Shown: positions 1-64,000 of the stretch, piece after piece
Layout: every line of letters starts with the position of its first letter
Numbering within the stretch: position 1 is the stretch's first letter
Assembly (NCBI RefSeq): GCF_000717175.1
Contig: NZ_JNYD01000015.1
Span: 124,001-188,000 of the forward strand
Direction of reading: 5' to 3'
Source: Pseudonocardia autotrophica
Lineage (GTDB): Bacteria > Actinomycetota > Actinomycetes > Mycobacteriales > Pseudonocardiaceae
Length of the DNA stretch: 64,000 bases
Notes under the pieces: model-generated
Told to the model about the DNA's origin: nothing
Database searches by the model: none
The model's input: only the letters and a program-made list of their open reading frames with translations
Position numbers and translations under genes: made by a program

Positions 1-217
1 CGCGCACGTTCCCCCCTCACCGGCAGCGACCGCCGACCCGGGCCGCGGGCCGCGTCGGCCGCTCCGCGTGAGGCGGGCCGCAGACGCTACCGGACCGACC
101 ACCACGTCGGTACCGAGCTGTGCGATCCCCGCCCGATGCTCACGACCTGCCGCGACAGGGCGCCGTTCGGGCACGGCGCCGACGACACCGGGGCAGACTG
201 GCCGGGTGCGGAGAGGC

Positions 218-937
218 ATGCGCGTCTCGGAGCTCAGTCGTCGCCTCGGGGCGGGTTCGGTGCGTGCGGTCGTGCTGGTCCTGCCCGGCGGAGAGGCCGA
301 GAGCCGGCGGCCGCACCTGTGGTTGGCCGAGGCGTTCCTGTGGCCCCTGGCCGGACGGATCGCCCGGCGGGGGCGCCGGCACGGCCTCGCCGTTCACCTG
401 CTGCGCTACCGCTACCGGGGGTGGAACGGCGAGCGCGCCGACCCGGTCGTCGACGCGTCGTGGGCGCTGGCCGAGGTCCGGCGGCGGTATGGGCCGGTAC
501 CCGTCGGCCTCGTCGGTCATTCCCTCGGCGGCCGGGTGGCGGTCCACGTCGCGGGCGATGCGCGGGTGGCCGGTGTCGTCCTCCTCGGCCCGTGGTTGGA
601 GGAGGCGGATCCCGTCGGCCAGCTGAAGGGCCGAGCCGTACTGATCATCCACGGCGCTCGCGACCGGCACACCGATCCTGTGATGTCCTACCGGTTCGCG
701 GTGAACGCGCGACGGGTCGGTGCCCGGATCGCCCGCGTCGAGCTGCCCCGTGCCGGCCATGTGTTGCTGCGGCAGTGGCGGGCGTGGACGGCGCTGACGA
801 CGGACTTCGTCGACGCGGCCCTGATCGGTGGCCGGCTCGATCCGGTGATGCTCGGCGCCCTCGAGGCCGTGGGCAGTGGGGGCTTGCGCGTGCACCTGCC
901 ACGGCGCCGCGCGCGGGTTCTCCGGCGCCACCGCTGA
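218..937 (+). CDS. Alpha/beta hydrolase
   Basis: A 239-residue protein with the alpha/beta-hydrolase fold. The nucleophile elbow GHSLGG places Ser102. Asp149 in GARDRHTD and His181 in AGHVLL stand where the acid and histidine of a Ser-Asp-His triad are expected. The start was set at ATG 218 because GGAGAGG lies just upstream and the hydrolase fold begins only there; the frame is open further upstream, but that part has biased, unconserved composition. The substrate cannot be read from the sequence; the family includes esterases, dienelactone hydrolases and thioesterases. No signal peptide is seen, so it is probably cytoplasmic. The 3' end is followed by a membrane protein on the same strand. 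Confidence 0.8.
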   Translation: MRVSELSRRLGAGSVRAVVLVLPGGEAESRRPHLWLAEAFLWPLAGRIARRGRRHGLAVHLLRYRYRGWNGERADPVVDASWALAEVRRRYGPVPVGLVGHSLGGRVAVHVAGDARVAGVVLLGPWLEEADPVGQLKGRAVLIIHGARDRHTDPVMSYRFAVNARRVGARIARVELPRAGHVLLRQWRAWTALTTDFVDAALIGGRLDPVMLGALEAVGSGGLRVHLPRRRARVLRRHR

Positions 938-1034
938 GGAGCTGGCCGGACGAGCTGTCGGCGTCTACCTCCCGACGGCCGGGTCGGTGGTGCTCCGGCT
1001 GGCGCGTCGTGCACTCGGCCACGATCCTGTTCGC

Positions 1035-1832
1035 ATGCCCGGCAGGCCGGCGGGTCGTCGCGCTGCCCAGGTTCCGACGGCGTCATCTCCGCGGCGGTCG
1101 TCGTCGGCGCGGCCTTCCGGTGCGGACAGCGCCCAGTGGCGAGCTGCGCTGCGAGCCCGCCGCCGGCGGACTGTGTGCGCAGGGTGGGCCGGGGTGGCCG
1201 GGGCCTGTTGCTACTGCTGGTTCCTGCTCGCTCCTCTGGCGGGCGGACGGTTGGACGCGACCCGGGCGTTCGTCAGCGAGCTGGAGGTGCGTGGTTCCCC
1301 GGGCAGCGGCTGGTTCCGCGCCGCCGACGTCGCCGCCGGAGTTCTGATCCTCCTCCTGGCCGTGGGCATGTGGGAGTGGCTGCGCCGACCCGGCGGCCGG
1401 GGGACGGCGGGCCCCGTACTCGTGGGCACGGTCGGGGCGGCGTCGATCGTGGACGGTGTCAGTCCGATGGCCTGTGCTCCTTCCGTGGACCCGGTCTGCG
1501 CGCGGATCGAACAGTCGAGGTCGCTGCTGGGCCAGTTCACGGACATGCACACCGTGTCCGGCGTCGTCGGGATGATCGCGGCGGCCGCGGCGATGGTCCT
1601 TGTCGGGCGCGGGGCCGAGCGCGTGCTGTCCCGACGATGGTCGTGGTGGTTCGGCGTGGCCTGCTGCGCGGCGGTGCTGCTGCTCGGGAGCGCGCTCAGC
1701 GCGTTGGCCCTGTCCGGTGGCCCCGGCATCCGCACCGTGGAGCAGGCCCAGCTCCTGGTCGTTGCCGGCTGGCTCGCGGCGGTGTCCGCGATGCTGATCC
1801 GGCAGCCTGCCGACACGGCCAGGTATGCGTAG
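1035..1832 (+). CDS. DUF998-type integral membrane protein
   Basis: About 265 residues with roughly six hydrophobic segments in the order typical of DUF998 proteins: a first helix around GVAGACCYCWFLLAP, an extracytoplasmic stretch with paired cysteines (MACAPSVDPVCARIEQ), then alternating helices to the C-terminus. The cysteine pair between helices is a usual mark of the family and could form a disulfide outside the membrane. The start is uncertain: ATG 1035 and GTG 1173 are both in frame, and the first 45 residues are basic and unlike a membrane N-terminus, so the shorter version may be correct. Function is unknown. Confidence 0.6.
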   Translation: MPGRPAGRRAAQVPTASSPRRSSSARPSGADSAQWRAALRARRRRTVCAGWAGVAGACCYCWFLLAPLAGGRLDATRAFVSELEVRGSPGSGWFRAADVAAGVLILLLAVGMWEWLRRPGGRGTAGPVLVGTVGAASIVDGVSPMACAPSVDPVCARIEQSRSLLGQFTDMHTVSGVVGMIAAAAAMVLVGRGAERVLSRRWSWWFGVACCAAVLLLGSALSALALSGGPGIRTVEQAQLLVVAGWLAAVSAMLIRQPADTARYA

Positions 1833-1865
1833 GTTCGCCGGTCCCGGCGCGCGCACACTCGCGGT

Positions 1866-2063
1866 ATGGCGGTGAACGTTCGGTTCGAGGACGGTCCAGT
1901 ACGCGGCCAGGTCGTCCGGTACGGCTACATGTCCATCCCGCTCCCGAGCCTGTTCTGGACGGACTCGACCTCCGGTCGCGGAGCCGTCTACAAACGCGTC
2001 GAGGAGCTCCCCGACGTCACCGGGGCCTGGCTCTACCGGGAGGCCGTGTACCGGGCCGGGTGA
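1866..2063 (+). CDS. Small hypothetical protein
   Basis: A 65-residue ORF with ATG start and good actinomycete third-position bias (FEDGPVRG, YKRVEELPDV). It is hydrophilic, with mixed aromatic and charged residues, no membrane segment and no motif I recognise. It sits alone between a membrane protein and an AI-2E transporter on the same strand, 33 bases after the former. Reality as a gene is supported by composition only. Confidence 0.5.
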   Translation: MAVNVRFEDGPVRGQVVRYGYMSIPLPSLFWTDSTSGRGAVYKRVEELPDVTGAWLYREAVYRAG

Positions 2064-2195
2064 GCTGCCGAGCCGTGTGCCCGGTCTCGTCCACTTCGGA
2101 TGAGGACAACGCGGGCCGTCCCGGCGGATCGTGCTGCGGAGTAGCCGACACCTCGGCCGATTCCGGCAGCCGCTCCGCAGCGAAGGAGACGTGGG

Positions 2196-3377
2196 ATGGC
2201 CCAGCCCGGTCCGGGCGACACCGTTGCGGAGGCGCCCACCGGCATGCCGCGAGGCCTCGTGGTCGTGCTGGCCGTGACCGGGCTCCTCGTCAGCACCCTG
2301 GCCCTGCAGCAGTTCCGGTCCATCCTGGCCCCGGTGCTGCTGGCCCTGGTCCTGGTGATCGGCGTCCACCCGCTGACCGGCATCCTGACCCGGCGAGGCG
2401 TCCCCCGGTGGCTCGCCGCCACGATCACCCTCGTCGTGCTGCTGGCCATCATCGTCGGCCTCGCGGCCGCCCTCGCCCTGTCGGTGGCCCGGCTCGGCAC
2501 CCTGCTCCCGCTCTACCAGGACCGCTTCGTCGCGCTCCTGAACGACCTCCGCGCGTGGTTCGCCGGACTCGGCATAGGACCGGAGCAGTTCCAGCAGGCG
2601 TTGTCCCAGATCTCGTTCGGCCGGGTCGCCGGCCTGGTGACCTCGCTGCTGGCCGGACTGGCCGGCACGTTCACCAACCTGCTCTTCCTCATCTTCGTCG
2701 TGCTGTTCATGGGCATCGACGCGGTGTCCTTCTCGCGCAGGCTCGAGCAGGTCGGGGGAGAGCGCACCGCCGTCGCCACCGCCCTGGGCGGATTCGCCCA
2801 CGGGACCCGCAGCTACCTGCTCGTCTCGACGGTGTTCGGCCTGATCGTCGCGGTGGTCGACGCCGTGTTCCTCTGGATCGTCGGCGTGCCGCTGGCCCTG
2901 CTGTGGGGCCTGCTCGCCTTCGTCACCAACTACATCCCCAACATCGGCTTCATCATCGGCCTCGTCCCGCCCGCTCTCCTCGGGCTCCTCGAGGGCGGCC
3001 CACGGCTGATGCTCACCGTGATCGTGGCCTACTGCGTCATCAACTTCGTCATCCAGTCGCTGATCCAGCCCAAGTTCGTCAGCGACGCGGTGAACCTCTC
3101 GCTGACCCTCACGTTCCTGTCGCTGGTGTTCTGGACCTTCGTGATCGGCCCGCTCGGCGCTGTGCTCGCCATTCCGCTCACGCTGCTCGCCAAGGCACTC
3201 CTGCTCGACGTCGATCCCCGGACCCGGTGGATGTCCGCCTTCCTGTCCGGTGGCCGGCTCGAACCGGAGGAGGAACCAGGGAACGGCGCTGCACCCTCGA
3301 CGACCGCCCTGTCCCCCGGCGACGGAGCACCCGATCCTCACCGTCACATCGACGAACCGCGGTCTCCGGCGTCCTGA
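2196..3377 (+). CDS. AI-2E family transporter (PerM/TqsA type)
   Basis: 393 residues with about eight membrane helices in the AI-2E/UPF0118 pattern: two N-terminal helices (VVVLAVTGLLVSTLAL; FRSILAPVLLALVLVIG), a soluble middle segment (residues about 95-145), then a C-terminal block of helices with the family stretch FVTNYIPNIGFIIGLVPPAL and the late IQPKFV motif. Family members export small molecules or act as ion antiporters; substrate cannot be assigned here. The C-terminal 50 residues are hydrophilic and disordered-looking. AAGGAG lies seven bases before ATG 2196, which decides the start. Confidence 0.88.
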   Translation: MAQPGPGDTVAEAPTGMPRGLVVVLAVTGLLVSTLALQQFRSILAPVLLALVLVIGVHPLTGILTRRGVPRWLAATITLVVLLAIIVGLAAALALSVARLGTLLPLYQDRFVALLNDLRAWFAGLGIGPEQFQQALSQISFGRVAGLVTSLLAGLAGTFTNLLFLIFVVLFMGIDAVSFSRRLEQVGGERTAVATALGGFAHGTRSYLLVSTVFGLIVAVVDAVFLWIVGVPLALLWGLLAFVTNYIPNIGFIIGLVPPALLGLLEGGPRLMLTVIVAYCVINFVIQSLIQPKFVSDAVNLSLTLTFLSLVFWTFVIGPLGAVLAIPLTLLAKALLLDVDPRTRWMSAFLSGGRLEPEEEPGNGAAPSTTALSPGDGAPDPHRHIDEPRSPAS

Positions 3378-3505
3378 TCGCGAACGTCCTGTTCCTGCCG
3401 TCCTCCCCCGGTGGTCGACGCTGATCATCGCGCTCGACATCGCCGTGGTCCGGGCGCCCCCTCCGTCCACCGACCGGAGGACACACACGGCTGAGGCGTC
3501 GCCGC

Positions 3506-4231
3506 TCAGGCCGAGGCCTCCTCGGCCACCGTCACGCAGCACCGCTCGGGGGCCGGGTCCAGCCGGGCCTGCATCCCCGGACACCCGAACTCCTCGAGGA
3601 AGGCGGCGATCAAGCTCAGGTTCATCCCGCACACCAGGGCGGTGTGCTCGCGGGCGAGCGCGTGGAAGGGGCAGTTCCCGAGTACCGTCACGATCCCGTC
3701 CTGCCGCGGCTCGTACCCGTACCGGCCGAGGGCGGCGGCGACGTCACCGGACGTCGGTGTGGCGGGACCCCATCGTTGCCGAGCCTCTGCGCCCAGGCGG
3801 TGACCGGTCGCCGTCGCGGCGCTCCGGACGGCGTCGAGTACGGGCGTCGCGTCCCGGGCGGCCGCATCGACGCCCTCGGCCAGGATCTGCCCCGCCAGGT
3901 CGTACTGCCGCTGCGGGAGCGTGACCGCGACCTGCCGCGCCGAGCGCCGGTAGAGCTTGGTGGGGCGCCCCGCGCCGGGTCCTCGGCGGCCCGACAGCCG
4001 GCGGAACTCCGTGTCGAGGAGCCCCTCCTCGACGAGCTTGTCGAGGTGGAACTTGGCGGTGTGCCGGGCGAGTCCGACGCCCTCCGCGGCCCCGTCCCGG
4101 CTCACCGGCTCCGGCTGCGCCACCACGTACAGGTACAACGCCCGGCGTGCGGGTTCGGCGAGCGCGCTCACGCCGCTGACCTGAGAGACGAAGTCCTCCA
4201 CCGGGCAACCCCTTCTAACGGACACAGTCAT
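3506..4231 (-). CDS. SufR-like HTH regulator with C-terminal cysteines
   Basis: 241 residues. The N-terminal third is a winged helix of the ArsR/DeoR-like COG2345 group (LAEPARRALYLYVV; ARHTAKFHLDKLVEEGLL). The C-terminal part carries four spaced cysteines (NCPFH, VCGMN, GCPGM, RCCV) in the pattern C-x13-C-x15-C-x13-C, close to the spacing in SufR, the [4Fe-4S]-binding repressor of suf genes. I infer an iron-sulfur or metal sensing repressor. It is transcribed away from the DoxX/flavoprotein pair across a 62-base gap that holds a good promoter and repeats, so it probably controls that pair and itself. No suf genes are present in the window. Confidence 0.8.
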   Translation of the reverse strand: MTVSVRRGCPVEDFVSQVSGVSALAEPARRALYLYVVAQPEPVSRDGAAEGVGLARHTAKFHLDKLVEEGLLDTEFRRLSGRRGPGAGRPTKLYRRSARQVAVTLPQRQYDLAGQILAEGVDAAARDATPVLDAVRSAATATGHRLGAEARQRWGPATPTSGDVAAALGRYGYEPRQDGIVTVLGNCPFHALAREHTALVCGMNLSLIAAFLEEFGCPGMQARLDPAPERCCVTVAEEASA

Positions 4232-4258
4232 TGACTTAACAGTGTCGTGCTTCTAACG
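4212..4258. repeat. 9-bp direct repeat flanking the regulator/DoxX promoter
   Basis: CTTCTAACG occurs at 4212-4220 and again at 4250-4258, 38 bases apart. The second copy overlaps the predicted -10 of the DoxX promoter; the first lies inside the first codons of the SufR-like gene. Between them GACAC (4221-4225) and GTGTC (4243-4247) form an inverted repeat. This looks like an operator for the adjacent regulator; inference only. Confidence 0.45.
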
Positions 4259-4259
4259 T
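4231..4259 (+). promoter_or_regulatory. Sigma70-type promoter for DoxX/reductase operon
   Basis: TTGACT (4231-4236), a 17-base spacer and TAACGT (4254-4259) form a housekeeping-type promoter reading toward the DoxX gene, with transcription expected to begin about 4266 and the ATG at 4294 preceded by GGAGGGG. It overlaps the start codon of the divergent regulator, so a repressor bound here would act on both genes. Confidence 0.6.
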
Positions 4260-4293
4260 CCACGATAGCGTCCTTTAGATCTCGGGAGGGGTC

Positions 4294-4731
4294 ATGGCCA
4301 CTCAGCACGTCCCGTCCACTCGCGGCTCGCTGGTCTCGGTGCCGGCCGCCCGGCAGGCCTTCTGGTTGCTGCGCACCGGGTTCACCGTGGCGCCGATCCT
4401 CTTCGGGCTGGACAAGTTCGTCGGGCTGCTCACCGACTGGGACCGCTACCTCGCCCCGCAGATCGACGGCCTGCTCCCCGGCACCGCGCACCAGGCGATG
4501 CTCGCGGTGGGGGTGGTGGAGATCCTCGCCGGCATCCTGGTCGCCGTACTCCCGCGCGTCGGCGGGTACGTGGTCGCGATCTGGCTCGCCGGGATCATCG
4601 TGAATCTGCTGCTGGCGGGCGACTACTTCGACATCGCCCTGCGTGACTTCGGGCTGCTCGTGGGCGCGCTGGCCCTGGCCCGCCTGGCTGCCGCGTTCGA
4701 CCGGCCCGCACCCTGGGCGCGTCGGCGATGA
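4294..4731 (+). CDS. DoxX-like membrane protein
   Basis: 145 residues with four hydrophobic helices in the DoxX/DUF4383-like arrangement: LLRTGFTVAPILFGLDKF, an acidic loop (LTDWDRYLAPQI), then AMLAVGVVEILAGILVAV, VVAIWLAGIIVNLLLAG and LLVGALALARLAAAF. DoxX proteins are small quinone- or redox-linked membrane subunits. The gene overlaps the following FAD reductase by four bases (ATGA), so they are translationally coupled and likely work together in a redox process under the SufR-like regulator. Start chosen from GGGAGGGGTC just upstream. Confidence 0.75.
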   Translation: MATQHVPSTRGSLVSVPAARQAFWLLRTGFTVAPILFGLDKFVGLLTDWDRYLAPQIDGLLPGTAHQAMLAVGVVEILAGILVAVLPRVGGYVVAIWLAGIIVNLLLAGDYFDIALRDFGLLVGALALARLAAAFDRPAPWARRR

Positions 4732-6005
4732 GCGGCCCGCGCACCGTCGTGGTCGTCGGCGCCGGGCTGGCCGGCGCGAGGGCGGCCGAGGCCCTGCGCG
4801 ACGGCGGCTTCGACGGTCGGATCACGCTCATCGGCGCCGAACCGCACCGGCCCTACGAACGGCCGCCGCTGTCCAAGGACTACCTGCAGGGTCGCGCCGA
4901 CCGCACCTCGCTCGACGTGCGACCGGCCCAGTGGTACCTCGACAACCACGTCGAGCTGCAGCTCGACACCCTCGTGACCAAGATCCACCGCCACGCGCAC
5001 GAGCTCGAGACCGCCGGCGGGACCAGGTTGCCCTACGACACGCTGCTGCTCACCACCGGCGCGCGACCGCGCCGGCTCCCGGTACCCGGGGCCCGGCTCC
5101 CCGGTGTGCAGTACCTGCGCACCGTCGACGACAGCCGACAGCTGCGCTCCGCGCTCACCCCCGGGTCCCGCGTCGTGATCATCGGGGGCGGCTGGATCGG
5201 GCTCGAGACCGCCGCGGCCGCCCGTGCTGCCGGCGCCGAGGTGACCGTTCTCGAACACGCGGCCCGACCCCTGCTGTCCGTCCTCGGGCCGGACCTGGCA
5301 GGGGTTTTCGCGGACCTGCACACCGAGCACGGTGTGCAGCTGAGGTGCGAGGTCACCGTCACCGCCATCCGTCCGGCCGAGGGAACGCCGGCGCGGGCGG
5401 GCGGGGTCGTCCTCGCCGACGGGACCGAGATCGACGCCGACCTCGTCGTGGTCGGGATCGGGGTCGAGCCGGAGGTCGAGCTCGCCCGGTCCTGCGGCCT
5501 CGACGTCGACGACGGGATCCTGGTCGACGCCCACCTGGTCTCCTCCGACCGCGACATCCTCGCCGCAGGAGACGTCGCCGACGCCTTCCACCCGCTGCTG
5601 GGCCGGCGGATACGGGTCGAGCACTGGGCGAATGCGCTGCACCAACCCGTCGTCGCCGCGCGGACGATCCTCGGCGAGGACGCCGCCTACGACCGGCTGC
5701 CGTACTTCTTCACCGACCAGTACGACCTCGGCATGGAGTACACCGGCTGGGTCGACCCGGAGCAGGACCACGACGTCGTCGTCCGGGGTGACCTCGCACG
5801 ACGCGAGTTCGTCGCCTTCTGGGTCCGGCAGGGCCGCCTCGCCGCGGCCATGAACGTCAACGTCTGGGACGTCACCGAGACCCTCGGTGGTCTGATCCGT
5901 GAAGGCTCTCCGGTCGACCCCGCGGCGCTCGCCGATCCCGCGGTGCCCCTCGACCAGGTGGTCCGTGGACGAAGCGCGAGCCGCAGCCCCGGAGTCACCG
6001 CGTGA
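4728..6005 (+). CDS. FAD-dependent ferredoxin/rubredoxin reductase-type oxidoreductase
   Basis: 425 residues of the putidaredoxin/rubredoxin-reductase-like class. FAD-binding GAGLAGARAAEAL is at residues 10-22, the YERPPLSKDYL signature follows at about 45, NAD-binding GGGWIGLETAAAARAAG is near 150, and the second FAD motif (ILAAGDVADAFH) is near 280. A C-terminal reductase-dimerisation domain follows (YFFTDQYDLGMEY). It should pass electrons from NAD(P)H to a ferredoxin or similar partner; no ferredoxin gene is adjacent, so the partner is unknown. It overlaps the DoxX gene by four bases and converges on the beta-propeller gene with an 11-base overlap. Confidence 0.88.
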   Translation: MSGPRTVVVVGAGLAGARAAEALRDGGFDGRITLIGAEPHRPYERPPLSKDYLQGRADRTSLDVRPAQWYLDNHVELQLDTLVTKIHRHAHELETAGGTRLPYDTLLLTTGARPRRLPVPGARLPGVQYLRTVDDSRQLRSALTPGSRVVIIGGGWIGLETAAAARAAGAEVTVLEHAARPLLSVLGPDLAGVFADLHTEHGVQLRCEVTVTAIRPAEGTPARAGGVVLADGTEIDADLVVVGIGVEPEVELARSCGLDVDDGILVDAHLVSSDRDILAAGDVADAFHPLLGRRIRVEHWANALHQPVVAARTILGEDAAYDRLPYFFTDQYDLGMEYTGWVDPEQDHDVVVRGDLARREFVAFWVRQGRLAAAMNVNVWDVTETLGGLIREGSPVDPAALADPAVPLDQVVRGRSASRSPGVTA

Positions 6006-6969
6006 TCCCGGTGTGGCCGAGCGAGTAGCGCCCGGGCTGGGGCCACACGCAGAGCCCGTGCGGGCCGTCGCCGACCGCGATCTTCCGGATCAGGCTGCCG
6101 TCGGTCGTGGAGAGCACGTAGACGGCCCGGTCGTAGCGGCCGGAGAGCCACAGCTGCGCGCCGTCGGCGGACACGTTGCCCATGTCCGGGCTGCTGCCGC
6201 CCGGGATCCTCCACTTCGTGAGCGGCGCGCCGGTGTAGGCGTCGAGCACGCTGACCGAGCCCTCGTGCCGGTTGGTGACGAACAGCCGGGTCGCGTCCCG
6301 CGACAGGTACAGCCCGTGCGCCCCGTGCCCGGTCGGGATCTCCCGGACGACGTGGGTGGCGGCCCCGTCGAGCACCCAGACCCCGTTCTGGTCGGAGTCG
6401 GCGATGTAGAACACCGAGCCGTCCGGGGCCAGCTTGATGTCCTGCGGGCCCATGTGCCGGTTGCGCGTCGGCATGTCGATCGTCCGCAGCAGGGTGCGGC
6501 GCGCGACGTCGACCACGGCCACACGCCCGGCGAACTCGCAGGTGAACACGGCGGTCCGGCCGTCCGGGGTGAAGTCCGCGTGGTCGATGCCGGCGCAGTC
6601 GGGGGTCGGCAGGTCGCCCTGCTGGACCCAGGTGTGCGGGTCGTAGAACACCAGCCGCTTCTGCGCCTCGGCGACGGAGATCGCCGATGTGCCGTCCGGG
6701 GTGAAGTACATGTTGTAGGGGTCCTGCACCGGGATCGCCGCGCCCGGCTTCCCGGTCACCGGGTCGAAGGGCACGACCTTGTTCGTGGTGTCGTCCGTGG
6801 CGTACAGGGTGCGCATGTCCCACGAGGGCACCACGTGCTGCAGCTCCCCGCCCAGCCGGTAGGTACCGACCGTGGCGAAGGTGGCCGGGTCGATCACCCG
6901 GACCTCGCCGGACTTGGTGTGCGGCACGTAGACCAGCGGTTTCGCGGCCTTCGCGGCGTCGGAGAGCAT
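5995..6969 (-). CDS. YncE-like beta-propeller protein
   Basis: 324 residues made of repeated blades with the 'visual' YncE pattern: VYVPHTKSGEVRVIDPATF, FTPDGTSAISVAEAQKR, VAVVDVARRTLLRTIDMP, LFVTNRHEGSVSVLDAYTG. Such seven-bladed propellers are usually periplasmic or secreted, but no signal peptide is present from the only workable start (ATG 6969; an in-frame stop lies 11 codons upstream). It starts 33 bases after the NodB-like lipoprotein gene on the same strand, suggesting an operon and a shared extracytoplasmic role. Either export depends on a partner or the annotated start hides a disrupted leader. Confidence 0.75.
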   Translation of the reverse strand: MLSDAAKAAKPLVYVPHTKSGEVRVIDPATFATVGTYRLGGELQHVVPSWDMRTLYATDDTTNKVVPFDPVTGKPGAAIPVQDPYNMYFTPDGTSAISVAEAQKRLVFYDPHTWVQQGDLPTPDCAGIDHADFTPDGRTAVFTCEFAGRVAVVDVARRTLLRTIDMPTRNRHMGPQDIKLAPDGSVFYIADSDQNGVWVLDGAATHVVREIPTGHGAHGLYLSRDATRLFVTNRHEGSVSVLDAYTGAPLTKWRIPGGSSPDMGNVSADGAQLWLSGRYDRAVYVLSTTDGSLIRKIAVGDGPHGLCVWPQPGRYSLGHTGITR

Positions 6970-7002
6970 GTTCGCGCCGCGTTCACCCGGACCACCCCCA
7001 CC

Positions 7003-7830
7003 TCAGCCGAACAGTCGTGTCGCCGTGACCGGGGTGAGCCCCCGGCCGGCGAGGTCGTCGAGGAGTCCCGGCAGGGCGGCCAGGGTCCCCGGGTGCCCCA
7101 GGTGCAGGCTGACGACGCTGCCGGCGGTCGCGGCCGCGACGTTGCGGCGGATCGCCGCGGACCCCGGATCGGTGAAGTCCCGGGAGTCCACGTCGTAGGA
7201 CAGCACCGTCGGATAACCCGCCGCCGCGGCCAGGGCCCGCACCGCGGGCGTGGCGTGCTGGGCCTGCGACGGTCGGAAGAACGCGCCCGGGCCGCCGGTC
7301 GACGCGGCGATCCGGTCGCGGCAGCGCTCGATCTCGACCCGGGCGTCGCGCTCGCCCATCGCGTCGATGTCGCGATGCGACCAGGTGTGGTTGCCCAGCT
7401 CGTGCCCCAGGTCGGTGACCATCCCTGCGGCGTCCGGGTACTGCTGCAGCCAAGTCCCCACCGCCAGCACGGTGACCGCGGCGCCGCGGTCGTGCAGGGT
7501 GCCCAGCACCCGCCGCGCGAGGTCGGGATCGCCGGCGCCGTGGAAGGTCAGGGCGACCTCGGGCCGTCCGCTCGTGGCCCGGTCGACCTCGCCGGTCGGT
7601 GGGCGTGCCGCCGACGTCGCGGGGGCGGCCGTCGTCGTCGGAGCGGCGGGGGCCGACGGCCGGACCCCGCTCTGCGGCGCCGCGCACGCCGCGGCCAGGG
7701 GCAGGACCATCGCGGCCCGCAGGACGGCCCGCCGGCTGGTCCCGAGCCCGTCGCCCCGATCCACCTCGCCAGCCCCCGGACCGCCCACGGCAGCACGACG
7801 GTCCGGCACATCGTGGGGCTCGCTCTGCAC
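7003..7830 (-). CDS. Polysaccharide deacetylase-like (NodB fold) lipoprotein, altered active site
   Basis: About 275 residues. The N-terminus has a twin-arginine signal (TSRRAVLRAAM) running into a lipobox (LAAAC), followed by a Thr/Ala/Pro linker, so it is a Tat-exported lipoprotein. The NodB fold follows: the first motif, normally TFDDG, reads TFHGAG; the second (NHTWSH) is intact; RPSQAQ replaces the usual R-PPYG. The catalytic base and first metal-binding aspartates are therefore missing, and activity on N-acetyl sugars is doubtful. GTG 7830 was taken as start because the Tat signal follows soon after; an upstream in-frame start at 8034 would add a poor leader. It heads the unit with the YncE-like gene. 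Confidence 0.75.
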   Translation of the reverse strand: MQSEPHDVPDRRAAVGGPGAGEVDRGDGLGTSRRAVLRAAMVLPLAAACAAPQSGVRPSAPAAPTTTAAPATSAARPPTGEVDRATSGRPEVALTFHGAGDPDLARRVLGTLHDRGAAVTVLAVGTWLQQYPDAAGMVTDLGHELGNHTWSHRDIDAMGERDARVEIERCRDRIAASTGGPGAFFRPSQAQHATPAVRALAAAAGYPTVLSYDVDSRDFTDPGSAAIRRNVAAATAGSVVSLHLGHPGTLAALPGLLDDLAGRGLTPVTATRLFG

Positions 7831-7996
7831 AGCCGCGACCGTAGGCGGCGCCGTGCGAGCACCCGGTGAACCGCCGCGGACGACACTCCCTTTCGTCCCT
7901 TCGCGTGCGGTTTTCCCAAGCCGGACGCGAGCAGCAGGGCCGGCTCGACCGTCGAGGTCCGCACACGGCCCCGGACCGGTGGGTCCGAGACTTTCC

Positions 7997-8185
7997 TCAG
8001 AATGCGGACCGGAACATGACGAGCCACGAAACAAGGGTGACGAGCACGATCACGGCGAGCACCCGCAGGAACACGACGGTCACCGCCGACATCTCCGACG
8101 TACTCGACCCTCTGTTGGCGATGAGCACCGTGGCGATCAGCAGCACCGCACTGCCCCCGCACACCAACCCTACGACGTTGACCAT
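7997..8185 (-). CDS. Small two-helix membrane protein
   Basis: A 62-residue protein from ATG 8185 with two hydrophobic stretches (VVGLVCGGSAVLLIATVLIA and VVFLRVLAVIVLVTLVSWLVM) joined by a short polar loop. It is probably a real small membrane protein: the frame upstream is junk and the hydrophobic pattern is clean. Function unknown. It lies 166 bases upstream of the NodB-like gene on the same strand. Confidence 0.5.
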   Translation of the reverse strand: MVNVVGLVCGGSAVLLIATVLIANRGSSTSEMSAVTVVFLRVLAVIVLVTLVSWLVMFRSAF

Positions 8186-8450
8186 GTCCGCCGCCGCGGC
8201 CCACGAGGAAGAAGACCCAGGCCAGTCCGGTTGTCGACCATGCCTGACCGTCGCGCGGCGGCCACGCGCGTTATCGATCGCCGGGCGGATCCACCTCTTT
8301 GGACGAATGCACCACCGGGACAGGCCACTGAGCACAACCGACCGACCCGATCGCCTTGCCGCCCGCGCGCCCGCGGCGCTAGCGTCGCCGAGCTCTCCTG
8401 TGGTCGCCCCTGGCGCCGATGCCCCCGACGACGAGTGGAGTACGCCTGCG

Positions 8451-9017
8451 TTGTCCGACGACGAACCGACCGGCTCCCTCGACTCCTCCGGCGAGCCTCC
8501 CGCGGCGCGGGAGCGGGCACGGACCGAGGTCCGACCACTGACGCTCGAGCAGGTCACGACCCTGATCGAGGCCCCCGAGCGGTTCCCGCAGCGCTACGGC
8601 CTGTCCGTGGCCGACGGCTACCTGGCCTTCCCGGAGGCGCTGGCGTTCACCCGGGAGGGACTCGCGGCCGGCGCCGCGCCCGAGTGGTCCAGCCACCTGA
8701 TCGTCGACCCGGACGCCGCCGAGGTGGTGGGGCTCGGCGGGTACACCGGCCCGCCGGCCGACGGCGTCGTCGAGATCGGGTACAGCGTGGCCCCCGGTCA
8801 CCGCGGCCGCGGACACGCCACCGCGGCCGCGCGCGCCTGGATCGCGACGGCCCGTGCCCACGGGGCGGTCCGGATGATCGCCCACACCCTCGCCGAGGAG
8901 GGACCCTCGACCGCGGTCCTGCGCCGGTGCGGCTTCACCCGGGTCGCGCAGGTGGAGGACCCGGAGGAGGGGCCCGTCTGGCGGTGGGAGCTCCCGCTCG
9001 CCGTCGACGATCGCTGA
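8451..9017 (+). CDS. GNAT family N-acetyltransferase
   Basis: 188 residues. The acetyl-CoA binding loop of GNAT enzymes is clear in VAPGHRGRGHATAAARAW, preceded by the beta-4 strand GVVEIGYSV and followed by the C-terminal strands with STAVLRRCGFTRV. It resembles the RimJ/ribosomal-protein or small-molecule acetyltransferase branch. The start is uncertain; TTG 8451 with GTGGAG upstream gives a normal length, whereas longer forms run into arginine-rich sequence. No neighbour suggests the substrate. Confidence 0.75.
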   Translation: MSDDEPTGSLDSSGEPPAARERARTEVRPLTLEQVTTLIEAPERFPQRYGLSVADGYLAFPEALAFTREGLAAGAAPEWSSHLIVDPDAAEVVGLGGYTGPPADGVVEIGYSVAPGHRGRGHATAAARAWIATARAHGAVRMIAHTLAEEGPSTAVLRRCGFTRVAQVEDPEEGPVWRWELPLAVDDR

Positions 9018-9061
9018 TCACCGGCCGCCGACGTGTGTGGCGGGGGCTTCGGGGCGGGCGC

Positions 9062-9664
9062 TCAGACGGTGCGGGTCGTCGCGGAGGCGAAGCCCAGCCA
9101 CGTGTGGCGGTTGTTCCACCAGCACCACCCCACCTTGGGTGCGTCCCGCCGCTCCTTCCCGTCCCGGCCGGTCCCGTTGGAGATCCACACGGCAGGGGTG
9201 CGGGCGTCGAACCTCCCGCCGGGCTTGCGCAGGCGGGACCCGATGGTCATGAAGCAGACGTTGCGCTGCAGCACCTCCGGATCCTGCAGCACCCATTGCA
9301 CGCCCTCGGTGAGCAGGAGCGGGGTCCGGCCGGTGCCGGCGAACTCGGTCGCGGCCTCCTCCGGGCTCCAATTCGCCAGGTGGTCGCCGCGATCCAGGCC
9401 CTCCACCAGGTAGACCGGCGCGTCCGGGACCTCGACGGTCGGGGCGAAGTCGTCCACGTCCGTCATGTCGGCGACCACGAACCCCTCCTTGACGCCGCGC
9501 CGCAGCAGGGGCGTGACCGCGGAGGGTGTCGCGCCCGCGACGACCAGCAGGCCGGGTCGGTCCGGCAGGGCCTTCGCGGCGACCCGGAGCTCTTCGGGGG
9601 TGAGCGGCGCGGTGGCGTCGAGGGAGACGAGTCGGTCGACCTGGTCGCGCAGGGACGGCAGCAC
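9062..9664 (-). CDS. DUF5701 family protein
   Basis: 200 residues matching the actinobacterial DUF5701 family by its characteristic C-terminal run of tryptophans (VGWCWW, NRHTWLGFA) and by the conserved middle motifs DVDDFAP, GLDRGD and NWSPEEA. No catalytic motif is known to me for the family and no membrane segment is present. GTG 9664 was chosen because GTGGAGG precedes it by five bases. It is divergent from the Pls-like operon. Confidence 0.75.
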   Translation of the reverse strand: MLPSLRDQVDRLVSLDATAPLTPEELRVAAKALPDRPGLLVVAGATPSAVTPLLRRGVKEGFVVADMTDVDDFAPTVEVPDAPVYLVEGLDRGDHLANWSPEEAATEFAGTGRTPLLLTEGVQWVLQDPEVLQRNVCFMTIGSRLRKPGGRFDARTPAVWISNGTGRDGKERRDAPKVGWCWWNNRHTWLGFASATTRTV

Positions 9665-9861
9665 AGGACCTCCACGGTTCGGCAACGGCACGAGCGGAAC
9701 GCCTGTCCGGTCCGTCCTGTTCCCCGCCGGAGGTGGAGAGGGCACCCCGGCCGGACGCAGAGCCGATCAGGTTAACCGACGTATGCCCTGTCTGGCCCAG
9801 GCCGACCGCGCAGCGTGACGAACATGGCCGTCGTGGATCACGGAAGTGTTACCAGTGGGAT

Positions 9862-9896
9862 TTGCGGGGGTAGGCCCGACATTCGTCTCCCCGCAA
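9862..9896 (+). promoter_or_regulatory. Stem-loop in the leader of the Pls-like operon
   Basis: TTGCGGGG (9862-9869) and CCCCGCAA (9889-9896) form a perfect 8-bp stem around a 19-base loop, ending 31 bases before the GTG start of the NRPS gene. There is no T-run, so it is not a classic terminator; it may be a leader structure affecting transcription or translation. Function inferred. Confidence 0.4.
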
Positions 9897-9927
9897 GGCC
9901 GAAGTCCCAGAAAGAGGAACGCTCCCC

Positions 9928-12900
9928 GTGTCGTTGGCCCCCTCCCCGGCCCGTCGTGCGCCCGATGCCCTCGGCGACCGTCCTGGCCCTCCGTGGTCCC
10001 GTCTGCACCACGTCTTCGAGACCGCCGCGCGCCGCTCGCCGGGCGCCGTGTCCGTCGACGACCACGGCGAGCTGCTGACCTACGCCGAACTCGACGCCCG
10101 TGCCGACGGACTCGCGCACCTGCTCCGTGAGAGCGGCGTGGGTCCGGGTGGCCGCGTCGGCCTGCTGCTCGAGCGCTCGTGGCGGACCTACGCCGCGCTG
10201 CTGGCGGTGCTCAAGGCCGGTGCCGCGTTCGTGCCGATCGACCCGGCGTCGCCCGCGGACCGGGTCGCCTACATCGCCGACGACGCGGGCCTCGACCTGC
10301 TGGTCACGACGTCGGACCTCGCCCCCGGTCTGCGGGTCCCGGAGCTCTGCCTGGACACCGTGCCACTGCCCCCGGCCGACGGACCGCCACCGGTCGACGA
10401 CGTCGACGGCGCCGCCGACCCGACCTGCTACGTGATCTACACGTCCGGCTCCAGCGGCCGCCCGAAGGGCGTGGAGGTCGCGCACTTCAGCATCGTGAAC
10501 TTCCTGCGCGTGGTTCCCGGCGTGTACGACGTCCGCCCCGGCGACCGCGTCTACCAGGGCATGACCATCTCCTTCGACTTCTCGATCGAGGAGATCTGGC
10601 CGACCTTCGCGGTCGGCGCGACCCTCGTCGTCGGCCCGAACGACGAGCGGCGCCTCGGGCCCGAGCTGGCCGACTTCCTCGACCGCACCGGCGTGACGGT
10701 CCTCTACGCGGTGCCGACCCTGCTGGCCACCATCCCGCGGGACCTCCCGGCCGTGCGGGGACTGATGGTCGGGGGCGAGGCCTGCCCCGCCCACCTCGTG
10801 GAGCGCTGGGCGCGACCGGGACGCCGGATGCTGAACACCTACGGGCCCACCGAGGCCACGGTGACCGCGACCTGGGGCGACTTGCTCCCCGGGCGTCCGG
10901 TGACGATCGGCCGGCCCTTGCCGACCTACACCGTCCACATTCTCGACGAGGACCTGCGCGAGGTCATGGGCGACGCCGCGGGAGAGATCTGCATCGGCGG
11001 CCCGGGCGTGGCGCGCGGGTACGTCGGGATGCCGGAGAAGACCGCCGACCGGTTCGTCGAGTTCCGCGGCGAGCGCATCTACCGCACCGGTGATCTCGGG
11101 TGCTGGGACGCGTCCGGCGAGATCGTCTACCTCGGCCGGGCCGACGACGAGGTGAAGATCCGCGGGCACCGGGTCGACCTGGGCGAGATCGACAGCGTGC
11201 TGCTCGGCGACCCCGCGGTGGGCAGCGCCGTGGCCGCGATGGTCGACGACGAGCTCGTGGCCTACGTGACCACGGACCGTCCCGACGACGGCCTGCGGGA
11301 GCGGCTGCACGCGCGGCTGCGGGAGCGGGTGCCGGACTACATGGTCCCGGGCCACCTGGAGGTGCTGCCCGAGCTGCCGACCATGCCGAGCGGCAAGGTC
11401 GACCGCAAGCGGCTGCCGCCGCCCACCTCGCCCAGGCTCGTCGCCCTGGCGGGCGCGCTGGTGCCGCCGGCGACGGCGGCCGAGGAACGGGTGCGCGACG
11501 CCTGGGCCGAGGCCTGCGGGATCGACCCGGCCCAGCTGTCCGTCACCGCCGACTTCTTCGCCGAGCTCGGCGGCCACTCGCTCCTCGCCGCCACCGCCGT
11601 CTCGCTGATGCGCGAGCGCGGGATGGCGACGGTCGCGGTGCGGGACCTGTACGAGAACCCGACGGTGCGCGGGCTCGCCGCCACCCTGCCCGACGTCACC
11701 GCCACCACGCGCGCCGAGCCGGAGAAGACCACGCCGGTGCGCTACGGGCTCGCCGGCACCGTGCAGGCGGGCGTGCTCTACGGATTGCTGATGCTGCTCG
11801 CCGCCCCCGTCGCGGCGATCTACGTGGCCGAGGACGGCCAGGTCTCGCTCGGGGTCCTGACCGCGATCGCGCTCACCGCGACCGCGGTCTACCTCGCGAC
11901 CCGCTGGGCGCTCGCCCCGCTCGGGATCCGGCTGCTCGGCCGCGGGGTGCGGCCGGGCAGGTACCGGCTGTGGGGCCGGGTGCACCTTCGGCTGTGGGCG
12001 ACGGACCTGCTGCTGTCCTTCACCCCGCTGCCGGTGCTGAGCGGGTCGGCGCTCATGCCGGGCTTCCTGCGCCGGCTCGGCGCCCGGATCGGGCCGGACG
12101 CGCACGTCGGAACGGCCTCGCTCTCGTTGCCCCAGCTGATCGACGTCGGCGACGACGCGAGCATCGGGTACGGCGCGGCCCTGCGCCCGTGGGTCGTCGA
12201 GGACGGCCGGGTGGTGGTCGGGCCGGTCCGCGTCGCGGCCGGGGCGTTCGTCGGCGCCGGGGCGCTCCTGCAACCGGGTGCCGTCGTCGGCACCGGCGCG
12301 GTGCTGGGAGAGCAGGCGCTGCTGGCCGGTGAGGTACCGGTCGGGCAGCGGTGGTCCGGCTCCCCGGCCGCCCCTGACCCTGATCGGCGCGCGGACGACG
12401 CGGTGGCCGAACTCGCCGCGCAGCCACCGGCCCAGCCCTGGGGCGCCGCCGGTCGGCTCGGCACGCTCGCCGGCCTGGCGCTGCTCGACCTGCTGCCCAT
12501 CCTCATGCTGGTCCCGACCCTGCTGCTCGTCTGGGGCGCGCTGCTGCAGTTCGGACAGACCGTCGGACTGCTCGCGGCGCTGTGCGTCGGGCCGGTGTTC
12601 GTGGCCACGGTCTGCCTGACGATCGCCGCCAGCCGTCAGGCGGTGCTGCCGACCACCCCGACCGGGATCCATCCCGCCCGCTCGACCCTCGGCGTGCGCA
12701 AGTGGGTCGCCGACAAGCTGCTCGAGATGAGCCTGGAGATGACCAACTCGCTCTACGCCACCCTCTACACCGTGCCGTGGCTGCGGGCCCTGGGCGCCCG
12801 CGTCGGTCCCGGTGCCGAGGTGTCGACCGTCGCGCACGTCGATCCCGACCTGCTCACCCTGGGCCGCGAGAGCTTCGTCGCCGACATGGCGAGCGCGGGC

Positions 12901-13941
12901 GGGGCGACGTTCCACCGCGGCTGGGTCTCCTTCCGGACCACCGAGGTCGGCGAGCGGGCGTTCGTCGGGAACGCGGCGCTGCTGCCGCCGGGGTCGCGGC
13001 TCGGCGCCGGGTCCCTGGTCGGGGTGCAGACCGTGCCGCCGCCCGCGGGCGTGCCGGCGGACAGCGCCTGGCTCGGCTCACCCGCGATGCACCTGCCCGC
13101 CCGGCAGGACAGCGGCGACTTCGCCGAGGGGCTGACCTTCCGGCCGTCGCGCCGGCGGGTCGCCGAGCGGCTGGGGATCGAGTTCCTGCGGATCTGCCTG
13201 CCCTCGTCGCTGATCGCGGTGGCGGTCTACCTGTACCTGCAGGCGCTGTCCACGATGGCCGCGGTGGGGGCGCCGCTGTGGGCGGCGGTGGTGGTCGCGC
13301 CGCTGCTGGCGGTGCTGTTCGGGGTGCTGGTCACCGGTGCGGTCGCGGCGGTGAAGTGGCTCGCCGTGGGGACCTACCGCTCGCGGGTGGAACCGTTGTG
13401 GAGCCGGTTCGTGCGGCGGTCGGAGTTCGTCACCGGGTTGTACGAGGCCGCCGCGGTCCCGGCGATGCTGCAGCTCTTCCGCGGCACCCCGCTGCTGCCG
13501 CCGGCACTGCGCCTGCTCGGTGCGCGGATCGGTCGCCGTACCTACCTCGCCACGACCTATCTCACCGAGTTCGACCTGGTCGACATCGGCGACGACGCCG
13601 CGATCGGCCGGGACGCCTCGTTGCAGACCCACCTCTTCGAGGACCGCGTGATGAAGATGTCCACGGTGCGGATCGGCGCGGGCGCCACCGTCGGGGACCG
13701 GGCCGTCGTGCTCTACGACGCCGCGGTCGGCGAGGGGACCGCGCTCGAGCCGCTGTCGCTGGTCATGAAGGGCGAGTCGCTGCCCCCGCACACCCGCTGG
13801 CGGGGCATCCCGGCCCAGGGCGTGGCCGAGGAGCCCCTCCCGGACCCCGTTACCGAGCCCATCCCGCACGTCCACCCGGCACTGGCCCGGCACCGCCGAG
13901 CCCGGCACCGCCGCGGAGCGCACCGGAATCTGGCCGCCTGA
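9928..13941 (+). CDS. Pls/PosA-type membrane non-ribosomal peptide synthetase
   Basis: 1337 residues. Adenylation domain, residues about 30-510: A3 YTSGSSGRPKG, A5 NTYGPTEA, A7 YRTGDLG, A8 region with VKIRGHRVDLGEID, and the A10 lysine in PSGKVDRK. A carrier domain follows with phosphopantetheine Ser550 in GGHSL. There is no condensation domain. Instead the C-terminal 750 residues hold about six membrane helices interleaved with three left-handed beta-helix domains (DDASIGYGAALR, VGPGAEVST, DDAAIGRDASLQ). This is the layout of epsilon-poly-lysine synthetase Pls and relatives (TIGR02353), which polymerise one amino acid at the membrane. Start GTG 9928 has AGAGGA upstream. It heads a four-gene overlapping operon; the product is unknown. 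Confidence 0.92.
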   Translation: MSLAPSPARRAPDALGDRPGPPWSRLHHVFETAARRSPGAVSVDDHGELLTYAELDARADGLAHLLRESGVGPGGRVGLLLERSWRTYAALLAVLKAGAAFVPIDPASPADRVAYIADDAGLDLLVTTSDLAPGLRVPELCLDTVPLPPADGPPPVDDVDGAADPTCYVIYTSGSSGRPKGVEVAHFSIVNFLRVVPGVYDVRPGDRVYQGMTISFDFSIEEIWPTFAVGATLVVGPNDERRLGPELADFLDRTGVTVLYAVPTLLATIPRDLPAVRGLMVGGEACPAHLVERWARPGRRMLNTYGPTEATVTATWGDLLPGRPVTIGRPLPTYTVHILDEDLREVMGDAAGEICIGGPGVARGYVGMPEKTADRFVEFRGERIYRTGDLGCWDASGEIVYLGRADDEVKIRGHRVDLGEIDSVLLGDPAVGSAVAAMVDDELVAYVTTDRPDDGLRERLHARLRERVPDYMVPGHLEVLPELPTMPSGKVDRKRLPPPTSPRLVALAGALVPPATAAEERVRDAWAEACGIDPAQLSVTADFFAELGGHSLLAATAVSLMRERGMATVAVRDLYENPTVRGLAATLPDVTATTRAEPEKTTPVRYGLAGTVQAGVLYGLLMLLAAPVAAIYVAEDGQVSLGVLTAIALTATAVYLATRWALAPLGIRLLGRGVRPGRYRLWGRVHLRLWATDLLLSFTPLPVLSGSALMPGFLRRLGARIGPDAHVGTASLSLPQLIDVGDDASIGYGAALRPWVVEDGRVVVGPVRVAAGAFVGAGALLQPGAVVGTGAVLGEQALLAGEVPVGQRWSGSPAAPDPDRRADDAVAELAAQPPAQPWGAAGRLGTLAGLALLDLLPILMLVPTLLLVWGALLQFGQTVGLLAALCVGPVFVATVCLTIAASRQAVLPTTPTGIHPARSTLGVRKWVADKLLEMSLEMTNSLYATLYTVPWLRALGARVGPGAEVSTVAHVDPDLLTLGRESFVADMASAGGATFHRGWVSFRTTEVGERAFVGNAALLPPGSRLGAGSLVGVQTVPPPAGVPADSAWLGSPAMHLPARQDSGDFAEGLTFRPSRRRVAERLGIEFLRICLPSSLIAVAVYLYLQALSTMAAVGAPLWAAVVVAPLLAVLFGVLVTGAVAAVKWLAVGTYRSRVEPLWSRFVRRSEFVTGLYEAAAVPAMLQLFRGTPLLPPALRLLGARIGRRTYLATTYLTEFDLVDIGDDAAIGRDASLQTHLFEDRVMKMSTVRIGAGATVGDRAVVLYDAAVGEGTALEPLSLVMKGESLPPHTRWRGIPAQGVAEEPLPDPVTEPIPHVHPALARHRRARHRRGAHRNLAA

Positions 13942-14588
13942 TGCGGGCCCTGGTCTACCGCGGTCGCGCCTCCCGCCCGGCCGGGTGCGCCGAGGCCGTC
14001 GGCGCGCTGCTGGAACGCCACGGCCTGCAGGTCCGGTTCGTGAGCAGGCGGCAGCTCACCCCCGAGGTGCTCGCCACCGCCGACGTCTACGCCCAGCCCG
14101 GCGGCGGCGCCCTCGCCGCCGCCTGGCGGCACCTGCACCGACGCCGCTCGACGATCCGCGACTACGTCGCCGGCGGGGGTCGCTACCTGGGCTTCTGCCT
14201 CGGCGGCTACCTGGCGGGCGCGACCCCCGGGTTCGCCCTGCTGCCCGGCGACACCGACCGCTACGCCGGCTCCCCCGGCGCCGCGACCGGTGACACGGGC
14301 GACCTCGTCCTGCCCGTCTCGTGGCGCGGCCGCCCGCGCCCCGTCTTCTTCCAGGACGGCCCGCTGTTCCTCCTCGACCAGGACGCCGGCGCCGACGTCG
14401 AGGTCCTCGCCCGCTACCCGGAGGGCGGCGTCGCCGCGCTGGCCTGCCCGTTCGGCACGGGCCGGGTCGCCGTCTCCGGCCCGCACCCCGAAGCCGGGCC
14501 CGACTGGTTCACCGACGCCGGCCTGCCCGTCCCCGACCCGCTGCCCACCGACCTCGGGCACGACCTGATCGACGAGGTGCTCGCATGA
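13941..14588 (+). CDS. BPL_N domain (glutamine amidotransferase-like) protein
   Basis: 215 residues resembling the class-I-amidotransferase-like BPL_N domain: Rossmann start MRALVYRGR, ADVYAQPGGG at about residue 50, then YLGFCLGGYLAGA with a cysteine at the nucleophile-elbow position, and GRVAVSGPHPE near the C-terminus in place of a catalytic His-Glu pair. It begins on the last base of the NRPS stop (TGATG) and overlaps the next gene by four bases, so it is strictly coupled to both. A role in tailoring or releasing the NRPS product is inferred from context only; no biotin-ligase catalytic domain is attached. Confidence 0.72.
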   Translation: MRALVYRGRASRPAGCAEAVGALLERHGLQVRFVSRRQLTPEVLATADVYAQPGGGALAAAWRHLHRRRSTIRDYVAGGGRYLGFCLGGYLAGATPGFALLPGDTDRYAGSPGAATGDTGDLVLPVSWRGRPRPVFFQDGPLFLLDQDAGADVEVLARYPEGGVAALACPFGTGRVAVSGPHPEAGPDWFTDAGLPVPDPLPTDLGHDLIDEVLA

Positions 14589-15796
14589 CCGCCACCGCTC
14601 CCGCACCGCTGAGGGGCCCGCAGCGGCCCGCCGATGCAGCGCCGTCGCGCCTGCTCGGCATGGACGCCGCCCGTGGCGTCGCCGTGCTGGGCATGATGGC
14701 CGTCCACTCGCTCTACGACACCACCCCGGACGGCGCCCCGACCACGACGTACCTGGTCACCGCGGGCCGCTCGGCGGCGGTCTTCGCCGTGCTCGCCGGC
14801 GTCGGGATCGCCTTCACCACCGGGCGGCGGCGGGTCGCGTGGGGCCCTGACGGGAGGTCCGCGGGTGCGTCGCTGGCCGCCCGCGCCGCCGTCGTCGGCG
14901 CGATCGGCCTGGCCCTGGGCCGGGGTTCCGCGGAGATCGCGGCGAACATCCTCCCGTACTACGCACTGATGTTCCTGCTCGCAATCCCGCTGGTGTTCCT
15001 CCCGACCCGCGCGCTGGTCGGGGTCGCGACTCTGCTCGCGGCGGGGATGCCGGTGCTGAGCCAGTGGGTCCGGCCCGGGCTGCCCGCCCCGTCGCTGGAG
15101 AACCCGACCGTGACGCAGCTGGTCACCGACCCGCTCGGGCTGCTCTCCGAGCTGGCCCTCACCGGGTACTACCCCGCGTTGCCCTGGCTGGCGTACCTCG
15201 CCGTCGGGATCGCCGTCGGCCGGCTGCGGCTCACCGACACCCGCGTCGCCGTGTGGCTGGCCGCCGGCGGAACGGCGCTCGCGGTGGCGGCCACGCTCGT
15301 CTCCCGGTGGCTCATGGGCCCCCTCGACGGCGAGGCCGCGATCGCCGCCGCGACCCCGCCCGACCTGCTCGCGACCGCGCCGACGGTCGCGGACTTCGTC
15401 GCCGTGTGCCCGGAGGGCACCACCCCGACGACGACGTGGTGGTGGCTCGCCACGGACGCCCCGCACTCGGGGACCCCGGTCGACCTCGCCCAGACCATCG
15501 GCTCCGCCCTGGCGGTGCTCGGCGTGATGCTCCTCCTCGGCCGCCTGGCGAACCCGCTCGTACAGGCCGTGCTGCGGCCGCTCGCCGCGGTCGGGGCGCT
15601 CACCCTCACCGTCTACACGCTGCACGTGGTGTTCCTGAACTCGCCGCTCGACACGTTCGACGCCCTCCCGGGGTACCTCGTGCAGGTCGCGGTGGCGGCC
15701 CTCGGCGCGCTCGCCTGGCGACGCGCCGTCGGCCGCGGCCCGCTCGAGTCGCTCGTCCGGGTGGCGGCGCGGGCCGCGGGACGTGCCGCCGCGTGA
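14585..15796 (+). CDS. Membrane acyltransferase (HGSNAT/DUF1624-DUF418-like)
   Basis: 403 residues with about ten hydrophobic helices. The N-terminal block RLLGMDAARGVAVLGMMAVH is the signature of bacterial heparan-alpha-glucosaminide N-acetyltransferase-like and DUF418 proteins, with the conserved histidine near the end of helix 1. Members move acyl groups across or onto substrates at the membrane. Four-base overlaps at both ends (ATGA, GTGA) tie it to the BPL_N and M1 genes. I infer that it acylates or exports the product of the Pls-like synthetase. Confidence 0.78.
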   Translation: MTATAPAPLRGPQRPADAAPSRLLGMDAARGVAVLGMMAVHSLYDTTPDGAPTTTYLVTAGRSAAVFAVLAGVGIAFTTGRRRVAWGPDGRSAGASLAARAAVVGAIGLALGRGSAEIAANILPYYALMFLLAIPLVFLPTRALVGVATLLAAGMPVLSQWVRPGLPAPSLENPTVTQLVTDPLGLLSELALTGYYPALPWLAYLAVGIAVGRLRLTDTRVAVWLAAGGTALAVAATLVSRWLMGPLDGEAAIAAATPPDLLATAPTVADFVAVCPEGTTPTTTWWWLATDAPHSGTPVDLAQTIGSALAVLGVMLLLGRLANPLVQAVLRPLAAVGALTLTVYTLHVVFLNSPLDTFDALPGYLVQVAVAALGALAWRRAVGRGPLESLVRVAARAAGRAAA

Positions 15797-17181
15797 TCCC
15801 GACGAGGATCCGGGCCGTGGGGCTCGGCGTGCTGCTCGTCATGCTGCTCGCCGCCTGCACCGCCTCGGTCCCGGACGCCGCCGAGGACTGGCCCGCCCCG
15901 TCGCTGGACCGACCCGTCGTCGACGTCGCCTTCGACACGGCGCCCGACCTCGCGTCCGCGACCGGCACCGAGACCGTCCGGTTCACCCCGGACCGGCAGG
16001 TCTGCGAGCTGGTCTTCCGGAACTGGCCGAACAAGCCCACGGCCGCCCGCGCGGGCAGCGCCCTGGAGATCACCAGCGCCCGGGTCGGGGACACCGTGCT
16101 CGCGCCACAGATCGCGCCGGACCCGACCCTGGTCACCCTCCCACTGTCGGCCTGCGTGCCGGCGGGCACCGCGATCACCGCGGACCTGACCTTCCGGCTG
16201 ACGCTCGGGAAGGACTCGGGCGAGCGCGTCGGCTACTCGCCGGCGACCGGCACGGCCTGGTTCGGCACCGCGTTCCCACTGCTGGCCTGGGTGCGCGGGG
16301 AGGGCTGGGTCCGTGATGCCGCGGTCGACCTCTACGGCGAGACCGCGACCAGCGAGGACGCCGCGCTGACGCTCTCCGTCACCGCCGCGGAGGGCCAGGA
16401 GGTCGTGGCCACCGGGACCGCGACGGGCACCACGACCCCGGCGCCGGGCCGCGTCACGCACCAGTTCACGGCCGAGGCCGTGCGCGACGCCGCCGTGTCC
16501 GTGGGCGCCTACGCCGTGACCACCCGCGAGGTCCGCGGCGTGCGCGTGCACGTCGCGACCCCGCGCTCGGGGAGCCGCGCCACCGGCGACGAGTGGATCG
16601 ACGAGCTGGACCTCGCCCTGGAGAGGCACGGGGCGCTGCTCGGCGCCTACCCGTACCCCGACCTGACCGCGACGATCGTGCCCACCCAGACCGACGGCGT
16701 CGAGTTCCCGATGGCGCTGCAGTTCGCCGACGACCGCCGCGCCGAGATCCCGGGCCTGGTCGCCCACGAGCTCGCCCACCAGTGGTTCTACTCGCTGGTC
16801 GGCAACGACCAGGCCCGCGACCCGTGGCTCGACGAGGCCTTCGCGACATGGGCGCAGGCGCTGGCGACCGGGCAGGAGGACCGCTACCGGCTCGACCGGA
16901 TCCCCCGCGGGCTGCGCGGGCGCACCGGCGAGCCCATGGAGTACTGGGCCCGGACGGGCGACTTCACCCGCTACGTCCGCGGCGTCTACGACCAGGGCGC
17001 CGCGGCCCTGCTCGAGGCCCGCCGCCGCGCCGGGGCCGACCGGTTCGACGCCGCGGTCCGCGCGTACCTGCAGGACAACGCCCACCGCGTCGCCGGGCCG
17101 GCCGAGGTGGCCGCCGCCTTTCGGGACGTCCCCGAGGCGCTCGAGGCCCTCCGCGACGCGGGCGCCCTCCCCGCCGGCTGA
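15793..17181 (+). CDS. M1 family metallopeptidase lipoprotein
   Basis: 462 residues with a lipoprotein signal (GLGVLLVMLLAACTA). The zinc site HELAHQW followed 18 residues later by a glutamate in WLDEAF is the M1 pattern. The exopeptidase GAMEN box of aminopeptidase N is only loosely present as VEFPMAL, as often in actinobacterial M1 lipoproteins. It is the last gene of the Pls-like operon (GTG overlapping the previous stop). As I recall, characterised epsilon-poly-lysine producers carry a membrane M1-type enzyme that degrades their own polymer, so an extracellular trimming or self-protection role is plausible here; that link is inference. Confidence 0.85.
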   Translation: MIPTRIRAVGLGVLLVMLLAACTASVPDAAEDWPAPSLDRPVVDVAFDTAPDLASATGTETVRFTPDRQVCELVFRNWPNKPTAARAGSALEITSARVGDTVLAPQIAPDPTLVTLPLSACVPAGTAITADLTFRLTLGKDSGERVGYSPATGTAWFGTAFPLLAWVRGEGWVRDAAVDLYGETATSEDAALTLSVTAAEGQEVVATGTATGTTTPAPGRVTHQFTAEAVRDAAVSVGAYAVTTREVRGVRVHVATPRSGSRATGDEWIDELDLALERHGALLGAYPYPDLTATIVPTQTDGVEFPMALQFADDRRAEIPGLVAHELAHQWFYSLVGNDQARDPWLDEAFATWAQALATGQEDRYRLDRIPRGLRGRTGEPMEYWARTGDFTRYVRGVYDQGAAALLEARRRAGADRFDAAVRAYLQDNAHRVAGPAEVAAAFRDVPEALEALRDAGALPAG

Positions 17182-17217
17182 GTCCGGGCACCGGGGACCA
17201 GAGGCGCTGTCGTCGGG

Positions 17218-17976
17218 TCAGCTTCCCCCGGCCGAGTGCACCGCGAGAGCGGTCAGGAAGCCCAGCGCGGTGATCAGTCCGGTCAGCACGTGGGCGCGGT
17301 CGAACGCCTCGGGGATCATCGTGTCGGCCAGCATCGCGAGGATCGCCCCGGCGGCCACCGCGGTGATCGCCGCGACCACCGTCGGCGACACCCCGTCGAG
17401 CGCGACGTAGCCGACGAGCGCGGCCAGCCCGCTCGCCAGCGCGATGCCGATCCACACGCCGAAGACGTACCGGGCGGGCCGGCCCGCCCGTTTCATCCCG
17501 GCCGCGCTCGACAGCCCCTCGGGCACGTTGGAGATGAAGATCGCGGCCAGCACGGCCGGGCTGACGGCACCACCGGTCAGCAGGGTGAGACCGAGGACCA
17601 CCGACTCCGGGACACCGTCGAGCAGGGCACCGACGGCGATCGCGGCCCCACTGCCCGACTGCTCCTGCTCGGAGGGTTGCTGATCGCCCGAGCGCTTGCG
17701 GTGCCGGGCGCCGTGTCGGTCGAGCGCCGCGTTGGCCAGGACGTACACGACCGCGCCGCCGAGGAAGCCCACCGCGGTCGGAACGATCCCACCCTGCCGG
17801 ACGGCCTCGTCGACCAGCTCGAACGCCAGCGCGGAGATCAACACCCCGGCGCCGAAGGCCATGATCCCGGCGACGACCTTCGGCGGCACCCGGACCCACC
17901 ACGCCACCGCCGCACCGAGCACCAGAGCTCCTCCTGCGAGCAACCCCCACAAGCCGGCCAGGAGCCAGGTCGGCAC
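17218..17976 (-). CDS. ZIP family metal transporter
   Basis: 252 residues, about eight helices, with the ZIP signatures in helices IV and V: LLDGVPESVVLG and FISNVPEGLSSAAGM. In many ZIP proteins the first reads HN-PEG, so the histidine is replaced here by Asp, as in the actinobacterial subgroup. A hydrophilic loop with histidines and basic residues (DRHGARHRKRS) lies between helices III and IV and is likely cytoplasmic. It should import zinc or another divalent cation. It converges on the M1 operon. Confidence 0.85.
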   Translation of the reverse strand: MPTWLLAGLWGLLAGGALVLGAAVAWWVRVPPKVVAGIMAFGAGVLISALAFELVDEAVRQGGIVPTAVGFLGGAVVYVLANAALDRHGARHRKRSGDQQPSEQEQSGSGAAIAVGALLDGVPESVVLGLTLLTGGAVSPAVLAAIFISNVPEGLSSAAGMKRAGRPARYVFGVWIGIALASGLAALVGYVALDGVSPTVVAAITAVAAGAILAMLADTMIPEAFDRAHVLTGLITALGFLTALAVHSAGGS

Positions 17977-18093
17977 GTGCTCCCCTTCCGTCGCCGTTCA
18001 CCTCTCCGCGGTTCGTACCCGGCCGGGTCCGGGGCAACCGCGGCCACGCACCGGTGATCGGGTCCGCCGTACGTGGGACGGGCCGCAGCGTGC

Positions 18094-18486
18094 TCACGGG
18101 TCCACTTTCTTCGCGGCGTCGTCGCGCAGCCCGGCCAGGATGTCGATGTACCGCCCGACGAAGGTGGCCGGCTCCCAGCGGGGCCGCTCGGGCTGGGCGC
18201 GGTGGATCTGCTCGTAGGTGATCGCCTGGAAGACCGCCTCCGCCAGGGGCACCCGGGCCCGGACCGCGGCGAGGTCGACGTCCGGGTACGCGGCACGCCA
18301 CGGCGCCGCCACGGGCACCGCCGCCGGCGCCCCCACGGCCGGCTGCAGGTCCGCGGCCCACGGCCACGGGCCCGGATGGCGCGGCAGCCCGCCGTCCACG
18401 ACCAGCACCTTCCCGGCGGTCCCGTCGACCAGTGCGACCTGGTGGTGACGGCTCAGCACCCCGGAGTTCTCCCAACGGCCCTCCAT
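18094..18486 (-). CDS. Hypothetical protein downstream of LAL regulator
   Basis: 130 residues that I do not recognise. It is soluble, rich in Pro, Ala and Trp in the first half (GPWPWAADLQPAV) and more helical in the second (LAEAVFQAITYEQIH; YIDILAGLRDDAAKK). It starts 24 bases after the LuxR-type regulator's stop on the same strand, so it may be co-transcribed. No clear ribosome site is seen, so the start is tentative. Confidence 0.5.
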   Translation of the reverse strand: MEGRWENSGVLSRHHQVALVDGTAGKVLVVDGGLPRHPGPWPWAADLQPAVGAPAAVPVAAPWRAAYPDVDLAAVRARVPLAEAVFQAITYEQIHRAQPERPRWEPATFVGRYIDILAGLRDDAAKKVDP

Positions 18487-18510
18487 TCGGGTCGAGGACG
18501 ATCCGGGCCT

Positions 18511-21021
18511 CTACGCGTAGGTGACTCCGAGGGTGCGGGCCGCGGCCGCGGCCTCGTTCCGGGAGTGCACGCCGAGCTTGCCTAGGATCGCCGAGACGTG
18601 GTGGTCGGCGGTCCTGGTCGAGATCACGAGGCGGGCGGCGATCTCGGCGTTCGTCAGTCCGTCGGCGAGCAGGGCGAGCACGTCGAGCTGGCGTGTGGTG
18701 AGCCCGCCCGGGTTGGTCCGGGTGTCGAGGCGGCGTCCCCGCGGGACGTGGCTGACGCCCGCGTCGCGCAGCCGGGCGCGGACCAGGTCGGCCACGGCCC
18801 GCGCGTCGAGCCGGTCGAACAGGTCCAGGGCCGCCCGCAGGTCGTCGACCGATCCGGCGTCCCACCCCGCCAGGGCCTGCTCGTAGGGCTGCCCCGGGGC
18901 CGGGCGGGGCCCGGCGGCGCCCTCGAGTCGCCGCAGCCACTGCTGCAGCCCCTCGACCAGCGCACTCCGCCCGGTGAACCCGCCACCGGCCAGGCCCGCG
19001 ACCAGAGGATGGTCCAGCCTGGCGTCGGGGGTCCGGATGATCCAGGCGTTCTCCGCGAGGGCCGCCGCGGCGGGGATCACCATGCCCGGGACGTTCAACC
19101 TGGTCGCCAGTCGCCACATCTCGTCGAGGTGGGGGTTCTCCGGTGGCGCCTCCCGACGCGCCAGCAGCAGCCCGAGCACCAGGTGGGGCCAGACCCGGCT
19201 GAGCGGGAGGTCGCTGGCCGCGAGCACGGTCCCGGCGTCTCGTTCGGCCTCTTCCCAGCGGCCCTGCAACAACCGCAGCCTGGCGCGCACACCGGTCTGC
19301 CAGGTGGTGCAGATCGGGGTGTCGCGTGCCCGGCTGATCTCCAGGGCCCGGGCGATCGACTCCTCGGCGTCGTCGAACCGGCCCTGCGCGACGTCCAGGG
19401 CGCAGAGATTGCTCATCGGCATGGTCGCGAGCATGTCCAGCCGGTGCCGCACGCCCACCTCGCTCGCCTCGAGGAGCTCGGCCCGCGCATCGGTCTCCCC
19501 CGCGGCCAGCCTCGCCACCGCGAGCCCGATCGCGGCGGTGCCGCGCAGCAGGGCCGCGTCGTCGAGCTCCTCGGCGATCCGGTCGACCTGCTGCGCCGCC
19601 CGTCGGGTCTCCTCGACGTCGCCGCGCTGTGCCGCGAGCAGGCCGTGATGGGCCAGGGCGAAACCCAGAGCCCGGCGGTCGTCGGTCTGCGAGAGGATCT
19701 CGATGGCCGCCCGGTCGTGGGCCTCCGTGGCGGCGCGGTCCGCGGCGTACCAGGAGAACCGCGAGATCGCCGAGTGCGCGGCGCCCACGGCGGCCGGCTC
19801 GCCGAGCCGGCGACGCAGGTGCAGGGCCTGCTCGCGGCGCTCGATCGCCGCGGGCAACCGGTCGGTCAGGTACAGCTCGTCCGAGACGGCCTCCAGCAGG
19901 CCTGCGCGCACGGCCGGGTCCGCGGCCACCTGCAGCGCGGTCTCGTAGAAGGCCACGGACTCGCGGTGCGCACCCGAGCGGGACGCCTCCGCCGCGGCCG
20001 CGGGCGCGTAGCGCAGGACGCGGTCGGTGTCGCCCGCCGCGACGGCGTGGTGGGCGAGCACGCTCACGTCGCCGCCGATCGTCTCCAGCGCCTCGATCAT
20101 GGCGGTGTGCAGGGCGGGCACGGTGCCGGGCGCCGCCGCCTCCAGGACGGCACAGCGAGCGATCTCGTGCCGGAAGGCCACCCCGTGACCGACCGGATCG
20201 ACCAGGCCGGTCGCACACAGCAGCCCCACGGTCGCCGGCGTGATCCCGAGTGCTCCCAGCAGCGCGTGGCCCACGGGTTCAGGGGTGCAGGACAGCTGCT
20301 CCAGACTGTGCCGCACCGGCGGCGCCAGCCCGGCCACCCGGGCGAGCACGGCGTCGCGCACCGTGCCCGGCAGGGGCGCGTCCGGCTGGGCGACGATCTG
20401 GCTGACGAAGAACGGGTTCCCCGCGGTCCGGCGGTGCACCTCGGCGGCGTCGACGCCGTGTCCGGCCAGGATCTCCCCGACCGCGGCCACGCTCAACGGC
20501 TCCAACGGCAACCGGCACGCGTCCGGCGAGGAGACCAGATCCCCCAGCGCCGCGACCAGCGGATGGTTCCCCGGCAGCGGCTCGCGGAAGGACAGCACCA
20601 ACAGCACCGGCAGCTCCGCGATCCGCCGGGCGAGGAACCGCACCAGATCCAGGGTCGCCTCGTCCGCCCAGTGCAGGTCCTCCACCACGAACACCCGCGG
20701 CCCGCCCCGCAGGGCCTCCAGCACCGCGGCGAAGACCTCGTGCTGGTCCGCCGAGCCGCGCAACAACGTGGGCAGCGCCGGGTCCAGCGACCCGGCGACG
20801 TCGCGGAGCGGACCGAGCGGGCGTGGCGTGCTGAGCGAGTCGCACATGCCCCACAGACCGGCGATCTCCGCTCGCACGCGCTCCACGAAGGCCCGCAGCA
20901 GGATCGTCTTGCCGATCCCGGCCTCCCCCGTCACGAGCACGACCGACCCACGACGCCGCACCGCCGAACGCGCACGATCGACGAGCAGGTCCAGGGGTCG
21001 ACCGCGCTCCAGGAGAACCAT
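18511..21021 (-). CDS. LAL-type (LuxR family) ATPase regulator
   Basis: 836 residues from ATG 21021 (an in-frame GTG 21042 is the alternative). A STAND ATPase domain opens the protein: Walker A GEAGIGKT and Walker B FVVEDLHWAD. A long TPR-like alpha-helical middle follows, then a C-terminal LuxR helix-turn-helix (LTTRQLDVLALLADGL; NAEIAARLVISTRTADHHV). Such LALs activate catabolic or secondary-metabolite genes on binding a ligand. A palindrome sits over the start region. The target is unknown; the only co-directional neighbour is a 130-residue hypothetical. Confidence 0.88.
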   Translation of the reverse strand: MVLLERGRPLDLLVDRARSAVRRRGSVVLVTGEAGIGKTILLRAFVERVRAEIAGLWGMCDSLSTPRPLGPLRDVAGSLDPALPTLLRGSADQHEVFAAVLEALRGGPRVFVVEDLHWADEATLDLVRFLARRIAELPVLLVLSFREPLPGNHPLVAALGDLVSSPDACRLPLEPLSVAAVGEILAGHGVDAAEVHRRTAGNPFFVSQIVAQPDAPLPGTVRDAVLARVAGLAPPVRHSLEQLSCTPEPVGHALLGALGITPATVGLLCATGLVDPVGHGVAFRHEIARCAVLEAAAPGTVPALHTAMIEALETIGGDVSVLAHHAVAAGDTDRVLRYAPAAAAEASRSGAHRESVAFYETALQVAADPAVRAGLLEAVSDELYLTDRLPAAIERREQALHLRRRLGEPAAVGAAHSAISRFSWYAADRAATEAHDRAAIEILSQTDDRRALGFALAHHGLLAAQRGDVEETRRAAQQVDRIAEELDDAALLRGTAAIGLAVARLAAGETDARAELLEASEVGVRHRLDMLATMPMSNLCALDVAQGRFDDAEESIARALEISRARDTPICTTWQTGVRARLRLLQGRWEEAERDAGTVLAASDLPLSRVWPHLVLGLLLARREAPPENPHLDEMWRLATRLNVPGMVIPAAAALAENAWIIRTPDARLDHPLVAGLAGGGFTGRSALVEGLQQWLRRLEGAAGPRPAPGQPYEQALAGWDAGSVDDLRAALDLFDRLDARAVADLVRARLRDAGVSHVPRGRRLDTRTNPGGLTTRQLDVLALLADGLTNAEIAARLVISTRTADHHVSAILGKLGVHSRNEAAAAARTLGVTYA

Positions 21022-21026
21022 CGGCC

Positions 21027-21046
21027 GAGTGTGGCAGCTCACACTC
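21027..21046. promoter_or_regulatory. Palindrome at the start of the LAL regulator gene
   Basis: GAGTGTG (21027-21033) and CACACTC (21040-21046) are perfect inverted repeats with a 6-base spacer, directly upstream of ATG 21021. Likely an operator, possibly for self-control by the LuxR-type protein. Inference. Confidence 0.35.
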
Positions 21047-21106
21047 TCGGCCAGCTCGGCCGAACGGCCCAGCGGACCGGGGCGGTCGAGGGCGGGCGGG
21101 CCGGCG

Positions 21107-21274
21107 CTACTCGGGCAGGTTCCCGTGCCCGGTCACCGGCTGCTCGTCCGTGTCCGGGTCGTCGCGATCGTCGTCGGGCAGTTCGGATGCAGGGTCGGGC
21201 CGGTCCTCGGGCGCGGCGTCGTCCCCGCCATGCGGATGCTGCTCCGGCGAGGTCCCGCTGTTCTCGATAGCCAT
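21107..21274 (-). CDS. Small acidic hypothetical protein
   Basis: A 55-residue strongly acidic, proline-rich and probably disordered peptide (DDAAPEDRPDP, ELPDDDRDDPDTDE). ATG 21274 was chosen because the frame above it is arginine/serine-rich junk. No motif is recognised and the ribosome site is weak, so this is a tentative gene. Confidence 0.4.
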   Translation of the reverse strand: MAIENSGTSPEQHPHGGDDAAPEDRPDPASELPDDDRDDPDTDEQPVTGHGNLPE

Positions 21275-21500
21275 GCCTGTCACTACCGCACGTGCCGAAG
21301 AGCAAACCGCCGCTCCTGCGGAGGGCACCCGAGGCACGGCGCGGCACGAGCTGCCAGCCCGATCGCACGCTGCTTGACGACCGGACCGCGGCAGGCCCGC
21401 CCCCTCGACCGGGCCCCCCAGCGGAGACCTCCCGCAGGCAGATCTCACGGACCGGAGATCGACCCGATCATGCTTGCTGTTACAACTAATGCACCCGGGG

Positions 21501-22229
21501 TCACGACCGCCCGTTCACGAGGGCAGGCACCGGGTCGCACGTCGTGACGGCGTGCCGACGGAGTCGGTGCAGGCTCACCTCGGGGTGGTCGGTCCCGGTC
21601 GTGCTGACGGTCGACCACCGCTCGCACCGGGCGAGGAAGTCGCGCGCGGGTGGGCGTCCCTGATCGGAGAGCCAGACCTCGCCCGAGCCGAGGACGAGCC
21701 GGGGCAGCAGCGCATCGAGGGCGTCGAGCCCGTCGTGGAGGTAGAGCACGTCGGCGGCCAGGACGAGGTCCCACGGAGCACCCGCGATCGCCGACCACGG
21801 ATCGGACCAGTCGCACTGCGCCACCTCAAGCCGGAGGCCGTTGCGACGGGCGTTGTGGGCCGCGAAGGCCAGGGCGCCGGGCGCGCGGTCGGTGGCCAGG
21901 ACCCGGGCCCCGCCCTGCGCCGCGGCGAGGCTCGGCAGGGCCAGGCCGCAGCCGAGCTCGAGCACGCGCGCACCGCTGAGGTCCGCGCGTGCCACCGCGT
22001 CCGCGAGCTCGATCCCGCTCGGCCACGGCTGCGCCCAGTACGGCGGCTCCGTGCCACCCCAGCCGAAGTTCTGCTCGTAGATCTGCTCGAGCGCGTCCCG
22101 GGGGTGGACGAGCTCGATCCGACCGGTCGGCAGGTCGACGGCGCTGTGGCTGACCCCGACCAGGCCGGAGGGCGCAGCGGCTCCGGGGACGTCGCCGTAC
22201 AGGGTGAATCCGCGTGCGGCGGAGGGCAT
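21501..22229 (-). CDS. Class I SAM-dependent methyltransferase (METTL/Methyltransf_16 type)
   Basis: 242 residues. SAM-binding motif I is VLELGCGLALPSLAAA; post-I ATD follows; motif IV is DLVLAADVLY, the signature of protein-lysine or ETFB-type methyltransferases of the METTL20/Methyltransf_16 group. The upstream segment YWAQPWPSGIELA is also typical of that family. I infer a protein or small-molecule N-methyltransferase; substrate unknown. ATG 22229 was preferred to the longer form from 22355 because the homologous region begins there. It is divergent from the cold-shock gene. Confidence 0.8.
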   Translation of the reverse strand: MPSAARGFTLYGDVPGAAAPSGLVGVSHSAVDLPTGRIELVHPRDALEQIYEQNFGWGGTEPPYWAQPWPSGIELADAVARADLSGARVLELGCGLALPSLAAAQGGARVLATDRAPGALAFAAHNARRNGLRLEVAQCDWSDPWSAIAGAPWDLVLAADVLYLHDGLDALDALLPRLVLGSGEVWLSDQGRPPARDFLARCERWSTVSTTGTDHPEVSLHRLRRHAVTTCDPVPALVNGRS

Positions 22230-22605
22230 GCAAGCCTCGGATCTCTCGCGGAGGTTACCCGCGTTCGGGTGCGGCACCGCAGGTGCCGCTCGTACCGCGC
22301 CTCCCGGCGCGGATCGGTAGTCGGGCCCGGCTACCACGCCCGGCGGTGACGACACATCGGGTGACCGGGGCGACGCGCCCCGACGACTGCTGAGGTTCAG
22401 ACCCTACGCGCCTCCCCCCACCGGGGCGCGCCGCGCAGTAGGGTGCACTCGGTCGTTCGGTTTTCGAGGTCCGTGTCCTGCACGCTCGCGGAGACACAGC
22501 GATGGGCCGCAGCCCCGTCCTCACGGTGACGGCGGGACCCGCCCATCAGGATCGGCCGGGGGCCCCGCACGTTGCGACGGCCCAGGACCTGCGAGGAGCA
22601 GTGAC
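22230..22605. promoter_or_regulatory. Divergent control region with two strong stem-loops upstream of the cold-shock gene
   Basis: This 376-base gap has no supported gene. A nested stem at 22401-22444 pairs ACCCTAC with GTAGGGT and, inside it, GCGCC with GGCGC. A second stem pairs GATGGGC (22501-22507) with GCCCATC (22541-22547) and ends 58 bases before the cold-shock ATG. GGAGC precedes that ATG. The stems may be a structured 5' leader of the cold-shock mRNA or an unannotated RNA. Inference. Confidence 0.45.
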
Positions 22606-22809
22606 ATGCCACAGGGCACCGTGAAGTGGTTCAACAGCGAGAAGGGCTTCGGCTTCATCGAGCAGGACGGCGGCGGCGCAGACGTCTTCGTCCACTACTC
22701 CGAGATCGACAGCACCGGCTACCGCAGCCTCGACGAGGGCCAGCGGGTGGAGTTCGAGATCGGGCAGGGCAAGAAGGGGCCGCAGGCCAACGGCGTCCGC
22801 GTCATCTGA
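22606..22809 (+). CDS. Cold-shock protein (CspA family)
   Basis: 67 residues, full length for the family. RNP1 KGFGFI and RNP2 VFVHY are intact, with the usual N-terminal GTVKWFN and terminal PQANGV. It binds single-stranded RNA/DNA as an RNA chaperone. It is monocistronic: a long structured upstream region precedes it and a perfect hairpin follows 13 bases after the stop. GAGGAG lies before the ATG. Confidence 0.95.
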
Positions 22810-22822
22810 CTGCCGCGCGCGA

Positions 22823-22859
22823 CAGGAGCCCGTGTCCCCCCGAGGGAGGCGGGCTCCTG
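22823..22859 (+). terminator. Hairpin terminator after the cold-shock gene
   Basis: CAGGAGCCCG (22823-22832) pairs perfectly with CGGGCTCCTG (22850-22859) around a 17-base loop, 13 bases after the stop. There is no clean T-tract, as is usual for GC-rich actinomycete terminators. Confidence 0.75.
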
Positions 22860-22872
22860 CCGTCTCCGCTCC

Positions 22873-23290
22873 TCACGCCTCGTGGTTCCGCAGCCAGGCG
22901 ACGTAGTCGGCCAAGGCGCGCCCGACGTCGTACTCGGGGGCGAAGCCGGTGTCCGGCTGCAGGCGGGTGATGTCGAGACGGCCGCCGGGCCGGCTACGGC
23001 CCGGGGGCAGGGTGAGGTCCGCGCCCGGGATCGTCGCGTTGATCGCGGCGACCACCTCGATCACGTCGAACCCGGCATGCGCGGGCGGCGAGCGTGCTGA
23101 ACAGCTCGGCGGTCTTCTTGAGCAGCGGGATCTGGTGCGCGGCCACCGCCGGGAGCGGGGCGTCCTCCCGTCACGGGAGGGCGTCCACCCCCGCGTAGAC
23201 GGCGATCGAGCTCGCGACGGCGAACCGGCGCACGCCCCACGTGGTCGCGGCGGACAGCGCGTTGAGCAACGCGGTGCTCTCGGCCGCAGG
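22873..23290 (-). pseudogene. Decayed NAD-dependent epimerase/SDR remnant
   Basis: The reverse strand reads a sugar-epimerase-like C-terminal half in pieces: [20 protein letters not shown] (with the S...Y core) up to GVDALP, an in-frame TGA, then APLPAVAAHQIPLLKKTAEL, a one-base shift near 23085, and FDVIEVVAAINATIPGADL to the end at ADYVAWLRNHEA. One stop and one frameshift are visible and the N-terminal NAD-binding half is missing, so the gene is dead. It is joined directly to an AraC fragment. Confidence 0.75.
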
Positions 23291-23610
23291 TACGCGACGG
23301 GACCGGGTAGGTCGTCGCCGCAGGCGCACGCCGCGCGGTACCGGGCGAGGAACTCCGCCGGCGTCACGCCCGCGAGCCGGCGGCACTCCCGGGTCAGGTG
23401 GGCCTGGTCGTGGTAGCCGGCCTCGACCGCCCAGCCCCGCGAGGTCCCCGGGCGAACCGTCGACGGCCGCCTGGATGCGCGCGGTGACGCCGTGGAAGCG
23501 CAGGATGCGCTGGAGCTCCTTCGGGCCCACCCCGACGGCCGCGCGGCACCGCCGCCGCAGCTGGCGTTCGGAGATCGACAGCAGGCCGGGGAGGACGGTG
23601 GTCCCGCCCC
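23291..23610 (-). pseudogene. AraC-family regulator fragment with frameshift
   Basis: The reverse strand encodes the AraC-type HTH domain: [38 protein letters not shown], then a single inserted G near 23435 shifts the frame and the second helix-turn-helix continues as [18 protein letters not shown] and [10 protein letters not shown]. The effector-binding N-terminus is absent. It is fused upstream to the AbiEii toxin remnant and downstream to the SDR remnant, pointing to deletions that joined three genes. Confidence 0.75.
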
Positions 23611-23639
23611 TGCACCACGGGGAAGCGCCGCTGTGAGCC

Positions 23640-23871
23640 GCCCGGCGATCTCGGATCGTCGACCCGTGGCGAGCAGGTCGATGTCCTCGGAGAGCCGACC
23701 ATCCGACTAGACGGTCCGCGCCAGGGCGGTACCGCCGAACAACACGACGTCGTCACCGGCCTCGGCGCTGGCCGCAGCGAGCAGGTGCGAGATCAGGTGG
23801 TCGCGTACGACCTGCGCCTCGTCCACGCCGAAGGTGGCGGCGACGTCCTGCAGCTCGGCCGGATCGAGCAC
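23640..23871 (-). pseudogene. AbiEii-type nucleotidyltransferase toxin, broken
   Basis: From GTG 23871, two bases after the antitoxin stop, the frame reads a typical AbiEii N-terminus (DPAELQDVAATFGVDEAQVV) and the nucleotidyltransferase motif [10 protein letters not shown], then hits an amber codon at 23707-23709 and continues in frame with [15 protein letters not shown], the conserved metal-binding region. About 75 residues remain of a protein normally about 300 long; the rest is replaced by an AraC fragment. The toxin should be inactive. Confidence 0.75.
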
Positions 23872-23873
23872 GA

Positions 23874-24512
23874 TCAGGCTTCTCGCCGGGCCGCGAGCGC
23901 GACATCGACGACCCGCCGCCGGCGCTGCTGCGTCGCGAGCTCCTCCAGCAACGCGACATCCGCCCGGGCGATCAGCGCGGCTGCGGCCTCACCCGCGGCG
24001 TCGGGGATTCCGCCGAGGTCAGGACGGCCGAGAAGATCGAGCACGGTCTGCTCGACCGTGGTCACCCACCCCTGCCCCAGCTCCGTGCGGTGACGTTGGA
24101 GGTCCAGGCGCGCGACGTCGCGGCGGACGAACAGGACGCTCGCCCGACGGTCGACGAGCTGCAACGTGCGCCGGTGACGCTGAACGGCGACGACCGCCAC
24201 GTTCAGCGCCCGCGGGATCGCACCATGGACGCGAGCGGCGCTGATCCCCATCAGCGCGCTCTCGGCCCCGTGACCACCCGTTCCCGCCACACCCAACGCC
24301 ACGGCCTCCAACGAGGGCCGCCAGCCCTTGCCCAGACGATCGTCCGGCACCGCCACGAACAACCCCGGCGCCAGCCGGTGCAACGCCCCTGCCCGCTCCA
24401 ACCGGGCGAACTCCGGACGAGGGTTGCTGTACACGTCCTCGGCGTCAACAGGACGGAGAACCCGCCCGCGGCGGAGCAGCTCAGGGGGAACGCGCGCCGC
24501 GACCCGCACCAT
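23874..24512 (-). CDS. AbiEi family antitoxin (type IV TA)
   Basis: 212 residues. The N-terminal winged helix of AbiEi antitoxins is present (VLRPVDAEDVYSNPRPEFARLERAGALHRLAPGLF, of which LERAGALHRLAPGLF is the typical core), followed by the C-terminal domain (ESALMGISAARVHGAIPRAL). These proteins repress their operon and neutralise the AbiEii nucleotidyltransferase. ATG 24512 has GGAGGTGAC seven bases upstream and was preferred to GTG 24542. The gene is intact although its toxin is broken. Confidence 0.75.
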   Translation of the reverse strand: MVRVAARVPPELLRRGRVLRPVDAEDVYSNPRPEFARLERAGALHRLAPGLFVAVPDDRLGKGWRPSLEAVALGVAGTGGHGAESALMGISAARVHGAIPRALNVAVVAVQRHRRTLQLVDRRASVLFVRRDVARLDLQRHRTELGQGWVTTVEQTVLDLLGRPDLGGIPDAAGEAAAALIARADVALLEELATQQRRRRVVDVALAARREA

Positions 24513-24599
24513 CACTGTCACCTCCGTGAGGTCGAAAGCCACAGCTGTGACACTTCCGACGCCACACAGCGACGGACGCCGAGCGAGACGACGTGGCCG

Positions 24600-24833
24600 C
24601 CGCCATGAAGGACGTCTACGGCCGTGACGTCACCAGCGCCAGGGCGGCTCCATCCCGCTCTGCAACGTCTTCCAGGACACCTTCCCCGACGCCGAGATCA
24701 TGCTCTCGGCGTCGAGGAGCCGCGCTGCCTCATCCACGCCCCGAACGAGAGCGTCGACCCTTCCGAGATCGAGGACATGGACCGGATGGAGGCGACGTTC
24801 CGCGAGGAGTACGGGCGGAGGAGCCGCGGGTGA
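24600..24833 (+). pseudogene. C-terminal remnant of an M20 dipeptidase
   Basis: The plus strand encodes the end of an M20/ArgE-type peptidase in two frames: GGSIPLCNVFQDTFPDAEIM, then after a short deletion near 24704 GVEEPRCLIHAPNESVDPSE and MEATFREEYG. The catalytic N-terminal domain is missing. It has no promoter or start of its own. It borders the decay zone and converges on the P450 gene. Confidence 0.7.
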
Positions 24834-24866
24834 CCGCTACGACGGCCGCCTCGATCACCGGCCGGC

Positions 24867-27540
<2,674 letters not shown>

Positions 27541-27706
27541 CGCCGTCGCCGGGTCGGTGGCCCTGCTCCGGTCCGGCGGACACACGATCAGGCCGAGGGG
27601 GCGTCGTCACCGGTCATGAGCTCGTGGAGCTCGCCGCCCTCGGCTGCCGCGTCGGCGCCACGGGGAACAGTGCCTGCCGGTGTTTGCTCCGGCAAGCGCC
27701 GGGTAG

Positions 27707-28363
27707 ATGGCCGTGCCGCCGGGCGTTGTTGAGACCACAGCAACCAGGGAGTCGTGGACGGTGTTCGAGCGGAACGAGGAGCCCCCTGGCGCGGACGGGT
27801 CGTGGTCGTTCGAGCCACCGACCGAGATGCGGGCGTCGTCGAGCCGGTGGCAGATGACCGCCCCGGCACTGCCGAAGATCCTGGCGCCGATGCGCGTCTC
27901 GCTGATCCACTGGCTGTGCAGGGTCCGCCACGCCGTCCGGCTCTCGGCGGAGCTCGTCGCGGTGACCGACGAGGCGGTGTCGAACGTCGTCCTGCACGCC
28001 TACCCGAACGTCCTTGGCCTGGTCCGGGCCGACGCGGAGCTGATCCGCGAGCCGGCCGGCCAACGTGTCCGGGTCACCGTGGCCGACCGTGGCTCCTGGC
28101 GTCTCGTCGACCCGGGTGTCCACCCCGGCGCGGGCCTGGCGCTGATCGAGAATCTCATGGACGACGTGTCGCTCTGGCCGTCCCGCAACTCGTTCGACCC
28201 GCGGCTCCGCTCACGCTTCCGGCACGTCGGCGGCGAGGACAAGCTCGGGCCGAGCTGTCGGGCCTCGGGTCTTCCCGGCAGCACCTGGTTCTCCCCGGCC
28301 ACCACGGGCACGGTGGTGTGCATGCTCAGCCCGCTGATGCCGTCGCACACGCCCCGTGCCTGA
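27707..28363 (+). CDS. ATP-binding protein, anti-sigma kinase-like (HATPase_c)
   Basis: 218 residues. The Bergerat-fold N box is DEAVSNVVLHAY and the G1-like segment is VTVADRGSWR, followed by GAGLALIENLMDDV, as in RsbW/SpoIIAB-like anti-sigma serine kinases. The insert after this (SRFRHVGGEDKLGP) is unusual. The first 50 residues from ATG 27707 have no ribosome site; in-frame ATGs at 27827 and 27854 near the conserved start (ALPKILAPMRVSLIHWLC) may be real starts. A stem pairing TGCCGG (27675-27680) with CCGGCA (27689-27694) precedes it. Likely acts with a distant sigma or anti-sigma antagonist. Confidence 0.72.
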   Translation: MAVPPGVVETTATRESWTVFERNEEPPGADGSWSFEPPTEMRASSSRWQMTAPALPKILAPMRVSLIHWLCRVRHAVRLSAELVAVTDEAVSNVVLHAYPNVLGLVRADAELIREPAGQRVRVTVADRGSWRLVDPGVHPGAGLALIENLMDDVSLWPSRNSFDPRLRSRFRHVGGEDKLGPSCRASGLPGSTWFSPATTGTVVCMLSPLMPSHTPRA

Positions 28364-28480
28364 CCGGAGAACGTCGATTCACCTCCACCGAGGGAGGCGG
28401 CATCGCCGTCGGACGACGAGTGTGCACGCTCGGTCGGGCACCTCGGCGGTGCGAGCCCTGTCCTGACCGGCCACGGGAAG

Positions 28481-28753
28481 GTGGAGATCGTGGACGACGT
28501 CGTCGTGCTGACCGTCGTGTCCAGCCGCTCCGAGGCGGACCTGCTCGTCGGGCTGCTGCGCAGCGGCGGGCTGTGGGCCGCGGTGTCCGCCGACGACGCC
28601 GGGGGCCAGGAACCCCAGCTCCAGCTCCAGGGGGTCCGCGTGCTCGTCGCCGCCTCCGAGGAGGCCCCGGCCCGGCAGCTCCTGGCGGCCACCGCCACCC
28701 CGGACGAGGACCCGGACCTGCCAGGCGATCCCGAGCGCTCCCCGCACCGGTAG
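28481..28753 (+). CDS. DUF2007-type putative signal-transducing protein
   Basis: 90 residues with the compact alpha-beta fold of DUF2007: VLTVVSSRSEADLLVGLLRSGGLWAAVSADDAGG, then VRVLVAASEEAPARQLL (the core is SEADLLVGLLRSGG). No catalytic residues are known. GGAAGGTGGAG precedes the start region; GTG 28481 and GTG 28490 are both possible. It lies 141 bases upstream of the ammonium transporter on the same strand, with operator-like repeats between. Confidence 0.7.
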   Translation: MEIVDDVVVLTVVSSRSEADLLVGLLRSGGLWAAVSADDAGGQEPQLQLQGVRVLVAASEEAPARQLLAATATPDEDPDLPGDPERSPHR

Positions 28754-28782
28754 CGCGGCCGCTCCTCCGCCCGCGTCGGAAA

Positions 28783-28820
28783 CACAACCGACACAACCGG
28801 AGACGCTGCCCGTCACAACC
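28783..28820. repeat. CACAACC direct repeats upstream of the amine operon
   Basis: CACAACC occurs at 28783-28789, 28792-28798 and 28814-28820, i.e. steps of 9 and 22 bases, in the 141-base gap before the ammonium transporter gene. The last step is two helical turns. Possible activator site. Confidence 0.35.
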
Positions 28821-28854
28821 ACGCTATTTCCTCTGGTGCGACTCTGGTTCACGA

Positions 28855-28873
28855 CACGAGACCTCGTCTCGTG
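28855..28873. promoter_or_regulatory. 19-bp palindrome upstream of the ammonium transporter
   Basis: CACGAGAC (28855-28862) and GTCTCGTG (28866-28873) are perfect inverted 8-mers around a 3-base centre, ending 21 bases before ATG 28895. Its place just ahead of a catabolic operon suggests an operator, for example for the XRE-cupin regulator at the end of the cluster. Inference. Confidence 0.5.
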
Positions 28874-28894
28874 CCCACCGCGCGAGGAGCCGCG

Positions 28895-30247
28895 ATGGAC
28901 GCAGCAAGTACGGCTTGGATCCTGGCCGCCACCATGGGCGTGAGCCTCATGGTCCCCGGGCTGGCCCTGTTCTACGGCGGCATGGTGGGGGCGCGCAGCA
29001 TCCTCAACGTCGTCATGATGACCTTCGGCGCGGTCGCCGTGACCGCGTTCGTCTGGACGCTGTTCGGCTACTCCGCCGTCTTCGGGAACTCCTACGGCGG
29101 CGCAGGCCTGCTCGGTGACGTCACCGCGCACCTCGGCCTGGGCAACCTGATCGCCGAGGACCCGAACGCGACGCTGCCACCCGCGCTCGTCGCCGTCTTC
29201 CAGGCGCTGTTCGCGGCGATCACGGTCGCGATCATCTGCGGCGCCGTGGTGGACCGGGTCCGCTTCGGCTCGTGGCTGGTGTTCTGCGCGGTCTGGGTGA
29301 CGCTGGTCTACCTGCCGATCGCACACTGGGTGTTCGCCTTCGACTCCGCCGACGGCAGCCTGCTCGGCGGCTGGATCGCCAACGAGCTGGGCGCGATCGA
29401 CTTCGCCGGCGGCACGGCGGTGCACATCAACTCCGGCATCGCCGCGCTCGCGATCATCCTGGTGCTGGGCAGGCGGCTCGGGTGGCCGCGCCAGCCCCGC
29501 CCGAACAACGTCCCGTTCACCGCGCTCGGCGGCGGGATCCTGTGGTTCGGCTGGTTCGGCTTCAACGGCGGCTCCGCCCTGGCCGCGGGCAACAGCGCGT
29601 CGGTCGTGCTGCTCACCACCTTCAACGCCGCCTGCGCCGCGATGCTGGGCTGGCTGGCCGTCGAGCGGATCATGGACAAGCACGCGACCACCCTCGGCGG
29701 GGTCTCCGGCGTCGTCGCCGGGCTCGTCGCCATCACCCCGGCCTGCGGCGCGGTGTCCCCGCTCGGCGCCCTGGCGATCGGCCTGCTGGCCGGCGTGGTC
29801 TGCGCCTTCGCCATCCGTCTCAAGTACCGGCTGGGCTACGACGACAGCCTCGACGTCGTCGGCGTCCACCTGGTCGGCGGTGTCCTCGGCACCCTGCTGA
29901 TCGGCTTCTTCGCCGACCCGGACGCCCCCAACGGCGCCGCCGGTCTGTTCTACGGCGGCGGGTTCTCCGTCCTCGGCATCCAGGCCGTCGCGGTGGTCGC
30001 CGTGCTCGCCTACTCCTTCGCCGTGACGTGGGTGATCGCGAAGGTCATCGACCTTACCCTGGGGCTGCGCCTCTCGCGCGAGGTGGAGACCGAGGGCGTC
30101 GACGTCCGGGTGCACGGCGAGCAGGCCTACGACCTCGACGGCCACGTGCACGCCCCGGCCGCGGACCTCGCCACCCGCGAGCACGAGGTCGTCGCCTCCG
30201 CCGAGGCCGCCCTCGCCACCGACGGGCCGGCCCCGGCCCGCGACTGA
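28895..30247 (+). CDS. amt: Ammonium/methylammonium transporter (Amt family)
   Basis: 450 residues, about eleven helices, with the Amt hallmarks: ALFYGGMVGARS near the N-terminus, the Asp before AHWVFAFD, and the twin pore histidines in AVHINSG and VGVHLVGG. It carries a long acidic and histidine-bearing cytoplasmic tail (EVETEGVDVRVHGEQAYDLDGHVH). ATG 28895 has GAGGAG upstream. It is the first gene of the methylated-amine island, so methylammonium uptake or recapture of released ammonium is likely. No glnK is adjacent, which is unusual for a plain nitrogen-scavenging Amt. Confidence 0.92.
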   Translation: MDAASTAWILAATMGVSLMVPGLALFYGGMVGARSILNVVMMTFGAVAVTAFVWTLFGYSAVFGNSYGGAGLLGDVTAHLGLGNLIAEDPNATLPPALVAVFQALFAAITVAIICGAVVDRVRFGSWLVFCAVWVTLVYLPIAHWVFAFDSADGSLLGGWIANELGAIDFAGGTAVHINSGIAALAIILVLGRRLGWPRQPRPNNVPFTALGGGILWFGWFGFNGGSALAAGNSASVVLLTTFNAACAAMLGWLAVERIMDKHATTLGGVSGVVAGLVAITPACGAVSPLGALAIGLLAGVVCAFAIRLKYRLGYDDSLDVVGVHLVGGVLGTLLIGFFADPDAPNGAAGLFYGGGFSVLGIQAVAVVAVLAYSFAVTWVIAKVIDLTLGLRLSREVETEGVDVRVHGEQAYDLDGHVHAPAADLATREHEVVASAEAALATDGPAPARD

Positions 30248-30275
30248 CCCCCCGACACGGACGAAGGGACACGGC

Positions 30276-30635
30276 ATGACCACCGTCGAAGGCGCGATCA
30301 TGAAGGTCGAGAAGGGTGACGAGAACCTGCCCTCGATGAACGAGCCGGGCTGCGAGGCCTGGATCGGCGACTCGTTCCGCAACCCCGGGGGCGCGGTCAT
30401 CTGCTCGGGATTCTTCGAGCTCAAGGCCTCCGAACCGCTGGTCTACGAGTACACCTACGACGAGACCAAGTTCGTCGTCGACGGCACGTTCGTCCTCACC
30501 GACCAGGACACCGGCCAGGTCGTGGAGGCCCACAAGGGGGACGTGCTGTTCTTCCCGAAGGGCACCACGGTGAAGTTCGAGACCCCGGACCGGGCGCTCG
30601 GGTTCTACGCCGGCCACCGCAGCTTCGCGCCCTGA
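30276..30635 (+). CDS. Cupin protein, EutQ-like
   Basis: 119 residues forming a single cupin barrel: GFFELKASEPLVYEYTYDE, then FVVDGTFVLTDQDTGQ (motif 1 region) and HKGDVLFFPKGTTVKF (motif 2). The usual cupin metal histidines are replaced by Tyr, Glu and Asp, as in EutQ-like ethanolamine-utilisation cupins. It sits 28 bases after amt and 44 before the DmmA-like gene. It may bind an amine or assist the monooxygenase; the exact role is not known. Confidence 0.75.
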   Translation: MTTVEGAIMKVEKGDENLPSMNEPGCEAWIGDSFRNPGGAVICSGFFELKASEPLVYEYTYDETKFVVDGTFVLTDQDTGQVVEAHKGDVLFFPKGTTVKFETPDRALGFYAGHRSFAP

Positions 30636-30679
30636 CCTGCCCTCCCCGCGCCGCTTCCCCTCGAGAGGAGAACGGACCC

Positions 30680-31204
30680 ATGGGTTCCGCGCACACCAGC
30701 GTCCCGCGCTGGCCGACCTCCGACCCTGGCCTCGACCGGACCGGGCGGAGCTACGCGATCCTGTCGTTCGGCCCGGACGCCCGGCCGACGGCCGAGGGGT
30801 GGCACCGCCAGGTCGTCGAGCTCGGCCGTCCGGTCTGGGCCCGGCACGGCGGCTCGGCCGACGAGGTCCTGGCCGAGCTCGCCGAACGGGTGGAGGCGGC
30901 GCGGGTGGGCTGGCGGCTGATGCTCGCCGGCCCCCAGGCCGACGTGCTCGCCGCCCGGGCCGTCGCGACCAGCGGCGGCCTGCTCGACGCGGAGATCACC
31001 CTCCTGGTCACCGACGACCGGCACCGCCGCGTGTGGTGCTCGCACTGCGACACCACCACGCTCGCCGAGGTGGCGACCGGGGACGTGACCGGCTGCTCCG
31101 GCTGCGGCCGCTCGCTGCTGGTCCACCACCACGTCTCCCGGCGCAACGCCGCCTACCTGGGGTTCATGGTCGACGCCGAGACGATCGACGGGGAGGCCGT
31201 GTGA
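30680..31204 (+). CDS. dmmA: Dimethylamine monooxygenase subunit DmmA-like, zinc ribbon
   Basis: 174 residues. The C-terminal part carries CSHCDTTT and CSGCGRS, a four-cysteine zinc ribbon, followed by LLVHHHVSRRNAAYLGF, the end typical of DmmA-family proteins. Together with the next two genes it forms the secondary-amine monooxygenase that converts dimethylamine to methylamine and formaldehyde. GAGAGGAG precedes ATG 30680, and GTGA overlap couples it to the reductase gene. Confidence 0.82.
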   Translation: MGSAHTSVPRWPTSDPGLDRTGRSYAILSFGPDARPTAEGWHRQVVELGRPVWARHGGSADEVLAELAERVEAARVGWRLMLAGPQADVLAARAVATSGGLLDAEITLLVTDDRHRRVWCSHCDTTTLAEVATGDVTGCSGCGRSLLVHHHVSRRNAAYLGFMVDAETIDGEAV

Positions 31205-32133
31205 CCACCCTGGCCCTGGTCGTCGGCCACAGCGAGGAGATCGCTCCCGGCATCCGGGAGCTCTCCTTCTCCCGCACCGACGGCGGCGTGCTGCCGGCCC
31301 ACCCGGCGGGCAGCCACGTCGTCGTCGACTGCGGCGAGGGGCGGCGCAACGCCTACTCGCTCACCAACCCGGGCGCCGACCCCCGCGAGTACCGGATCGC
31401 GGTGCTGCACAAGTCCGACGGGGCGGGCGGCTCGGGCCACATGCACTCGCTGCGGGTCGGCGACACGGTGACGGTGTCCCGCCCGCGCAGCGCCTTCGCC
31501 CCGGTCAGCACCGCCCGCCGGCACCTGCTCGTCGCCGGCGGGATCGGGATCACCCCGATGCTGGCGCACGCCCGCGACGCGGTGCGGTGGGGCCGGGACG
31601 TCGATCTGATCTACGTGCACCGGCCCGGGAGCGAGGCGTTCAGCGACGAGCTGGCCGCGCTGCTGGGCGACCGCCTCGCCGAGACGACCGACGAGGACGA
31701 GTTCGGGCGCCTGCTCGACAAGGCCCTCACCGGCCAGCCGATCGGCACGCACCTCTACGTCTGCGGGCCCGGCCCGCTCCTGGACCGCGTCCTCGCCGAC
31801 GCCGCTGCAGCCGGCTGGCCGCCGGAGCGGCTGCACCTCGAGCGGTTCGTGCCCGCCGCGCTGGACCCGGGCCGCGAGTTCGTGGCCCGGCTCGCCCGGT
31901 CCGGCCGCGACGTCCGCGTCCCCTCCGGCCGGAGCCTGCTCGACGCCCTCCACGAGGCCGGGGTGGCGGTGCCGAACATGTGCCGGCAGGGCGTCTGCGG
32001 CGAGTGCAAGGTCCCCGTCCTGGCCGGCACGCCGCTGCACCGCGACGAGTTCCTCGCCGACGACGAGCGCGGCGCGGCGGTGATGTGCTGCGTGTCCCGC
32101 AGCAAGACCGAGACCCTGGAGATCGACCTGTGA
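31201..32133 (+). CDS. dmmB: DmmB-like reductase: flavin/NAD(P)H/2Fe-2S (PDR/VanB family)
   Basis: 310 residues. A flavin-binding ferredoxin-reductase domain (RNAYSLTNP) is followed by the NAD-binding domain (GGIGITPML; LYVCGPGPLL) and a C-terminal plant-type 2Fe-2S ferredoxin with CRQGVCGEC and a later MCC. This is the phthalate-dioxygenase-reductase/VanB layout. In this operon it should feed electrons to the DUF3445 oxygenase. It overlaps both neighbours by four bases (GTGA). Confidence 0.9.
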   Translation: MTTLALVVGHSEEIAPGIRELSFSRTDGGVLPAHPAGSHVVVDCGEGRRNAYSLTNPGADPREYRIAVLHKSDGAGGSGHMHSLRVGDTVTVSRPRSAFAPVSTARRHLLVAGGIGITPMLAHARDAVRWGRDVDLIYVHRPGSEAFSDELAALLGDRLAETTDEDEFGRLLDKALTGQPIGTHLYVCGPGPLLDRVLADAAAAGWPPERLHLERFVPAALDPGREFVARLARSGRDVRVPSGRSLLDALHEAGVAVPNMCRQGVCGECKVPVLAGTPLHRDEFLADDERGAAVMCCVSRSKTETLEIDL

Positions 32134-33107
32134 CCCTGTCCGTCAGCCCACGGCTCGCGACCTTCCCGTTCCCCTTCCGCGCCGACAGCTACCGGTACTC
32201 GACCAACGTCGAGCCCGCCCGGGTCCCGGTGGAGACCGAGGCCGGGAGCTGGGGCGCGGGAATCCTGCACCTCGACGACGACTACGCCGCCGAACTGGCC
32301 GAACGACGGCGGATCCTGGCGGCGGACCCGTCCCGCCTGCAGGTCCTGCCGCACATGCGCCCGGCGGCCTGGGACGCGCTCCTGACCGTGCTGCGCGAAC
32401 TGCACGCGCAGCACCCCGGATCGATGTCGCTCGAGCAGGACGGCCCGACCTTCGTCTGGCGCAACTCCCTGCTCGGCGTCGAACAACGCTTCACCGAGGG
32501 CGCGGACGACAGCCTGCCCGGCGGCCCGCTCGGCTTCCTCGGCAGCCAGATCCAGGACGACGTCGTGCTGCTCGACCAGCGCGAGGGGTCGCTGTGGGCC
32601 GACGCGGGCGTCGTCACCTTCGCCGCCGACTGGTCGCTGGGCTTCGACGTCGGCATGCGCTTCCTCGAGGTCCACGGCCCCGTTCCCCGCATCCACGAGG
32701 AAGGCATCATCTCGCGGGCCGAGCGCTTCCTCATGCGCCTGCAGCCCGGCGAGGAGTGCCGCCGCACGAACTGGAGCATGTCCGTCGACCGCCGGCTCGA
32801 CCAGTCGACCGAGGTCTACCCCGAGTGGGGACCGGACCGGCGGGCGATCGTCGACGCCGGGCCCGCCGAGCTCGCGCGGCGCCTGCACCTGCGCGTGGAG
32901 GTGCAGCACCTGATCCGGCTCGGCGCCTCCGGCGCGATCATGTTCCTGATCCGCACCTACCTCGTCGCGCTCGACGAGCTCGCCTCGGTACCCGCGTGGC
33001 GGGAGCGGCTCGGTCGCGTCCTGGCCGAGCTGCCCGAGGACATGGCCGACTACAAGGGCCTCGTCCGCTACCGCGACGCCGCCGCCCACTGGCTGCTCGA
33101 CACCTGA
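32130..33107 (+). CDS. dmmC: Heme-dependent oxidative N-demethylase alpha-like (DUF3445)
   Basis: 325 residues of the DUF3445/HODM family, the oxygenase component of dimethylamine monooxygenases. Typical stretches are the N-terminal FPFRADSYRYS, LQVLPHMRPAAWDALLTVL in the first third, QIQDDVVLLD and HEEGIISRAERFLMRL in the middle, and VRYRDAAAHWLLDT at the end. The family is described as heme-dependent and takes electrons from a VanB-type reductase like the preceding gene. GTG 32130 overlaps the reductase stop. I use the symbol by operon position; subunit naming differs between species. Confidence 0.85.
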   Translation: MTLSVSPRLATFPFPFRADSYRYSTNVEPARVPVETEAGSWGAGILHLDDDYAAELAERRRILAADPSRLQVLPHMRPAAWDALLTVLRELHAQHPGSMSLEQDGPTFVWRNSLLGVEQRFTEGADDSLPGGPLGFLGSQIQDDVVLLDQREGSLWADAGVVTFAADWSLGFDVGMRFLEVHGPVPRIHEEGIISRAERFLMRLQPGEECRRTNWSMSVDRRLDQSTEVYPEWGPDRRAIVDAGPAELARRLHLRVEVQHLIRLGASGAIMFLIRTYLVALDELASVPAWRERLGRVLAELPEDMADYKGLVRYRDAAAHWLLDT

Positions 33108-33119
33108 CGGCGCGTCGCG

Positions 33120-33136
33120 CCCGCCACATCGGCGGG
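33120..33136 (+). terminator. Short hairpin after the monooxygenase genes
   Basis: CCCGCC (33120-33125) pairs with GGCGGG (33131-33136) around five bases, 12 bases after the stop. It is small and lacks a T-run; it may terminate or attenuate transcription ahead of the ligase promoter. Confidence 0.4.
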
Positions 33137-33150
33137 AGCGTTCGCAGGTC

Positions 33151-33179
33151 TTCCAAGTTTCCCCAACAGAGACTATGTT
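33151..33179 (+). promoter_or_regulatory. Possible promoter of the ligase/synthase operon
   Basis: TTCCAA (33151-33156), a 17-base spacer and TATGTT (33174-33179) lie in an unusually AT-rich patch, with the ligase ATG 32 bases further on. It would give genes 33212-39421 their own transcript. Confidence 0.4.
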
Positions 33180-33211
33180 TCTCACTGCGACACGACGAAG
33201 GGACCACCACG

Positions 33212-34588
33212 ATGGCCTCCGACACCTCCACCCTCCCCCGCACCGAGCCCGCGCCGGCGACGCCGGCGGCCGCAGTGACGACGCCGTCGCTGGCCGAGCG
33301 CGCCCAGGCCGACGGGGTGCGGTTCCTGCTGGCGCTGTTCGTCGACCTGACCGGCAAGCCGTGCGCCAAGCTGGTGCCGGTCGAGGCCGCCGACGAGCTG
33401 CAGCACGAGGGCGTCGGGTTCGCCGGGTACGCGGTCGGCGCGATCGGGCAGCAGCCCTGCGACCCGGACCTGATCGCGATCCCCGACCTGGACAGCTACA
33501 CCCCGCTGCCCTGGGTGCGCGAGGGCCTGGCGCTGGTGCACTGCGACCCGCACGTCGAGGGCCGGCCGTGGCACTTCGCCCCGCGGGTCATCCTCAAGAA
33601 GCTCCTGGCCGAGGCGAAGGCGCAGGACCTGGAGCTGTTCGCCGGGGCCGAGGTCGAGTACTTCCTCGTCCGTCGCGACGCCGACGGCACCCTCGCCCCC
33701 GCCGACAGCAAGGACGTCGAGGCCCGGCCCTGTTACGACGCCCGCGGCCTGACCCGCATGTACGACCACCTCACCGGCATCTCCGCCGCGATGAACGCGC
33801 TGGGCTGGGGCAACTACGCCAACGACCACGAGGACGCCAACGGCCAGTTCGAGCAGAACTTCGCCTACGCCGACGCCCTCACCACCGCCGACCGCGTCAT
33901 CACCGCCCGCTACCTGATCTCGGTGCTGGCCGAGCAGCGCGGGATGACCGCGACGTTCATGCCCAAGCCCTTCGCCGACCGCACCGGCTCCGGCATGCAC
34001 CTGCACCTGTCGCTGTGGCGCGACGGCGAGCCCCGGTTCCCGGACGCCGACGACGCCCGCGGCTTCGGGCTCTCCGAGCTCGCCTACCGCTTCCTCGGCG
34101 GCATCCTCGACCACGCGCCCGGGATGCAGGCGGTGCTCGCGCCCACGGTGAACTCCTACAAGCGCACCGGCGCCACCTCGACCCGCTCCGGCGCGACCTG
34201 GTCCCCGCGCCGGGCCACCTACGGCGGCAACGACCGCACCCACTTCGTGCGGATCCCCGACCACCACCGCATCGAGCTGCGTGGCGGCGACGGATCGGCC
34301 AACCCCTACCTCGCCCTCGCCGCCGCCCTCGCCGCCGGGCTCGACGGCATCGCGCGGGACGTCGACCCCGGCGCACCGGGTACCGACGGGGTCGTGCGAC
34401 CCGAGCTGCCGCCGACGCTGCTGCACGCCGTCGAGGCCCTGGGCGCCGACCCGGTCGTCACCGCCGGGCTCGACGCCGCCGGACCCGGGGTCGCGGAGTA
34501 CTTCGCCGCCCTCAAGCGCGAGGAGTTCTTCGACTGGCACGGCACGGTCGGCTCCTGGGAGCACGACCGCTACCTCACCGCTTTCTGA
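33212..34588 (+). CDS. gmaS: Gamma-glutamylmethylamide synthetase-type ligase (type III GS-like)
   Basis: 458 residues of the glutamine-synthetase fold, GlnT/GMAS branch. Metal- and glutamate-site stretches are AGAEVEYFLV, GQFEQNFAY, GSGMHLHLSLW, NSYKRTGA and RIELRGGDGSANPYLALAA. GMAS joins glutamate and methylamine with ATP to gamma-glutamylmethylamide; the neighbouring monooxygenase and synthase genes fit this better than plain ammonia assimilation. The first 28 residues are a Thr/Pro/Ala-rich leader. GAAGGGA precedes ATG 33212. A glutamine synthetase-like enzyme for another amine is the alternative. Confidence 0.85.
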   Translation: MASDTSTLPRTEPAPATPAAAVTTPSLAERAQADGVRFLLALFVDLTGKPCAKLVPVEAADELQHEGVGFAGYAVGAIGQQPCDPDLIAIPDLDSYTPLPWVREGLALVHCDPHVEGRPWHFAPRVILKKLLAEAKAQDLELFAGAEVEYFLVRRDADGTLAPADSKDVEARPCYDARGLTRMYDHLTGISAAMNALGWGNYANDHEDANGQFEQNFAYADALTTADRVITARYLISVLAEQRGMTATFMPKPFADRTGSGMHLHLSLWRDGEPRFPDADDARGFGLSELAYRFLGGILDHAPGMQAVLAPTVNSYKRTGATSTRSGATWSPRRATYGGNDRTHFVRIPDHHRIELRGGDGSANPYLALAAALAAGLDGIARDVDPGAPGTDGVVRPELPPTLLHAVEALGADPVVTAGLDAAGPGVAEYFAALKREEFFDWHGTVGSWEHDRYLTAF

Positions 34589-34617
34589 CCCTTCACCCAC
34601 GAGAGAGGAGACGGCCC

Positions 34618-35529
34618 GTGTGCGGGATCGTCGGACTCCACCTGCGCGACCCCGAGCTGTACCCGCAGCTCGGCCGCCTGCTGGAGACCATGCTGTGCCA
34701 GGTCGTCGAGCGCGGCCCCGACTCGGCCGGCGTCGCCGTCTACGGTGACCGCCGCCGCTGCCCCGAGGGCCACGCCGCGGTGTCGGTCCTGGTCCCCGCA
34801 GGCACCGACTTCGGTGTGCTGGGTCTTCCCGAACTGCTCGTCACCGAGGCCGGCGACACCACCGTCCTCGCCGCCCCGGTCTCCCCCGACGCGCTGGTCG
34901 CCGCGGTGCGCACCGCGTTGCCGGACGCGACCGTGGTCGGCTCGGGCACCGACCTGACCGTCTACAAAGGGACCGGCCACCCGCGCGCCCTCGCCGAGAC
35001 CTACGACCTCGCCGCCGCGCAGGGATGGCAGGGCCTGGCGCACACCCGGATGGCCACCGAGTCCGCGGTGACCCCCGAGGGCTGCCACCCGTTCTCGGTC
35101 GGCCCGGACCAGTGCCTGGTGCACAACGGGTCCTTCGCCAACCACGCCACGATCCGCCGCGAGCTGATCGCGGCCGGGCACGTGTTCGACTCGGAGAACG
35201 ACTCCGAGGTCGGCGCCCGGTTCGTCGCCGACCGGCTGGCCCAGGGCGAGGACCTGGACAAGGCGCTGCGCCTGGTCTGCGAGCGGTTCGACGGCTTCTA
35301 CACCCTGCTCGTGACCAGCGCGGACGGGTTCGCCGTGGTCCGCGACGCCATCGCCTGCAAGCCGGCGATCATCGCCGAGACCGACCGCTGGGTGGCCATG
35401 GCCTCGGAGTTCCGGGCACTGGCCGACCTGCCCGGGATCTCCGACGCCCGGATCTACGAGCCCGAGCCCGAGCGCGTCTACCACTGGCAGCGCTCGATTC
35501 CACTGCAGGGTCAAGGAGTGACCGCGTGA
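34618..35529 (+). CDS. mgsA: N-methylglutamate synthase subunit A-like (class II glutamine amidotransferase, GlxB type)
   Basis: 303 residues. An N-terminal nucleophile amidotransferase: Cys2 follows the initiator (CGIVGLHL), with RGPDSAG, LAHTRMATES, HNGSFANH and DGFYTLL in the expected order. It matches the free-standing GltB amidotransferase domain used in N-methylglutamate synthase and GlxB. It should release methylamine (or ammonia) from gamma-glutamylmethylamide and channel it to the synthase. GAGAGGAG precedes GTG 34618; it overlaps the next gene by four bases. Confidence 0.87.
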   Translation: MCGIVGLHLRDPELYPQLGRLLETMLCQVVERGPDSAGVAVYGDRRRCPEGHAAVSVLVPAGTDFGVLGLPELLVTEAGDTTVLAAPVSPDALVAAVRTALPDATVVGSGTDLTVYKGTGHPRALAETYDLAAAQGWQGLAHTRMATESAVTPEGCHPFSVGPDQCLVHNGSFANHATIRRELIAAGHVFDSENDSEVGARFVADRLAQGEDLDKALRLVCERFDGFYTLLVTSADGFAVVRDAIACKPAIIAETDRWVAMASEFRALADLPGISDARIYEPEPERVYHWQRSIPLQGQGVTA

Positions 35530-36209
35530 CCAGCACGCTCGAGACGACCGTCGTCGACCTCGCCACCACCTCGGTCCGCGAGCTCAACGCCGAACTGCAC
35601 GCTCCCAAGGCGACCCACTACGCCGTCGAGCACCCGCAGGGCGCGCACGCCATCGCCGCCGGTGTGGCCACCCCGATCACCGTCGACGTCCGCGGGCACG
35701 CCGGCTACTACGCCGCCGGCATGAACGACGGCGGCACGATCACCGTGCACGGCAACGCCGGCACCGGCGTCGCCGAGAACATGATGTCCGGCACCGTGCG
35801 GGTCACCGGCGACGCCTCGCAGTCCGCGGGCGCGACCGCCCACGGTGGCCTGCTGGTCGTCGAGGGCTCGGCGTCGATGCGGTGCGGGATCTCGATGAAG
35901 GGCGTGGACATCGTCGTCGGCGGTGACATCGGCCCGATGTCGGCGTTCATGGCCCAGGCCGGAAGGCTCGTCGTCTGCGGGAACGCCGGCGCCGACCTCG
36001 GCGACTCGATCTACGAGGCCCGCCTCTACGTCCGCGGCACCGTCGGCTCCCTCGGCGCGGACTGCGTCGAGAAGGAGATGCGCGCGGAGCACCTCGCCGA
36101 GCTCGCCGAGCTGCTCACCGCCGCCGGGATGGCGCACGACCCGGCCGAGTTCCGCCGCTACGGCTCCGCCCGCCGGCTCTACCACTTCGCCGCGCACAAC
36201 ACGTACTGA
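35526..36209 (+). CDS. mgsB: N-methylglutamate synthase subunit B-like (GXGXG domain, GlxC type)
   Basis: 227 residues consisting of the right-handed beta-helix found at the C-terminus of glutamate synthase: GGTITVHGNAGTGVAENMMSG, then GGDIGPMSAFM and VCGNAGADLGDSIYEARLYV, with the repeating glycine spacing. It has no active site and serves as a structural piece between amidotransferase and FMN domains. The GTG start overlaps the preceding stop; the FMN subunit begins 13 bases later. Confidence 0.87.
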   Translation: MTSTLETTVVDLATTSVRELNAELHAPKATHYAVEHPQGAHAIAAGVATPITVDVRGHAGYYAAGMNDGGTITVHGNAGTGVAENMMSGTVRVTGDASQSAGATAHGGLLVVEGSASMRCGISMKGVDIVVGGDIGPMSAFMAQAGRLVVCGNAGADLGDSIYEARLYVRGTVGSLGADCVEKEMRAEHLAELAELLTAAGMAHDPAEFRRYGSARRLYHFAAHNTY

Positions 36210-36222
36210 GGAAGACGACGCG

Positions 36223-37554
36223 ATGATCGACCCTGCCCAGCCGAACCCGGCACTGCGTGAGTCGGCCACCTTCGACCGCGCCACCATCGCCGGCATCCAG
36301 CGCGCCGCCGCGACCGGCGTCTACGACATCCGCGGCTGGGGCGCCAAGCGCGCCCTGCCGCACTTCGACGACCTGCTGTTCCTCGGCGCCTCGATGTCCC
36401 GCTACCCGCTGGAGGGCTACCGGGAGCGCTGCGACACCGACGTGGTCCTCGGCGACCGCAACGCCAGGTACCCGCTGCACCTCGCGATCCCGGTGACCAT
36501 CGCGGGCATGTCCTTCGGCGCCCTGTCTGCGCAGGCCAAGGAGGCGCTCGGGCGGGGCGCGTCGGAGGTCGGCACCTCCACCACCACCGGCGACGGCGGC
36601 ATGACCCCCGAGGAGCGCGGCCAGTCCAAGCACCTCGTCTACCAGTACCTGCCCTCGCGGTACGGGATGAACCCGACCGACCTGCGCAAGGCCGACGCGA
36701 TCGAGATCGTCCTCGGCCAGGGCGCCAAGCCCGGCGGCGGTGGGATGCTGCTGGGGCAGAAGATCTCCGACCGGGTCGCCGGGATGCGCACCCTGCCCGC
36801 GGGCATCGACCAGCGCTCCGCCTGCCGGCACCCCGACTGGACCGGCCCGGACGACCTCGCCATCAAGATCCTCGAGCTGCGCGAGATCACCGACTGGGAG
36901 AAGCCGGTCTACGTCAAGGTCGGCGCCTCCCGCACGTACTACGACGTGAAGCTCGCCGTCGCGGCCGGCGCGGACGTGGTCGTCGTCGACGGGATGCAGG
37001 GCGGCACCGCCGCCACCCAGGACGTGTTCATCGAGAACGTCGGCATCCCCACCCTGGCCGCGATCCCGCAGGCCGTGCAGGCCCTGCAGGAGCTGGGGCT
37101 GCACCGCAAGGTCCAGCTGATCGTCTCCGGCGGGATCCGCACCGGCGCCGACGTCGCCAAGGCCATGGCCCTCGGGGCCGACGCCGTCGCGATCGGCACC
37201 GCCGCCCTGATCGCGCTGGGCGACAACGACCCCAAGTACTCCGAGGAGTACCGCAAGCTCGGCTCGGAGGCCGGCTTCTACGACGACTTCCAGGACGGTC
37301 GCGACCCCGCCGGCATCTCCACCCAGGACCCCGAGCTCGCCGCCCGGCTCGACCCGGTCGAGGGCGGCAAGCGGCTCGCGAACTACCTGCGGGTGCTCAC
37401 CATGGAGGCCCAGACCATCGCCCGCGCCTGCGGCAAGGCGCACCTGCAGCACCTCGAGCCGGAGGACCTCGTCGCGCTGACGATCGAGGCCGCCGCCATG
37501 GCCCGCGTCCCGCTGGCCGGGACGAGCTGGATCCCGGGGAGCACCCGTGCCTGA
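36223..37554 (+). CDS. mgsC: N-methylglutamate synthase subunit C-like (FMN glutamate synthase), Fe-S cysteines absent
   Basis: 443 residues of the GltB FMN domain: MSFGALSAQAKEALGRGA, TTTGDGGM, GAKPGGGGMLLGQK, VVDGMQGGTAATQ and the phosphate-binding SGGIRTGADVAKAMALGAD. In glutamate synthases the next region is a cysteine motif, usually C-x2-C-H-x4-C-P-x-G before TQDPEL, that holds a 3Fe-4S cluster. Here it reads FQDGRDPAGISTQDPEL with no cysteine; the only nearby Cys is in ARACGKAH, itself a normal family residue. Electron supply must therefore differ. It overlaps the FAD gene by eight bases. Confidence 0.87.
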   Translation: MIDPAQPNPALRESATFDRATIAGIQRAAATGVYDIRGWGAKRALPHFDDLLFLGASMSRYPLEGYRERCDTDVVLGDRNARYPLHLAIPVTIAGMSFGALSAQAKEALGRGASEVGTSTTTGDGGMTPEERGQSKHLVYQYLPSRYGMNPTDLRKADAIEIVLGQGAKPGGGGMLLGQKISDRVAGMRTLPAGIDQRSACRHPDWTGPDDLAIKILELREITDWEKPVYVKVGASRTYYDVKLAVAAGADVVVVDGMQGGTAATQDVFIENVGIPTLAAIPQAVQALQELGLHRKVQLIVSGGIRTGADVAKAMALGADAVAIGTAALIALGDNDPKYSEEYRKLGSEAGFYDDFQDGRDPAGISTQDPELAARLDPVEGGKRLANYLRVLTMEAQTIARACGKAHLQHLEPEDLVALTIEAAAMARVPLAGTSWIPGSTRA

Positions 37555-38725
37555 GGTCGTGATCGTCGGCGGCGGGCTGGAGGGCTGCGCGACCGCCTGG
37601 GCCCTGACCCAGCGCGGGGTCACCGACGTCGTCATCGTCGAGCGGGACACCGTCGGCTCCGGCGGCACCGGCAAGTCCTCCGGGGTCGTGCGCTGCCACT
37701 ACGGCGTCTCCTCCCTCGCCGCCATGGCCACCCAGGCCCTGGAGGTGTTCGAGAACGCCGCCGAGCTCCTCGGCGAGGACGTCGGCTTCCACCAGACCGG
37801 CTACGTCGTCGGTGTCGGGCCGGAGAACGTCGACGCCCTGCACGCCTCGATGGCCGACCAACGCGCCGTCGGGGTGCACACGGAGGACATCGACAAGGCC
37901 GAGGTCCAGAAGCTCTGGCCGGTCGCCGACCTCGACCCGTTCGCCGCCTTCGCCTGGGAGGCGCGCGGCGGCTACGGCGACGCCTACCAGACGGCCCAGG
38001 CCTTCGCCGCCGCCGCTCGACGGGCCGGGGTGCAGCTGCGCCAAGGCACCACCGTCACGGAGATCCTCGCCTCCGGCGAGAAGGTCACCGGTGTCCGGCT
38101 CGCCGACGGCTCGACGATCGAGACCGGCGCCGTGGTCCTCGCGGCGGGGCCCTGGTCGGTGCCGCTGCTCGCCGCACACGGGATCGACCTCCCGATCACC
38201 GTGCACCGCGAGCAGATCGTGCTGATCGACCCGGGCCAGGACCTCGGGCGCGTGCCGGTCTTCTCGGACCTGGTGTCGCTGCAGTACGTCCGGCCCGAGA
38301 GCGGCGGGGAGATCCTGTTCGGCAACTCGGACCTCGCCGAGCTCGAGCCCGCCGACCCGGACCACTACTCGAACCAGGCGACCGAGGCCTTCCTCGACCT
38401 CACCGTCGACAAGGTCGGCACCCGGTTCCCCGGGCTGGACAACGCCTCGATCGCCTCGACCTATGCCGGCTGCTACGACGTCACCCCGGACTTCAACCCG
38501 GCCGTCTCGGAGACCCCGGTCGCCGGGCTGGTCGTCGCCGCCGGGTTCTCCGGGCACGGGTTCAAGATCTCGCCGTCGGTGGGCCGGCTGGTCGCCGACC
38601 TCGTCGTCGACGGCAAGAGCAGCCACCCCGACGTCCCCGAGTACGACTTCCGCCTCTCCCGGTTCGCCGAGGGTGCCCTGCTCCGCAGCCCCCACCCCTA
38701 CGTCGGCGCCGGCGAGATGCGCTGA
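37547..38725 (+). CDS. FAD-dependent amine oxidoreductase, DadA/sarcosine-oxidase type
   Basis: 392 residues. FAD dinucleotide-binding motif IVGGGLEGCATAW at the N-terminus, SSGVVRCHYG as in sarcosine oxidase beta-like proteins, and the C-terminal GFSGHGFKISPSVGRLVAD. It lies where N-methylglutamate dehydrogenase (mgdABCD) is expected in methylamine pathways and begins inside the synthase gene (GTG, 8-base overlap). I infer it demethylates N-methylglutamate to glutamate and formaldehyde as a single-subunit oxidase or dehydrogenase. D-amino-acid or sarcosine oxidation are alternatives. Confidence 0.82.
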   Translation: MPEVVIVGGGLEGCATAWALTQRGVTDVVIVERDTVGSGGTGKSSGVVRCHYGVSSLAAMATQALEVFENAAELLGEDVGFHQTGYVVGVGPENVDALHASMADQRAVGVHTEDIDKAEVQKLWPVADLDPFAAFAWEARGGYGDAYQTAQAFAAAARRAGVQLRQGTTVTEILASGEKVTGVRLADGSTIETGAVVLAAGPWSVPLLAAHGIDLPITVHREQIVLIDPGQDLGRVPVFSDLVSLQYVRPESGGEILFGNSDLAELEPADPDHYSNQATEAFLDLTVDKVGTRFPGLDNASIASTYAGCYDVTPDFNPAVSETPVAGLVVAAGFSGHGFKISPSVGRLVADLVVDGKSSHPDVPEYDFRLSRFAEGALLRSPHPYVGAGEMR

Positions 38726-38743
38726 CGACAGAAGGAAGAACGG

Positions 38744-39421
38744 ATGTGCGTGCAGGTGCCGGCCGGGTCGACCGACGCGGTGTCGGTCGACCACGGGCCG
38801 GCGACCCGTGAGGTCGTCCGGCCCCGGCCGGTCGAGGGCCGGCTGGAACGCGCGATCGGGGCCGAGGTGCGGCGGATCCGCAGCGCCTCGGGCGCGACGC
38901 TGGCGGAGATGTCGATCAGGACCGGCATCTCGAAGCCCATGCTGTCGAAGATCGAGAACGCGCAGACCTCCTGCAGCCTCACCACGCTCGCCCGGCTGGC
39001 CGACGCCCTCGAGGTCCCGGTGACCTCGTTCTTCCGCCAGGCGGACACGCCCCGCGAGGCCGTGTTCACGCCGGCGGGTTCGGGCGCCCGGATCGTCGCC
39101 CGGGGCACCCGGGTCGGGCACGACTACACCCTGCTCGGGGCGTTGCGCGGCCCGCACAAGCGGATGGAGGCCCACCTCGTCACGCTGACCGAGCGCAGCG
39201 AGGAGTTCCCGCTGTTCCAGCACCCCGGCACCGAGCTGCTCTACCTGCTCGAGGGCGAGATGGTCTACGGGCACGGGGACTCCAGCTACACCATGCGCAG
39301 CGGCGACGCGCTGCAGCTCGACGGCGAGGGCGCCCACGGACCCCGTGAGCTCCTCGAACTCCCCATCCGGTTCCTGTCCGTGGTGGCCTACGGCGACCTG
39401 GGGCCGCAGGCCGACGACTGA
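38744..39421 (+). CDS. XRE-family regulator with cupin sensor domain
   Basis: 225 residues. An HTH_3 domain at about 29-85 (IGAEVRRIRSASGATLAEMS; KPMLSKIENAQTSCSLTTL) is joined to a cupin_2 barrel (FQHPGTELLYLLEGEMVYGHGD; GDALQLDGEGAHGPREL). This class senses small amines or amino acids in PuuR-like systems. As the last gene of the catabolic run it is the best candidate regulator of the cluster, possibly through the palindrome before amt. AAGGAAG precedes ATG 38744. Confidence 0.85.
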   Translation: MCVQVPAGSTDAVSVDHGPATREVVRPRPVEGRLERAIGAEVRRIRSASGATLAEMSIRTGISKPMLSKIENAQTSCSLTTLARLADALEVPVTSFFRQADTPREAVFTPAGSGARIVARGTRVGHDYTLLGALRGPHKRMEAHLVTLTERSEEFPLFQHPGTELLYLLEGEMVYGHGDSSYTMRSGDALQLDGEGAHGPRELLELPIRFLSVVAYGDLGPQADD

Positions 39422-39457
39422 GATCGCGCGACACCCGCGCTGTGCGAGGCTGTCGGC

Positions 39458-40222
39458 ATGACCGAGGTGTCGGACGCGAGCCACTCCGGACTGGACGTCA
39501 GTGCCGTGTCCCTCACCGACGCGCGGTTGGGCGAGGTCGACGTGAACAGGGCGAGCCTCTGGCGCGTCCGGCTGCGGGGGGCGTGGATCCACGAGGTGGA
39601 GATCGACGGCTACGTCGGTGACCTGCGGATCAACGGCGTCGACGTCGGGCCGCTGATCGAGGCCGAGCTCGACCGCCGCCATCCCCACCGTGCCGCGATG
39701 CGCCCGGACGACGTCGCCGGTTTCCGCGAGGCCTGGGACATCCTCGAGTCCCTGTGGGCCGGCACGGTGGACCGCGCGCGGGCCCTCCCGCCCGAGCTCC
39801 TGCACGAGCAGGTCGACGGCGAGTGGTCCTTCGTCCAGACGCTCCGGCACCTGCTCTTCGCGACCGACATCTGGGTGCGCCGCGCGATCCTCGGCGACCC
39901 GGCGCCGTGGCATCCCCTCAGCCTGCCGTTCGACGAGATGGAGCCCGACCCCGGCGTCCCGTGGGACCGCGCGGCCCGGCCGGACCTGGACGAGGTGCTC
40001 GCCCTGCGCGCGGACCGCAGGGCCACCGTCCGCCGGGTGATCGAGGGGCTCACCGAGGAAGCCCTGGCAGGGCGGACCGAGCCGGTCGACGGGCCCGGCT
40101 ACCCGCCGGCCGACAGCTACCCGGTCGCGGAATGCCTGGGCACGGTCCTCACCGAGGAGTGGCAGCACCGCCTCTACGCCGAGCGGGACCTCGACGTCCT
40201 CGAAGGACGGCTCACGCGGTAG
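39458..40222 (+). CDS. DinB-like protein with N-terminal pentapeptide-type repeat
   Basis: 254 residues. The first 60 show a loose five-residue periodicity (VSLTDARLGEVDVNRASLW) like pentapeptide-repeat coils, and the rest is a DinB four-helix bundle (DDVAGFREAWDILESLW; GEWSFVQTLRHLLFATDIWV; VAECLGTVLTEEWQHRLY). The DinB metal-type histidines are present as RHLLFATD and EEWQHR. DinB proteins often use bacillithiol or mycothiol as cofactor. ATG 39458 gives the full fold. Substrate unknown. Confidence 0.8.
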   Translation: MTEVSDASHSGLDVSAVSLTDARLGEVDVNRASLWRVRLRGAWIHEVEIDGYVGDLRINGVDVGPLIEAELDRRHPHRAAMRPDDVAGFREAWDILESLWAGTVDRARALPPELLHEQVDGEWSFVQTLRHLLFATDIWVRRAILGDPAPWHPLSLPFDEMEPDPGVPWDRAARPDLDEVLALRADRRATVRRVIEGLTEEALAGRTEPVDGPGYPPADSYPVAECLGTVLTEEWQHRLYAERDLDVLEGRLTR

Positions 40223-40368
40223 CACCGCTCGGCCACGCTGCCTCCCCGGCTCTCCGCGACGTCCAGCCCCTGCCCGGACCGAGCCGCTCGTCCGGACAGC
40301 CGATTCCCCGGCGTGCAGCAGTCGCGGCAGGGTGGCGGTGGACGGATGCCTCGCCGAGGAGGGGACGC

Positions 40369-41496
40369 ATGACGCTCTACACCGACATCCCGACCCGTGC
40401 CGAGATCGACGCGCTCTGGCAGGTCGACGCCCACGCCGCCGCGTCGATCTATCTCGAGACCGCGCCCGAGTCGTCGGGGGAGGCGGAGCGGATCGCCTAC
40501 AAGAACGGGGTCCGGGAGGCGCTGACGCAGCTGGAGGGCGCGGACAAGGAAGATCTCGCGGGCCTCGCGGAACAGCTGGGCGTCCTGGAGGACGAGGACT
40601 CCGACGAGTTCTGGCGGCACCAGGCCCGCAGCCTCGCGGTGTTCGCCACGTCGACCTCGCTGCGCAGCTTCCGGCTGCCCAACCGGCTCACGCCGGTCGC
40701 CGTCGGCGGGACCCGGTTCTTCGTCAAGCCGCTGCTGCGCGCCGTGACCTTCCCGCAGACCGCGTTCGTGCTGGCACTCGCCCAGGGTTCGGTCCGGCTG
40801 CTCGAGACCGTGCCCGACGCCGCCCCGCGCGAGGTGCGCGTGCCGGACATGCCCACGGACGTGGCGAGCGCCGTCGGCAAGTCGTCGATCAAGGACCGGG
40901 CGCCGGTCCGCCGGGTGCAGGGCACGGAGGGGCAGAAGCTGCGGATGGCGCAGTTCTCCCGGCAGGTCGACGGCGCGCTGCGCGAGGTGTTGCCCGGGCA
41001 CGGCGTGCCGCTGGTGCTCGCCGCCACCGAGCCGCTCGACAGCATCTTCCGCGCCCACTGCCGCTACCCGGACCTGGTGCCGCACAGCGTGGCGGGCAAC
41101 CCCGAGGGCCGCGGCGACGGCGAGCTGGTCGCCGAGGCCCGCACGGTCCTCGACGGCTGGTACGCCGACCGGCTGGAGGAGGAGAAGCGGACCTTCGCCG
41201 ACCGCGGCCGGCAGGGCCGCACCTCGACCGACGTCGCCGAGCTGGCCCGCTTCGCCACCCGCGGCGCCGTGGACACGCTGTTCGTCGACATCGACGCGCG
41301 CCTTCCCGGGGAGGTCGACGAGCTCGGCGAGGTGACCTTCGCGGACTCGGACTCGGACACGGGCTACTCGGGCGGCGTCGTCGGCGAGATCGCCCGGCGG
41401 GCCTGGCTCTCCGGTGCCCGGCTGCTGGCCGTCCGGCACGAGGACGTGCCCGGAGGCGGGGACGTCGCGGGGGTGCTCCGGTACGCCCCGACGTGA
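40369..41496 (+). CDS. baeRF family protein (bacterial archaeo-eukaryotic release factor-like)
   Basis: 375 residues resembling the bacterial eRF1-like (baeRF) domain proteins: N-terminal VDAHAAASIYLETAPES, then EFWRHQARSLAVFATSTSLRSF, the middle HCRYPDLVPHSVAGNPEG, and the C-terminal ARFATRGAVDTLFVDIDA. Such proteins are common in actinobacteria and are thought to act on stalled ribosomes, without firm proof. AGGAGGGG precedes ATG 40369. No neighbour in an operon. Confidence 0.72.
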   Translation: MTLYTDIPTRAEIDALWQVDAHAAASIYLETAPESSGEAERIAYKNGVREALTQLEGADKEDLAGLAEQLGVLEDEDSDEFWRHQARSLAVFATSTSLRSFRLPNRLTPVAVGGTRFFVKPLLRAVTFPQTAFVLALAQGSVRLLETVPDAAPREVRVPDMPTDVASAVGKSSIKDRAPVRRVQGTEGQKLRMAQFSRQVDGALREVLPGHGVPLVLAATEPLDSIFRAHCRYPDLVPHSVAGNPEGRGDGELVAEARTVLDGWYADRLEEEKRTFADRGRQGRTSTDVAELARFATRGAVDTLFVDIDARLPGEVDELGEVTFADSDSDTGYSGGVVGEIARRAWLSGARLLAVRHEDVPGGGDVAGVLRYAPT

Positions 41497-41516
41497 GATC
41501 GGCAACCCGGTCGCGG

Positions 41517-42803
41517 TCAGGCCGTCGCGAAGTCGACCAGCAGGAACAGGTTCAGCGCGATGATCAGCGCCGCGACGACGACGGCCGCGGCCGTGGTCAG
41601 CCGTCGGTTGACCAGCGGGCCCATGAGGTCGCGGTCGCGGGTGAACAGCACCAGCGGCACCAGCGCGAACGGGATCCCGAACGACAGCACGACCTGGGAC
41701 CACACCAGGGCCTCGGTGGGCTGCACGCCGATCCCGAGGACCACCAGGGCCGGGGCCAGGGTCAGCGCGCGGCGCAGGAGCAGCGGGATGTGCCGGCGCA
41801 GGAAGCCCTGCATGATCACCTGCCCCGCGTAGGTGCCGACACCCGAGGAGGCGAAGCCGGAGGCCAGCAGCGCGATCGCGAAGGCGAGGGCCGCCCATCG
41901 GTCGACGGCGACCTCGAGCCCGGAGAAGACGCCGTCGAGGGTGTCCGTCCCGGTGAGCGTCGAGCCGGCGAACACGGCGGCGGCGATGAGCAGCATCGAC
42001 GCGTTGATCAGCCCGGCGCTGCCCATGCCGATCAGGACGTCGAGCCTCGTGGTGCGCAGGACGAACCGCTGCTGGTCGGGCCCCTCCGTGCGGAGGCGGC
42101 GTTGGACGAGCGCCGAGTGCAGGTAGATCACGTGCGGCATCACGGTCGCGCCGAGGATCCCCGTCGCGAGCAGGAGGCTGTCGGTGCCGGCGAACTGCGG
42201 CACCAGCCCGTGCGCGGCGTCGGCGCCGTCGACGTCCACCCGGAACAGGGTCGCGAACAGGCCCACGAGCACGACCACGAACAGCACGACGATCGCGCGT
42301 TCGAACGGCCGGTGCCCGCGGCTCTGCAGGGCGAGCAGCGCGAACGCGGCCACCCCGGTGATCAGCCCGCCGGTGAACAGCGGGATCCCGAACAGCAGCT
42401 GCAGGGCGATCGCCCCGCCGAGCACCTCGGCCAGGTCCGTGGCGACGGCGACCGCCTCCGCCTGGACCCACATGCCCCGGCTCACCGGCCGCGGAAACCG
42501 CTCGCGGCAGAGCTCGGCCAGGTTGCGCCCGGTCGCCAACCCGAGCTTGGCCGACAACGTCTGCACGAGCATGGCCAGCAGGTTCGCCCCGACGATCACC
42601 CACAGCAGCAGGTAGCCGTACTGCGAGCCGGCCGCGAAGTTCGTCGCGAAGTTGCCGGGGTCGATGTAGGCGATCGCCGCGACGAACGCCGGGCCGGCGA
42701 TCATCAACCGGGCCCGTGCACCGCCACCCCGCAGACGCTGCGCAGCCGGGTCGCCGGTCAGCCGGGGGACCGACGCGGCGGAGCGGCCGGGTGCAGAGCG
42801 CAT
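41517..42803 (-). CDS. mntH: Nramp family Mn2+/Fe2+ transporter
   Basis: 428 residues, eleven helices. The helix 1 metal motif is AAIAYIDPGNFATN, the helix 6 motif is ATVMPHVIYLHSALV, and EAVAVATDLAEVLGGAIA is the conserved helix 3. It should take up manganese or iron with protons. ATG 42803 is the best start; upstream reading runs into basic non-conserved sequence. A triple half-site palindrome ends nine bases before this ATG (read on the minus strand), suggesting metal-dependent control by a DtxR/MntR-type repressor located elsewhere. Confidence 0.9.
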   Translation of the reverse strand: MRSAPGRSAASVPRLTGDPAAQRLRGGGARARLMIAGPAFVAAIAYIDPGNFATNFAAGSQYGYLLLWVIVGANLLAMLVQTLSAKLGLATGRNLAELCRERFPRPVSRGMWVQAEAVAVATDLAEVLGGAIALQLLFGIPLFTGGLITGVAAFALLALQSRGHRPFERAIVVLFVVVLVGLFATLFRVDVDGADAAHGLVPQFAGTDSLLLATGILGATVMPHVIYLHSALVQRRLRTEGPDQQRFVLRTTRLDVLIGMGSAGLINASMLLIAAAVFAGSTLTGTDTLDGVFSGLEVAVDRWAALAFAIALLASGFASSGVGTYAGQVIMQGFLRRHIPLLLRRALTLAPALVVLGIGVQPTEALVWSQVVLSFGIPFALVPLVLFTRDRDLMGPLVNRRLTTAAAVVVAALIIALNLFLLVDFATA

Positions 42804-42811
42804 GACGCGCA

Positions 42812-42841
42812 CGGTAGACAAGGCTACCGACTGGCGGTAGC
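42812..42841. promoter_or_regulatory. Overlapping palindromes in front of mntH
   Basis: Three alternating half-sites, CGGTAG (42812-42817), CTACCG (42824-42829) and CGGTAG (42835-42840), make two overlapping inverted repeats, the second extended to GCTACCG-N5-CGGTAGC (42823-42841). It lies 9-38 bases upstream of the mntH start, a place where a repressor would block transcription. Likely an MntR/DtxR-family operator; inference. Confidence 0.55.
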
Positions 42842-42921
42842 TGGTGTTCCATCCTGAGACGCCACCCGGCGCCCGGGCCCACCTCGCGCACCGCACTCCT
42901 CGCCCGTGGCAGTCTGCGGCC

Positions 42922-43284
42922 ATGGCGATCGATCCCACCGGTGCGGACATGAAGGCGTTCCTCGGCGCGGCCCCGGACGAGCCGGTCACGATGCTCAACC
43001 TGCTGCGCTTCGTCGAGGGCGGCCGGGCCCGCTACGACGAGTACATCGCCCACTTCCGGCGCACGTCGGAGCGGTTCGGCGCACAGGTCGTCTACTACGG
43101 GTACGGCGGCGCGCCGGTCGTGGCCGAGCAGGGCCAGGACTGGGACGCGGTGCTGCTCGTGCACTACCCGAGCCGCCGCGCCTTCTCGGACATGGTCCGC
43201 GACCCCGAGTACCAGCAGGGCACCCACCTGCGCACGGAGGCGCTGGTCGAGGCGGTCCTGCAGCCGACGACCCCCGCCCCCTGA
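42922..43284 (+). CDS. DUF1330 domain protein
   Basis: 120 residues with a ferredoxin-like alpha+beta barrel of the DUF1330/EthD type: PVTMLNLLRFVEGGRARYDEYIAHF and DAVLLVHYPSRRAFSDMV (cores VTMLNLLRF and LLVHYPSRRAF). Members are small dimeric proteins of unknown function or mono-oxygenase-like barrels. It is divergent from mntH with a 118-base gap that holds the palindromes. ATG 42922 fits the fold. Confidence 0.78.
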   Translation: MAIDPTGADMKAFLGAAPDEPVTMLNLLRFVEGGRARYDEYIAHFRRTSERFGAQVVYYGYGGAPVVAEQGQDWDAVLLVHYPSRRAFSDMVRDPEYQQGTHLRTEALVEAVLQPTTPAP

Positions 43285-43388
43285 CCGGTCCGGTCGCGGC
43301 CACCATACGGCCGCCGACTTCCCGGTTGTTCCGGGGACAGCGGGATACCCCGGGCGGGACCACTGGTCTATCGCCAGGAGGAACGCGG

Positions 43389-44618
43389 ATGGGGAAGGGC
43401 TGGACGCCGCGGCTGGAGGTGCGGCAGCTGCTGGAGGCGGTCGAGGCGGCCGCGCCGATGGACGCCGTCGACGAGGTCGCCGACCAGCTGGCCGGGTTGT
43501 TCCGGGCCCGGCGGGTCGCCTTCCTCATCGCGGACATGAGCGGGCGCGCGGTCGTCCGGCTCACCCGCGACCGGGACGGGAGCGCCGGGACGGACGGCGA
43601 CGACGCGGAGAAGATCCCGCTCGCGGGCACCGTCTACGACCACGTACTGCAGGCACAGGAGCCCGCGGTCGAGGAGGACGACGGGGACGTCCGCGTCGTC
43701 GTGCCGGTGACCGAGCGGGGCGACGCCGTCGGTGTCCTCGAGATGACCCTGCCCGACCGACCCACCCCGGAGATCCTCACCGAGCTCGCCTTCGCCGGCC
43801 ACGTCCTCGCGTACATCGTCGTGGTCGGCCGGCGCTTCACCGACCTCTACACCTGGGGCCAGCGCACCACCCGCTTCTCCGTCGCCGCCGAGATCCAGCA
43901 CCGGCTGCTGCCCGACGCCTACACCTGCGAGGCCAGCCAGTTCACCCTCGCCGGCTGGCTGGAGCCGTCGGCGCGGATGGCCGGTGACACCTTCGACTAC
44001 GTCCTCGACCGGCACAGCCTGCAGCTGTCGATCACCGACGCCGTCGGCCACGGCCTGGAGGCGGCCATGCTCGCCACGCTGGCCGTGAACAGCCTGCGGA
44101 ACAGCCGCCGTGCCGGCGCGTCGTTCGCCGAGCAGGCCCGCACCCTCAACCACGACCTGGTCCGGCACACCGCGACCGGCGAGCTGGTCACCGGCCAGAG
44201 CGTGCGGATCGACCTGGAGACCGAACGCGCGGAGATCATCAACGCCGGTCACCCGCTCCCGGTGCGGCTGCGGCACGGGAGCGCCGAGACCGTGCCGCTC
44301 GACGTCGACGTCCCGTTCGGGATCGACCCGAACTGGGAGTACCGCGTCCAGGAGCTCGACCTCGAGCCCGGGGACCGGCTCCTGTTCGTCACCGACGGAA
44401 TGATCGAGCGCGACGCCGCGGACCTGGAGCTGGGCGACCTGCTGGCCAAGCTGGGCACCGCGCACCCGCGCGAGGTCGTGCAGGCGCTCGGTGCGGCCGT
44501 CCTCGCCGCCACGGACGGCGACCTGCGGGACGACGCGACCGTGCTGTGCCTGGACTGGCACGGCGGCCCGCCCCGGCGCCGCGACAGCACCGGCGGCGCC
44601 CGATCAGACCCGCCGTAG
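43389..44618 (+). CDS. SpoIIE-type PP2C serine phosphatase with GAF-like sensor
   Basis: 409 residues. The first 150 form a GAF-like domain (DQLAGLFRARRVAFLIAD; VVVPVTERGDAVGVLEM). The rest is a SpoIIE/RsbU-type PP2C phosphatase with metal aspartates in MAGDTFDYV, DAVGHGLEAAML, FVTDGMIE and RDDATVLCL. It should dephosphorylate an anti-anti-sigma factor in a partner-switching stress pathway; the ATP-binding kinase-like gene at 27.7 kb is a possible but distant partner. AGGAGG precedes ATG 43389. Confidence 0.9.
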   Translation: MGKGWTPRLEVRQLLEAVEAAAPMDAVDEVADQLAGLFRARRVAFLIADMSGRAVVRLTRDRDGSAGTDGDDAEKIPLAGTVYDHVLQAQEPAVEEDDGDVRVVVPVTERGDAVGVLEMTLPDRPTPEILTELAFAGHVLAYIVVVGRRFTDLYTWGQRTTRFSVAAEIQHRLLPDAYTCEASQFTLAGWLEPSARMAGDTFDYVLDRHSLQLSITDAVGHGLEAAMLATLAVNSLRNSRRAGASFAEQARTLNHDLVRHTATGELVTGQSVRIDLETERAEIINAGHPLPVRLRHGSAETVPLDVDVPFGIDPNWEYRVQELDLEPGDRLLFVTDGMIERDAADLELGDLLAKLGTAHPREVVQALGAAVLAATDGDLRDDATVLCLDWHGGPPRRRDSTGGARSDPP

Positions 44619-44666
44619 GCACCAGACGAGCCAGGACCATCCGCCGACGTGACACGCGTCTCCGGT

Positions 44667-44708
44667 CGTCAAGATCGCGTCAAGATCGGGCGGCGGGGCG
44701 TCAAGGTC
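44667..44708 (+). promoter_or_regulatory. Phased CGTCAAGRTC direct repeats upstream of kdp
   Basis: CGTCAAGATC at 44667-44676 and 44678-44687 and CGTCAAGGTC at 44699-44708 lie 11 and 21 bases apart, i.e. on one face of the helix. OmpR-family regulators such as KdpE bind direct repeats of this kind. It is 95 bases upstream of the first kdp small gene. Confidence 0.55.
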
Positions 44709-44802
44709 CTGTTCGGGCCCCTGCCGGCGGCTCCCGCCGGTCCGAGACTCGCCGTCGGCGTCGCCGGAAGGACCGGCGGCCGTGGTGTCGAGGAGTTGTC
44801 CG

Positions 44803-44886
44803 GTGGCCGATGTGCTCTCCGCACTGCTGCTGGTCGGCGGGTTCGCCGTCCTGGTGCTGTGCCTGCGTGGTCTGGAGCGGCTGTGA
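44803..44886 (+). CDS. 27-aa membrane peptide ahead of kdpF
   Basis: A single-helix peptide (VLSALLLVGGFAVLVLCLRG core, with LERL at the end) from GTG 44803. AGGAG lies seven bases upstream, and its stop overlaps the kdpF start (GTGA), so it is clearly translated with the operon. It resembles small unnamed ORFs seen before kdpF in other bacteria, which I recall only loosely. It may be a second small stabilising subunit. Confidence 0.6.
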   Translation: MADVLSALLLVGGFAVLVLCLRGLERL

Positions 44887-44984
44887 GTACCGCCGACCTC
44901 GTGACGAACGTGGTGGGCGGGGTCGTGGCGCTCGCGCTGCTCGTCCACCTCGTCGTCGCCCTGCTCCGGCCGGAGAGGTTCTGA
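44883..44984 (+). CDS. kdpF: KdpF potassium-transporting ATPase small subunit
   Basis: 33 residues with one membrane helix and the family ending LLRPERF. KdpF stabilises the KdpABC complex. GTG 44883 overlaps the stop of the preceding peptide; kdpA begins one base after its stop. Confidence 0.88.
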   Translation: MSTADLVTNVVGGVVALALLVHLVVALLRPERF

Positions 44985-44985
44985 C

Positions 44986-46647
44986 GTGGACGACACCCTC
45001 GCGGGCCTCCTCCAGGTGGCGCTCCTGCTGGTCCTGCTCGCGGCCTGCTACGCCCCGTTCGGGGACTACATGGCTCGGGTCTTCACGAGCGAGCGGGACT
45101 GGCGGGTCGAGTCGGCGCTCTACCGGCTGGTCCGGGTCGACGCGACGAGCGGCCAGCGCTGGCCGACCTACGCGGCCGGCGTGCTCGGCTTCTCGTTCGT
45201 CTCGATCGTGCTGGTCTACCTGCTGCAGCGGCTCCAGCCGCTGCTGCCGATGTCCTTCGGCCGCGGCGCCGTCGACCCGGCGACGGCGCTCAACACCGCG
45301 ATCTCGTTCGTGACCAACACGAACTGGCAGTCCTACGTCCCCGAGCAGGTGCTCGGCAACACCGTGCAGATGGCCGGGCTGACCGTGCAGAACGTCGTGT
45401 CGGCCGCGGTCGGCCTGGCGGTGGCCGTCGCGCTGGTCCGGGGCCTGGTCCGATCCGGGACGGACCGGCTCGGCAACTTCTGGGTGGACCTGACCCGCGG
45501 CGTCGTCCGGATCCTGCTGCCCTTCGCCTTCGTCGCGGCGATCCTGCTGGTCGCCGCGGGCGTGACGATGTCGCTGCGGTCGGGCGTGGACCTCACCGGC
45601 GTCGACGGGGCCGCGCACACCGTGCCGATGGCGCCGACGGCCTCGCAGGAGGCGGTCAAGATGCTGGGCACGAACGGCGGCGGGATCTACAACGCCAACT
45701 CGGCGCACCCGTTCGAGAACCCCGACGGCCTCTCGAACCTGTTCGAGATATTCCTGATGCTCGTCATCCCCGTCTGCCTGACCCGCACCTTCGGCACGAT
45801 GGTCGGCAACCGCCGGCAGGGCACCGTGCTGCTCTCGGTGATGGGCGTCCTGTGGGCCGCCGTGCTCGCCGTGGCGTGGTTCGCCGAGACCCACCCGAAC
45901 GGCCCCGCCGCGCTGGCCGCGGGTGGCGCGCTCGAGGGCAAGGAGGTGCGGTTCGGCATCCCGTCGAGCGTGCTGTTCGGGGTGTCCACGACCGGCACCT
46001 CGACCGGTGCGGTGAACTCGCTGCACGACAGCTACACCGGCGGTGGCGGCGGAGTGGTCCTGCTGAACATGCTGTTCGGCGAGGTCGCGCCGGGCGGGGT
46101 CGGCGCCGGGCTCTACGGGATCCTGGTGCTGGCGATCGTCGCCGTGTTCCTCGCGGGCCTGATGGTCGGCCGCACCCCGGAGTACCTGGGCAAGAAGCTC
46201 GGCCGCCGCGAGGTGACCGCGGCCGTGGTCGCCATCCTGACCATGCCGACGCTCGTGCTCGTCGGCGCCGGTCTGGCGATCGCCCTGCCCGGCACCCTCG
46301 ACGCCCTGAACAACGACGGCGCGCACGGCTTCTCCGAGGTCCTCTACGCCTACGCCAGCGCCGCCAACAACAACGGCTCCGCGTTCGCCGGTCTGACCGT
46401 GACCGGCGACTTCTTCCAGACGACGCTGGGCCTGGCGATGCTGTTCGGCCGGTTCGTGCCGATCCTCGCGGTGCTCGCGCTGGCCGGCTCGCTCGCCCAG
46501 CAGCGCCGCGTCGAGGCGGGCGCCGGCACGCTCGCCACGGACGAGCCGCTCTTCGGCGTCCTCGTCGGCGGCACGATCGTGCTGGTCGCCGCCCTCACCT
46601 TCTTCCCCGCGCTCGCGTTGGGGCCCCTCGCGGAGGCACTCGCATGA
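44986..46647 (+). CDS. kdpA: KdpA potassium-binding channel subunit
   Basis: 553 residues, close to E. coli KdpA (557). About ten helices with four selectivity-filter-like loops: [43 protein letters not shown] and [13 protein letters not shown]. It forms the K+ path of the high-affinity Kdp P-type ATPase. GTG 44986 follows kdpF closely, and ATGA overlap links it to kdpB. Confidence 0.96.
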
Positions 46648-48674
46648 CCACCCCCATCCTCGAACGCACCCCGGCGCGGGCCGTCGCCCCCGGCGGACCG
46701 GTCAGGGCCGGCGCGTTCAGTCCCGCACAGCTGTGGGCCTCCCTGCCCGACGCGTTGCGCAAGCTCCATCCCCGCGCCCAGCTGCGCAATTCCGTCATGT
46801 TCGTCGTCTGGGTCGGCTCCGTGCTGGTCACCGTGGACGCGCTCTGGCAGCCGACGCTGTTCGGCTGGCTGATCGCCGTCTGGCTGTGGTTCACGGTCCT
46901 GTTCGCCGGCCTCGCCGAGGCCGTCGCGGAGGGCCGCGGCAAGGCGCAGGCCGCGACGCTGCGGAGGACCAGGCGGGACACCACGGCCCGCCTCGTCGAC
47001 GGCCGGGTGGTCGCCGCGACCGAGCTCTCGATCGGCGACCGGGTCGTCGTCGGGGCCGGCGAGACGATCCCCGGCGACGGGGACGTCGTCGAGGGCATCG
47101 CGACCGTCGACGAGTCGGCGATCACCGGCGAGTCCGCCCCCGTCGTCCGCGAGGCGGGCGGGGACCGGTCCAGCGTCACCGGCGGCACGACGGTGCTGTC
47201 CGACCGGATCGTCGTGGAGATCACGACGATGCCGGGCGAGTCCTTCGTCGACCGGATGATCGCGCTGGTCGAGGGCGCCTCCCGACAGAAGACGCCCAAC
47301 GAGATCGCCCTGACGATCCTGCTGGCCGCCCTGACGATCATCTTCCTCCTCGCCGTCGTGGCCCTGCAGCCGATGAGCGCGTACGCCGGTGGCCCGCAGC
47401 CGGTCGTGGTGCTGGTCGCGCTCCTGGTCTGCCTCATCCCGACGACGATCGGGGCCCTGCTCTCGGCGATCGGCATCGCGGGCATGGACCGGCTGGTGCA
47501 GCGCAACGTGCTGGCCAGGTCCGGACGGGCCGTCGAGGCCGCGGGCGACATCGACACCCTGCTGCTGGACAAGACCGGCACCATCACCTTCGGCAACCGG
47601 CAGGCCACCGAGCTGATCCCGGTCGACAGGGCGTCGACGCAGGAACTGGCGGAGGCGGCGCGGCTCTCCAGCCTCGCCGACCAGACCCCGGAGGGGCGCA
47701 GCGTCGTCGACCTGTGCACCCGGGAGTACGGCCTCCCCGGCGAGGCCTCGGCCGACGAGGCACGCGCCGAGTTCGTGCCGTTCACCGCGCAGACCCGGAT
47801 GTCCGGGCTGGACATCGGCGGACGGCGGATCCGGAAGGGTGCCGCGGCGAGCATGCCCGGGGCCGGCGAGGTGCGGGAGATCGTGGACCGCATCTCGGAC
47901 GAGGGCGGCACCCCGCTCGTCGTCGCCGACGGAGACCGGGTGCTCGGCGTGATCCGGCTGTCCGACGTGGTCAAGCCCGGCATCGCGGCCCGCTTCGCCG
48001 AGCTGCGGGCGATGGGCATCCGGACGGTCATGGTCACGGGTGACAACCCGCGGACGGCCCGCGCGATCGCGGCCGAGGCGGGCGTCGACGATCACATCGC
48101 CGAGGCCACGCCCGAGGACAAGATGGCCTACATCCGCACGGAGCAGGAGGGCGGGCGGCTCGTCGCCATGACCGGCGACGGCACCAACGACGCCCCCGCG
48201 CTCGCGCAGGCGGACGTCGGTGTCGCGATGAACACGGGGACGGCCGCGGCCAAGGAGGCCGGCAACATGGTCGACCTCGACTCCGACCCGACGAAGCTCC
48301 TCGAGATCGTGGAGATCGGCAAGCAGCTGCTGATCACCCGTGGGGCGCTGACCACCTTCTCCGTGGCCAACGACCTGGCGAAGTACTTCGCGATCCTGCC
48401 CGCGATGTTCGCCGCGCTGTACCCGTCGCTCGGGCTGCTGAACGTGATGGGGCTGCACTCGCCGCAGTCGGCGATCCTGTCCGCGGTGATCTTCAACGCG
48501 CTGGTCATCATCGTGCTGATCCCGCTGGCCCTGCGCGGCGTGCGGTACCGGCCGAGCTCGGCGTCGACCCTGCTGCGCCGCAACCTGCTGATCTACGGTC
48601 TCGGCGGCGTCGTCACGCCGTTCGTCGGCATCTTCCTCATCGACCTCGTCGTCCGACTCGTCCCGGGGATGTGA
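46644..48674 (+). CDS. kdpB: KdpB P-type ATPase catalytic subunit
   Basis: 676 residues. Phosphorylation site DKTGT with Asp309, the actuator motif TGES (ITGESAPV), the hinge TGDNPRTA and the [16 protein letters not shown] motif are all intact. It hydrolyses ATP to drive K+ uptake through KdpA. ATG 46644 overlaps kdpA by four bases; kdpC starts one base after the stop. Confidence 0.97.
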
Positions 48675-48675
48675 C

Positions 48676-49296
48676 GTGCTCTCCACCCTGCGCAGGCAGA
48701 CCGGCACCGGACTGCGCCTGCTGATCGTCCTCACCGTCCTGTGCGGGATCGCGTACCCGCTCGCCGTCTGGGGGGTCTCGCGGCTGCCCGGGCTGTCCGG
48801 CCATGCCGAGGGCTCCCTGGTCACCCAGGGCGGCACCGTCGCCGGGTCCTCGCTGGTCGGCGTCGACCCCGTGCCGGCGGATCCCGCCGCCGACCCGTAC
48901 TTCCACACGCGGCCGTCGGCCTCGGCGGAGGGCGTCCTCGGCCCGGCGGACCCCACGACCTCCGGCGGCTCGAACAAGGCCGGGGACTCCGCCGAGCTCC
49001 TCGACACGGTGGCGCAGCGCCGTGCGCTGATCGCCGGGCGGGAGGGCGTCGCGACCGAGGCCGTGCCGACCGACGCCGTGACCGCCTCGGCATCCGGGCT
49101 CGATCCTGACATCAGCCCGGCCTACGCCGCGCTGCAGGTGGACCGCGTCGCCCGGGTGACCGGCCTGCCGGCCGACCGGGTCCGGGACCTGGTCGCGCGG
49201 GCCACGGACGGGCGCATACTCGGGTTCCTGGGCGAGCCGACCGTCAACGTCACCGAGCTCAACCTGGCGGTCGCCGCGCAGCGGTCCGGCGGGTGA
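48676..49296 (+). CDS. kdpC: KdpC potassium-transporting ATPase subunit C
   Basis: 206 residues: a single N-terminal helix (LRLLIVLTVLCGIAYPLAVW) and a periplasmic domain with the KdpC marks FHTRPSA, TSGGSNKAGDSAELL, ASGLDPDISPAYAALQVDRVA and RILGFLGEPTVNVTELNLA. It assists ATP binding and complex assembly. Confidence 0.95.
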   Translation: MLSTLRRQTGTGLRLLIVLTVLCGIAYPLAVWGVSRLPGLSGHAEGSLVTQGGTVAGSSLVGVDPVPADPAADPYFHTRPSASAEGVLGPADPTTSGGSNKAGDSAELLDTVAQRRALIAGREGVATEAVPTDAVTASASGLDPDISPAYAALQVDRVARVTGLPADRVRDLVARATDGRILGFLGEPTVNVTELNLAVAAQRSGG

Positions 49297-49333
49297 GCAG
49301 GGTGGGCGGGTCTCGCGAGAACGGGGTGGGGTC

Positions 49334-51898
49334 ATGACCGGCGGGCCGGCGGCAGGAGGAACGGTGCAGCACCGTGGTGAGCTGCGGATCCACCTGGGCG
49401 CGGCACCCGGCGTCGGCAAGACCTACGCGATGCTCTGCGAGGCCCACCGCCGCGCCGGACGGGGTACGGACGTCGTCGTCGGGCTCGTGGAGACCCACGG
49501 CCGCGCGAGGACCGCCGAGCTCCTCGACGGCCTGGAGGTCCTCCCCCGGCGGCCCACGCGGTTCGGCGGCGAGCTCGACGTGGAGGCGGTGCTCGCCCGC
49601 CGGCCGGAGGTCGTGCTGGTCGACGAGCTGGCCCACACCGACGCCCCGGGCTCGCGCAACGGGAAGCGCTGGCAGGACATCGAGGAGATCCTCGCCGCCG
49701 GGATCGACGTGCTGTCCACGGTCAACGTCCAGCACCTCGAGTCCCTCAACGACGTCGTCGAGAAGATCACCGGGGTCCGGCAGCGGGAGACCGTGCCCGA
49801 CGAGTTCGTGCGCCGGGCCGACCAGATCGAGCTGGTCGACATCACCCCCGAGGCGCTGCGTCGGCGGCTCGCCCACGGCAACGTCTACGCCGCCGAGAAG
49901 GTCGACGCCGCGCTGGCCAACTACTTCCAGGTCGGCAACCTGATCGCGCTGCGCGAGCTGGCCCTGCTCTGGGTGGCCGACGAGGTCGACACCGCACTGC
50001 AGCGCTACCGCACCGAGCAGCGGATCTCCGAGACCTGGGAGACCCGCGAGCGCGTGGTCGTGGCCCTGACCGGCGGGCCGGAGTCGGAGACCGTGCTGCG
50101 CCGGGCCACCCGGATCGCCAAACGGGCCGGCCAGGCCGACCTGCTCGCCGTGCACGTCCTCCGCGGCGACGGCCTCTCCGGGGCACCCGTGGGCGCGACG
50201 AACGCGCTGCGGACGCTGGCCGACGACGTCGGCGCCAGCTTCCACACCGTGGTCGGCGACAGCGGGGCCGGGGGCGTCACCGACGCCCTCCTCGAGTTCG
50301 CCCGCGGGGTGAACGCCACCCAGCTCGTGCTGGGCACCTCGCGGCGCTCGCGCGTGGCCCGGCTGTTCGACGCCGGGATCGGCGCCCGCGTGATCCAGGA
50401 GTCGGGCTCGATCGACGTCCACATGGTCACCCATGCCTCCGCCGGAGGCTCGGTGCTGCACGTGCCCCGGCTGCACAGCGCGGTTCCGCTTGACCGGCGC
50501 GTCCTCGGCTGGGTGGTGGCGGTGCTCGGGCCGGCTGCCGCGACGCTCGTCGGCGCTTCCCTGTACGAGATCGTCGGGCTGTCGACGGACGTGGTGCTGT
50601 TCTTCCTGGCCACCGTCGTCGCCGCACTGATCGGCGGGCTCGGGCCCGCGCTGCTCGCCGCCCTGCTCGGCGGCCTGCTGCTGAACTTCTTCCTCACCCC
50701 GCCGCTGTACTCGCTGACCATCTCCGAGCCGGAGAACGCGATCACCGTGGTGGCGATGCTGATCGTCGCGGTGCTGGTCGCGCTGGTCGTGGACCGGGCG
50801 GCGCGGCGCGGCGAGCAGGCCGCGCGCGCCCGGACCGAGGCGGCGCTGCTGGCGTCCTTCGCCCGAACCGTGCTGACCCGCGCCGATCCGCTGCCCCGGC
50901 TGCTGGAGAAGGTCCGGGAGGCGTTCGGGCTGCGCTGTGTCGCCCTCCTCGAGCACGACGGCGGCGAGTGGCGGCGGGTCGCGACGTCCGGTCCGCCGGA
51001 GTGCGGCCGGCCCGAGGACGCCGACGTGGACGTCGCCGTCGAGCCCGGGCTGCACCTGATCGGCACCGGCCGGTCGCTGCCCGCCCACGACCGGCGACTC
51101 CTGGAGACCGTCGGCGGGCAGGCCCTGCTCGCGCTGCGCAGCCAGCGCGCCGGGGAGGAGGCGCTGCGGGCGCAGCGGCGCGCCGAGGTCAACGAGACCC
51201 GCGGCGCCCTGCTCTCCGCGGTCGGTCACGACCTGCGCAGCCCCCTGACCTCCATCAAGGCCGCGGTGGGCAGCCTGCGCGACCCGCTGCTCCGGCTGTC
51301 CGGCACGGACCGGGCCGAGCTGCTCGAGACGGTCGAGGAGTCGGCGGACCGGCTGACCGGCCTCGTCGACAACCTCCTCGACTCCTCCCGGCTCGCCTCC
51401 GGTAGGGTCGAACCACTGCTGGAACGCATCGGCTACGACGAGGCCGCGGCCCGGGCCCTGCTCGGCGTGCCCGACGCGGCCCGGGTCCGCCTCGAGATCC
51501 CGGGCGACCTGCCCGACGTGACCGCCGACGTCGGGCTGCTGGAACGGGTGGTCGCGAACCTGGTCGACAACGCGCTGCGCCACGGTGGCGGCGCCCCGGT
51601 CGTCCTGCGGGCCAGCGCCCACGAGGGCCGCGCGGAGCTGCGGGTGGTCGACTCCGGGCCGGGGGTGCCGAAGAAGCAGCAGGAGAAGCTGTTCGCGCCC
51701 TTCCAGCGGCTCGGCGACCGGCGGGCGGCGAACGGGGTGGGGCTCGGGCTGTCCGTGGCGCGCGGGCTGACCGAGGTCATGGGCGGCACCCTCACCGCAG
51801 AGGACACCCCCGGCGGCGGGCTCACCGTCGTCGTGTCGCTGCCCGTCGCGGTGCTCGGCCGGGGGCGGCCGGAGCGCCTCTACACCAGGTCCCGGTAG
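49334..51898 (+). CDS. kdpD: KdpD sensor histidine kinase
   Basis: 854 residues. N-terminal KdpD domain with Walker A GAAPGVGKTYAM (residues about 20-31) and DELAHTDAPGSRNGKRW, a universal-stress-like domain (about 240-370), four membrane helices (about 380-485), a GAF-like linker, then a kinase core with phospho-acceptor His632 in VGHDLRSPL, N box NLVDNALRHG, and G boxes DSGPGVP and GLGLSVARG. It senses K+ or turgor. No response regulator gene follows; the gene instead overlaps the convergent AfsR-type gene by 19 bases. Confidence 0.95.
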   Translation: MTGGPAAGGTVQHRGELRIHLGAAPGVGKTYAMLCEAHRRAGRGTDVVVGLVETHGRARTAELLDGLEVLPRRPTRFGGELDVEAVLARRPEVVLVDELAHTDAPGSRNGKRWQDIEEILAAGIDVLSTVNVQHLESLNDVVEKITGVRQRETVPDEFVRRADQIELVDITPEALRRRLAHGNVYAAEKVDAALANYFQVGNLIALRELALLWVADEVDTALQRYRTEQRISETWETRERVVVALTGGPESETVLRRATRIAKRAGQADLLAVHVLRGDGLSGAPVGATNALRTLADDVGASFHTVVGDSGAGGVTDALLEFARGVNATQLVLGTSRRSRVARLFDAGIGARVIQESGSIDVHMVTHASAGGSVLHVPRLHSAVPLDRRVLGWVVAVLGPAAATLVGASLYEIVGLSTDVVLFFLATVVAALIGGLGPALLAALLGGLLLNFFLTPPLYSLTISEPENAITVVAMLIVAVLVALVVDRAARRGEQAARARTEAALLASFARTVLTRADPLPRLLEKVREAFGLRCVALLEHDGGEWRRVATSGPPECGRPEDADVDVAVEPGLHLIGTGRSLPAHDRRLLETVGGQALLALRSQRAGEEALRAQRRAEVNETRGALLSAVGHDLRSPLTSIKAAVGSLRDPLLRLSGTDRAELLETVEESADRLTGLVDNLLDSSRLASGRVEPLLERIGYDEAAARALLGVPDAARVRLEIPGDLPDVTADVGLLERVVANLVDNALRHGGGAPVVLRASAHEGRAELRVVDSGPGVPKKQQEKLFAPFQRLGDRRAANGVGLGLSVARGLTEVMGGTLTAEDTPGGGLTVVVSLPVAVLGRGRPERLYTRSR

Positions 51899-54800
51899 GC
51901 CTCGGCGAGCGCCCGCGCCTCCGCGCGCAGGTCGTCCCGGTCCAGGCCCGCGTACTCCGCCACCGCCTCGGCGTACGCAGGCCCCGCCGCGGCCGTGACC
52001 ACCGCCCGGGTGGCCGCGCCGGACATCGTCGGCTGGTACTCGCGCAGGTAGTGGAACCGCTCGGCGATCGCGACGAGCCACACCCCGCGCACGGTCCGGC
52101 CCCGCTCCACCTCGACGAGCCCCAGCGCGAGCAGCAGCGTCCCGCAGATCGGGTCCGGGATGCCGCTCGCGAGCAGCGCGTCGAGCGCGCCGGGCAGGCT
52201 CCCGGCGATCTCCCCGACGTCGTCGAGGCGGTGGTGGCGCACGTGCGCGACCACGGCCGTGGCCCGCAACGACCACGCGTAGGGCAGCAGCCAGGACGCG
52301 CAGGTGTGCACGTCGAGCACCTCGGTCGCCCGGCGCCACATCGCCAGTCCGGTGTCCGTCTCCCCCTTGGCCAGGGCGAGCTCGGCCCGCGCGGCCAGGT
52401 CGAACACCACCGCGTCGGGGGTATCGGCCGGTGGGCCGGCGGCGGCGAGGGCCCGTTCGGCGTCGCCGGTCGCCCCCAGGCCGAGCTGTGCGACGACCAT
52501 GCCCAGCCGCAGGCCCATCGGGTCCCCCTCGACCCCGAGCGCCGCAAGCGCCTCCCCCACCGCGGCCAGCTCCGCCAGCGCCTCACCGTGCCGCTCCAGC
52601 TGCAGGCACAGCTCGGCGAGCCGGCCGTGGACGAACGTGTGCAGCCACGGCATCCGGGCGGGCAGGCGGGCGAACATCTCCCGCGCGGCCGCATACGCGG
52701 CCGCCATGTCGCCCTGGGCCTCGCGGACGTAGCCGGCCACCCCGAGCGCGACGAGGGCGACGAGCGGGCGGCGGTCCCGGCACAGGGCGCCCAGCGCGGC
52801 CGCGTCGGGCAGCACGGTCAGAACCTCGTGGAGCGCGCCGATCGCGGTGTCCGCCGGACCCGGCGGCAGTCGCCGCAGGATCGCCAGCGGGCGGACCGCG
52901 GCCGCCGGATCGAGGAGCAGGCACACCGCCAGGTGCTGCACCACGGCCTGCCGCAGGGCGGCGCGGCCGGCGTCGTCGGTGGGCCGGTACCGCGACAGCG
53001 CCGGCAGGGTCTCCTCCCCCGTCGCCAGCAGGCGTTGCGTCCCGGACTCCACCGTCCACAACGCCCCGAGCGCCGCGACGACCGCGGCGAGCGCGGCCCG
53101 GTCGTCGTGCTCCCGGGCGAGGCGCAGCACGTGCAGCAGGTTCTCCTGCTCCGCCCGGATCGCGGCGCGCGCGGGCCGCGGATCCGCGCCGAACGGGGCC
53201 TCGTGCACGGACTTCGCGAGGCACCGGCCCCAGCCGAGGACCCGGGCGGTGACCAGCGCGTCCTCCCCGGCCTCGGCCCGCCGGACGGCGCAGAACTCGC
53301 GGACGGTCTCGAGCATCCGGTAGCGGCCCGCCGCGTCGGGCGGCCGCACCAGGGACTGCCCGACGAGCGCCTCCAGCAGGTCCATCCGGTCGCCGCCGAG
53401 CAGGCCCGCGGCGGTGTCGCCCGTGAACCCGCCCGGCAGCGCGGACAGCGTGCGCAACGCGGCCCGGGCCTCGTCGTCGAGCAGGTTCCAGCTCCAGCCG
53501 ACCACCGCCTCCAGGGTGCGGTGCCGCGGCGGCCGGTCCCGGCCGGTGCCGCGCAGGAGCGCGAACCGGTCGTCGAGCCTGCGGTGGATCTCCTTCACCG
53601 GCAGGGCGCGGACGCGCGCCGCCGCCAGCTCCACGGCCAACGGCAGCCCCTCGAGCCGGGCGCACAGCGCCTCCACCTCGGCGGCCGGGAGGTCGACGTC
53701 CGGCCGCGCCGCGCGGGCGCGCCGGGTGAACAGCGCGACGGTGACCGCCGGATCGAGCTGTGGCAGCGGGTGGACCGACTCCGAGGACAGGTCCAGCGGC
53801 GCCCGGCTCGTGGCCAGCACCCGCAGGTCCCGGGTCCGCGCCACCACCGCGTGCACCAGGTCCGCGGCCGCGTCGAGCACGTGCTCGCAGTTGTCCAGCA
53901 CCAGCAGGGCCGGCCCCGACCCCAGCGCCTCCGCCACCGCACTCGCCGCGTCCGGGGCCGCCCCGGCCAGCGGTCCGTCGGCCCGGACGGCGGTGGCCAC
54001 CTCGGCGGCGACGTCGGTCCCCGCCCGGACGCCGGCCAGCGACACCACCTGCACCGTGCGCTGCTCGGCCCGGGCCGCCACCGCGTGCGCGAGCCGGGTC
54101 TTCCCGAGACCGCCGGGGCCGAGCACCGTCACCACGCGGGAGGTGCGCAGCAGGGCGAGGACCGCCTCGACGTCACCGTCGCGGCCGAGCAGGGCGTTGG
54201 GTTCGGCGAGGATCCCGCGACGCCGGGCCGGCGCCGACTCGGCCAGCAACGCCGCGTGCTGCGCCCGCAGCGCGGCACCCGGGTCGGCGCCGAGCTCCTC
54301 GGCGAGGTCACGGCGGTAGTCCTCGTACCGCGCCAGCGCCGCGGCCGGGCCGCGCACCCGCGCCTCGCTGCGCAGCAGCTCCACCAGCAGTTCCTCGTCG
54401 CGCGCAGCGCCGGCCGCCAGCTCCTCGAGCGGGCCGAGCGCCTCCGCGGCCCGCCCCAGCCGCGACAACGCCAGTGCTCGGCCCCGCCGCAGCGCCGCGA
54501 GGGTCGTCCGGCGCGCGGCCCGCAGCGCGGCGAGCGGGCCCGCCCCCGTCGGGTCCCCGGGGTTCGGCCAGAGCGCCAGCCCGGCCTCCGCCGCGGCGAG
54601 CGCGGTCACCGGATCCGTGCCGCGCCCGACCTGGTCGGCGTACCGCAGCAACGCCGACGCGTCCACGTCGGCGGGGTCCACCGCCAGGCGGTAGCCGGTC
54701 GGCGTCGTCGCGATCAGGTCCGGCCCGATCCGGGCGCGCACCCGCGAGACGACGACCTGCAGGGCCTTCGCCGGGTCCGCCGGCGGATCGTCCGGCCACA

Positions 54801-54936
54801 GCTCGGCGACCAGCCGTCCGGTCGAGCACCCGGCGGCGAGGTCCGCGGCCAGCGCGGCGAGCAGGGCGGCGGGCCGCTCGCCCGGCAGCACCGCACCGTC
54901 CACGGCGACCTGCGGGAGCAGGGTCAGCCAGGGCAC
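51880..54936 (-). CDS. AfsR/SARP-type regulator with BTAD, NB-ARC and TPR domains
   Basis: 1018 residues from GTG 54936. The N-terminal winged helix (LVAELWPDDPPADPAKALQV; VSRVRARIGPDL) and BTAD domain (about 90-235) are SARP-like. An NB-ARC/STAND ATPase follows with Walker A LGPGGLGKTRLAHAV and Walker B ALLVLDNCEHVLDAA, then a long TPR-like tail. GGTGGGG precedes the GTG. It is divergent from a flavin monooxygenase gene, and heptamer repeats of SARP type lie in the gap, so it probably activates that gene. The antisense reading frame continues far upstream but is an artefact of high GC. Confidence 0.88.
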   Translation of the reverse strand: MPWLTLLPQVAVDGAVLPGERPAALLAALAADLAAGCSTGRLVAELWPDDPPADPAKALQVVVSRVRARIGPDLIATTPTGYRLAVDPADVDASALLRYADQVGRGTDPVTALAAAEAGLALWPNPGDPTGAGPLAALRAARRTTLAALRRGRALALSRLGRAAEALGPLEELAAGAARDEELLVELLRSEARVRGPAAALARYEDYRRDLAEELGADPGAALRAQHAALLAESAPARRRGILAEPNALLGRDGDVEAVLALLRTSRVVTVLGPGGLGKTRLAHAVAARAEQRTVQVVSLAGVRAGTDVAAEVATAVRADGPLAGAAPDAASAVAEALGSGPALLVLDNCEHVLDAAADLVHAVVARTRDLRVLATSRAPLDLSSESVHPLPQLDPAVTVALFTRRARAARPDVDLPAAEVEALCARLEGLPLAVELAAARVRALPVKEIHRRLDDRFALLRGTGRDRPPRHRTLEAVVGWSWNLLDDEARAALRTLSALPGGFTGDTAAGLLGGDRMDLLEALVGQSLVRPPDAAGRYRMLETVREFCAVRRAEAGEDALVTARVLGWGRCLAKSVHEAPFGADPRPARAAIRAEQENLLHVLRLAREHDDRAALAAVVAALGALWTVESGTQRLLATGEETLPALSRYRPTDDAGRAALRQAVVQHLAVCLLLDPAAAVRPLAILRRLPPGPADTAIGALHEVLTVLPDAAALGALCRDRRPLVALVALGVAGYVREAQGDMAAAYAAAREMFARLPARMPWLHTFVHGRLAELCLQLERHGEALAELAAVGEALAALGVEGDPMGLRLGMVVAQLGLGATGDAERALAAAGPPADTPDAVVFDLAARAELALAKGETDTGLAMWRRATEVLDVHTCASWLLPYAWSLRATAVVAHVRHHRLDDVGEIAGSLPGALDALLASGIPDPICGTLLLALGLVEVERGRTVRGVWLVAIAERFHYLREYQPTMSGAATRAVVTAAAGPAYAEAVAEYAGLDRDDLRAEARALAEAYRDLV

Positions 54937-55029
54937 CGCCCCACCGTAGCGACCGGCGCCGGCGGAGCCCCACGGTGCTGCTCCGCAGGGCCGACGACCA
55001 CCGTCGACGGCTGACCTGGGGAGACACCC

Positions 55030-55058
55030 TTCGAGGCGGATTGAAGGGCGTTTGGAGC
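55030..55058 (+). promoter_or_regulatory. SARP-like heptamer repeats before the monooxygenase
   Basis: TTCGAGG (55030-55036), TTGAAGG (55041-55047) and TTGGAGC (55052-55058) are direct repeats spaced exactly 11 bases apart. SARP regulators bind heptamer direct repeats with this 11-base period just upstream of -10. They lie between the AfsR-type gene and the monooxygenase. An overlapping inverted repeat CCCTTC-N10-GAAGGG (55027-55048) is also present. Confidence 0.6.
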
Positions 55059-55119
55059 CGGCCCGGGCATCGTGGCACTGCGAGAGCGAGCCGCAGCGCC
55101 CGGACGACAGGAGATGACC

Positions 55120-56712
55120 ATGGACACGACCGACGTGGTGCTGGTGGTCGGCGCCGGCCCGGTGGGCCTCACGACCGCCTGCCAGCTGGCCCGCCAGGGC
55201 GTGCCGGTCCGCATCGTCGACGCCCTCGAGCAGCCGACCACGGAGTCGCGCGCGGTGGGCGTGCACGCCCGCAGCATGGAGATGCTCGCCGCGCTGGGCG
55301 TCCTGCCCCGGCTGGAGGCCCGCGGCCGGCGGATCGACGCCCTCGAGATCCTCGACGGCCGTACCGGCGCGACCCGCACGCGCCTCGACGTCACCGGCGT
55401 CCCCAGCCGCCACCCGTACGTCCTCGACGTCCCCCAGCCCGACACCGAGGCCGTCCTGGCCGACCGGGCCGCCGAGCTCGGCGTCGTCGTCGAGCGCGGC
55501 GTCACGCTCACCGCCCTGACCCAGGACGCCGACGGGGTCGACGTCACCCTGCGCACCCGCGACGGGGAGGAGACCGTCCGCGTCGGCTGGGTGGTCGGCG
55601 CCGACGGCGGCCACAGCTCCACCCGCACCCTCGCCGGCACGAAGCTGGAGGGCGGCTTCCACGGACAGCACTTCGCCATGGCCGACGTCGACGTGGACAC
55701 CGCGTGGGCCCCCGACACCATCCGCATGTTCGAGCACCCCGACGGCATGGGGATCCTGTTCCCGCTGGCCGGGACGCGCGCCCGGATCATGTTCTTCGTC
55801 GACGACCCGGGGTCCGGTGCCCCCGACCCCACGCTGGCCCAGATCCAGGCCCTGGCCGACGCGCGCATGGGCGGCAAGGTGACGGTGCGCGACCCGCGCT
55901 GGCTCACCTATTTCGAGGTCCACCACGCCCAGGTCCCCCGGTACCGGCTCGGGCGCGTGCTGCTCGCCGGCGACGCCGCGCACATCCACAGCCCCGCCGG
56001 CGCGCAGGGCATGAACACCGGCATCCAGGACGCCGCCAACCTGGCCTGGAAGCTCGCCCTCGTCGCCCGGCACCGGGCGGACGCCGCGCTGCTCGACAGC
56101 TACCACGACGAGCGCCACCCGGTCGGCGCCATGGTCGTCCGGACCACCACCACGCTGACGAACGTCGGCACCGCCTCGGGCCCGGAGGCCGCCGTCCGCG
56201 ACGTCGCGATGGTCGTCGTCGGCCACCTCCCCCGGATCGCCGGCACCGGCGCCGCGACGCTGGCCGAGACGACGATCGGCTACCGCGACAGCGCCCTCGC
56301 GGTGCACCGCGGCCACCACCGCCACGGGGCCGCGCGGGCGGGTGAGCACGCCCCGGACCCCGACGGCCTGCTCCGACCCGACGGCACCCCGGTGACCGTC
56401 GAGGACCTGCTCGGCCGGCCCGGCATGGTGCTGCTGGTCCGCACCGAGGACACGGCCACGGTCGACGAGCTGCGCGGCGTCCTCGGCGACCTCGGCACGG
56501 TGGTCCGCGTCGTGTCCGACGCGGGGGCGTCCGGGGAGTGCGTCGTCGACCCGGACGACGTGCTCGGCAGGGAGTACGGCCTGGGATCCGAGGGCCTCGC
56601 CCTGATCCGCCCCGACGGCTACCTCGGCCTCGTCGCGGACCCGGCCGACACCACTGCGTTGCGCGCCTACCTCGCCGACACGCTGCGCATCGGACAGCCG
56701 TCGACCGTCTGA
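55120..56712 (+). CDS. FAD-dependent aromatic monooxygenase (PheA/TfdB/MhpA type)
   Basis: 530 residues of the class A flavin hydroxylases. FAD-binding VVGAGPVGLTTACQLARQG at the N-terminus, the DG motif GADGGHSSTR near 165, and the GD motif LLAGDAAHIHSPAGAQGMN near 285. A C-terminal thioredoxin-like domain (GRPGMVLLVRTED to YLGLVAD) is as in phenol hydroxylases and polyketide-tailoring oxygenases. ACAGGAG is seven bases before ATG 55120, preferred to the ATG two codons earlier. Likely under the divergent AfsR-type protein. Substrate may be a phenol, a hydroxylated aromatic or a polyketide. Confidence 0.88.
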   Translation: MDTTDVVLVVGAGPVGLTTACQLARQGVPVRIVDALEQPTTESRAVGVHARSMEMLAALGVLPRLEARGRRIDALEILDGRTGATRTRLDVTGVPSRHPYVLDVPQPDTEAVLADRAAELGVVVERGVTLTALTQDADGVDVTLRTRDGEETVRVGWVVGADGGHSSTRTLAGTKLEGGFHGQHFAMADVDVDTAWAPDTIRMFEHPDGMGILFPLAGTRARIMFFVDDPGSGAPDPTLAQIQALADARMGGKVTVRDPRWLTYFEVHHAQVPRYRLGRVLLAGDAAHIHSPAGAQGMNTGIQDAANLAWKLALVARHRADAALLDSYHDERHPVGAMVVRTTTTLTNVGTASGPEAAVRDVAMVVVGHLPRIAGTGAATLAETTIGYRDSALAVHRGHHRHGAARAGEHAPDPDGLLRPDGTPVTVEDLLGRPGMVLLVRTEDTATVDELRGVLGDLGTVVRVVSDAGASGECVVDPDDVLGREYGLGSEGLALIRPDGYLGLVADPADTTALRAYLADTLRIGQPSTV

Positions 56713-56719
56713 CGCGGGC

Positions 56720-58321
56720 TCAGCGCGGTCCGCCCTCCTCGTCGAGGTCGGCCGTGACGACCTCGATCAACGACGGGCCGTCCGCGCTCAGTGCATCCTT
56801 CAGGGCCAGGACGAACGCGGCGCCGTCGGACACCGAGCGGGCCGGGACGCCGTAGCCCCGGGCGAGGGCGGTGAAGTCGATGCCCGGCACGTCCATGCCG
56901 GGGGTCTCGCCGGTGCCCAGCACCTCGCCGAACCAGCGCAACGCCCCGTACGTGCCGTTCTTCAGCACGAGGATCACCACTGGGATCCGGTGGCGCGCCG
57001 CGGTCCAGAGGGCGGTGATGCCGTAGTTCGCCGAGCCGTCGCCGATGACGCCGACGACCTGCCGGTCGGGCCGCCCGAGCTGGGCTCCGACCGCCGCGGG
57101 CAGCCCGAAGCCGAGCCCGCCGGACGCGGGGAACAGGTAGCTGCCCGGCTCGCGCAGGTCCATCTGGGACCAGAACGAGGCGGCGGTCGAGGTCGACTCG
57201 ACCACGTAGAGCGCGTCGTCGGGGGCGTGCTCGCGCAGCAGGGCGAAGAGCTCGTCGGGGTGCACCGAGTGCGGCGACGTGCGGGGCGCGGGGAACGGGG
57301 GCAGGGCCGGCAGCGGCGGGCGCGCGGCGACCGAGACCCCGTCGGCGAGCGCGGCCAGTGCCGGCCCGACCGGGGCGACGACGGCGTCGCCGAACGGCGC
57401 GCGGGCCGCCTCCTTCGGGTCCTCGGTGATCTGCACCAGCCGCGTGCCCTCCGGCAGGTACCGCCCGGGCAGGTACTGGTGGTAGCGGAACACCGGCGCA
57501 CCCACGACCAGCACCAGGTCGTGGCCCTCGAAGGCCGTCGAGACCTCGCGGACGGCGGCCGGCAGCACACCCCGGAACGCCGGGTGGCGCGTCGGGAACG
57601 GGCAGCGCGGCGCCGACGGGGCGATCCACACCGGGGCGCGCAACGCCTCGGCCAGCCGCACCGCGTCGGCGTTGGCGCCGGCCGCGTCGACCTGCGGGCC
57701 GAGGACCAGCAGCGGGTTCTGCGCCCGGTCGAGCAGCGCGACGAGCTCGGTGACCTGCTCCTGGCTCAGCGACGCGCCCCCGCGCACGGTCCGGCCGGGC
57801 AGGAGCTCGCTGTCGGGGTCGGCGTCGGCGGCCCAGTCGTCGTAGGGCACCGAGACATAGACCGGGCCGCGGGCCGGCAGCAGGGCGGTGTGCACCGCCT
57901 GGTCGATGGTGCGCGGGACGTCCGCGGCGCAGGCGGGCTCGCTGCTCCATTTCACCAGCGGCTGGGGCAGGGCCGTGGCGTCGACGTTGGCCAGCATGAC
58001 CTCCTGCCCGATCGTCGAGCGGACCTGCTGGCCGGCGGTCAGCACGAGCGGGCTGTGCGAGTAGACCGCGTTGGTCAGCCCGCCCATCGCGTTGCCGGAG
58101 CCGGAGGCGGCGTGCAGGTTCACGAACGCGGGGCCGCCCGTGGCGAGGGCGAACCCGTCGGCCATCGACACCACGGCGCCCTCGTGCAGCCCGAGCACGT
58201 AGGTGAAGTCCTCGGGCATGTGCGCCAGGAAGGGGAGCTCGTTGGAGCCGGGGTTGCCGAAGATCGTCGTCAGTCCCCGGGCCCGCAGGATCCGGTAGGT
58301 CACCTCGGCGACCGTGGCCAT
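56720..58321 (-). CDS. mdlC: Benzoylformate decarboxylase (ThDP-dependent)
   Basis: 533 residues, close to Pseudomonas putida MdlC (528), and recognisable along its length: IFGNPGSNELPFL with the ThDP-activating Glu of GLHEGAVV, NLHAASGSGNAMGGL with the catalytic-site His, SHSPLVLTAGQQVR, PQPLVKWSSEPA, GPVYVSVPYDDW, and the ThDP motif VGVIGDGSANYGITALWTAA ending in NGTYG. It converts benzoylformate to benzaldehyde and CO2 in the mandelate route. It converges on the flavin monooxygenase with seven bases between stops. No mandelate dehydrogenase or benzaldehyde dehydrogenase is in the window; a related 2-keto acid is possible. Confidence 0.87.
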   Translation of the reverse strand: MATVAEVTYRILRARGLTTIFGNPGSNELPFLAHMPEDFTYVLGLHEGAVVSMADGFALATGGPAFVNLHAASGSGNAMGGLTNAVYSHSPLVLTAGQQVRSTIGQEVMLANVDATALPQPLVKWSSEPACAADVPRTIDQAVHTALLPARGPVYVSVPYDDWAADADPDSELLPGRTVRGGASLSQEQVTELVALLDRAQNPLLVLGPQVDAAGANADAVRLAEALRAPVWIAPSAPRCPFPTRHPAFRGVLPAAVREVSTAFEGHDLVLVVGAPVFRYHQYLPGRYLPEGTRLVQITEDPKEAARAPFGDAVVAPVGPALAALADGVSVAARPPLPALPPFPAPRTSPHSVHPDELFALLREHAPDDALYVVESTSTAASFWSQMDLREPGSYLFPASGGLGFGLPAAVGAQLGRPDRQVVGVIGDGSANYGITALWTAARHRIPVVILVLKNGTYGALRWFGEVLGTGETPGMDVPGIDFTALARGYGVPARSVSDGAAFVLALKDALSADGPSLIEVVTADLDEEGGPR

Positions 58322-58412
58322 GTTCCGCCTGCCTCTCCGCCACCTCCGCCGGTGACGCGACCACGGTAGGAAGACGGCCTCCATGAGGCCAATGAGTCCT
58401 GGTGATGGTGAC

Positions 58413-58427
58413 ATAGGTCTGGTCTAT
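58413..58427. promoter_or_regulatory. LysR-type operator box between mdlC and a LysR stub
   Basis: ATAGGTCTGGTCTAT is a T-N11-A palindrome (ATAG-N7-CTAT), the classic LysR-family box, placed at the start of the LysR remnant and 92 bases upstream of the mdlC start. Confidence 0.5.
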
Positions 58428-58536
58428 GCGCGCAGGTCGCGGCGTGGTCGACCTGTCGTTGCTGCGCACCTTCGTCCTGCTCTTCGAGTGCGTGCCGCTG
58501 GAGGTCGGGTCGGCCGCCACCGAGCTGCCGCAGTGA
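58426..58536 (+). pseudogene. LysR-family regulator N-terminal stub
   Basis: A 36-codon frame that opens with the typical LysR N-terminus (VVDLSLLRTFVLLFEC) and then turns into unrelated sequence and a stop where the HTH should continue. It is divergent from mdlC, as a LysR regulator of that gene would be. The rest of the gene is missing, so a deletion is inferred. Confidence 0.6.
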
Positions 58537-58666
58537 TCCGCGATGTGCTGGCGCGCTGAGCCGTCCGGCGCGGACACAGGATGTTCACCGCCGACGCGTG
58601 TGTCGCTCGCGCCGCCGCGCCGCCGGCCTCCTAGGGTTCTCCTGGTCGTTCTGCTCGGGAGGTCGG

Positions 58667-58960
58667 ATGCTCAGGCGCGCACCGCTGTTCGGCGGCAAGA
58701 ATCGGGTCACCTTCAGCCTGCCCGCCCACGAGCCTGCGGGGCAGGTCAGCGTGGTGGGCGACTTCAACGCCTGGGAGCCGGGCCGCCACGAGATGGTCCG
58801 CCGGCGCAACGGGACCCGCAGCGTGTCGGTCGTGCTCCCGCCCGGCGAGCACCGCTTCCGCTATCTCGCCACGGACGGGGTCTGGCTCGACGACGACACC
58901 GCGGACTTCGTCGACGCCGGCGGCAGCTGGGTCCGCGTGCAGCCACGCGAACGTCGGTAG
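58667..58960 (+). CDS. Stand-alone CBM48/AMPK-beta-like glycogen-binding protein
   Basis: 97 residues that are almost entirely a CBM48/isoamylase N-terminal domain: VTFSLPAHEPAGQVSVVGDFNAWEPG, then VVLPPGEHRFRYLATDGVWLDDD (cores VSVVGDFNAWEPG and HRFRYLATDG). It binds alpha-glucans in larger enzymes; here no catalytic domain is attached. GGGAGG lies before ATG 58667. It converges on the glycosyltransferase gene. Confidence 0.82.
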   Translation: MLRRAPLFGGKNRVTFSLPAHEPAGQVSVVGDFNAWEPGRHEMVRRRNGTRSVSVVLPPGEHRFRYLATDGVWLDDDTADFVDAGGSWVRVQPRERR

Positions 58961-58979
58961 CCGTCCCGGCGCCGCGGAA

Positions 58980-59972
58980 TCAGGCGAGCAGGGCCGCCGC
59001 GCGGGCCGCGCCGCTGTAGACCCCGGCCCGGACGCCGTTGCGGGTGGCGCGCATCCGGGCCCGGCCCGCGGCGCCGCTCCGGTGCCAGGCCAGCAGCGCC
59101 TGGCCCCAGCGGGTGCGGGCCAGCCGGACGGTGCCGGCGGTCAGCGCGACCTCGGCCCAGCGGCCCGCGATGTCGTCGAAGCCGTCGCGGTAGGCGAAGA
59201 CCGCGGGCTGGACGTACGCGAGGCCCGAGGGCAGCCGCGTCATCATCGGCGCGTACTCGGCCAGCAAGGTGTCGAGTGCGTCGTAGCGGGCGGTGCGGTT
59301 GGAGCTGATGCTGCCGGTCCGCATCAAGCGCATGTCCACGTGGTACCGGCGAATTCCCCAGAACAGCGGGGCCGACGCCCGGGTGCCGATCCGCAGCCAC
59401 ATTTCCTGGTCCACGGCGCTCGTGAGACCCGTGTCGAACAAGCCGACCTCGTCGAAGCAGCTGCGCCGCACGAGCAGTGAACTGCCGTTGTGCGCGGGAT
59501 TGTTCTCCGCGAGGAAACGGTCCATGTCGCAGGCGCCCGCGGGCTGCCATCGCGGGCCGACCACCCGGCCGCTCTCCAGCATCACGCGGGTGTGGCAGAA
59601 GGTCGCGCCGACCCGACCGCCGACGGTCTCCATCACCTGCAGCTGACGCCGCAGGAAATCCGGGTGCCAGCGGTCGTCGCCGTCGAGGAATGCGACGAAC
59701 GGCGCGGACGTCTCGACGATGCCGAGGTTGCGCGCCGCGCCGGACCCGGCGTTGGCGGTGGAGATCACCCGGATCCGCCGGTCCCGGGCCGCACGGGCAC
59801 GGACGATCTCCGCGGTGTCGTCGGTGGATCCGTCGTCGATCACGACGTACTCGAACCGACCCTCGGTCTGCCGCCGCACGGAGTCGACGGCCTCCCCGAT
59901 CCACGGGCCGACGTCGTAGGCGGGCGTGATCACCGAAACCACCGGACCGCGTGACGGGAGCGAAGAGCTCAT
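58980..59972 (-). CDS. Glycosyltransferase family 2
   Basis: 330 residues. GT-A fold with VSVITPAYDV, VVIDDGSTDDT, the nucleotide-metal DXD as FLDGDDRWHPDF, and EMWLRIG as the acceptor-side ED-like motif. It should transfer a sugar from a nucleotide sugar to a glycan or lipid at the membrane; the C-terminal 50 residues are basic. ATG 59972 starts directly before the conserved strand. No other polysaccharide gene is near. Confidence 0.85.
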   Translation of the reverse strand: MSSSLPSRGPVVSVITPAYDVGPWIGEAVDSVRRQTEGRFEYVVIDDGSTDDTAEIVRARAARDRRIRVISTANAGSGAARNLGIVETSAPFVAFLDGDDRWHPDFLRRQLQVMETVGGRVGATFCHTRVMLESGRVVGPRWQPAGACDMDRFLAENNPAHNGSSLLVRRSCFDEVGLFDTGLTSAVDQEMWLRIGTRASAPLFWGIRRYHVDMRLMRTGSISSNRTARYDALDTLLAEYAPMMTRLPSGLAYVQPAVFAYRDGFDDIAGRWAEVALTAGTVRLARTRWGQALLAWHRSGAAGRARMRATRNGVRAGVYSGAARAAALLA

Positions 59973-60304
59973 AACGGCTCCAACGATCCGATACGTCGCG
60001 CAACGTTCCCCCGGAGGGTGGAATCGCGGCGGCGGAGAAAGGTGATCACGACACGGAGGTGAACGCCGGTCGGCGGAGAAAGGGCGCGGAATCGAATGCG
60101 CGCCGCTCGGCCCGGAGTGGGCCTGCTGGAGCAGCAGTGACTCGTTCTCCCGTAGGCCGACGGCAGCCGTACGGCCCCCTGACCGGGGTCGTCCCCCTCG
60201 CAGGATGACGCGGTCTCCTCCCCCGGCGCGCACGATCGATCGCTCGGTGGGCCGTTCCGGGGCGGTGCCGGAGGACGGCCGGTCCGACCGACTGTGGAGG
60301 CGAC
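59973..60304. other. Intergenic region with a 13-bp direct repeat
   Basis: 332 bases between the divergent glycosyltransferase and MalT-like genes. No gene is supported. CGGCGGAGAAAGG is repeated exactly at 60030-60042 and 60071-60083, 41 bases apart (four turns of the helix), which could be regulator sites. GTGGAGG ends the region as the ribosome site of the downstream gene. Confidence 0.4.
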
Positions 60305-63010
60305 GTGGCGATCGTTCCCGAGACCAAGATCTCCGTCCCCCCACTCCCGGCGGACACCGTGCGCCGGCCGCTGTTGCGCCGCGAGCTCGACGCGGTCCGC
60401 GACGTCGGACTGGTGTGCGCGCCGGCCGGGTACGGCAAGACCCTGCTGCTCGCCGAGTGGGCCGAGGCCGGGCGGCCGTCGATCGACACCGCCTGGGTGC
60501 ACCTCGACGGCGACGACGACGACCCGCGCCTGTTCTGGGGCGCCCTGCTGGCCGCCCTGGCCCGCTGCCCCACCGTGCCGGCGGGCGCGACCGTGCGCAC
60601 CGGCCCGGACGGCCGGGGCTGGGATCTGTCGGCGGCCGGCCGGCCCGAGTTCGGGGCCTCGGTCGTGGCGGCGCTCGGCGAGCTCGACCGCCCGGTCCGC
60701 CTGGTGCTCGACGACGTCCACGAGCTGAGCGCGCCCGAGGTCCTCCACGACGTCGCCCGGCTCCTGCGCCACCGCCCCGGCACGGTGCCGGTGGTCCTGG
60801 CCGGCAGGTGGGACCCACCGATCGGGCTGCAGCGCCTCCGGCCCCAGGGCCGCCTGGTCGAGCTCCGGACCGACCGCCTGCGCCTCGACCGGGACGAGGC
60901 GGAGGCGCTCCTGCGACGGGTCGGGGTCCAGCTCCACGCCGAGCAGCTCGACCGCCTGTACGGCCAGACGGACGGCTGGCCGGTCGGGCTGCGGTTCGCC
61001 GCCACGGCGCTGCAGGCGTCGTCGAACGTCGAGGGCTTCCTGACGAGGTTCTCCGGCGTCGACCGGGTGGTCGCCGACTACCTCGTCGGCGAGGTGCTCA
61101 GCGGGCTGCCCGCGTCGTCGGTCGAGCTGCTCCGCCGCACCAGCGTCTCCGACGACGTCCCGGTGGCGCTCGCCGTCGAGCTGTCCGGCCGCGAGGACGC
61201 CGGGCACGTCCTCGCCGAGCTCGAGTCCAGGTCCGCCCTGGTCCGCCGGCGCGGCCGGACGCTGGAGACGTACCGGGTGCAACCGCTGATCCGCAGCTAC
61301 CTGCGCGGCGATCTCCAGCGGCGCAGCCCGCGGATCGCCGGGGACCTGCACTCCGTGGCGGCCCGCTGGTGGCTCGGGCAGGACCACCCGGCGGCGGCCC
61401 TGGCGCACGCCGCGGTGGCCGAGGACCCGGCCCTGCTCGTCGAGGTGGTTCGCCGGGTCGCCGTCCCGCTGCTGGTCACCGGCCAGCACCGCGCGCTGCG
61501 GCGGGCGCTCCGGAGGGCGGGGGACACCGTCGTGGCCGCCGATCCGTCCTTGTCGGTGGTGGCCGCGCTGGCGGCCCACCAGTCCGGTGATCGCCCCGCC
61601 GGCGTCGCGGCCGCGCGGCAGGCCCGCCGACGGTGGCCACCGGAGCCGCCGGCGCAGCTCGCCACCCTGGGCACGATCGCGGACCGGCTCGGCGGGCTGC
61701 CCCGGATCGTGGTCCGGGAGGCCCCGCCCGGGGAGGCCGACGGCCTCCCGCTCGACGAGGCGACCGAGCTGTTGTCGCACGTCGCGGACTGTGCGGCCCG
61801 GGTGCGTGAGCGGGAGGGCCCCGCGGACGCCCGGCCCGTCCGGCGCACGCTCGACGAGCTGCTGGTCCGGGCCCGCCGGACGGGCCGGGACCACCTCCTC
61901 CTGCAGTGCCGCGCGACGGCGGCCGCGGCGGCCGCCGCGGACCGGGACGTGCACGCGATGCGCGAGCACGCCGCGCACGCCGACGCCCTCGCCGGAGCCC
62001 GCGGGTGGACGGCCTCGCCCGCGGCGCTCGACGCCCTCGCGCTGCTCGCCCACGCCACGCTCCTCGCCGCCGACCCGGGGCGCGCCCTCCACCTGGTCGT
62101 CGACGCCCTGCCCCGCGCCGAGACCGCGGAACCGCGGCTCCGGTTCGCTCTGCAGGCGCTGCAGGGCGCGGCCCTCGCCGACAGCGGTGACCGGCCCGGC
62201 GGTCTGGAGACGCTCCAGCACGCCCGGGTCGTGCTCGGGGACCACGACGCCGACCAGGTCGAGATCGCGCTCGCGGCCACGGTGGAGTTCGACATCGCGC
62301 TCCGGCTCGGGCACCACGCCGCGGCCTCCGCCGTGCAGGGCTGGCTCGCCGGGCGCTGCGGGACCGTCGGCGAGGCCGTGGTCATGCGCGCCCGGGCCGA
62401 CGTGCTGGGCGGCCGCGTCGACCAGGCCCGCGCGACCCTGCGCGGCCTCCTCGACGACGGTCCGCCGGCCGTGCTGCCGGCCACCGTGGTGGAGGCCCAC
62501 CTCCTGTGCAGCGAGCTCGCGATCCGCGCGGAGGACCGGTTCGCCGCGGCCCTGGCCCTGCGGGACGCCGTCGGGCTGGCCGAACCGCACGACCTGCTCC
62601 GGCCGTTCGTCCAGGCCCGTCCCGCGGTGCGCCGGCTGCTGGCCCAGCAGTACGGCACCCTGGAGGTCGCGCACACCCTGCCGGGCCGGGCGCTGGTGCT
62701 CGCGCCCCCGGACGGCGAGCGACTCGACGCCGCGCTCAGCGTCCGCGAGCAGGCCGTGCTCGAACTGCTGCCGTCCCTCGAGTCGCTCGAGGAGATCGCC
62801 GCCGACCTCACCGTCTCGGTCAACACGCTGAAGACGCACGTCCGGTCGATCTACGGCAAGCTCGGCGTCGGCAACCGCCGCGACGCCGTCGTCGTGGGCT
62901 ACGAGCACGGCCTGATCCATCGCACCGTCTCCCCGCCGCGGCGGGGGACGGCACGCACGGGGCGGCACGTCCCCGGCCGCGCGGGAGGAGCGACGAGGAG
63001 GACCGGATGA
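60305..63010 (+). CDS. MalT-like LuxR-family ATPase regulator
   Basis: 901 residues. The N-terminus KISVPPLPADTVRRPLL is the MalT-type opening, followed by Walker A CAPAGYGKTLLL and a Walker B LVLDDVHELSAPE. A long helical repeat region precedes the C-terminal LuxR HTH (LSVREQAVLELLPS; EIAADLTVSVNTLKTHVRSI). MalT-type proteins bind an inducer and ATP, then activate transcription. GTGGAGG precedes GTG 60305. The next gene is a second protein of the same type. Confidence 0.88.
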   Translation: MAIVPETKISVPPLPADTVRRPLLRRELDAVRDVGLVCAPAGYGKTLLLAEWAEAGRPSIDTAWVHLDGDDDDPRLFWGALLAALARCPTVPAGATVRTGPDGRGWDLSAAGRPEFGASVVAALGELDRPVRLVLDDVHELSAPEVLHDVARLLRHRPGTVPVVLAGRWDPPIGLQRLRPQGRLVELRTDRLRLDRDEAEALLRRVGVQLHAEQLDRLYGQTDGWPVGLRFAATALQASSNVEGFLTRFSGVDRVVADYLVGEVLSGLPASSVELLRRTSVSDDVPVALAVELSGREDAGHVLAELESRSALVRRRGRTLETYRVQPLIRSYLRGDLQRRSPRIAGDLHSVAARWWLGQDHPAAALAHAAVAEDPALLVEVVRRVAVPLLVTGQHRALRRALRRAGDTVVAADPSLSVVAALAAHQSGDRPAGVAAARQARRRWPPEPPAQLATLGTIADRLGGLPRIVVREAPPGEADGLPLDEATELLSHVADCAARVREREGPADARPVRRTLDELLVRARRTGRDHLLLQCRATAAAAAAADRDVHAMREHAAHADALAGARGWTASPAALDALALLAHATLLAADPGRALHLVVDALPRAETAEPRLRFALQALQGAALADSGDRPGGLETLQHARVVLGDHDADQVEIALAATVEFDIALRLGHHAAASAVQGWLAGRCGTVGEAVVMRARADVLGGRVDQARATLRGLLDDGPPAVLPATVVEAHLLCSELAIRAEDRFAAALALRDAVGLAEPHDLLRPFVQARPAVRRLLAQQYGTLEVAHTLPGRALVLAPPDGERLDAALSVREQAVLELLPSLESLEEIAADLTVSVNTLKTHVRSIYGKLGVGNRRDAVVVGYEHGLIHRTVSPPRRGTARTGRHVPGRAGGATRRTG

Positions 63011-63187
63011 GGACCGCGCCCTGCCGAGATCCACAGAAACGACACTGAGGACTTTCGCCACTTCGCCCCCGACCGTCGAGCTGCGAGGGTGCCCTGACGT
63101 GCCCGGACACCCTTCGTGGGACCGGACCCGCCCCGACGCGGACGACCGCCGTCGGCAGGGGACCGGGCAGGTGGACGCGAGGGGCGC

Positions 63188-64000
63188 ATGACGCGGCACC
63201 GGTCGGTCAGGCTGAGGAGGGCGAGCGGGCACCGGGCGGAGCCCGACCGCTCGATCCTGCCGGTGCCCGTCGCCGGGGGTCTCGTGCGCCGTCCCCGGCT
63301 GCACGACCTGCTCGACGACGGCGCGGCGGCCCCGGCGACCCTCGTGGCCGCGGCTGCCGGGTGGGGCAAGACCGTGCTGCTCGGCTCGTGGATCGAGGCC
63401 GGCGCCGGCGGCCGGGCCGTGGCGTGGGTGACCCTCGACGCCGACCAGGACGCGCCGCAGCCCTTCTGGCGAGCCGTCGCGGCGGCGCTCGTCGAGGCGA
63501 CGGGCGGGGACACGGCCGACACCCTCCGCCCGGTCGTCGCCGGCGGCGTGGAGACGGAGTACCTGCCGGCCGCCGTCGCGGACGCGCTCCGGGACGTGCC
63601 GACCCCCGTCGTCCTGGTCCTGGACAACTACCACGAGATCGGCTCGGCCGAGGTGCACGCGGGGCTCCTCCGCCTCGTCGAGCGGCCGGTCCCGAACCTG
63701 TCGATCGTGATCGCCACTCGCAGGGACCCGCCCTGGCCGCTGCAACGGCTGCGCGTGGCCGACCTGCTCCGCGACGTCCGTGCCACCGACCTCGCGTTCC
63801 GTTCGGACGAGGCCACGGAGCTGTTCGCCCGCCTCGGCGTGGACCTCACCGCCGTCCAGGTCGAGCGGCTCCTGGACCGGACCGAGGGCTGGGCGGCGGG
63901 GCTGCGGCTGGCCGCCCTGCACCTGCACGACCGGTCGGACGTCGACGGCGCGGTCGACGCCTTCTCCGGCGACGACCACAGCGTCGCGGGGTACCTGCTG
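63188..64000 (+). CDS. MalT-like LuxR-family regulator, N-terminal part (runs off window)
   Basis: 271 codons from ATG 63188 to the window edge with no stop. The segment ILPVPVAGGLVRRPRL is the MalT-type opening; Walker A is AAAAGWGKTVLL and Walker B VVLVLDNYHEIGSAE, with RDPPWPLQRLR as in MalT proteins. It is the paralogue-like neighbour of the preceding gene, 177 bases downstream on the same strand. The C-terminal repeats and HTH lie beyond the window. Confidence 0.8.
   Translation, partial: MTRHRSVRLRRASGHRAEPDRSILPVPVAGGLVRRPRLHDLLDDGAAAPATLVAAAAGWGKTVLLGSWIEAGAGGRAVAWVTLDADQDAPQPFWRAVAAALVEATGGDTADTLRPVVAGGVETEYLPAAVADALRDVPTPVVLVLDNYHEIGSAEVHAGLLRLVERPVPNLSIVIATRRDPPWPLQRLRVADLLRDVRATDLAFRSDEATELFARLGVDLTAVQVERLLDRTEGWAAGLRLAALHLHDRSDVDGAVDAFSGDDHSVAGYLL

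Follow-up and report, generated by a model that had tools for sequence, protein, structure and literature searches.

A four-gene operon is present at positions 9928-17181 of the window, the whole stretch of 64,000 nucleotides from Pseudonocardia autotrophica that was analysed, and its first gene encodes a membrane-embedded synthetase of the Pls/PosA family (Table 1). All four genes lie on the forward strand, and open reading frame analysis gives successive overlaps of 1, 4 and 4 bases, which confirms the original prediction that the frames touch or overlap by 1-4 bases. Similar gene sets are found in many related bacteria. We tentatively favor, with confidence just short of even, the reading that the operon polymerises a short diamino acid into a cationic isopeptide homopolymer and N-acylates and trims this polymer, with the BPL_N protein cleaving chains inside the cell.

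Table 1. Genes of the operon, in window coordinates
Product	Position	Strand	Features
Pls/PosA-family homopolymer synthetase	9928..13941	+	1337 aa; GTG start after AGAGGAA stretch
Stand-alone BPL_N protein	13941..14588	+	215 aa; TGATG junction with synthetase, 1-base overlap
HGSNAT_cat-type polytopic membrane acyltransferase	14585..15796	+	403 aa; ATGA junction, 4-base overlap
M1-type metallopeptidase lipoprotein	15793..17181	+	462 aa; GTGA junction, 4-base overlap

The genome holds three HGSNAT-type genes and one gene of the operon's M1 type (E 1e-5). Despite the three HGSNAT-type genes, the arrangement is more than chance, and chance neighborhood was ruled out, because the same partners recur beside the synthetase in relatives. 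An apparent second BPL_N/HGSNAT pair in the genome (G000:C1) was rejected; its "BPL_N" match is a Peptidase_S51 gene, and a lipoprotein-like open reading frame lies between the S51 and HGSNAT genes.

The synthetase and its predicted monomer

Profile searches of the synthetase found an AMP-binding domain (A domain, residues ~30-500), a PCP (520-587, with the motif GGHSL at 548) and one hexapeptide-repeat match (Hexapep, 767-800) in the terminal polymerisation domain (620-1296). TIGR02353 (Pls/PosA) is matched well over its cut-off of 423.1, at 569.9 bits. C and TE domains were not found by Pfam search (E 0.01). A hydropathy script returned nine segments, the six strongest of which form three pairs (616-657, 850-897 and 1086-1135), as in the published layout. 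The single A-PCP module with a TIGR02353 terminal domain, the lack of C and TE domains among these matches, the six membrane helices in three pairs, and an Asp and a Glu at pocket positions 1 and 3 (D217 and E221) together place the protein among the Pls/PosA homopolymer synthetases (CHPA). The Pls-type layout that had been predicted is thus borne out; the three beta-helix domains predicted with it are represented by the one Hexapep match and by family membership.

DltA models are also among the A-domain matches, all under their cut-offs. This would agree with a synthetase that decorates the envelope, by aminoacylation or by grafting short oligomers onto wall polymers, while the HGSNAT-type enzyme acylates the same acceptor and no polymer is secreted; the membrane synthetase, the membrane acyltransferase and the lipoprotein peptidase would then co-locate at the envelope. 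We regard such a role as decidedly unlikely, since the terminal domain is a curated homopolymer-synthetase domain matched over its cut-off and, beyond the four genes and a gene resembling arginine dihydrolase, no family (the families being unannotated) occurs in more than 8 of the 48 neighborhoods.

A homopolymer remains our preferred product, and the pocket bears on its monomer. The pocket residues are D217, F218, E221, Y260, M280, G282, T304, V312, T313 and K490, and the code DFE[YC].GTVTK is shared by 45 of the 60 A-domain rows. It has been reported that Asp/Glu at positions 1 and 3 are conserved, that Phe at position 2 is found in PDAP/PDAB synthetases, and that Ala at this position marks a lysine pocket (PMC10522769). 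The window synthetase has Phe218 and not Ala, so the code of its clade predicts a short diamino acid rather than lysine, a prediction that rests mainly on one pocket position. It is also evident from the tree that a clade of 43 synthetase rows (SH-aLRT 100) is separate from the 19 epsilon-polylysine-type rows. This tree was built quickly and without a mixture model; the placement of three long branches, L022, L073 and L082, is unsure, and the tree covers rows longer than 1200 aa (L064, L065, L105 and L106 being shorter), with L028, L092, L108 and L128 (no long ORF kept) also set aside. An epsilon-polylysine operon is contradicted by both the pocket and the tree. The check put forward in the original prediction, whether the synthetase clades with proteins of a known different product, covered the epsilon-polylysine type, with which the window synthetase does not group.

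In 12 of the 48 synthetase loci, a gene related to arginine dihydrolase/dimethylargininase is embedded, and its product could make ornithine. The monomer might accordingly be ornithine or another arginine-derived diamino acid, which we judge very unlikely: the ornithine enzyme PosA has Met at position 2, where Phe is found here, the operon of the window lacks the dihydrolase-like gene, and the code does not differ between loci that carry this gene and loci that do not. Moreover, synthesis of Dap can also draw on ornithine, according to PMC4668381. A point against the favored short diamino acid is that no dat-family gene over the cut-off was found near the operon; the one found in the genome is on another contig. 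A PPTase gene over the Pfam cut-off is present in L106. Another in L059, under the cut-off, falls into one cluster with genes of L047 and L061; such PPTase genes near some loci fit a PCP that requires priming.

The three partner proteins

BPL_N (PF09825, 57.2 bits, cut-off 24.2) is the sole Pfam domain of the second protein, and the catalytic domain that accompanies it in biotin-protein ligases is not present. Cys86, His182 and Glu184 are found in 85 of 85 aligned rows (a count that leaves out L023, L024, L025, L107 and L108), and they would supply the nucleophile, histidine and acidic partner of class I GATase-like or S51-like enzymes. A PDB profile search gave weak matches to glutamine amidotransferases (E 0.003). 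When BPL_N is aligned with an S51 protein encoded in its own genome, Cys86 falls opposite the GASAGS serine of that protein, the S51 nucleophile (38% over 103 aa); the hhalign probability is 70%, with the S51 side being one sequence entered twice. BPL_N has Cys where the S51 protein has Ser, and a search of 51 BPL_N members gave no match to the S51 Pfam model (E 0.01). BPL_N weakly resembles the S51 peptidases, the family of the cyanophycinase/dipeptidase E group.

The predicted localization of BPL_N differs with its context. By our rule-based signal scoring, the copy adjoining the synthetase lacks an export signal, and the window protein shows no signal peptide (scored on the identical protein of L108). 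BPL_N is present twice in 12 loci; in each of these a Tat-type signal is found on one copy and not on the other, and an M1 gene is missing from all 12. Of the 22 BPL_N genes whose block lacks a synthetase, 19 carry an export signal, which counts against the favored reading.

These observations bear on whether BPL_N could be the missing chain-release enzyme, which would hydrolyse the thioester of the PCP-bound polymer or hand the polymer to an amine, and thereby set chain length. Its Cys-His-Glu set is intact, and a copy without an export signal would be in the cytosol, as is the PCP. Of the 52 loci that have both genes, 27 show BPL_N directly behind the synthetase with 1 or 4 overlapping bases. 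PMC4668381 further describes a PDAP synthetase without a detected TE domain, for which release is still to be explained. The exported second copies, on the other hand, and the 22 loci in which no synthetase shares the block with BPL_N suggest a substrate other than a PCP thioester, and in epsilon-polylysine-type loci M1, not BPL_N, is the next gene in 18 of the 20 examined. We therefore consider a release function unlikely, and prefer a BPL_N that cleaves the polymer.

The third protein matches HGSNAT_cat (PF07786) at 57.5 bits (cut-off 22.0), as do 34 of 34 aligned members (E 0.01), and His41 and His294 are invariant in 47 of 47 rows. DUF418 stays below threshold (18.7 vs 23.6), so that only the HGSNAT half of the predicted HGSNAT/DUF418 likeness is retained. 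Comparison of the acyltransferase profile with human HGSNAT, for which a structure is solved, gave E 0.8 and covered only 23 residues; the acceptor and the acyl group proposed below are guesses.

The fourth protein matches Peptidase_M1 (PF01433, 47.1 bits, cut-off 27.7) and has a lipobox, LAAC, with Cys22. Its HExxH-x18-E zinc site is complete, with H325, E326, H329 and E348 in 27 of 27 rows. In place of GxMEN, which we take to be the aminopeptidase motif of M1 peptidases, it has GVEFP, and G302 and E304 are found in 27 of 27 rows.

Conservation of the gene set

Counted from the synthetase side, BPL_N lies within 1 kb of 14 of the 16 clade synthetases in the genus Pseudonocardia, the other two being at contig ends. 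Among 76 BPL_N loci, fetched by BPL_N presence or as synthetases of the same genome, a synthetase is nearby in 54, an acyltransferase in 44 and an M1 gene in 27. Some of the named loci duplicate records under other handles. The co-occurrence proposed for checking in the original prediction is thus observed, and its first refuting condition, a gene set scattered in related genomes, does not hold.

The presence and order of the HGSNAT and M1 genes vary among loci. The acyltransferase is kept in several gene orders; it is inverted in L044, is absent from the block in five loci where BPL_N lies upstream of the synthetase, and is present without BPL_N in L040, whose synthetase belongs to a sister clade. 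Such variation, together with the known and recurrent pairing of a synthetase with M1, would be expected if a diamino-acid polymer were made by an ordinary synthetase-peptidase operon in which BPL_N and HGSNAT are tolerated but contribute nothing to the product. This appears quite unlikely to us, because BPL_N is rare in the phylum (3 of 396 sampled genomes, own included) yet close to nearly all clade synthetases of the genus, both scored on the best first-look candidates per genome only, and because the acyltransferase persists in so many loci and orders.

Of 47 BPL_N-bearing tree rows, 25 have M1, 11 have an exported BPL_N, 11 have neither and none has both. Statistical exclusion between M1 and a second BPL_N was considered and rejected; the pattern depends on some four changes on the tree, and a comparison of independent pairs gave no significance.

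A tentative model

In the favored reading, the membrane-embedded synthetase would, by homology, activate 2,4-diaminobutyrate or 2,3-diaminopropionate, load it onto the PCP and polymerise it via the terminal domain. As the chain emerges, its free amino groups may be acylated, probably acetylated, by the HGSNAT-type protein, which would carry the acyl group across the membrane; we infer this acylation, which would lower the charge of the chain and its toxicity to the producer. Outside the membrane, the M1 lipoprotein would trim or degrade the polymer, as PldII does with epsilon-polylysine, by the precedent of pls-pldII. The cytosolic BPL_N, a putative Cys-His-Glu hydrolase of glutamine-amidotransferase/S51-like character, could act within the cell, where it would cleave the polymer or chains that were aborted, and in some relatives that lack M1 a second, Tat-exported BPL_N may do the outside job. 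Making, modifying and trimming, as originally predicted, therefore remain plausible, while the predicted export has no support from a dedicated exporter.

A broader version is doubtful but can be stated: a family-wide pathway to N-acylated, chain-length-controlled poly(diaminobutyrate) or poly(diaminopropionate), in which stand-alone BPL_N proteins would form a new family that hydrolyses or releases isopeptide polymers, one copy being cytosolic and an exported copy replacing M1 in some genera. For the PDAP synthetase, how the chain exits and what determines the mass range are not known, as stated in PMC4668381, and a hydrolase-like gene that is both conserved and coupled to a synthetase of this kind offers a direct candidate. 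If the HGSNAT-type enzyme acylates the chain, the polymers would have a richer chemistry than the plain cationic polymers of the cited literature. The operon moreover places stand-alone BPL_N proteins in a genomic context.

Comparison with known systems

The coupling of pls to the peptidase gene pldII in one operon is published (PMC4361855, PMC9223678, PMC8117764), with Corynebacterium variabile among the bacteria named for this system. The operon in the window resembles it in joining a membrane-embedded synthetase (A-PCP-terminal domain) to a peptidase gene. The epsilon-polylysine type differs in the Ala at pocket position 2, where the window has Phe, and in its synthetase clade. In 18 of its 20 loci the M1 gene lies next to the synthetase, whereas that of the window is fourth in an overlapping run; within the first 45 residues of these 18 M1 proteins no strongly hydrophobic segment is seen, whereas the window M1 is a lipoprotein, and the two share 25-38% identity over the best segment. 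BPL_N and HGSNAT-type genes are additions relative to the epsilon-polylysine operon.

The Phe at position 2 is shared with the beta-PDAP and gamma-PDAB synthetases of Streptomyces albulus PD-1 and Streptoalloteichus hindustanus (PMC10522769). For the PDAP/PDAB group, a legend in PMC8117764 lists dat and ask as part of the gene contexts, and the surroundings of the window operon differ in the dat-family result given above. The delta-poly-L-ornithine synthetase PosA of Acinetobacter baumannii belongs to the same family and shares the pocket numbering D217, E221 and T304, but has Met218 instead of Phe218, and it is a single-gene operon (PMC10522769). In Kutzneria albida, A-PCP synthetases with a 700-residue domain are located beside genes usual in siderophore pathways, according to PMC4210621.

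The original prediction knew of no characterised pathway with these four partners. A wholly unprecedented set is ruled out by the pls-pldII pair and its recurrence in the epsilon-polylysine-type loci; in the titles and abstract openings of the open-licence literature, print at large being wider, no report of BPL_N or HGSNAT with such a synthetase was found. What is new here is the partnership with BPL_N and HGSNAT, the lipoprotein form of the peptidase, and the synthetase clade with the DFE[YC].GTVTK pocket.

Organization and conservation of the operon

The four-gene set read from the sequence by the original prediction is real: the four open reading frames overlap by 1, 4 and 4 bases, and all families score over their cut-offs. 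A DUF5701 protein gene upstream and a gene with a sub-threshold ZIP match downstream both lie on the opposite strand, thus limiting the unit to these four genes. The genome has six matches over the Pls/PosA cut-off, among which the window synthetase scores lowest; the other five are on contigs C2, C3, C4, C15 and C49 of this genome (G000; fetched loci L001-L004 and L027-L031), with pockets that do not read reliably. Downstream in the window, a stretch with three further genes looks like nitrogen metabolism.

Coordinates and matches of the operon genes and other features
Feature	Location	Strand	Remarks
Pls/PosA synthetase	9928-13941	+	TIGR02353, 569.9 bits (cut-off 423.1)
BPL_N	13941-14588	+	over curated cut-off; 1-base overlap with synthetase
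HGSNAT_cat	14585-15796	+	over curated cut-off; 4-base overlap with BPL_N
Peptidase_M1	15793-17181	+	over curated cut-off; 4-base overlap with HGSNAT_cat
Class III aminotransferase	26212-27540	+	
Ammonium transporter	28934-30247	+	
Glutamate-synthase-like protein	36223-37554	+	
BPL_N and synthetase	L022:9641-14300		4-base overlap
S51 peptidase and HGSNAT-type genes	L026:9269-11943 (G000:C1)		one lipoprotein-like ORF between
Arginine dihydrolase/dimethylargininase-like fifth gene, ~263 aa	L017, L018, L050, L054, L056, L059, L061, L064, L065, L066, L070, L071		often overlapping

BPL_N is rare in the phylum-wide sample (3 of 396 genomes, this one counted) and was found in 66 of 390 genomes of the family (both at E 1e-15). 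Searching with the BPL_N protein gave eight named loci, and all four genes occur together in seven of them, including that of Pseudonocardia halophobica VKM Ac-1069 (L034), a locus from the same species whose proteins match those of the window operon at 100%; in the eighth (L039), the acyltransferase is upstream and inverted, and no M1 match was found. We then examined 76 fetched BPL_N loci for each partner. A synthetase A-domain match lies in the same block in 52 loci, the acyltransferase in 44 and the M1 gene in 27. Two further loci (L047 and L103) have a terminal-domain piece of the synthetase near BPL_N, and the blocks of the remaining 22 lack a synthetase; in two of these (L024 and L092) a distant synthetase-like match (26%) lies on the opposite strand. 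Common gene orders are synthetase-BPL_N-M1-HGSNAT (13 loci), synthetase-BPL_N-HGSNAT-M1 (10) and synthetase-BPL_N-HGSNAT-BPL_N (10). Of the 52 loci, 27 show an overlap of 1 or 4 bases between the synthetase and BPL_N genes. Using the last 437 residues of the window synthetase as a query against 62 genomes of the genus, we identified 16 places at 68-100% identity, the remaining listed matches being at most 43%. BPL_N is within 1 kb of 14 of them, and the other two end 494 and ~300 bases from a contig end, too near to it to be judged. The genes are thus kept together in relatives, more generally than could be known from the window.

Additional genes are also found in relatives. An arginine dihydrolase/dimethylargininase-related gene lies within the operon in 12 of 48 synthetase loci and is absent from the window operon. 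Genes similar to 4'-phosphopantetheinyl transferase are near the operon in four loci: the one in L106 exceeds the Pfam cut-off, that in L059 falls below it, and those in L047 and L061 were assigned by clustering.

Substrate pocket and phylogeny of the synthetase

At the positions defined in PosA, the delta-poly-L-ornithine synthetase, the window A-domain pocket is D217 F218 E221 Y260 M280 G282 T304 V312 T313 K490. Among 60 aligned A-domain rows, 45 have DFE[YC].GTVTK, six DFECLSVV[TS]K and one (L022) DGESVSVVNK; eight are partial or unreadable at the pocket. The L022 pocket is one residue off the epsilon-poly-beta-lysine synthetase code DGESISVVNK given in PMC10522769. According to the same account, enzymes for lysine carry Ala at position 2, those for ornithine Met, and poly(diaminopropionate) and poly(diaminobutyrate) enzymes Phe. 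The Phe in the window pocket therefore suggests, as a best guess from sequence, that the monomer is a short diamino acid. A single dat-family gene scores over cut-off in the genome, and it lies on a different contig from the operon.

A quick maximum-likelihood tree, built from 71 synthetases, groups the 43 rows sharing the window pocket into one clade (SH-aLRT 100), separate from three other synthetases of this genome and from 19 epsilon-polylysine-type rows. The latter separation and the pocket led us to reject an epsilon-polylysine type for the window synthetase.

BPL_N and the acyltransferase

BPL_N is a putative enzyme, in which Cys86, His182 and Glu184 are invariant in all 85 aligned rows, an alignment from which five loci were excluded as divergent or duplicate. 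Its profile matches solved structures only weakly (glutamine amidotransferases, E 0.003). It also weakly matches a Peptidase_S51 protein of the same genome (38% over 103 aa, hhalign probability 70%), with Cys86 opposite the GASAGS serine. An S51 peptidase gene near another HGSNAT-type gene (L026) faintly resembles the pairing of BPL_N with HGSNAT.

Export signals, defined as twin Arg plus a hydrophobic stretch, are found in none of the 42 single BPL_N copies with a synthetase, in exactly one copy at each of the 12 two-copy loci, and in 19 of the 22 BPL_N genes whose block lacks a synthetase (L020, L021, L023, L024, L080, L081, L083-L086, L088, L090-L098, L101 and L107). The BPL_N of L082, encoded upstream of the synthetase, does contain a hydrophobic stretch resembling a lipobox. 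None of the fetched BPL_N loci combines M1 with a second BPL_N, a hint that M1 and the exported BPL_N serve the same function, although this exclusion represents about four changes on the tree and is below significance.

HGSNAT_cat matches all 34 aligned acyltransferase members. The acyltransferase has eight membrane segments by hydropathy, and all 47 rows keep His41 and His294. Human HGSNAT takes acetyl from acetyl-CoA in the cytosol and transfers it to an amino group across the membrane; a chain rich in amino groups, as it emerges from the membrane, would suit such an enzyme as acceptor, and the enzyme may acylate the polymer. In L040, from another genome (G001), an HGSNAT-type gene adjoins a sister-clade synthetase and BPL_N is absent.

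The M1 lipoprotein and comparison with epsilon-polylysine operons

The zinc ligands are invariant in all 27 operon M1 proteins, and 26 have a lipobox, as does the 27th (L106) if an upstream start is used. The window protein carries GVEFP at the place of the GxMEN motif of M1 aminopeptidases.

In the published accounts, the S. albulus genes pls and pldII share a 4-base overlap (PMC4361855), pldII is translationally coupled and its product degrades epsilon-polylysine (PMC9223678), and Corynebacterium also has a synthetase-peptidase operon (PMC8117764); the passages describing these operons do not name the peptidase family. A 119-residue piece of epsilon-polylysine synthase matched 49 of 246 genomes of the class, and 20 of these 49 loci were fetched. 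The M1-like site HE[LM][AS]HQWFGN is present in the next-gene protein of 18 and lacking in that of L119 and L120; the M1-like gene overlaps the synthetase by 4 bases in seven of the 18, with starts as called by script. The window M1 shares 25-38% identity with these 18 proteins (best segment) and differs in being a lipoprotein, whereas the first 45 residues of all 18 lack any hydrophobic stretch exceeding 1.4. By analogy, the M1 lipoprotein may trim the polymer, as originally proposed.

The original prediction also named no characterised pathway with these four partners. A peptidase partner, however, is already coupled in the epsilon-polylysine operon, and the operon is of a known kind. In the open-licence papers searched, BPL_N and the HGSNAT-type enzyme were not linked to such a synthetase; what is new here is the synthetase clade, these two extra partners and the localization pattern.
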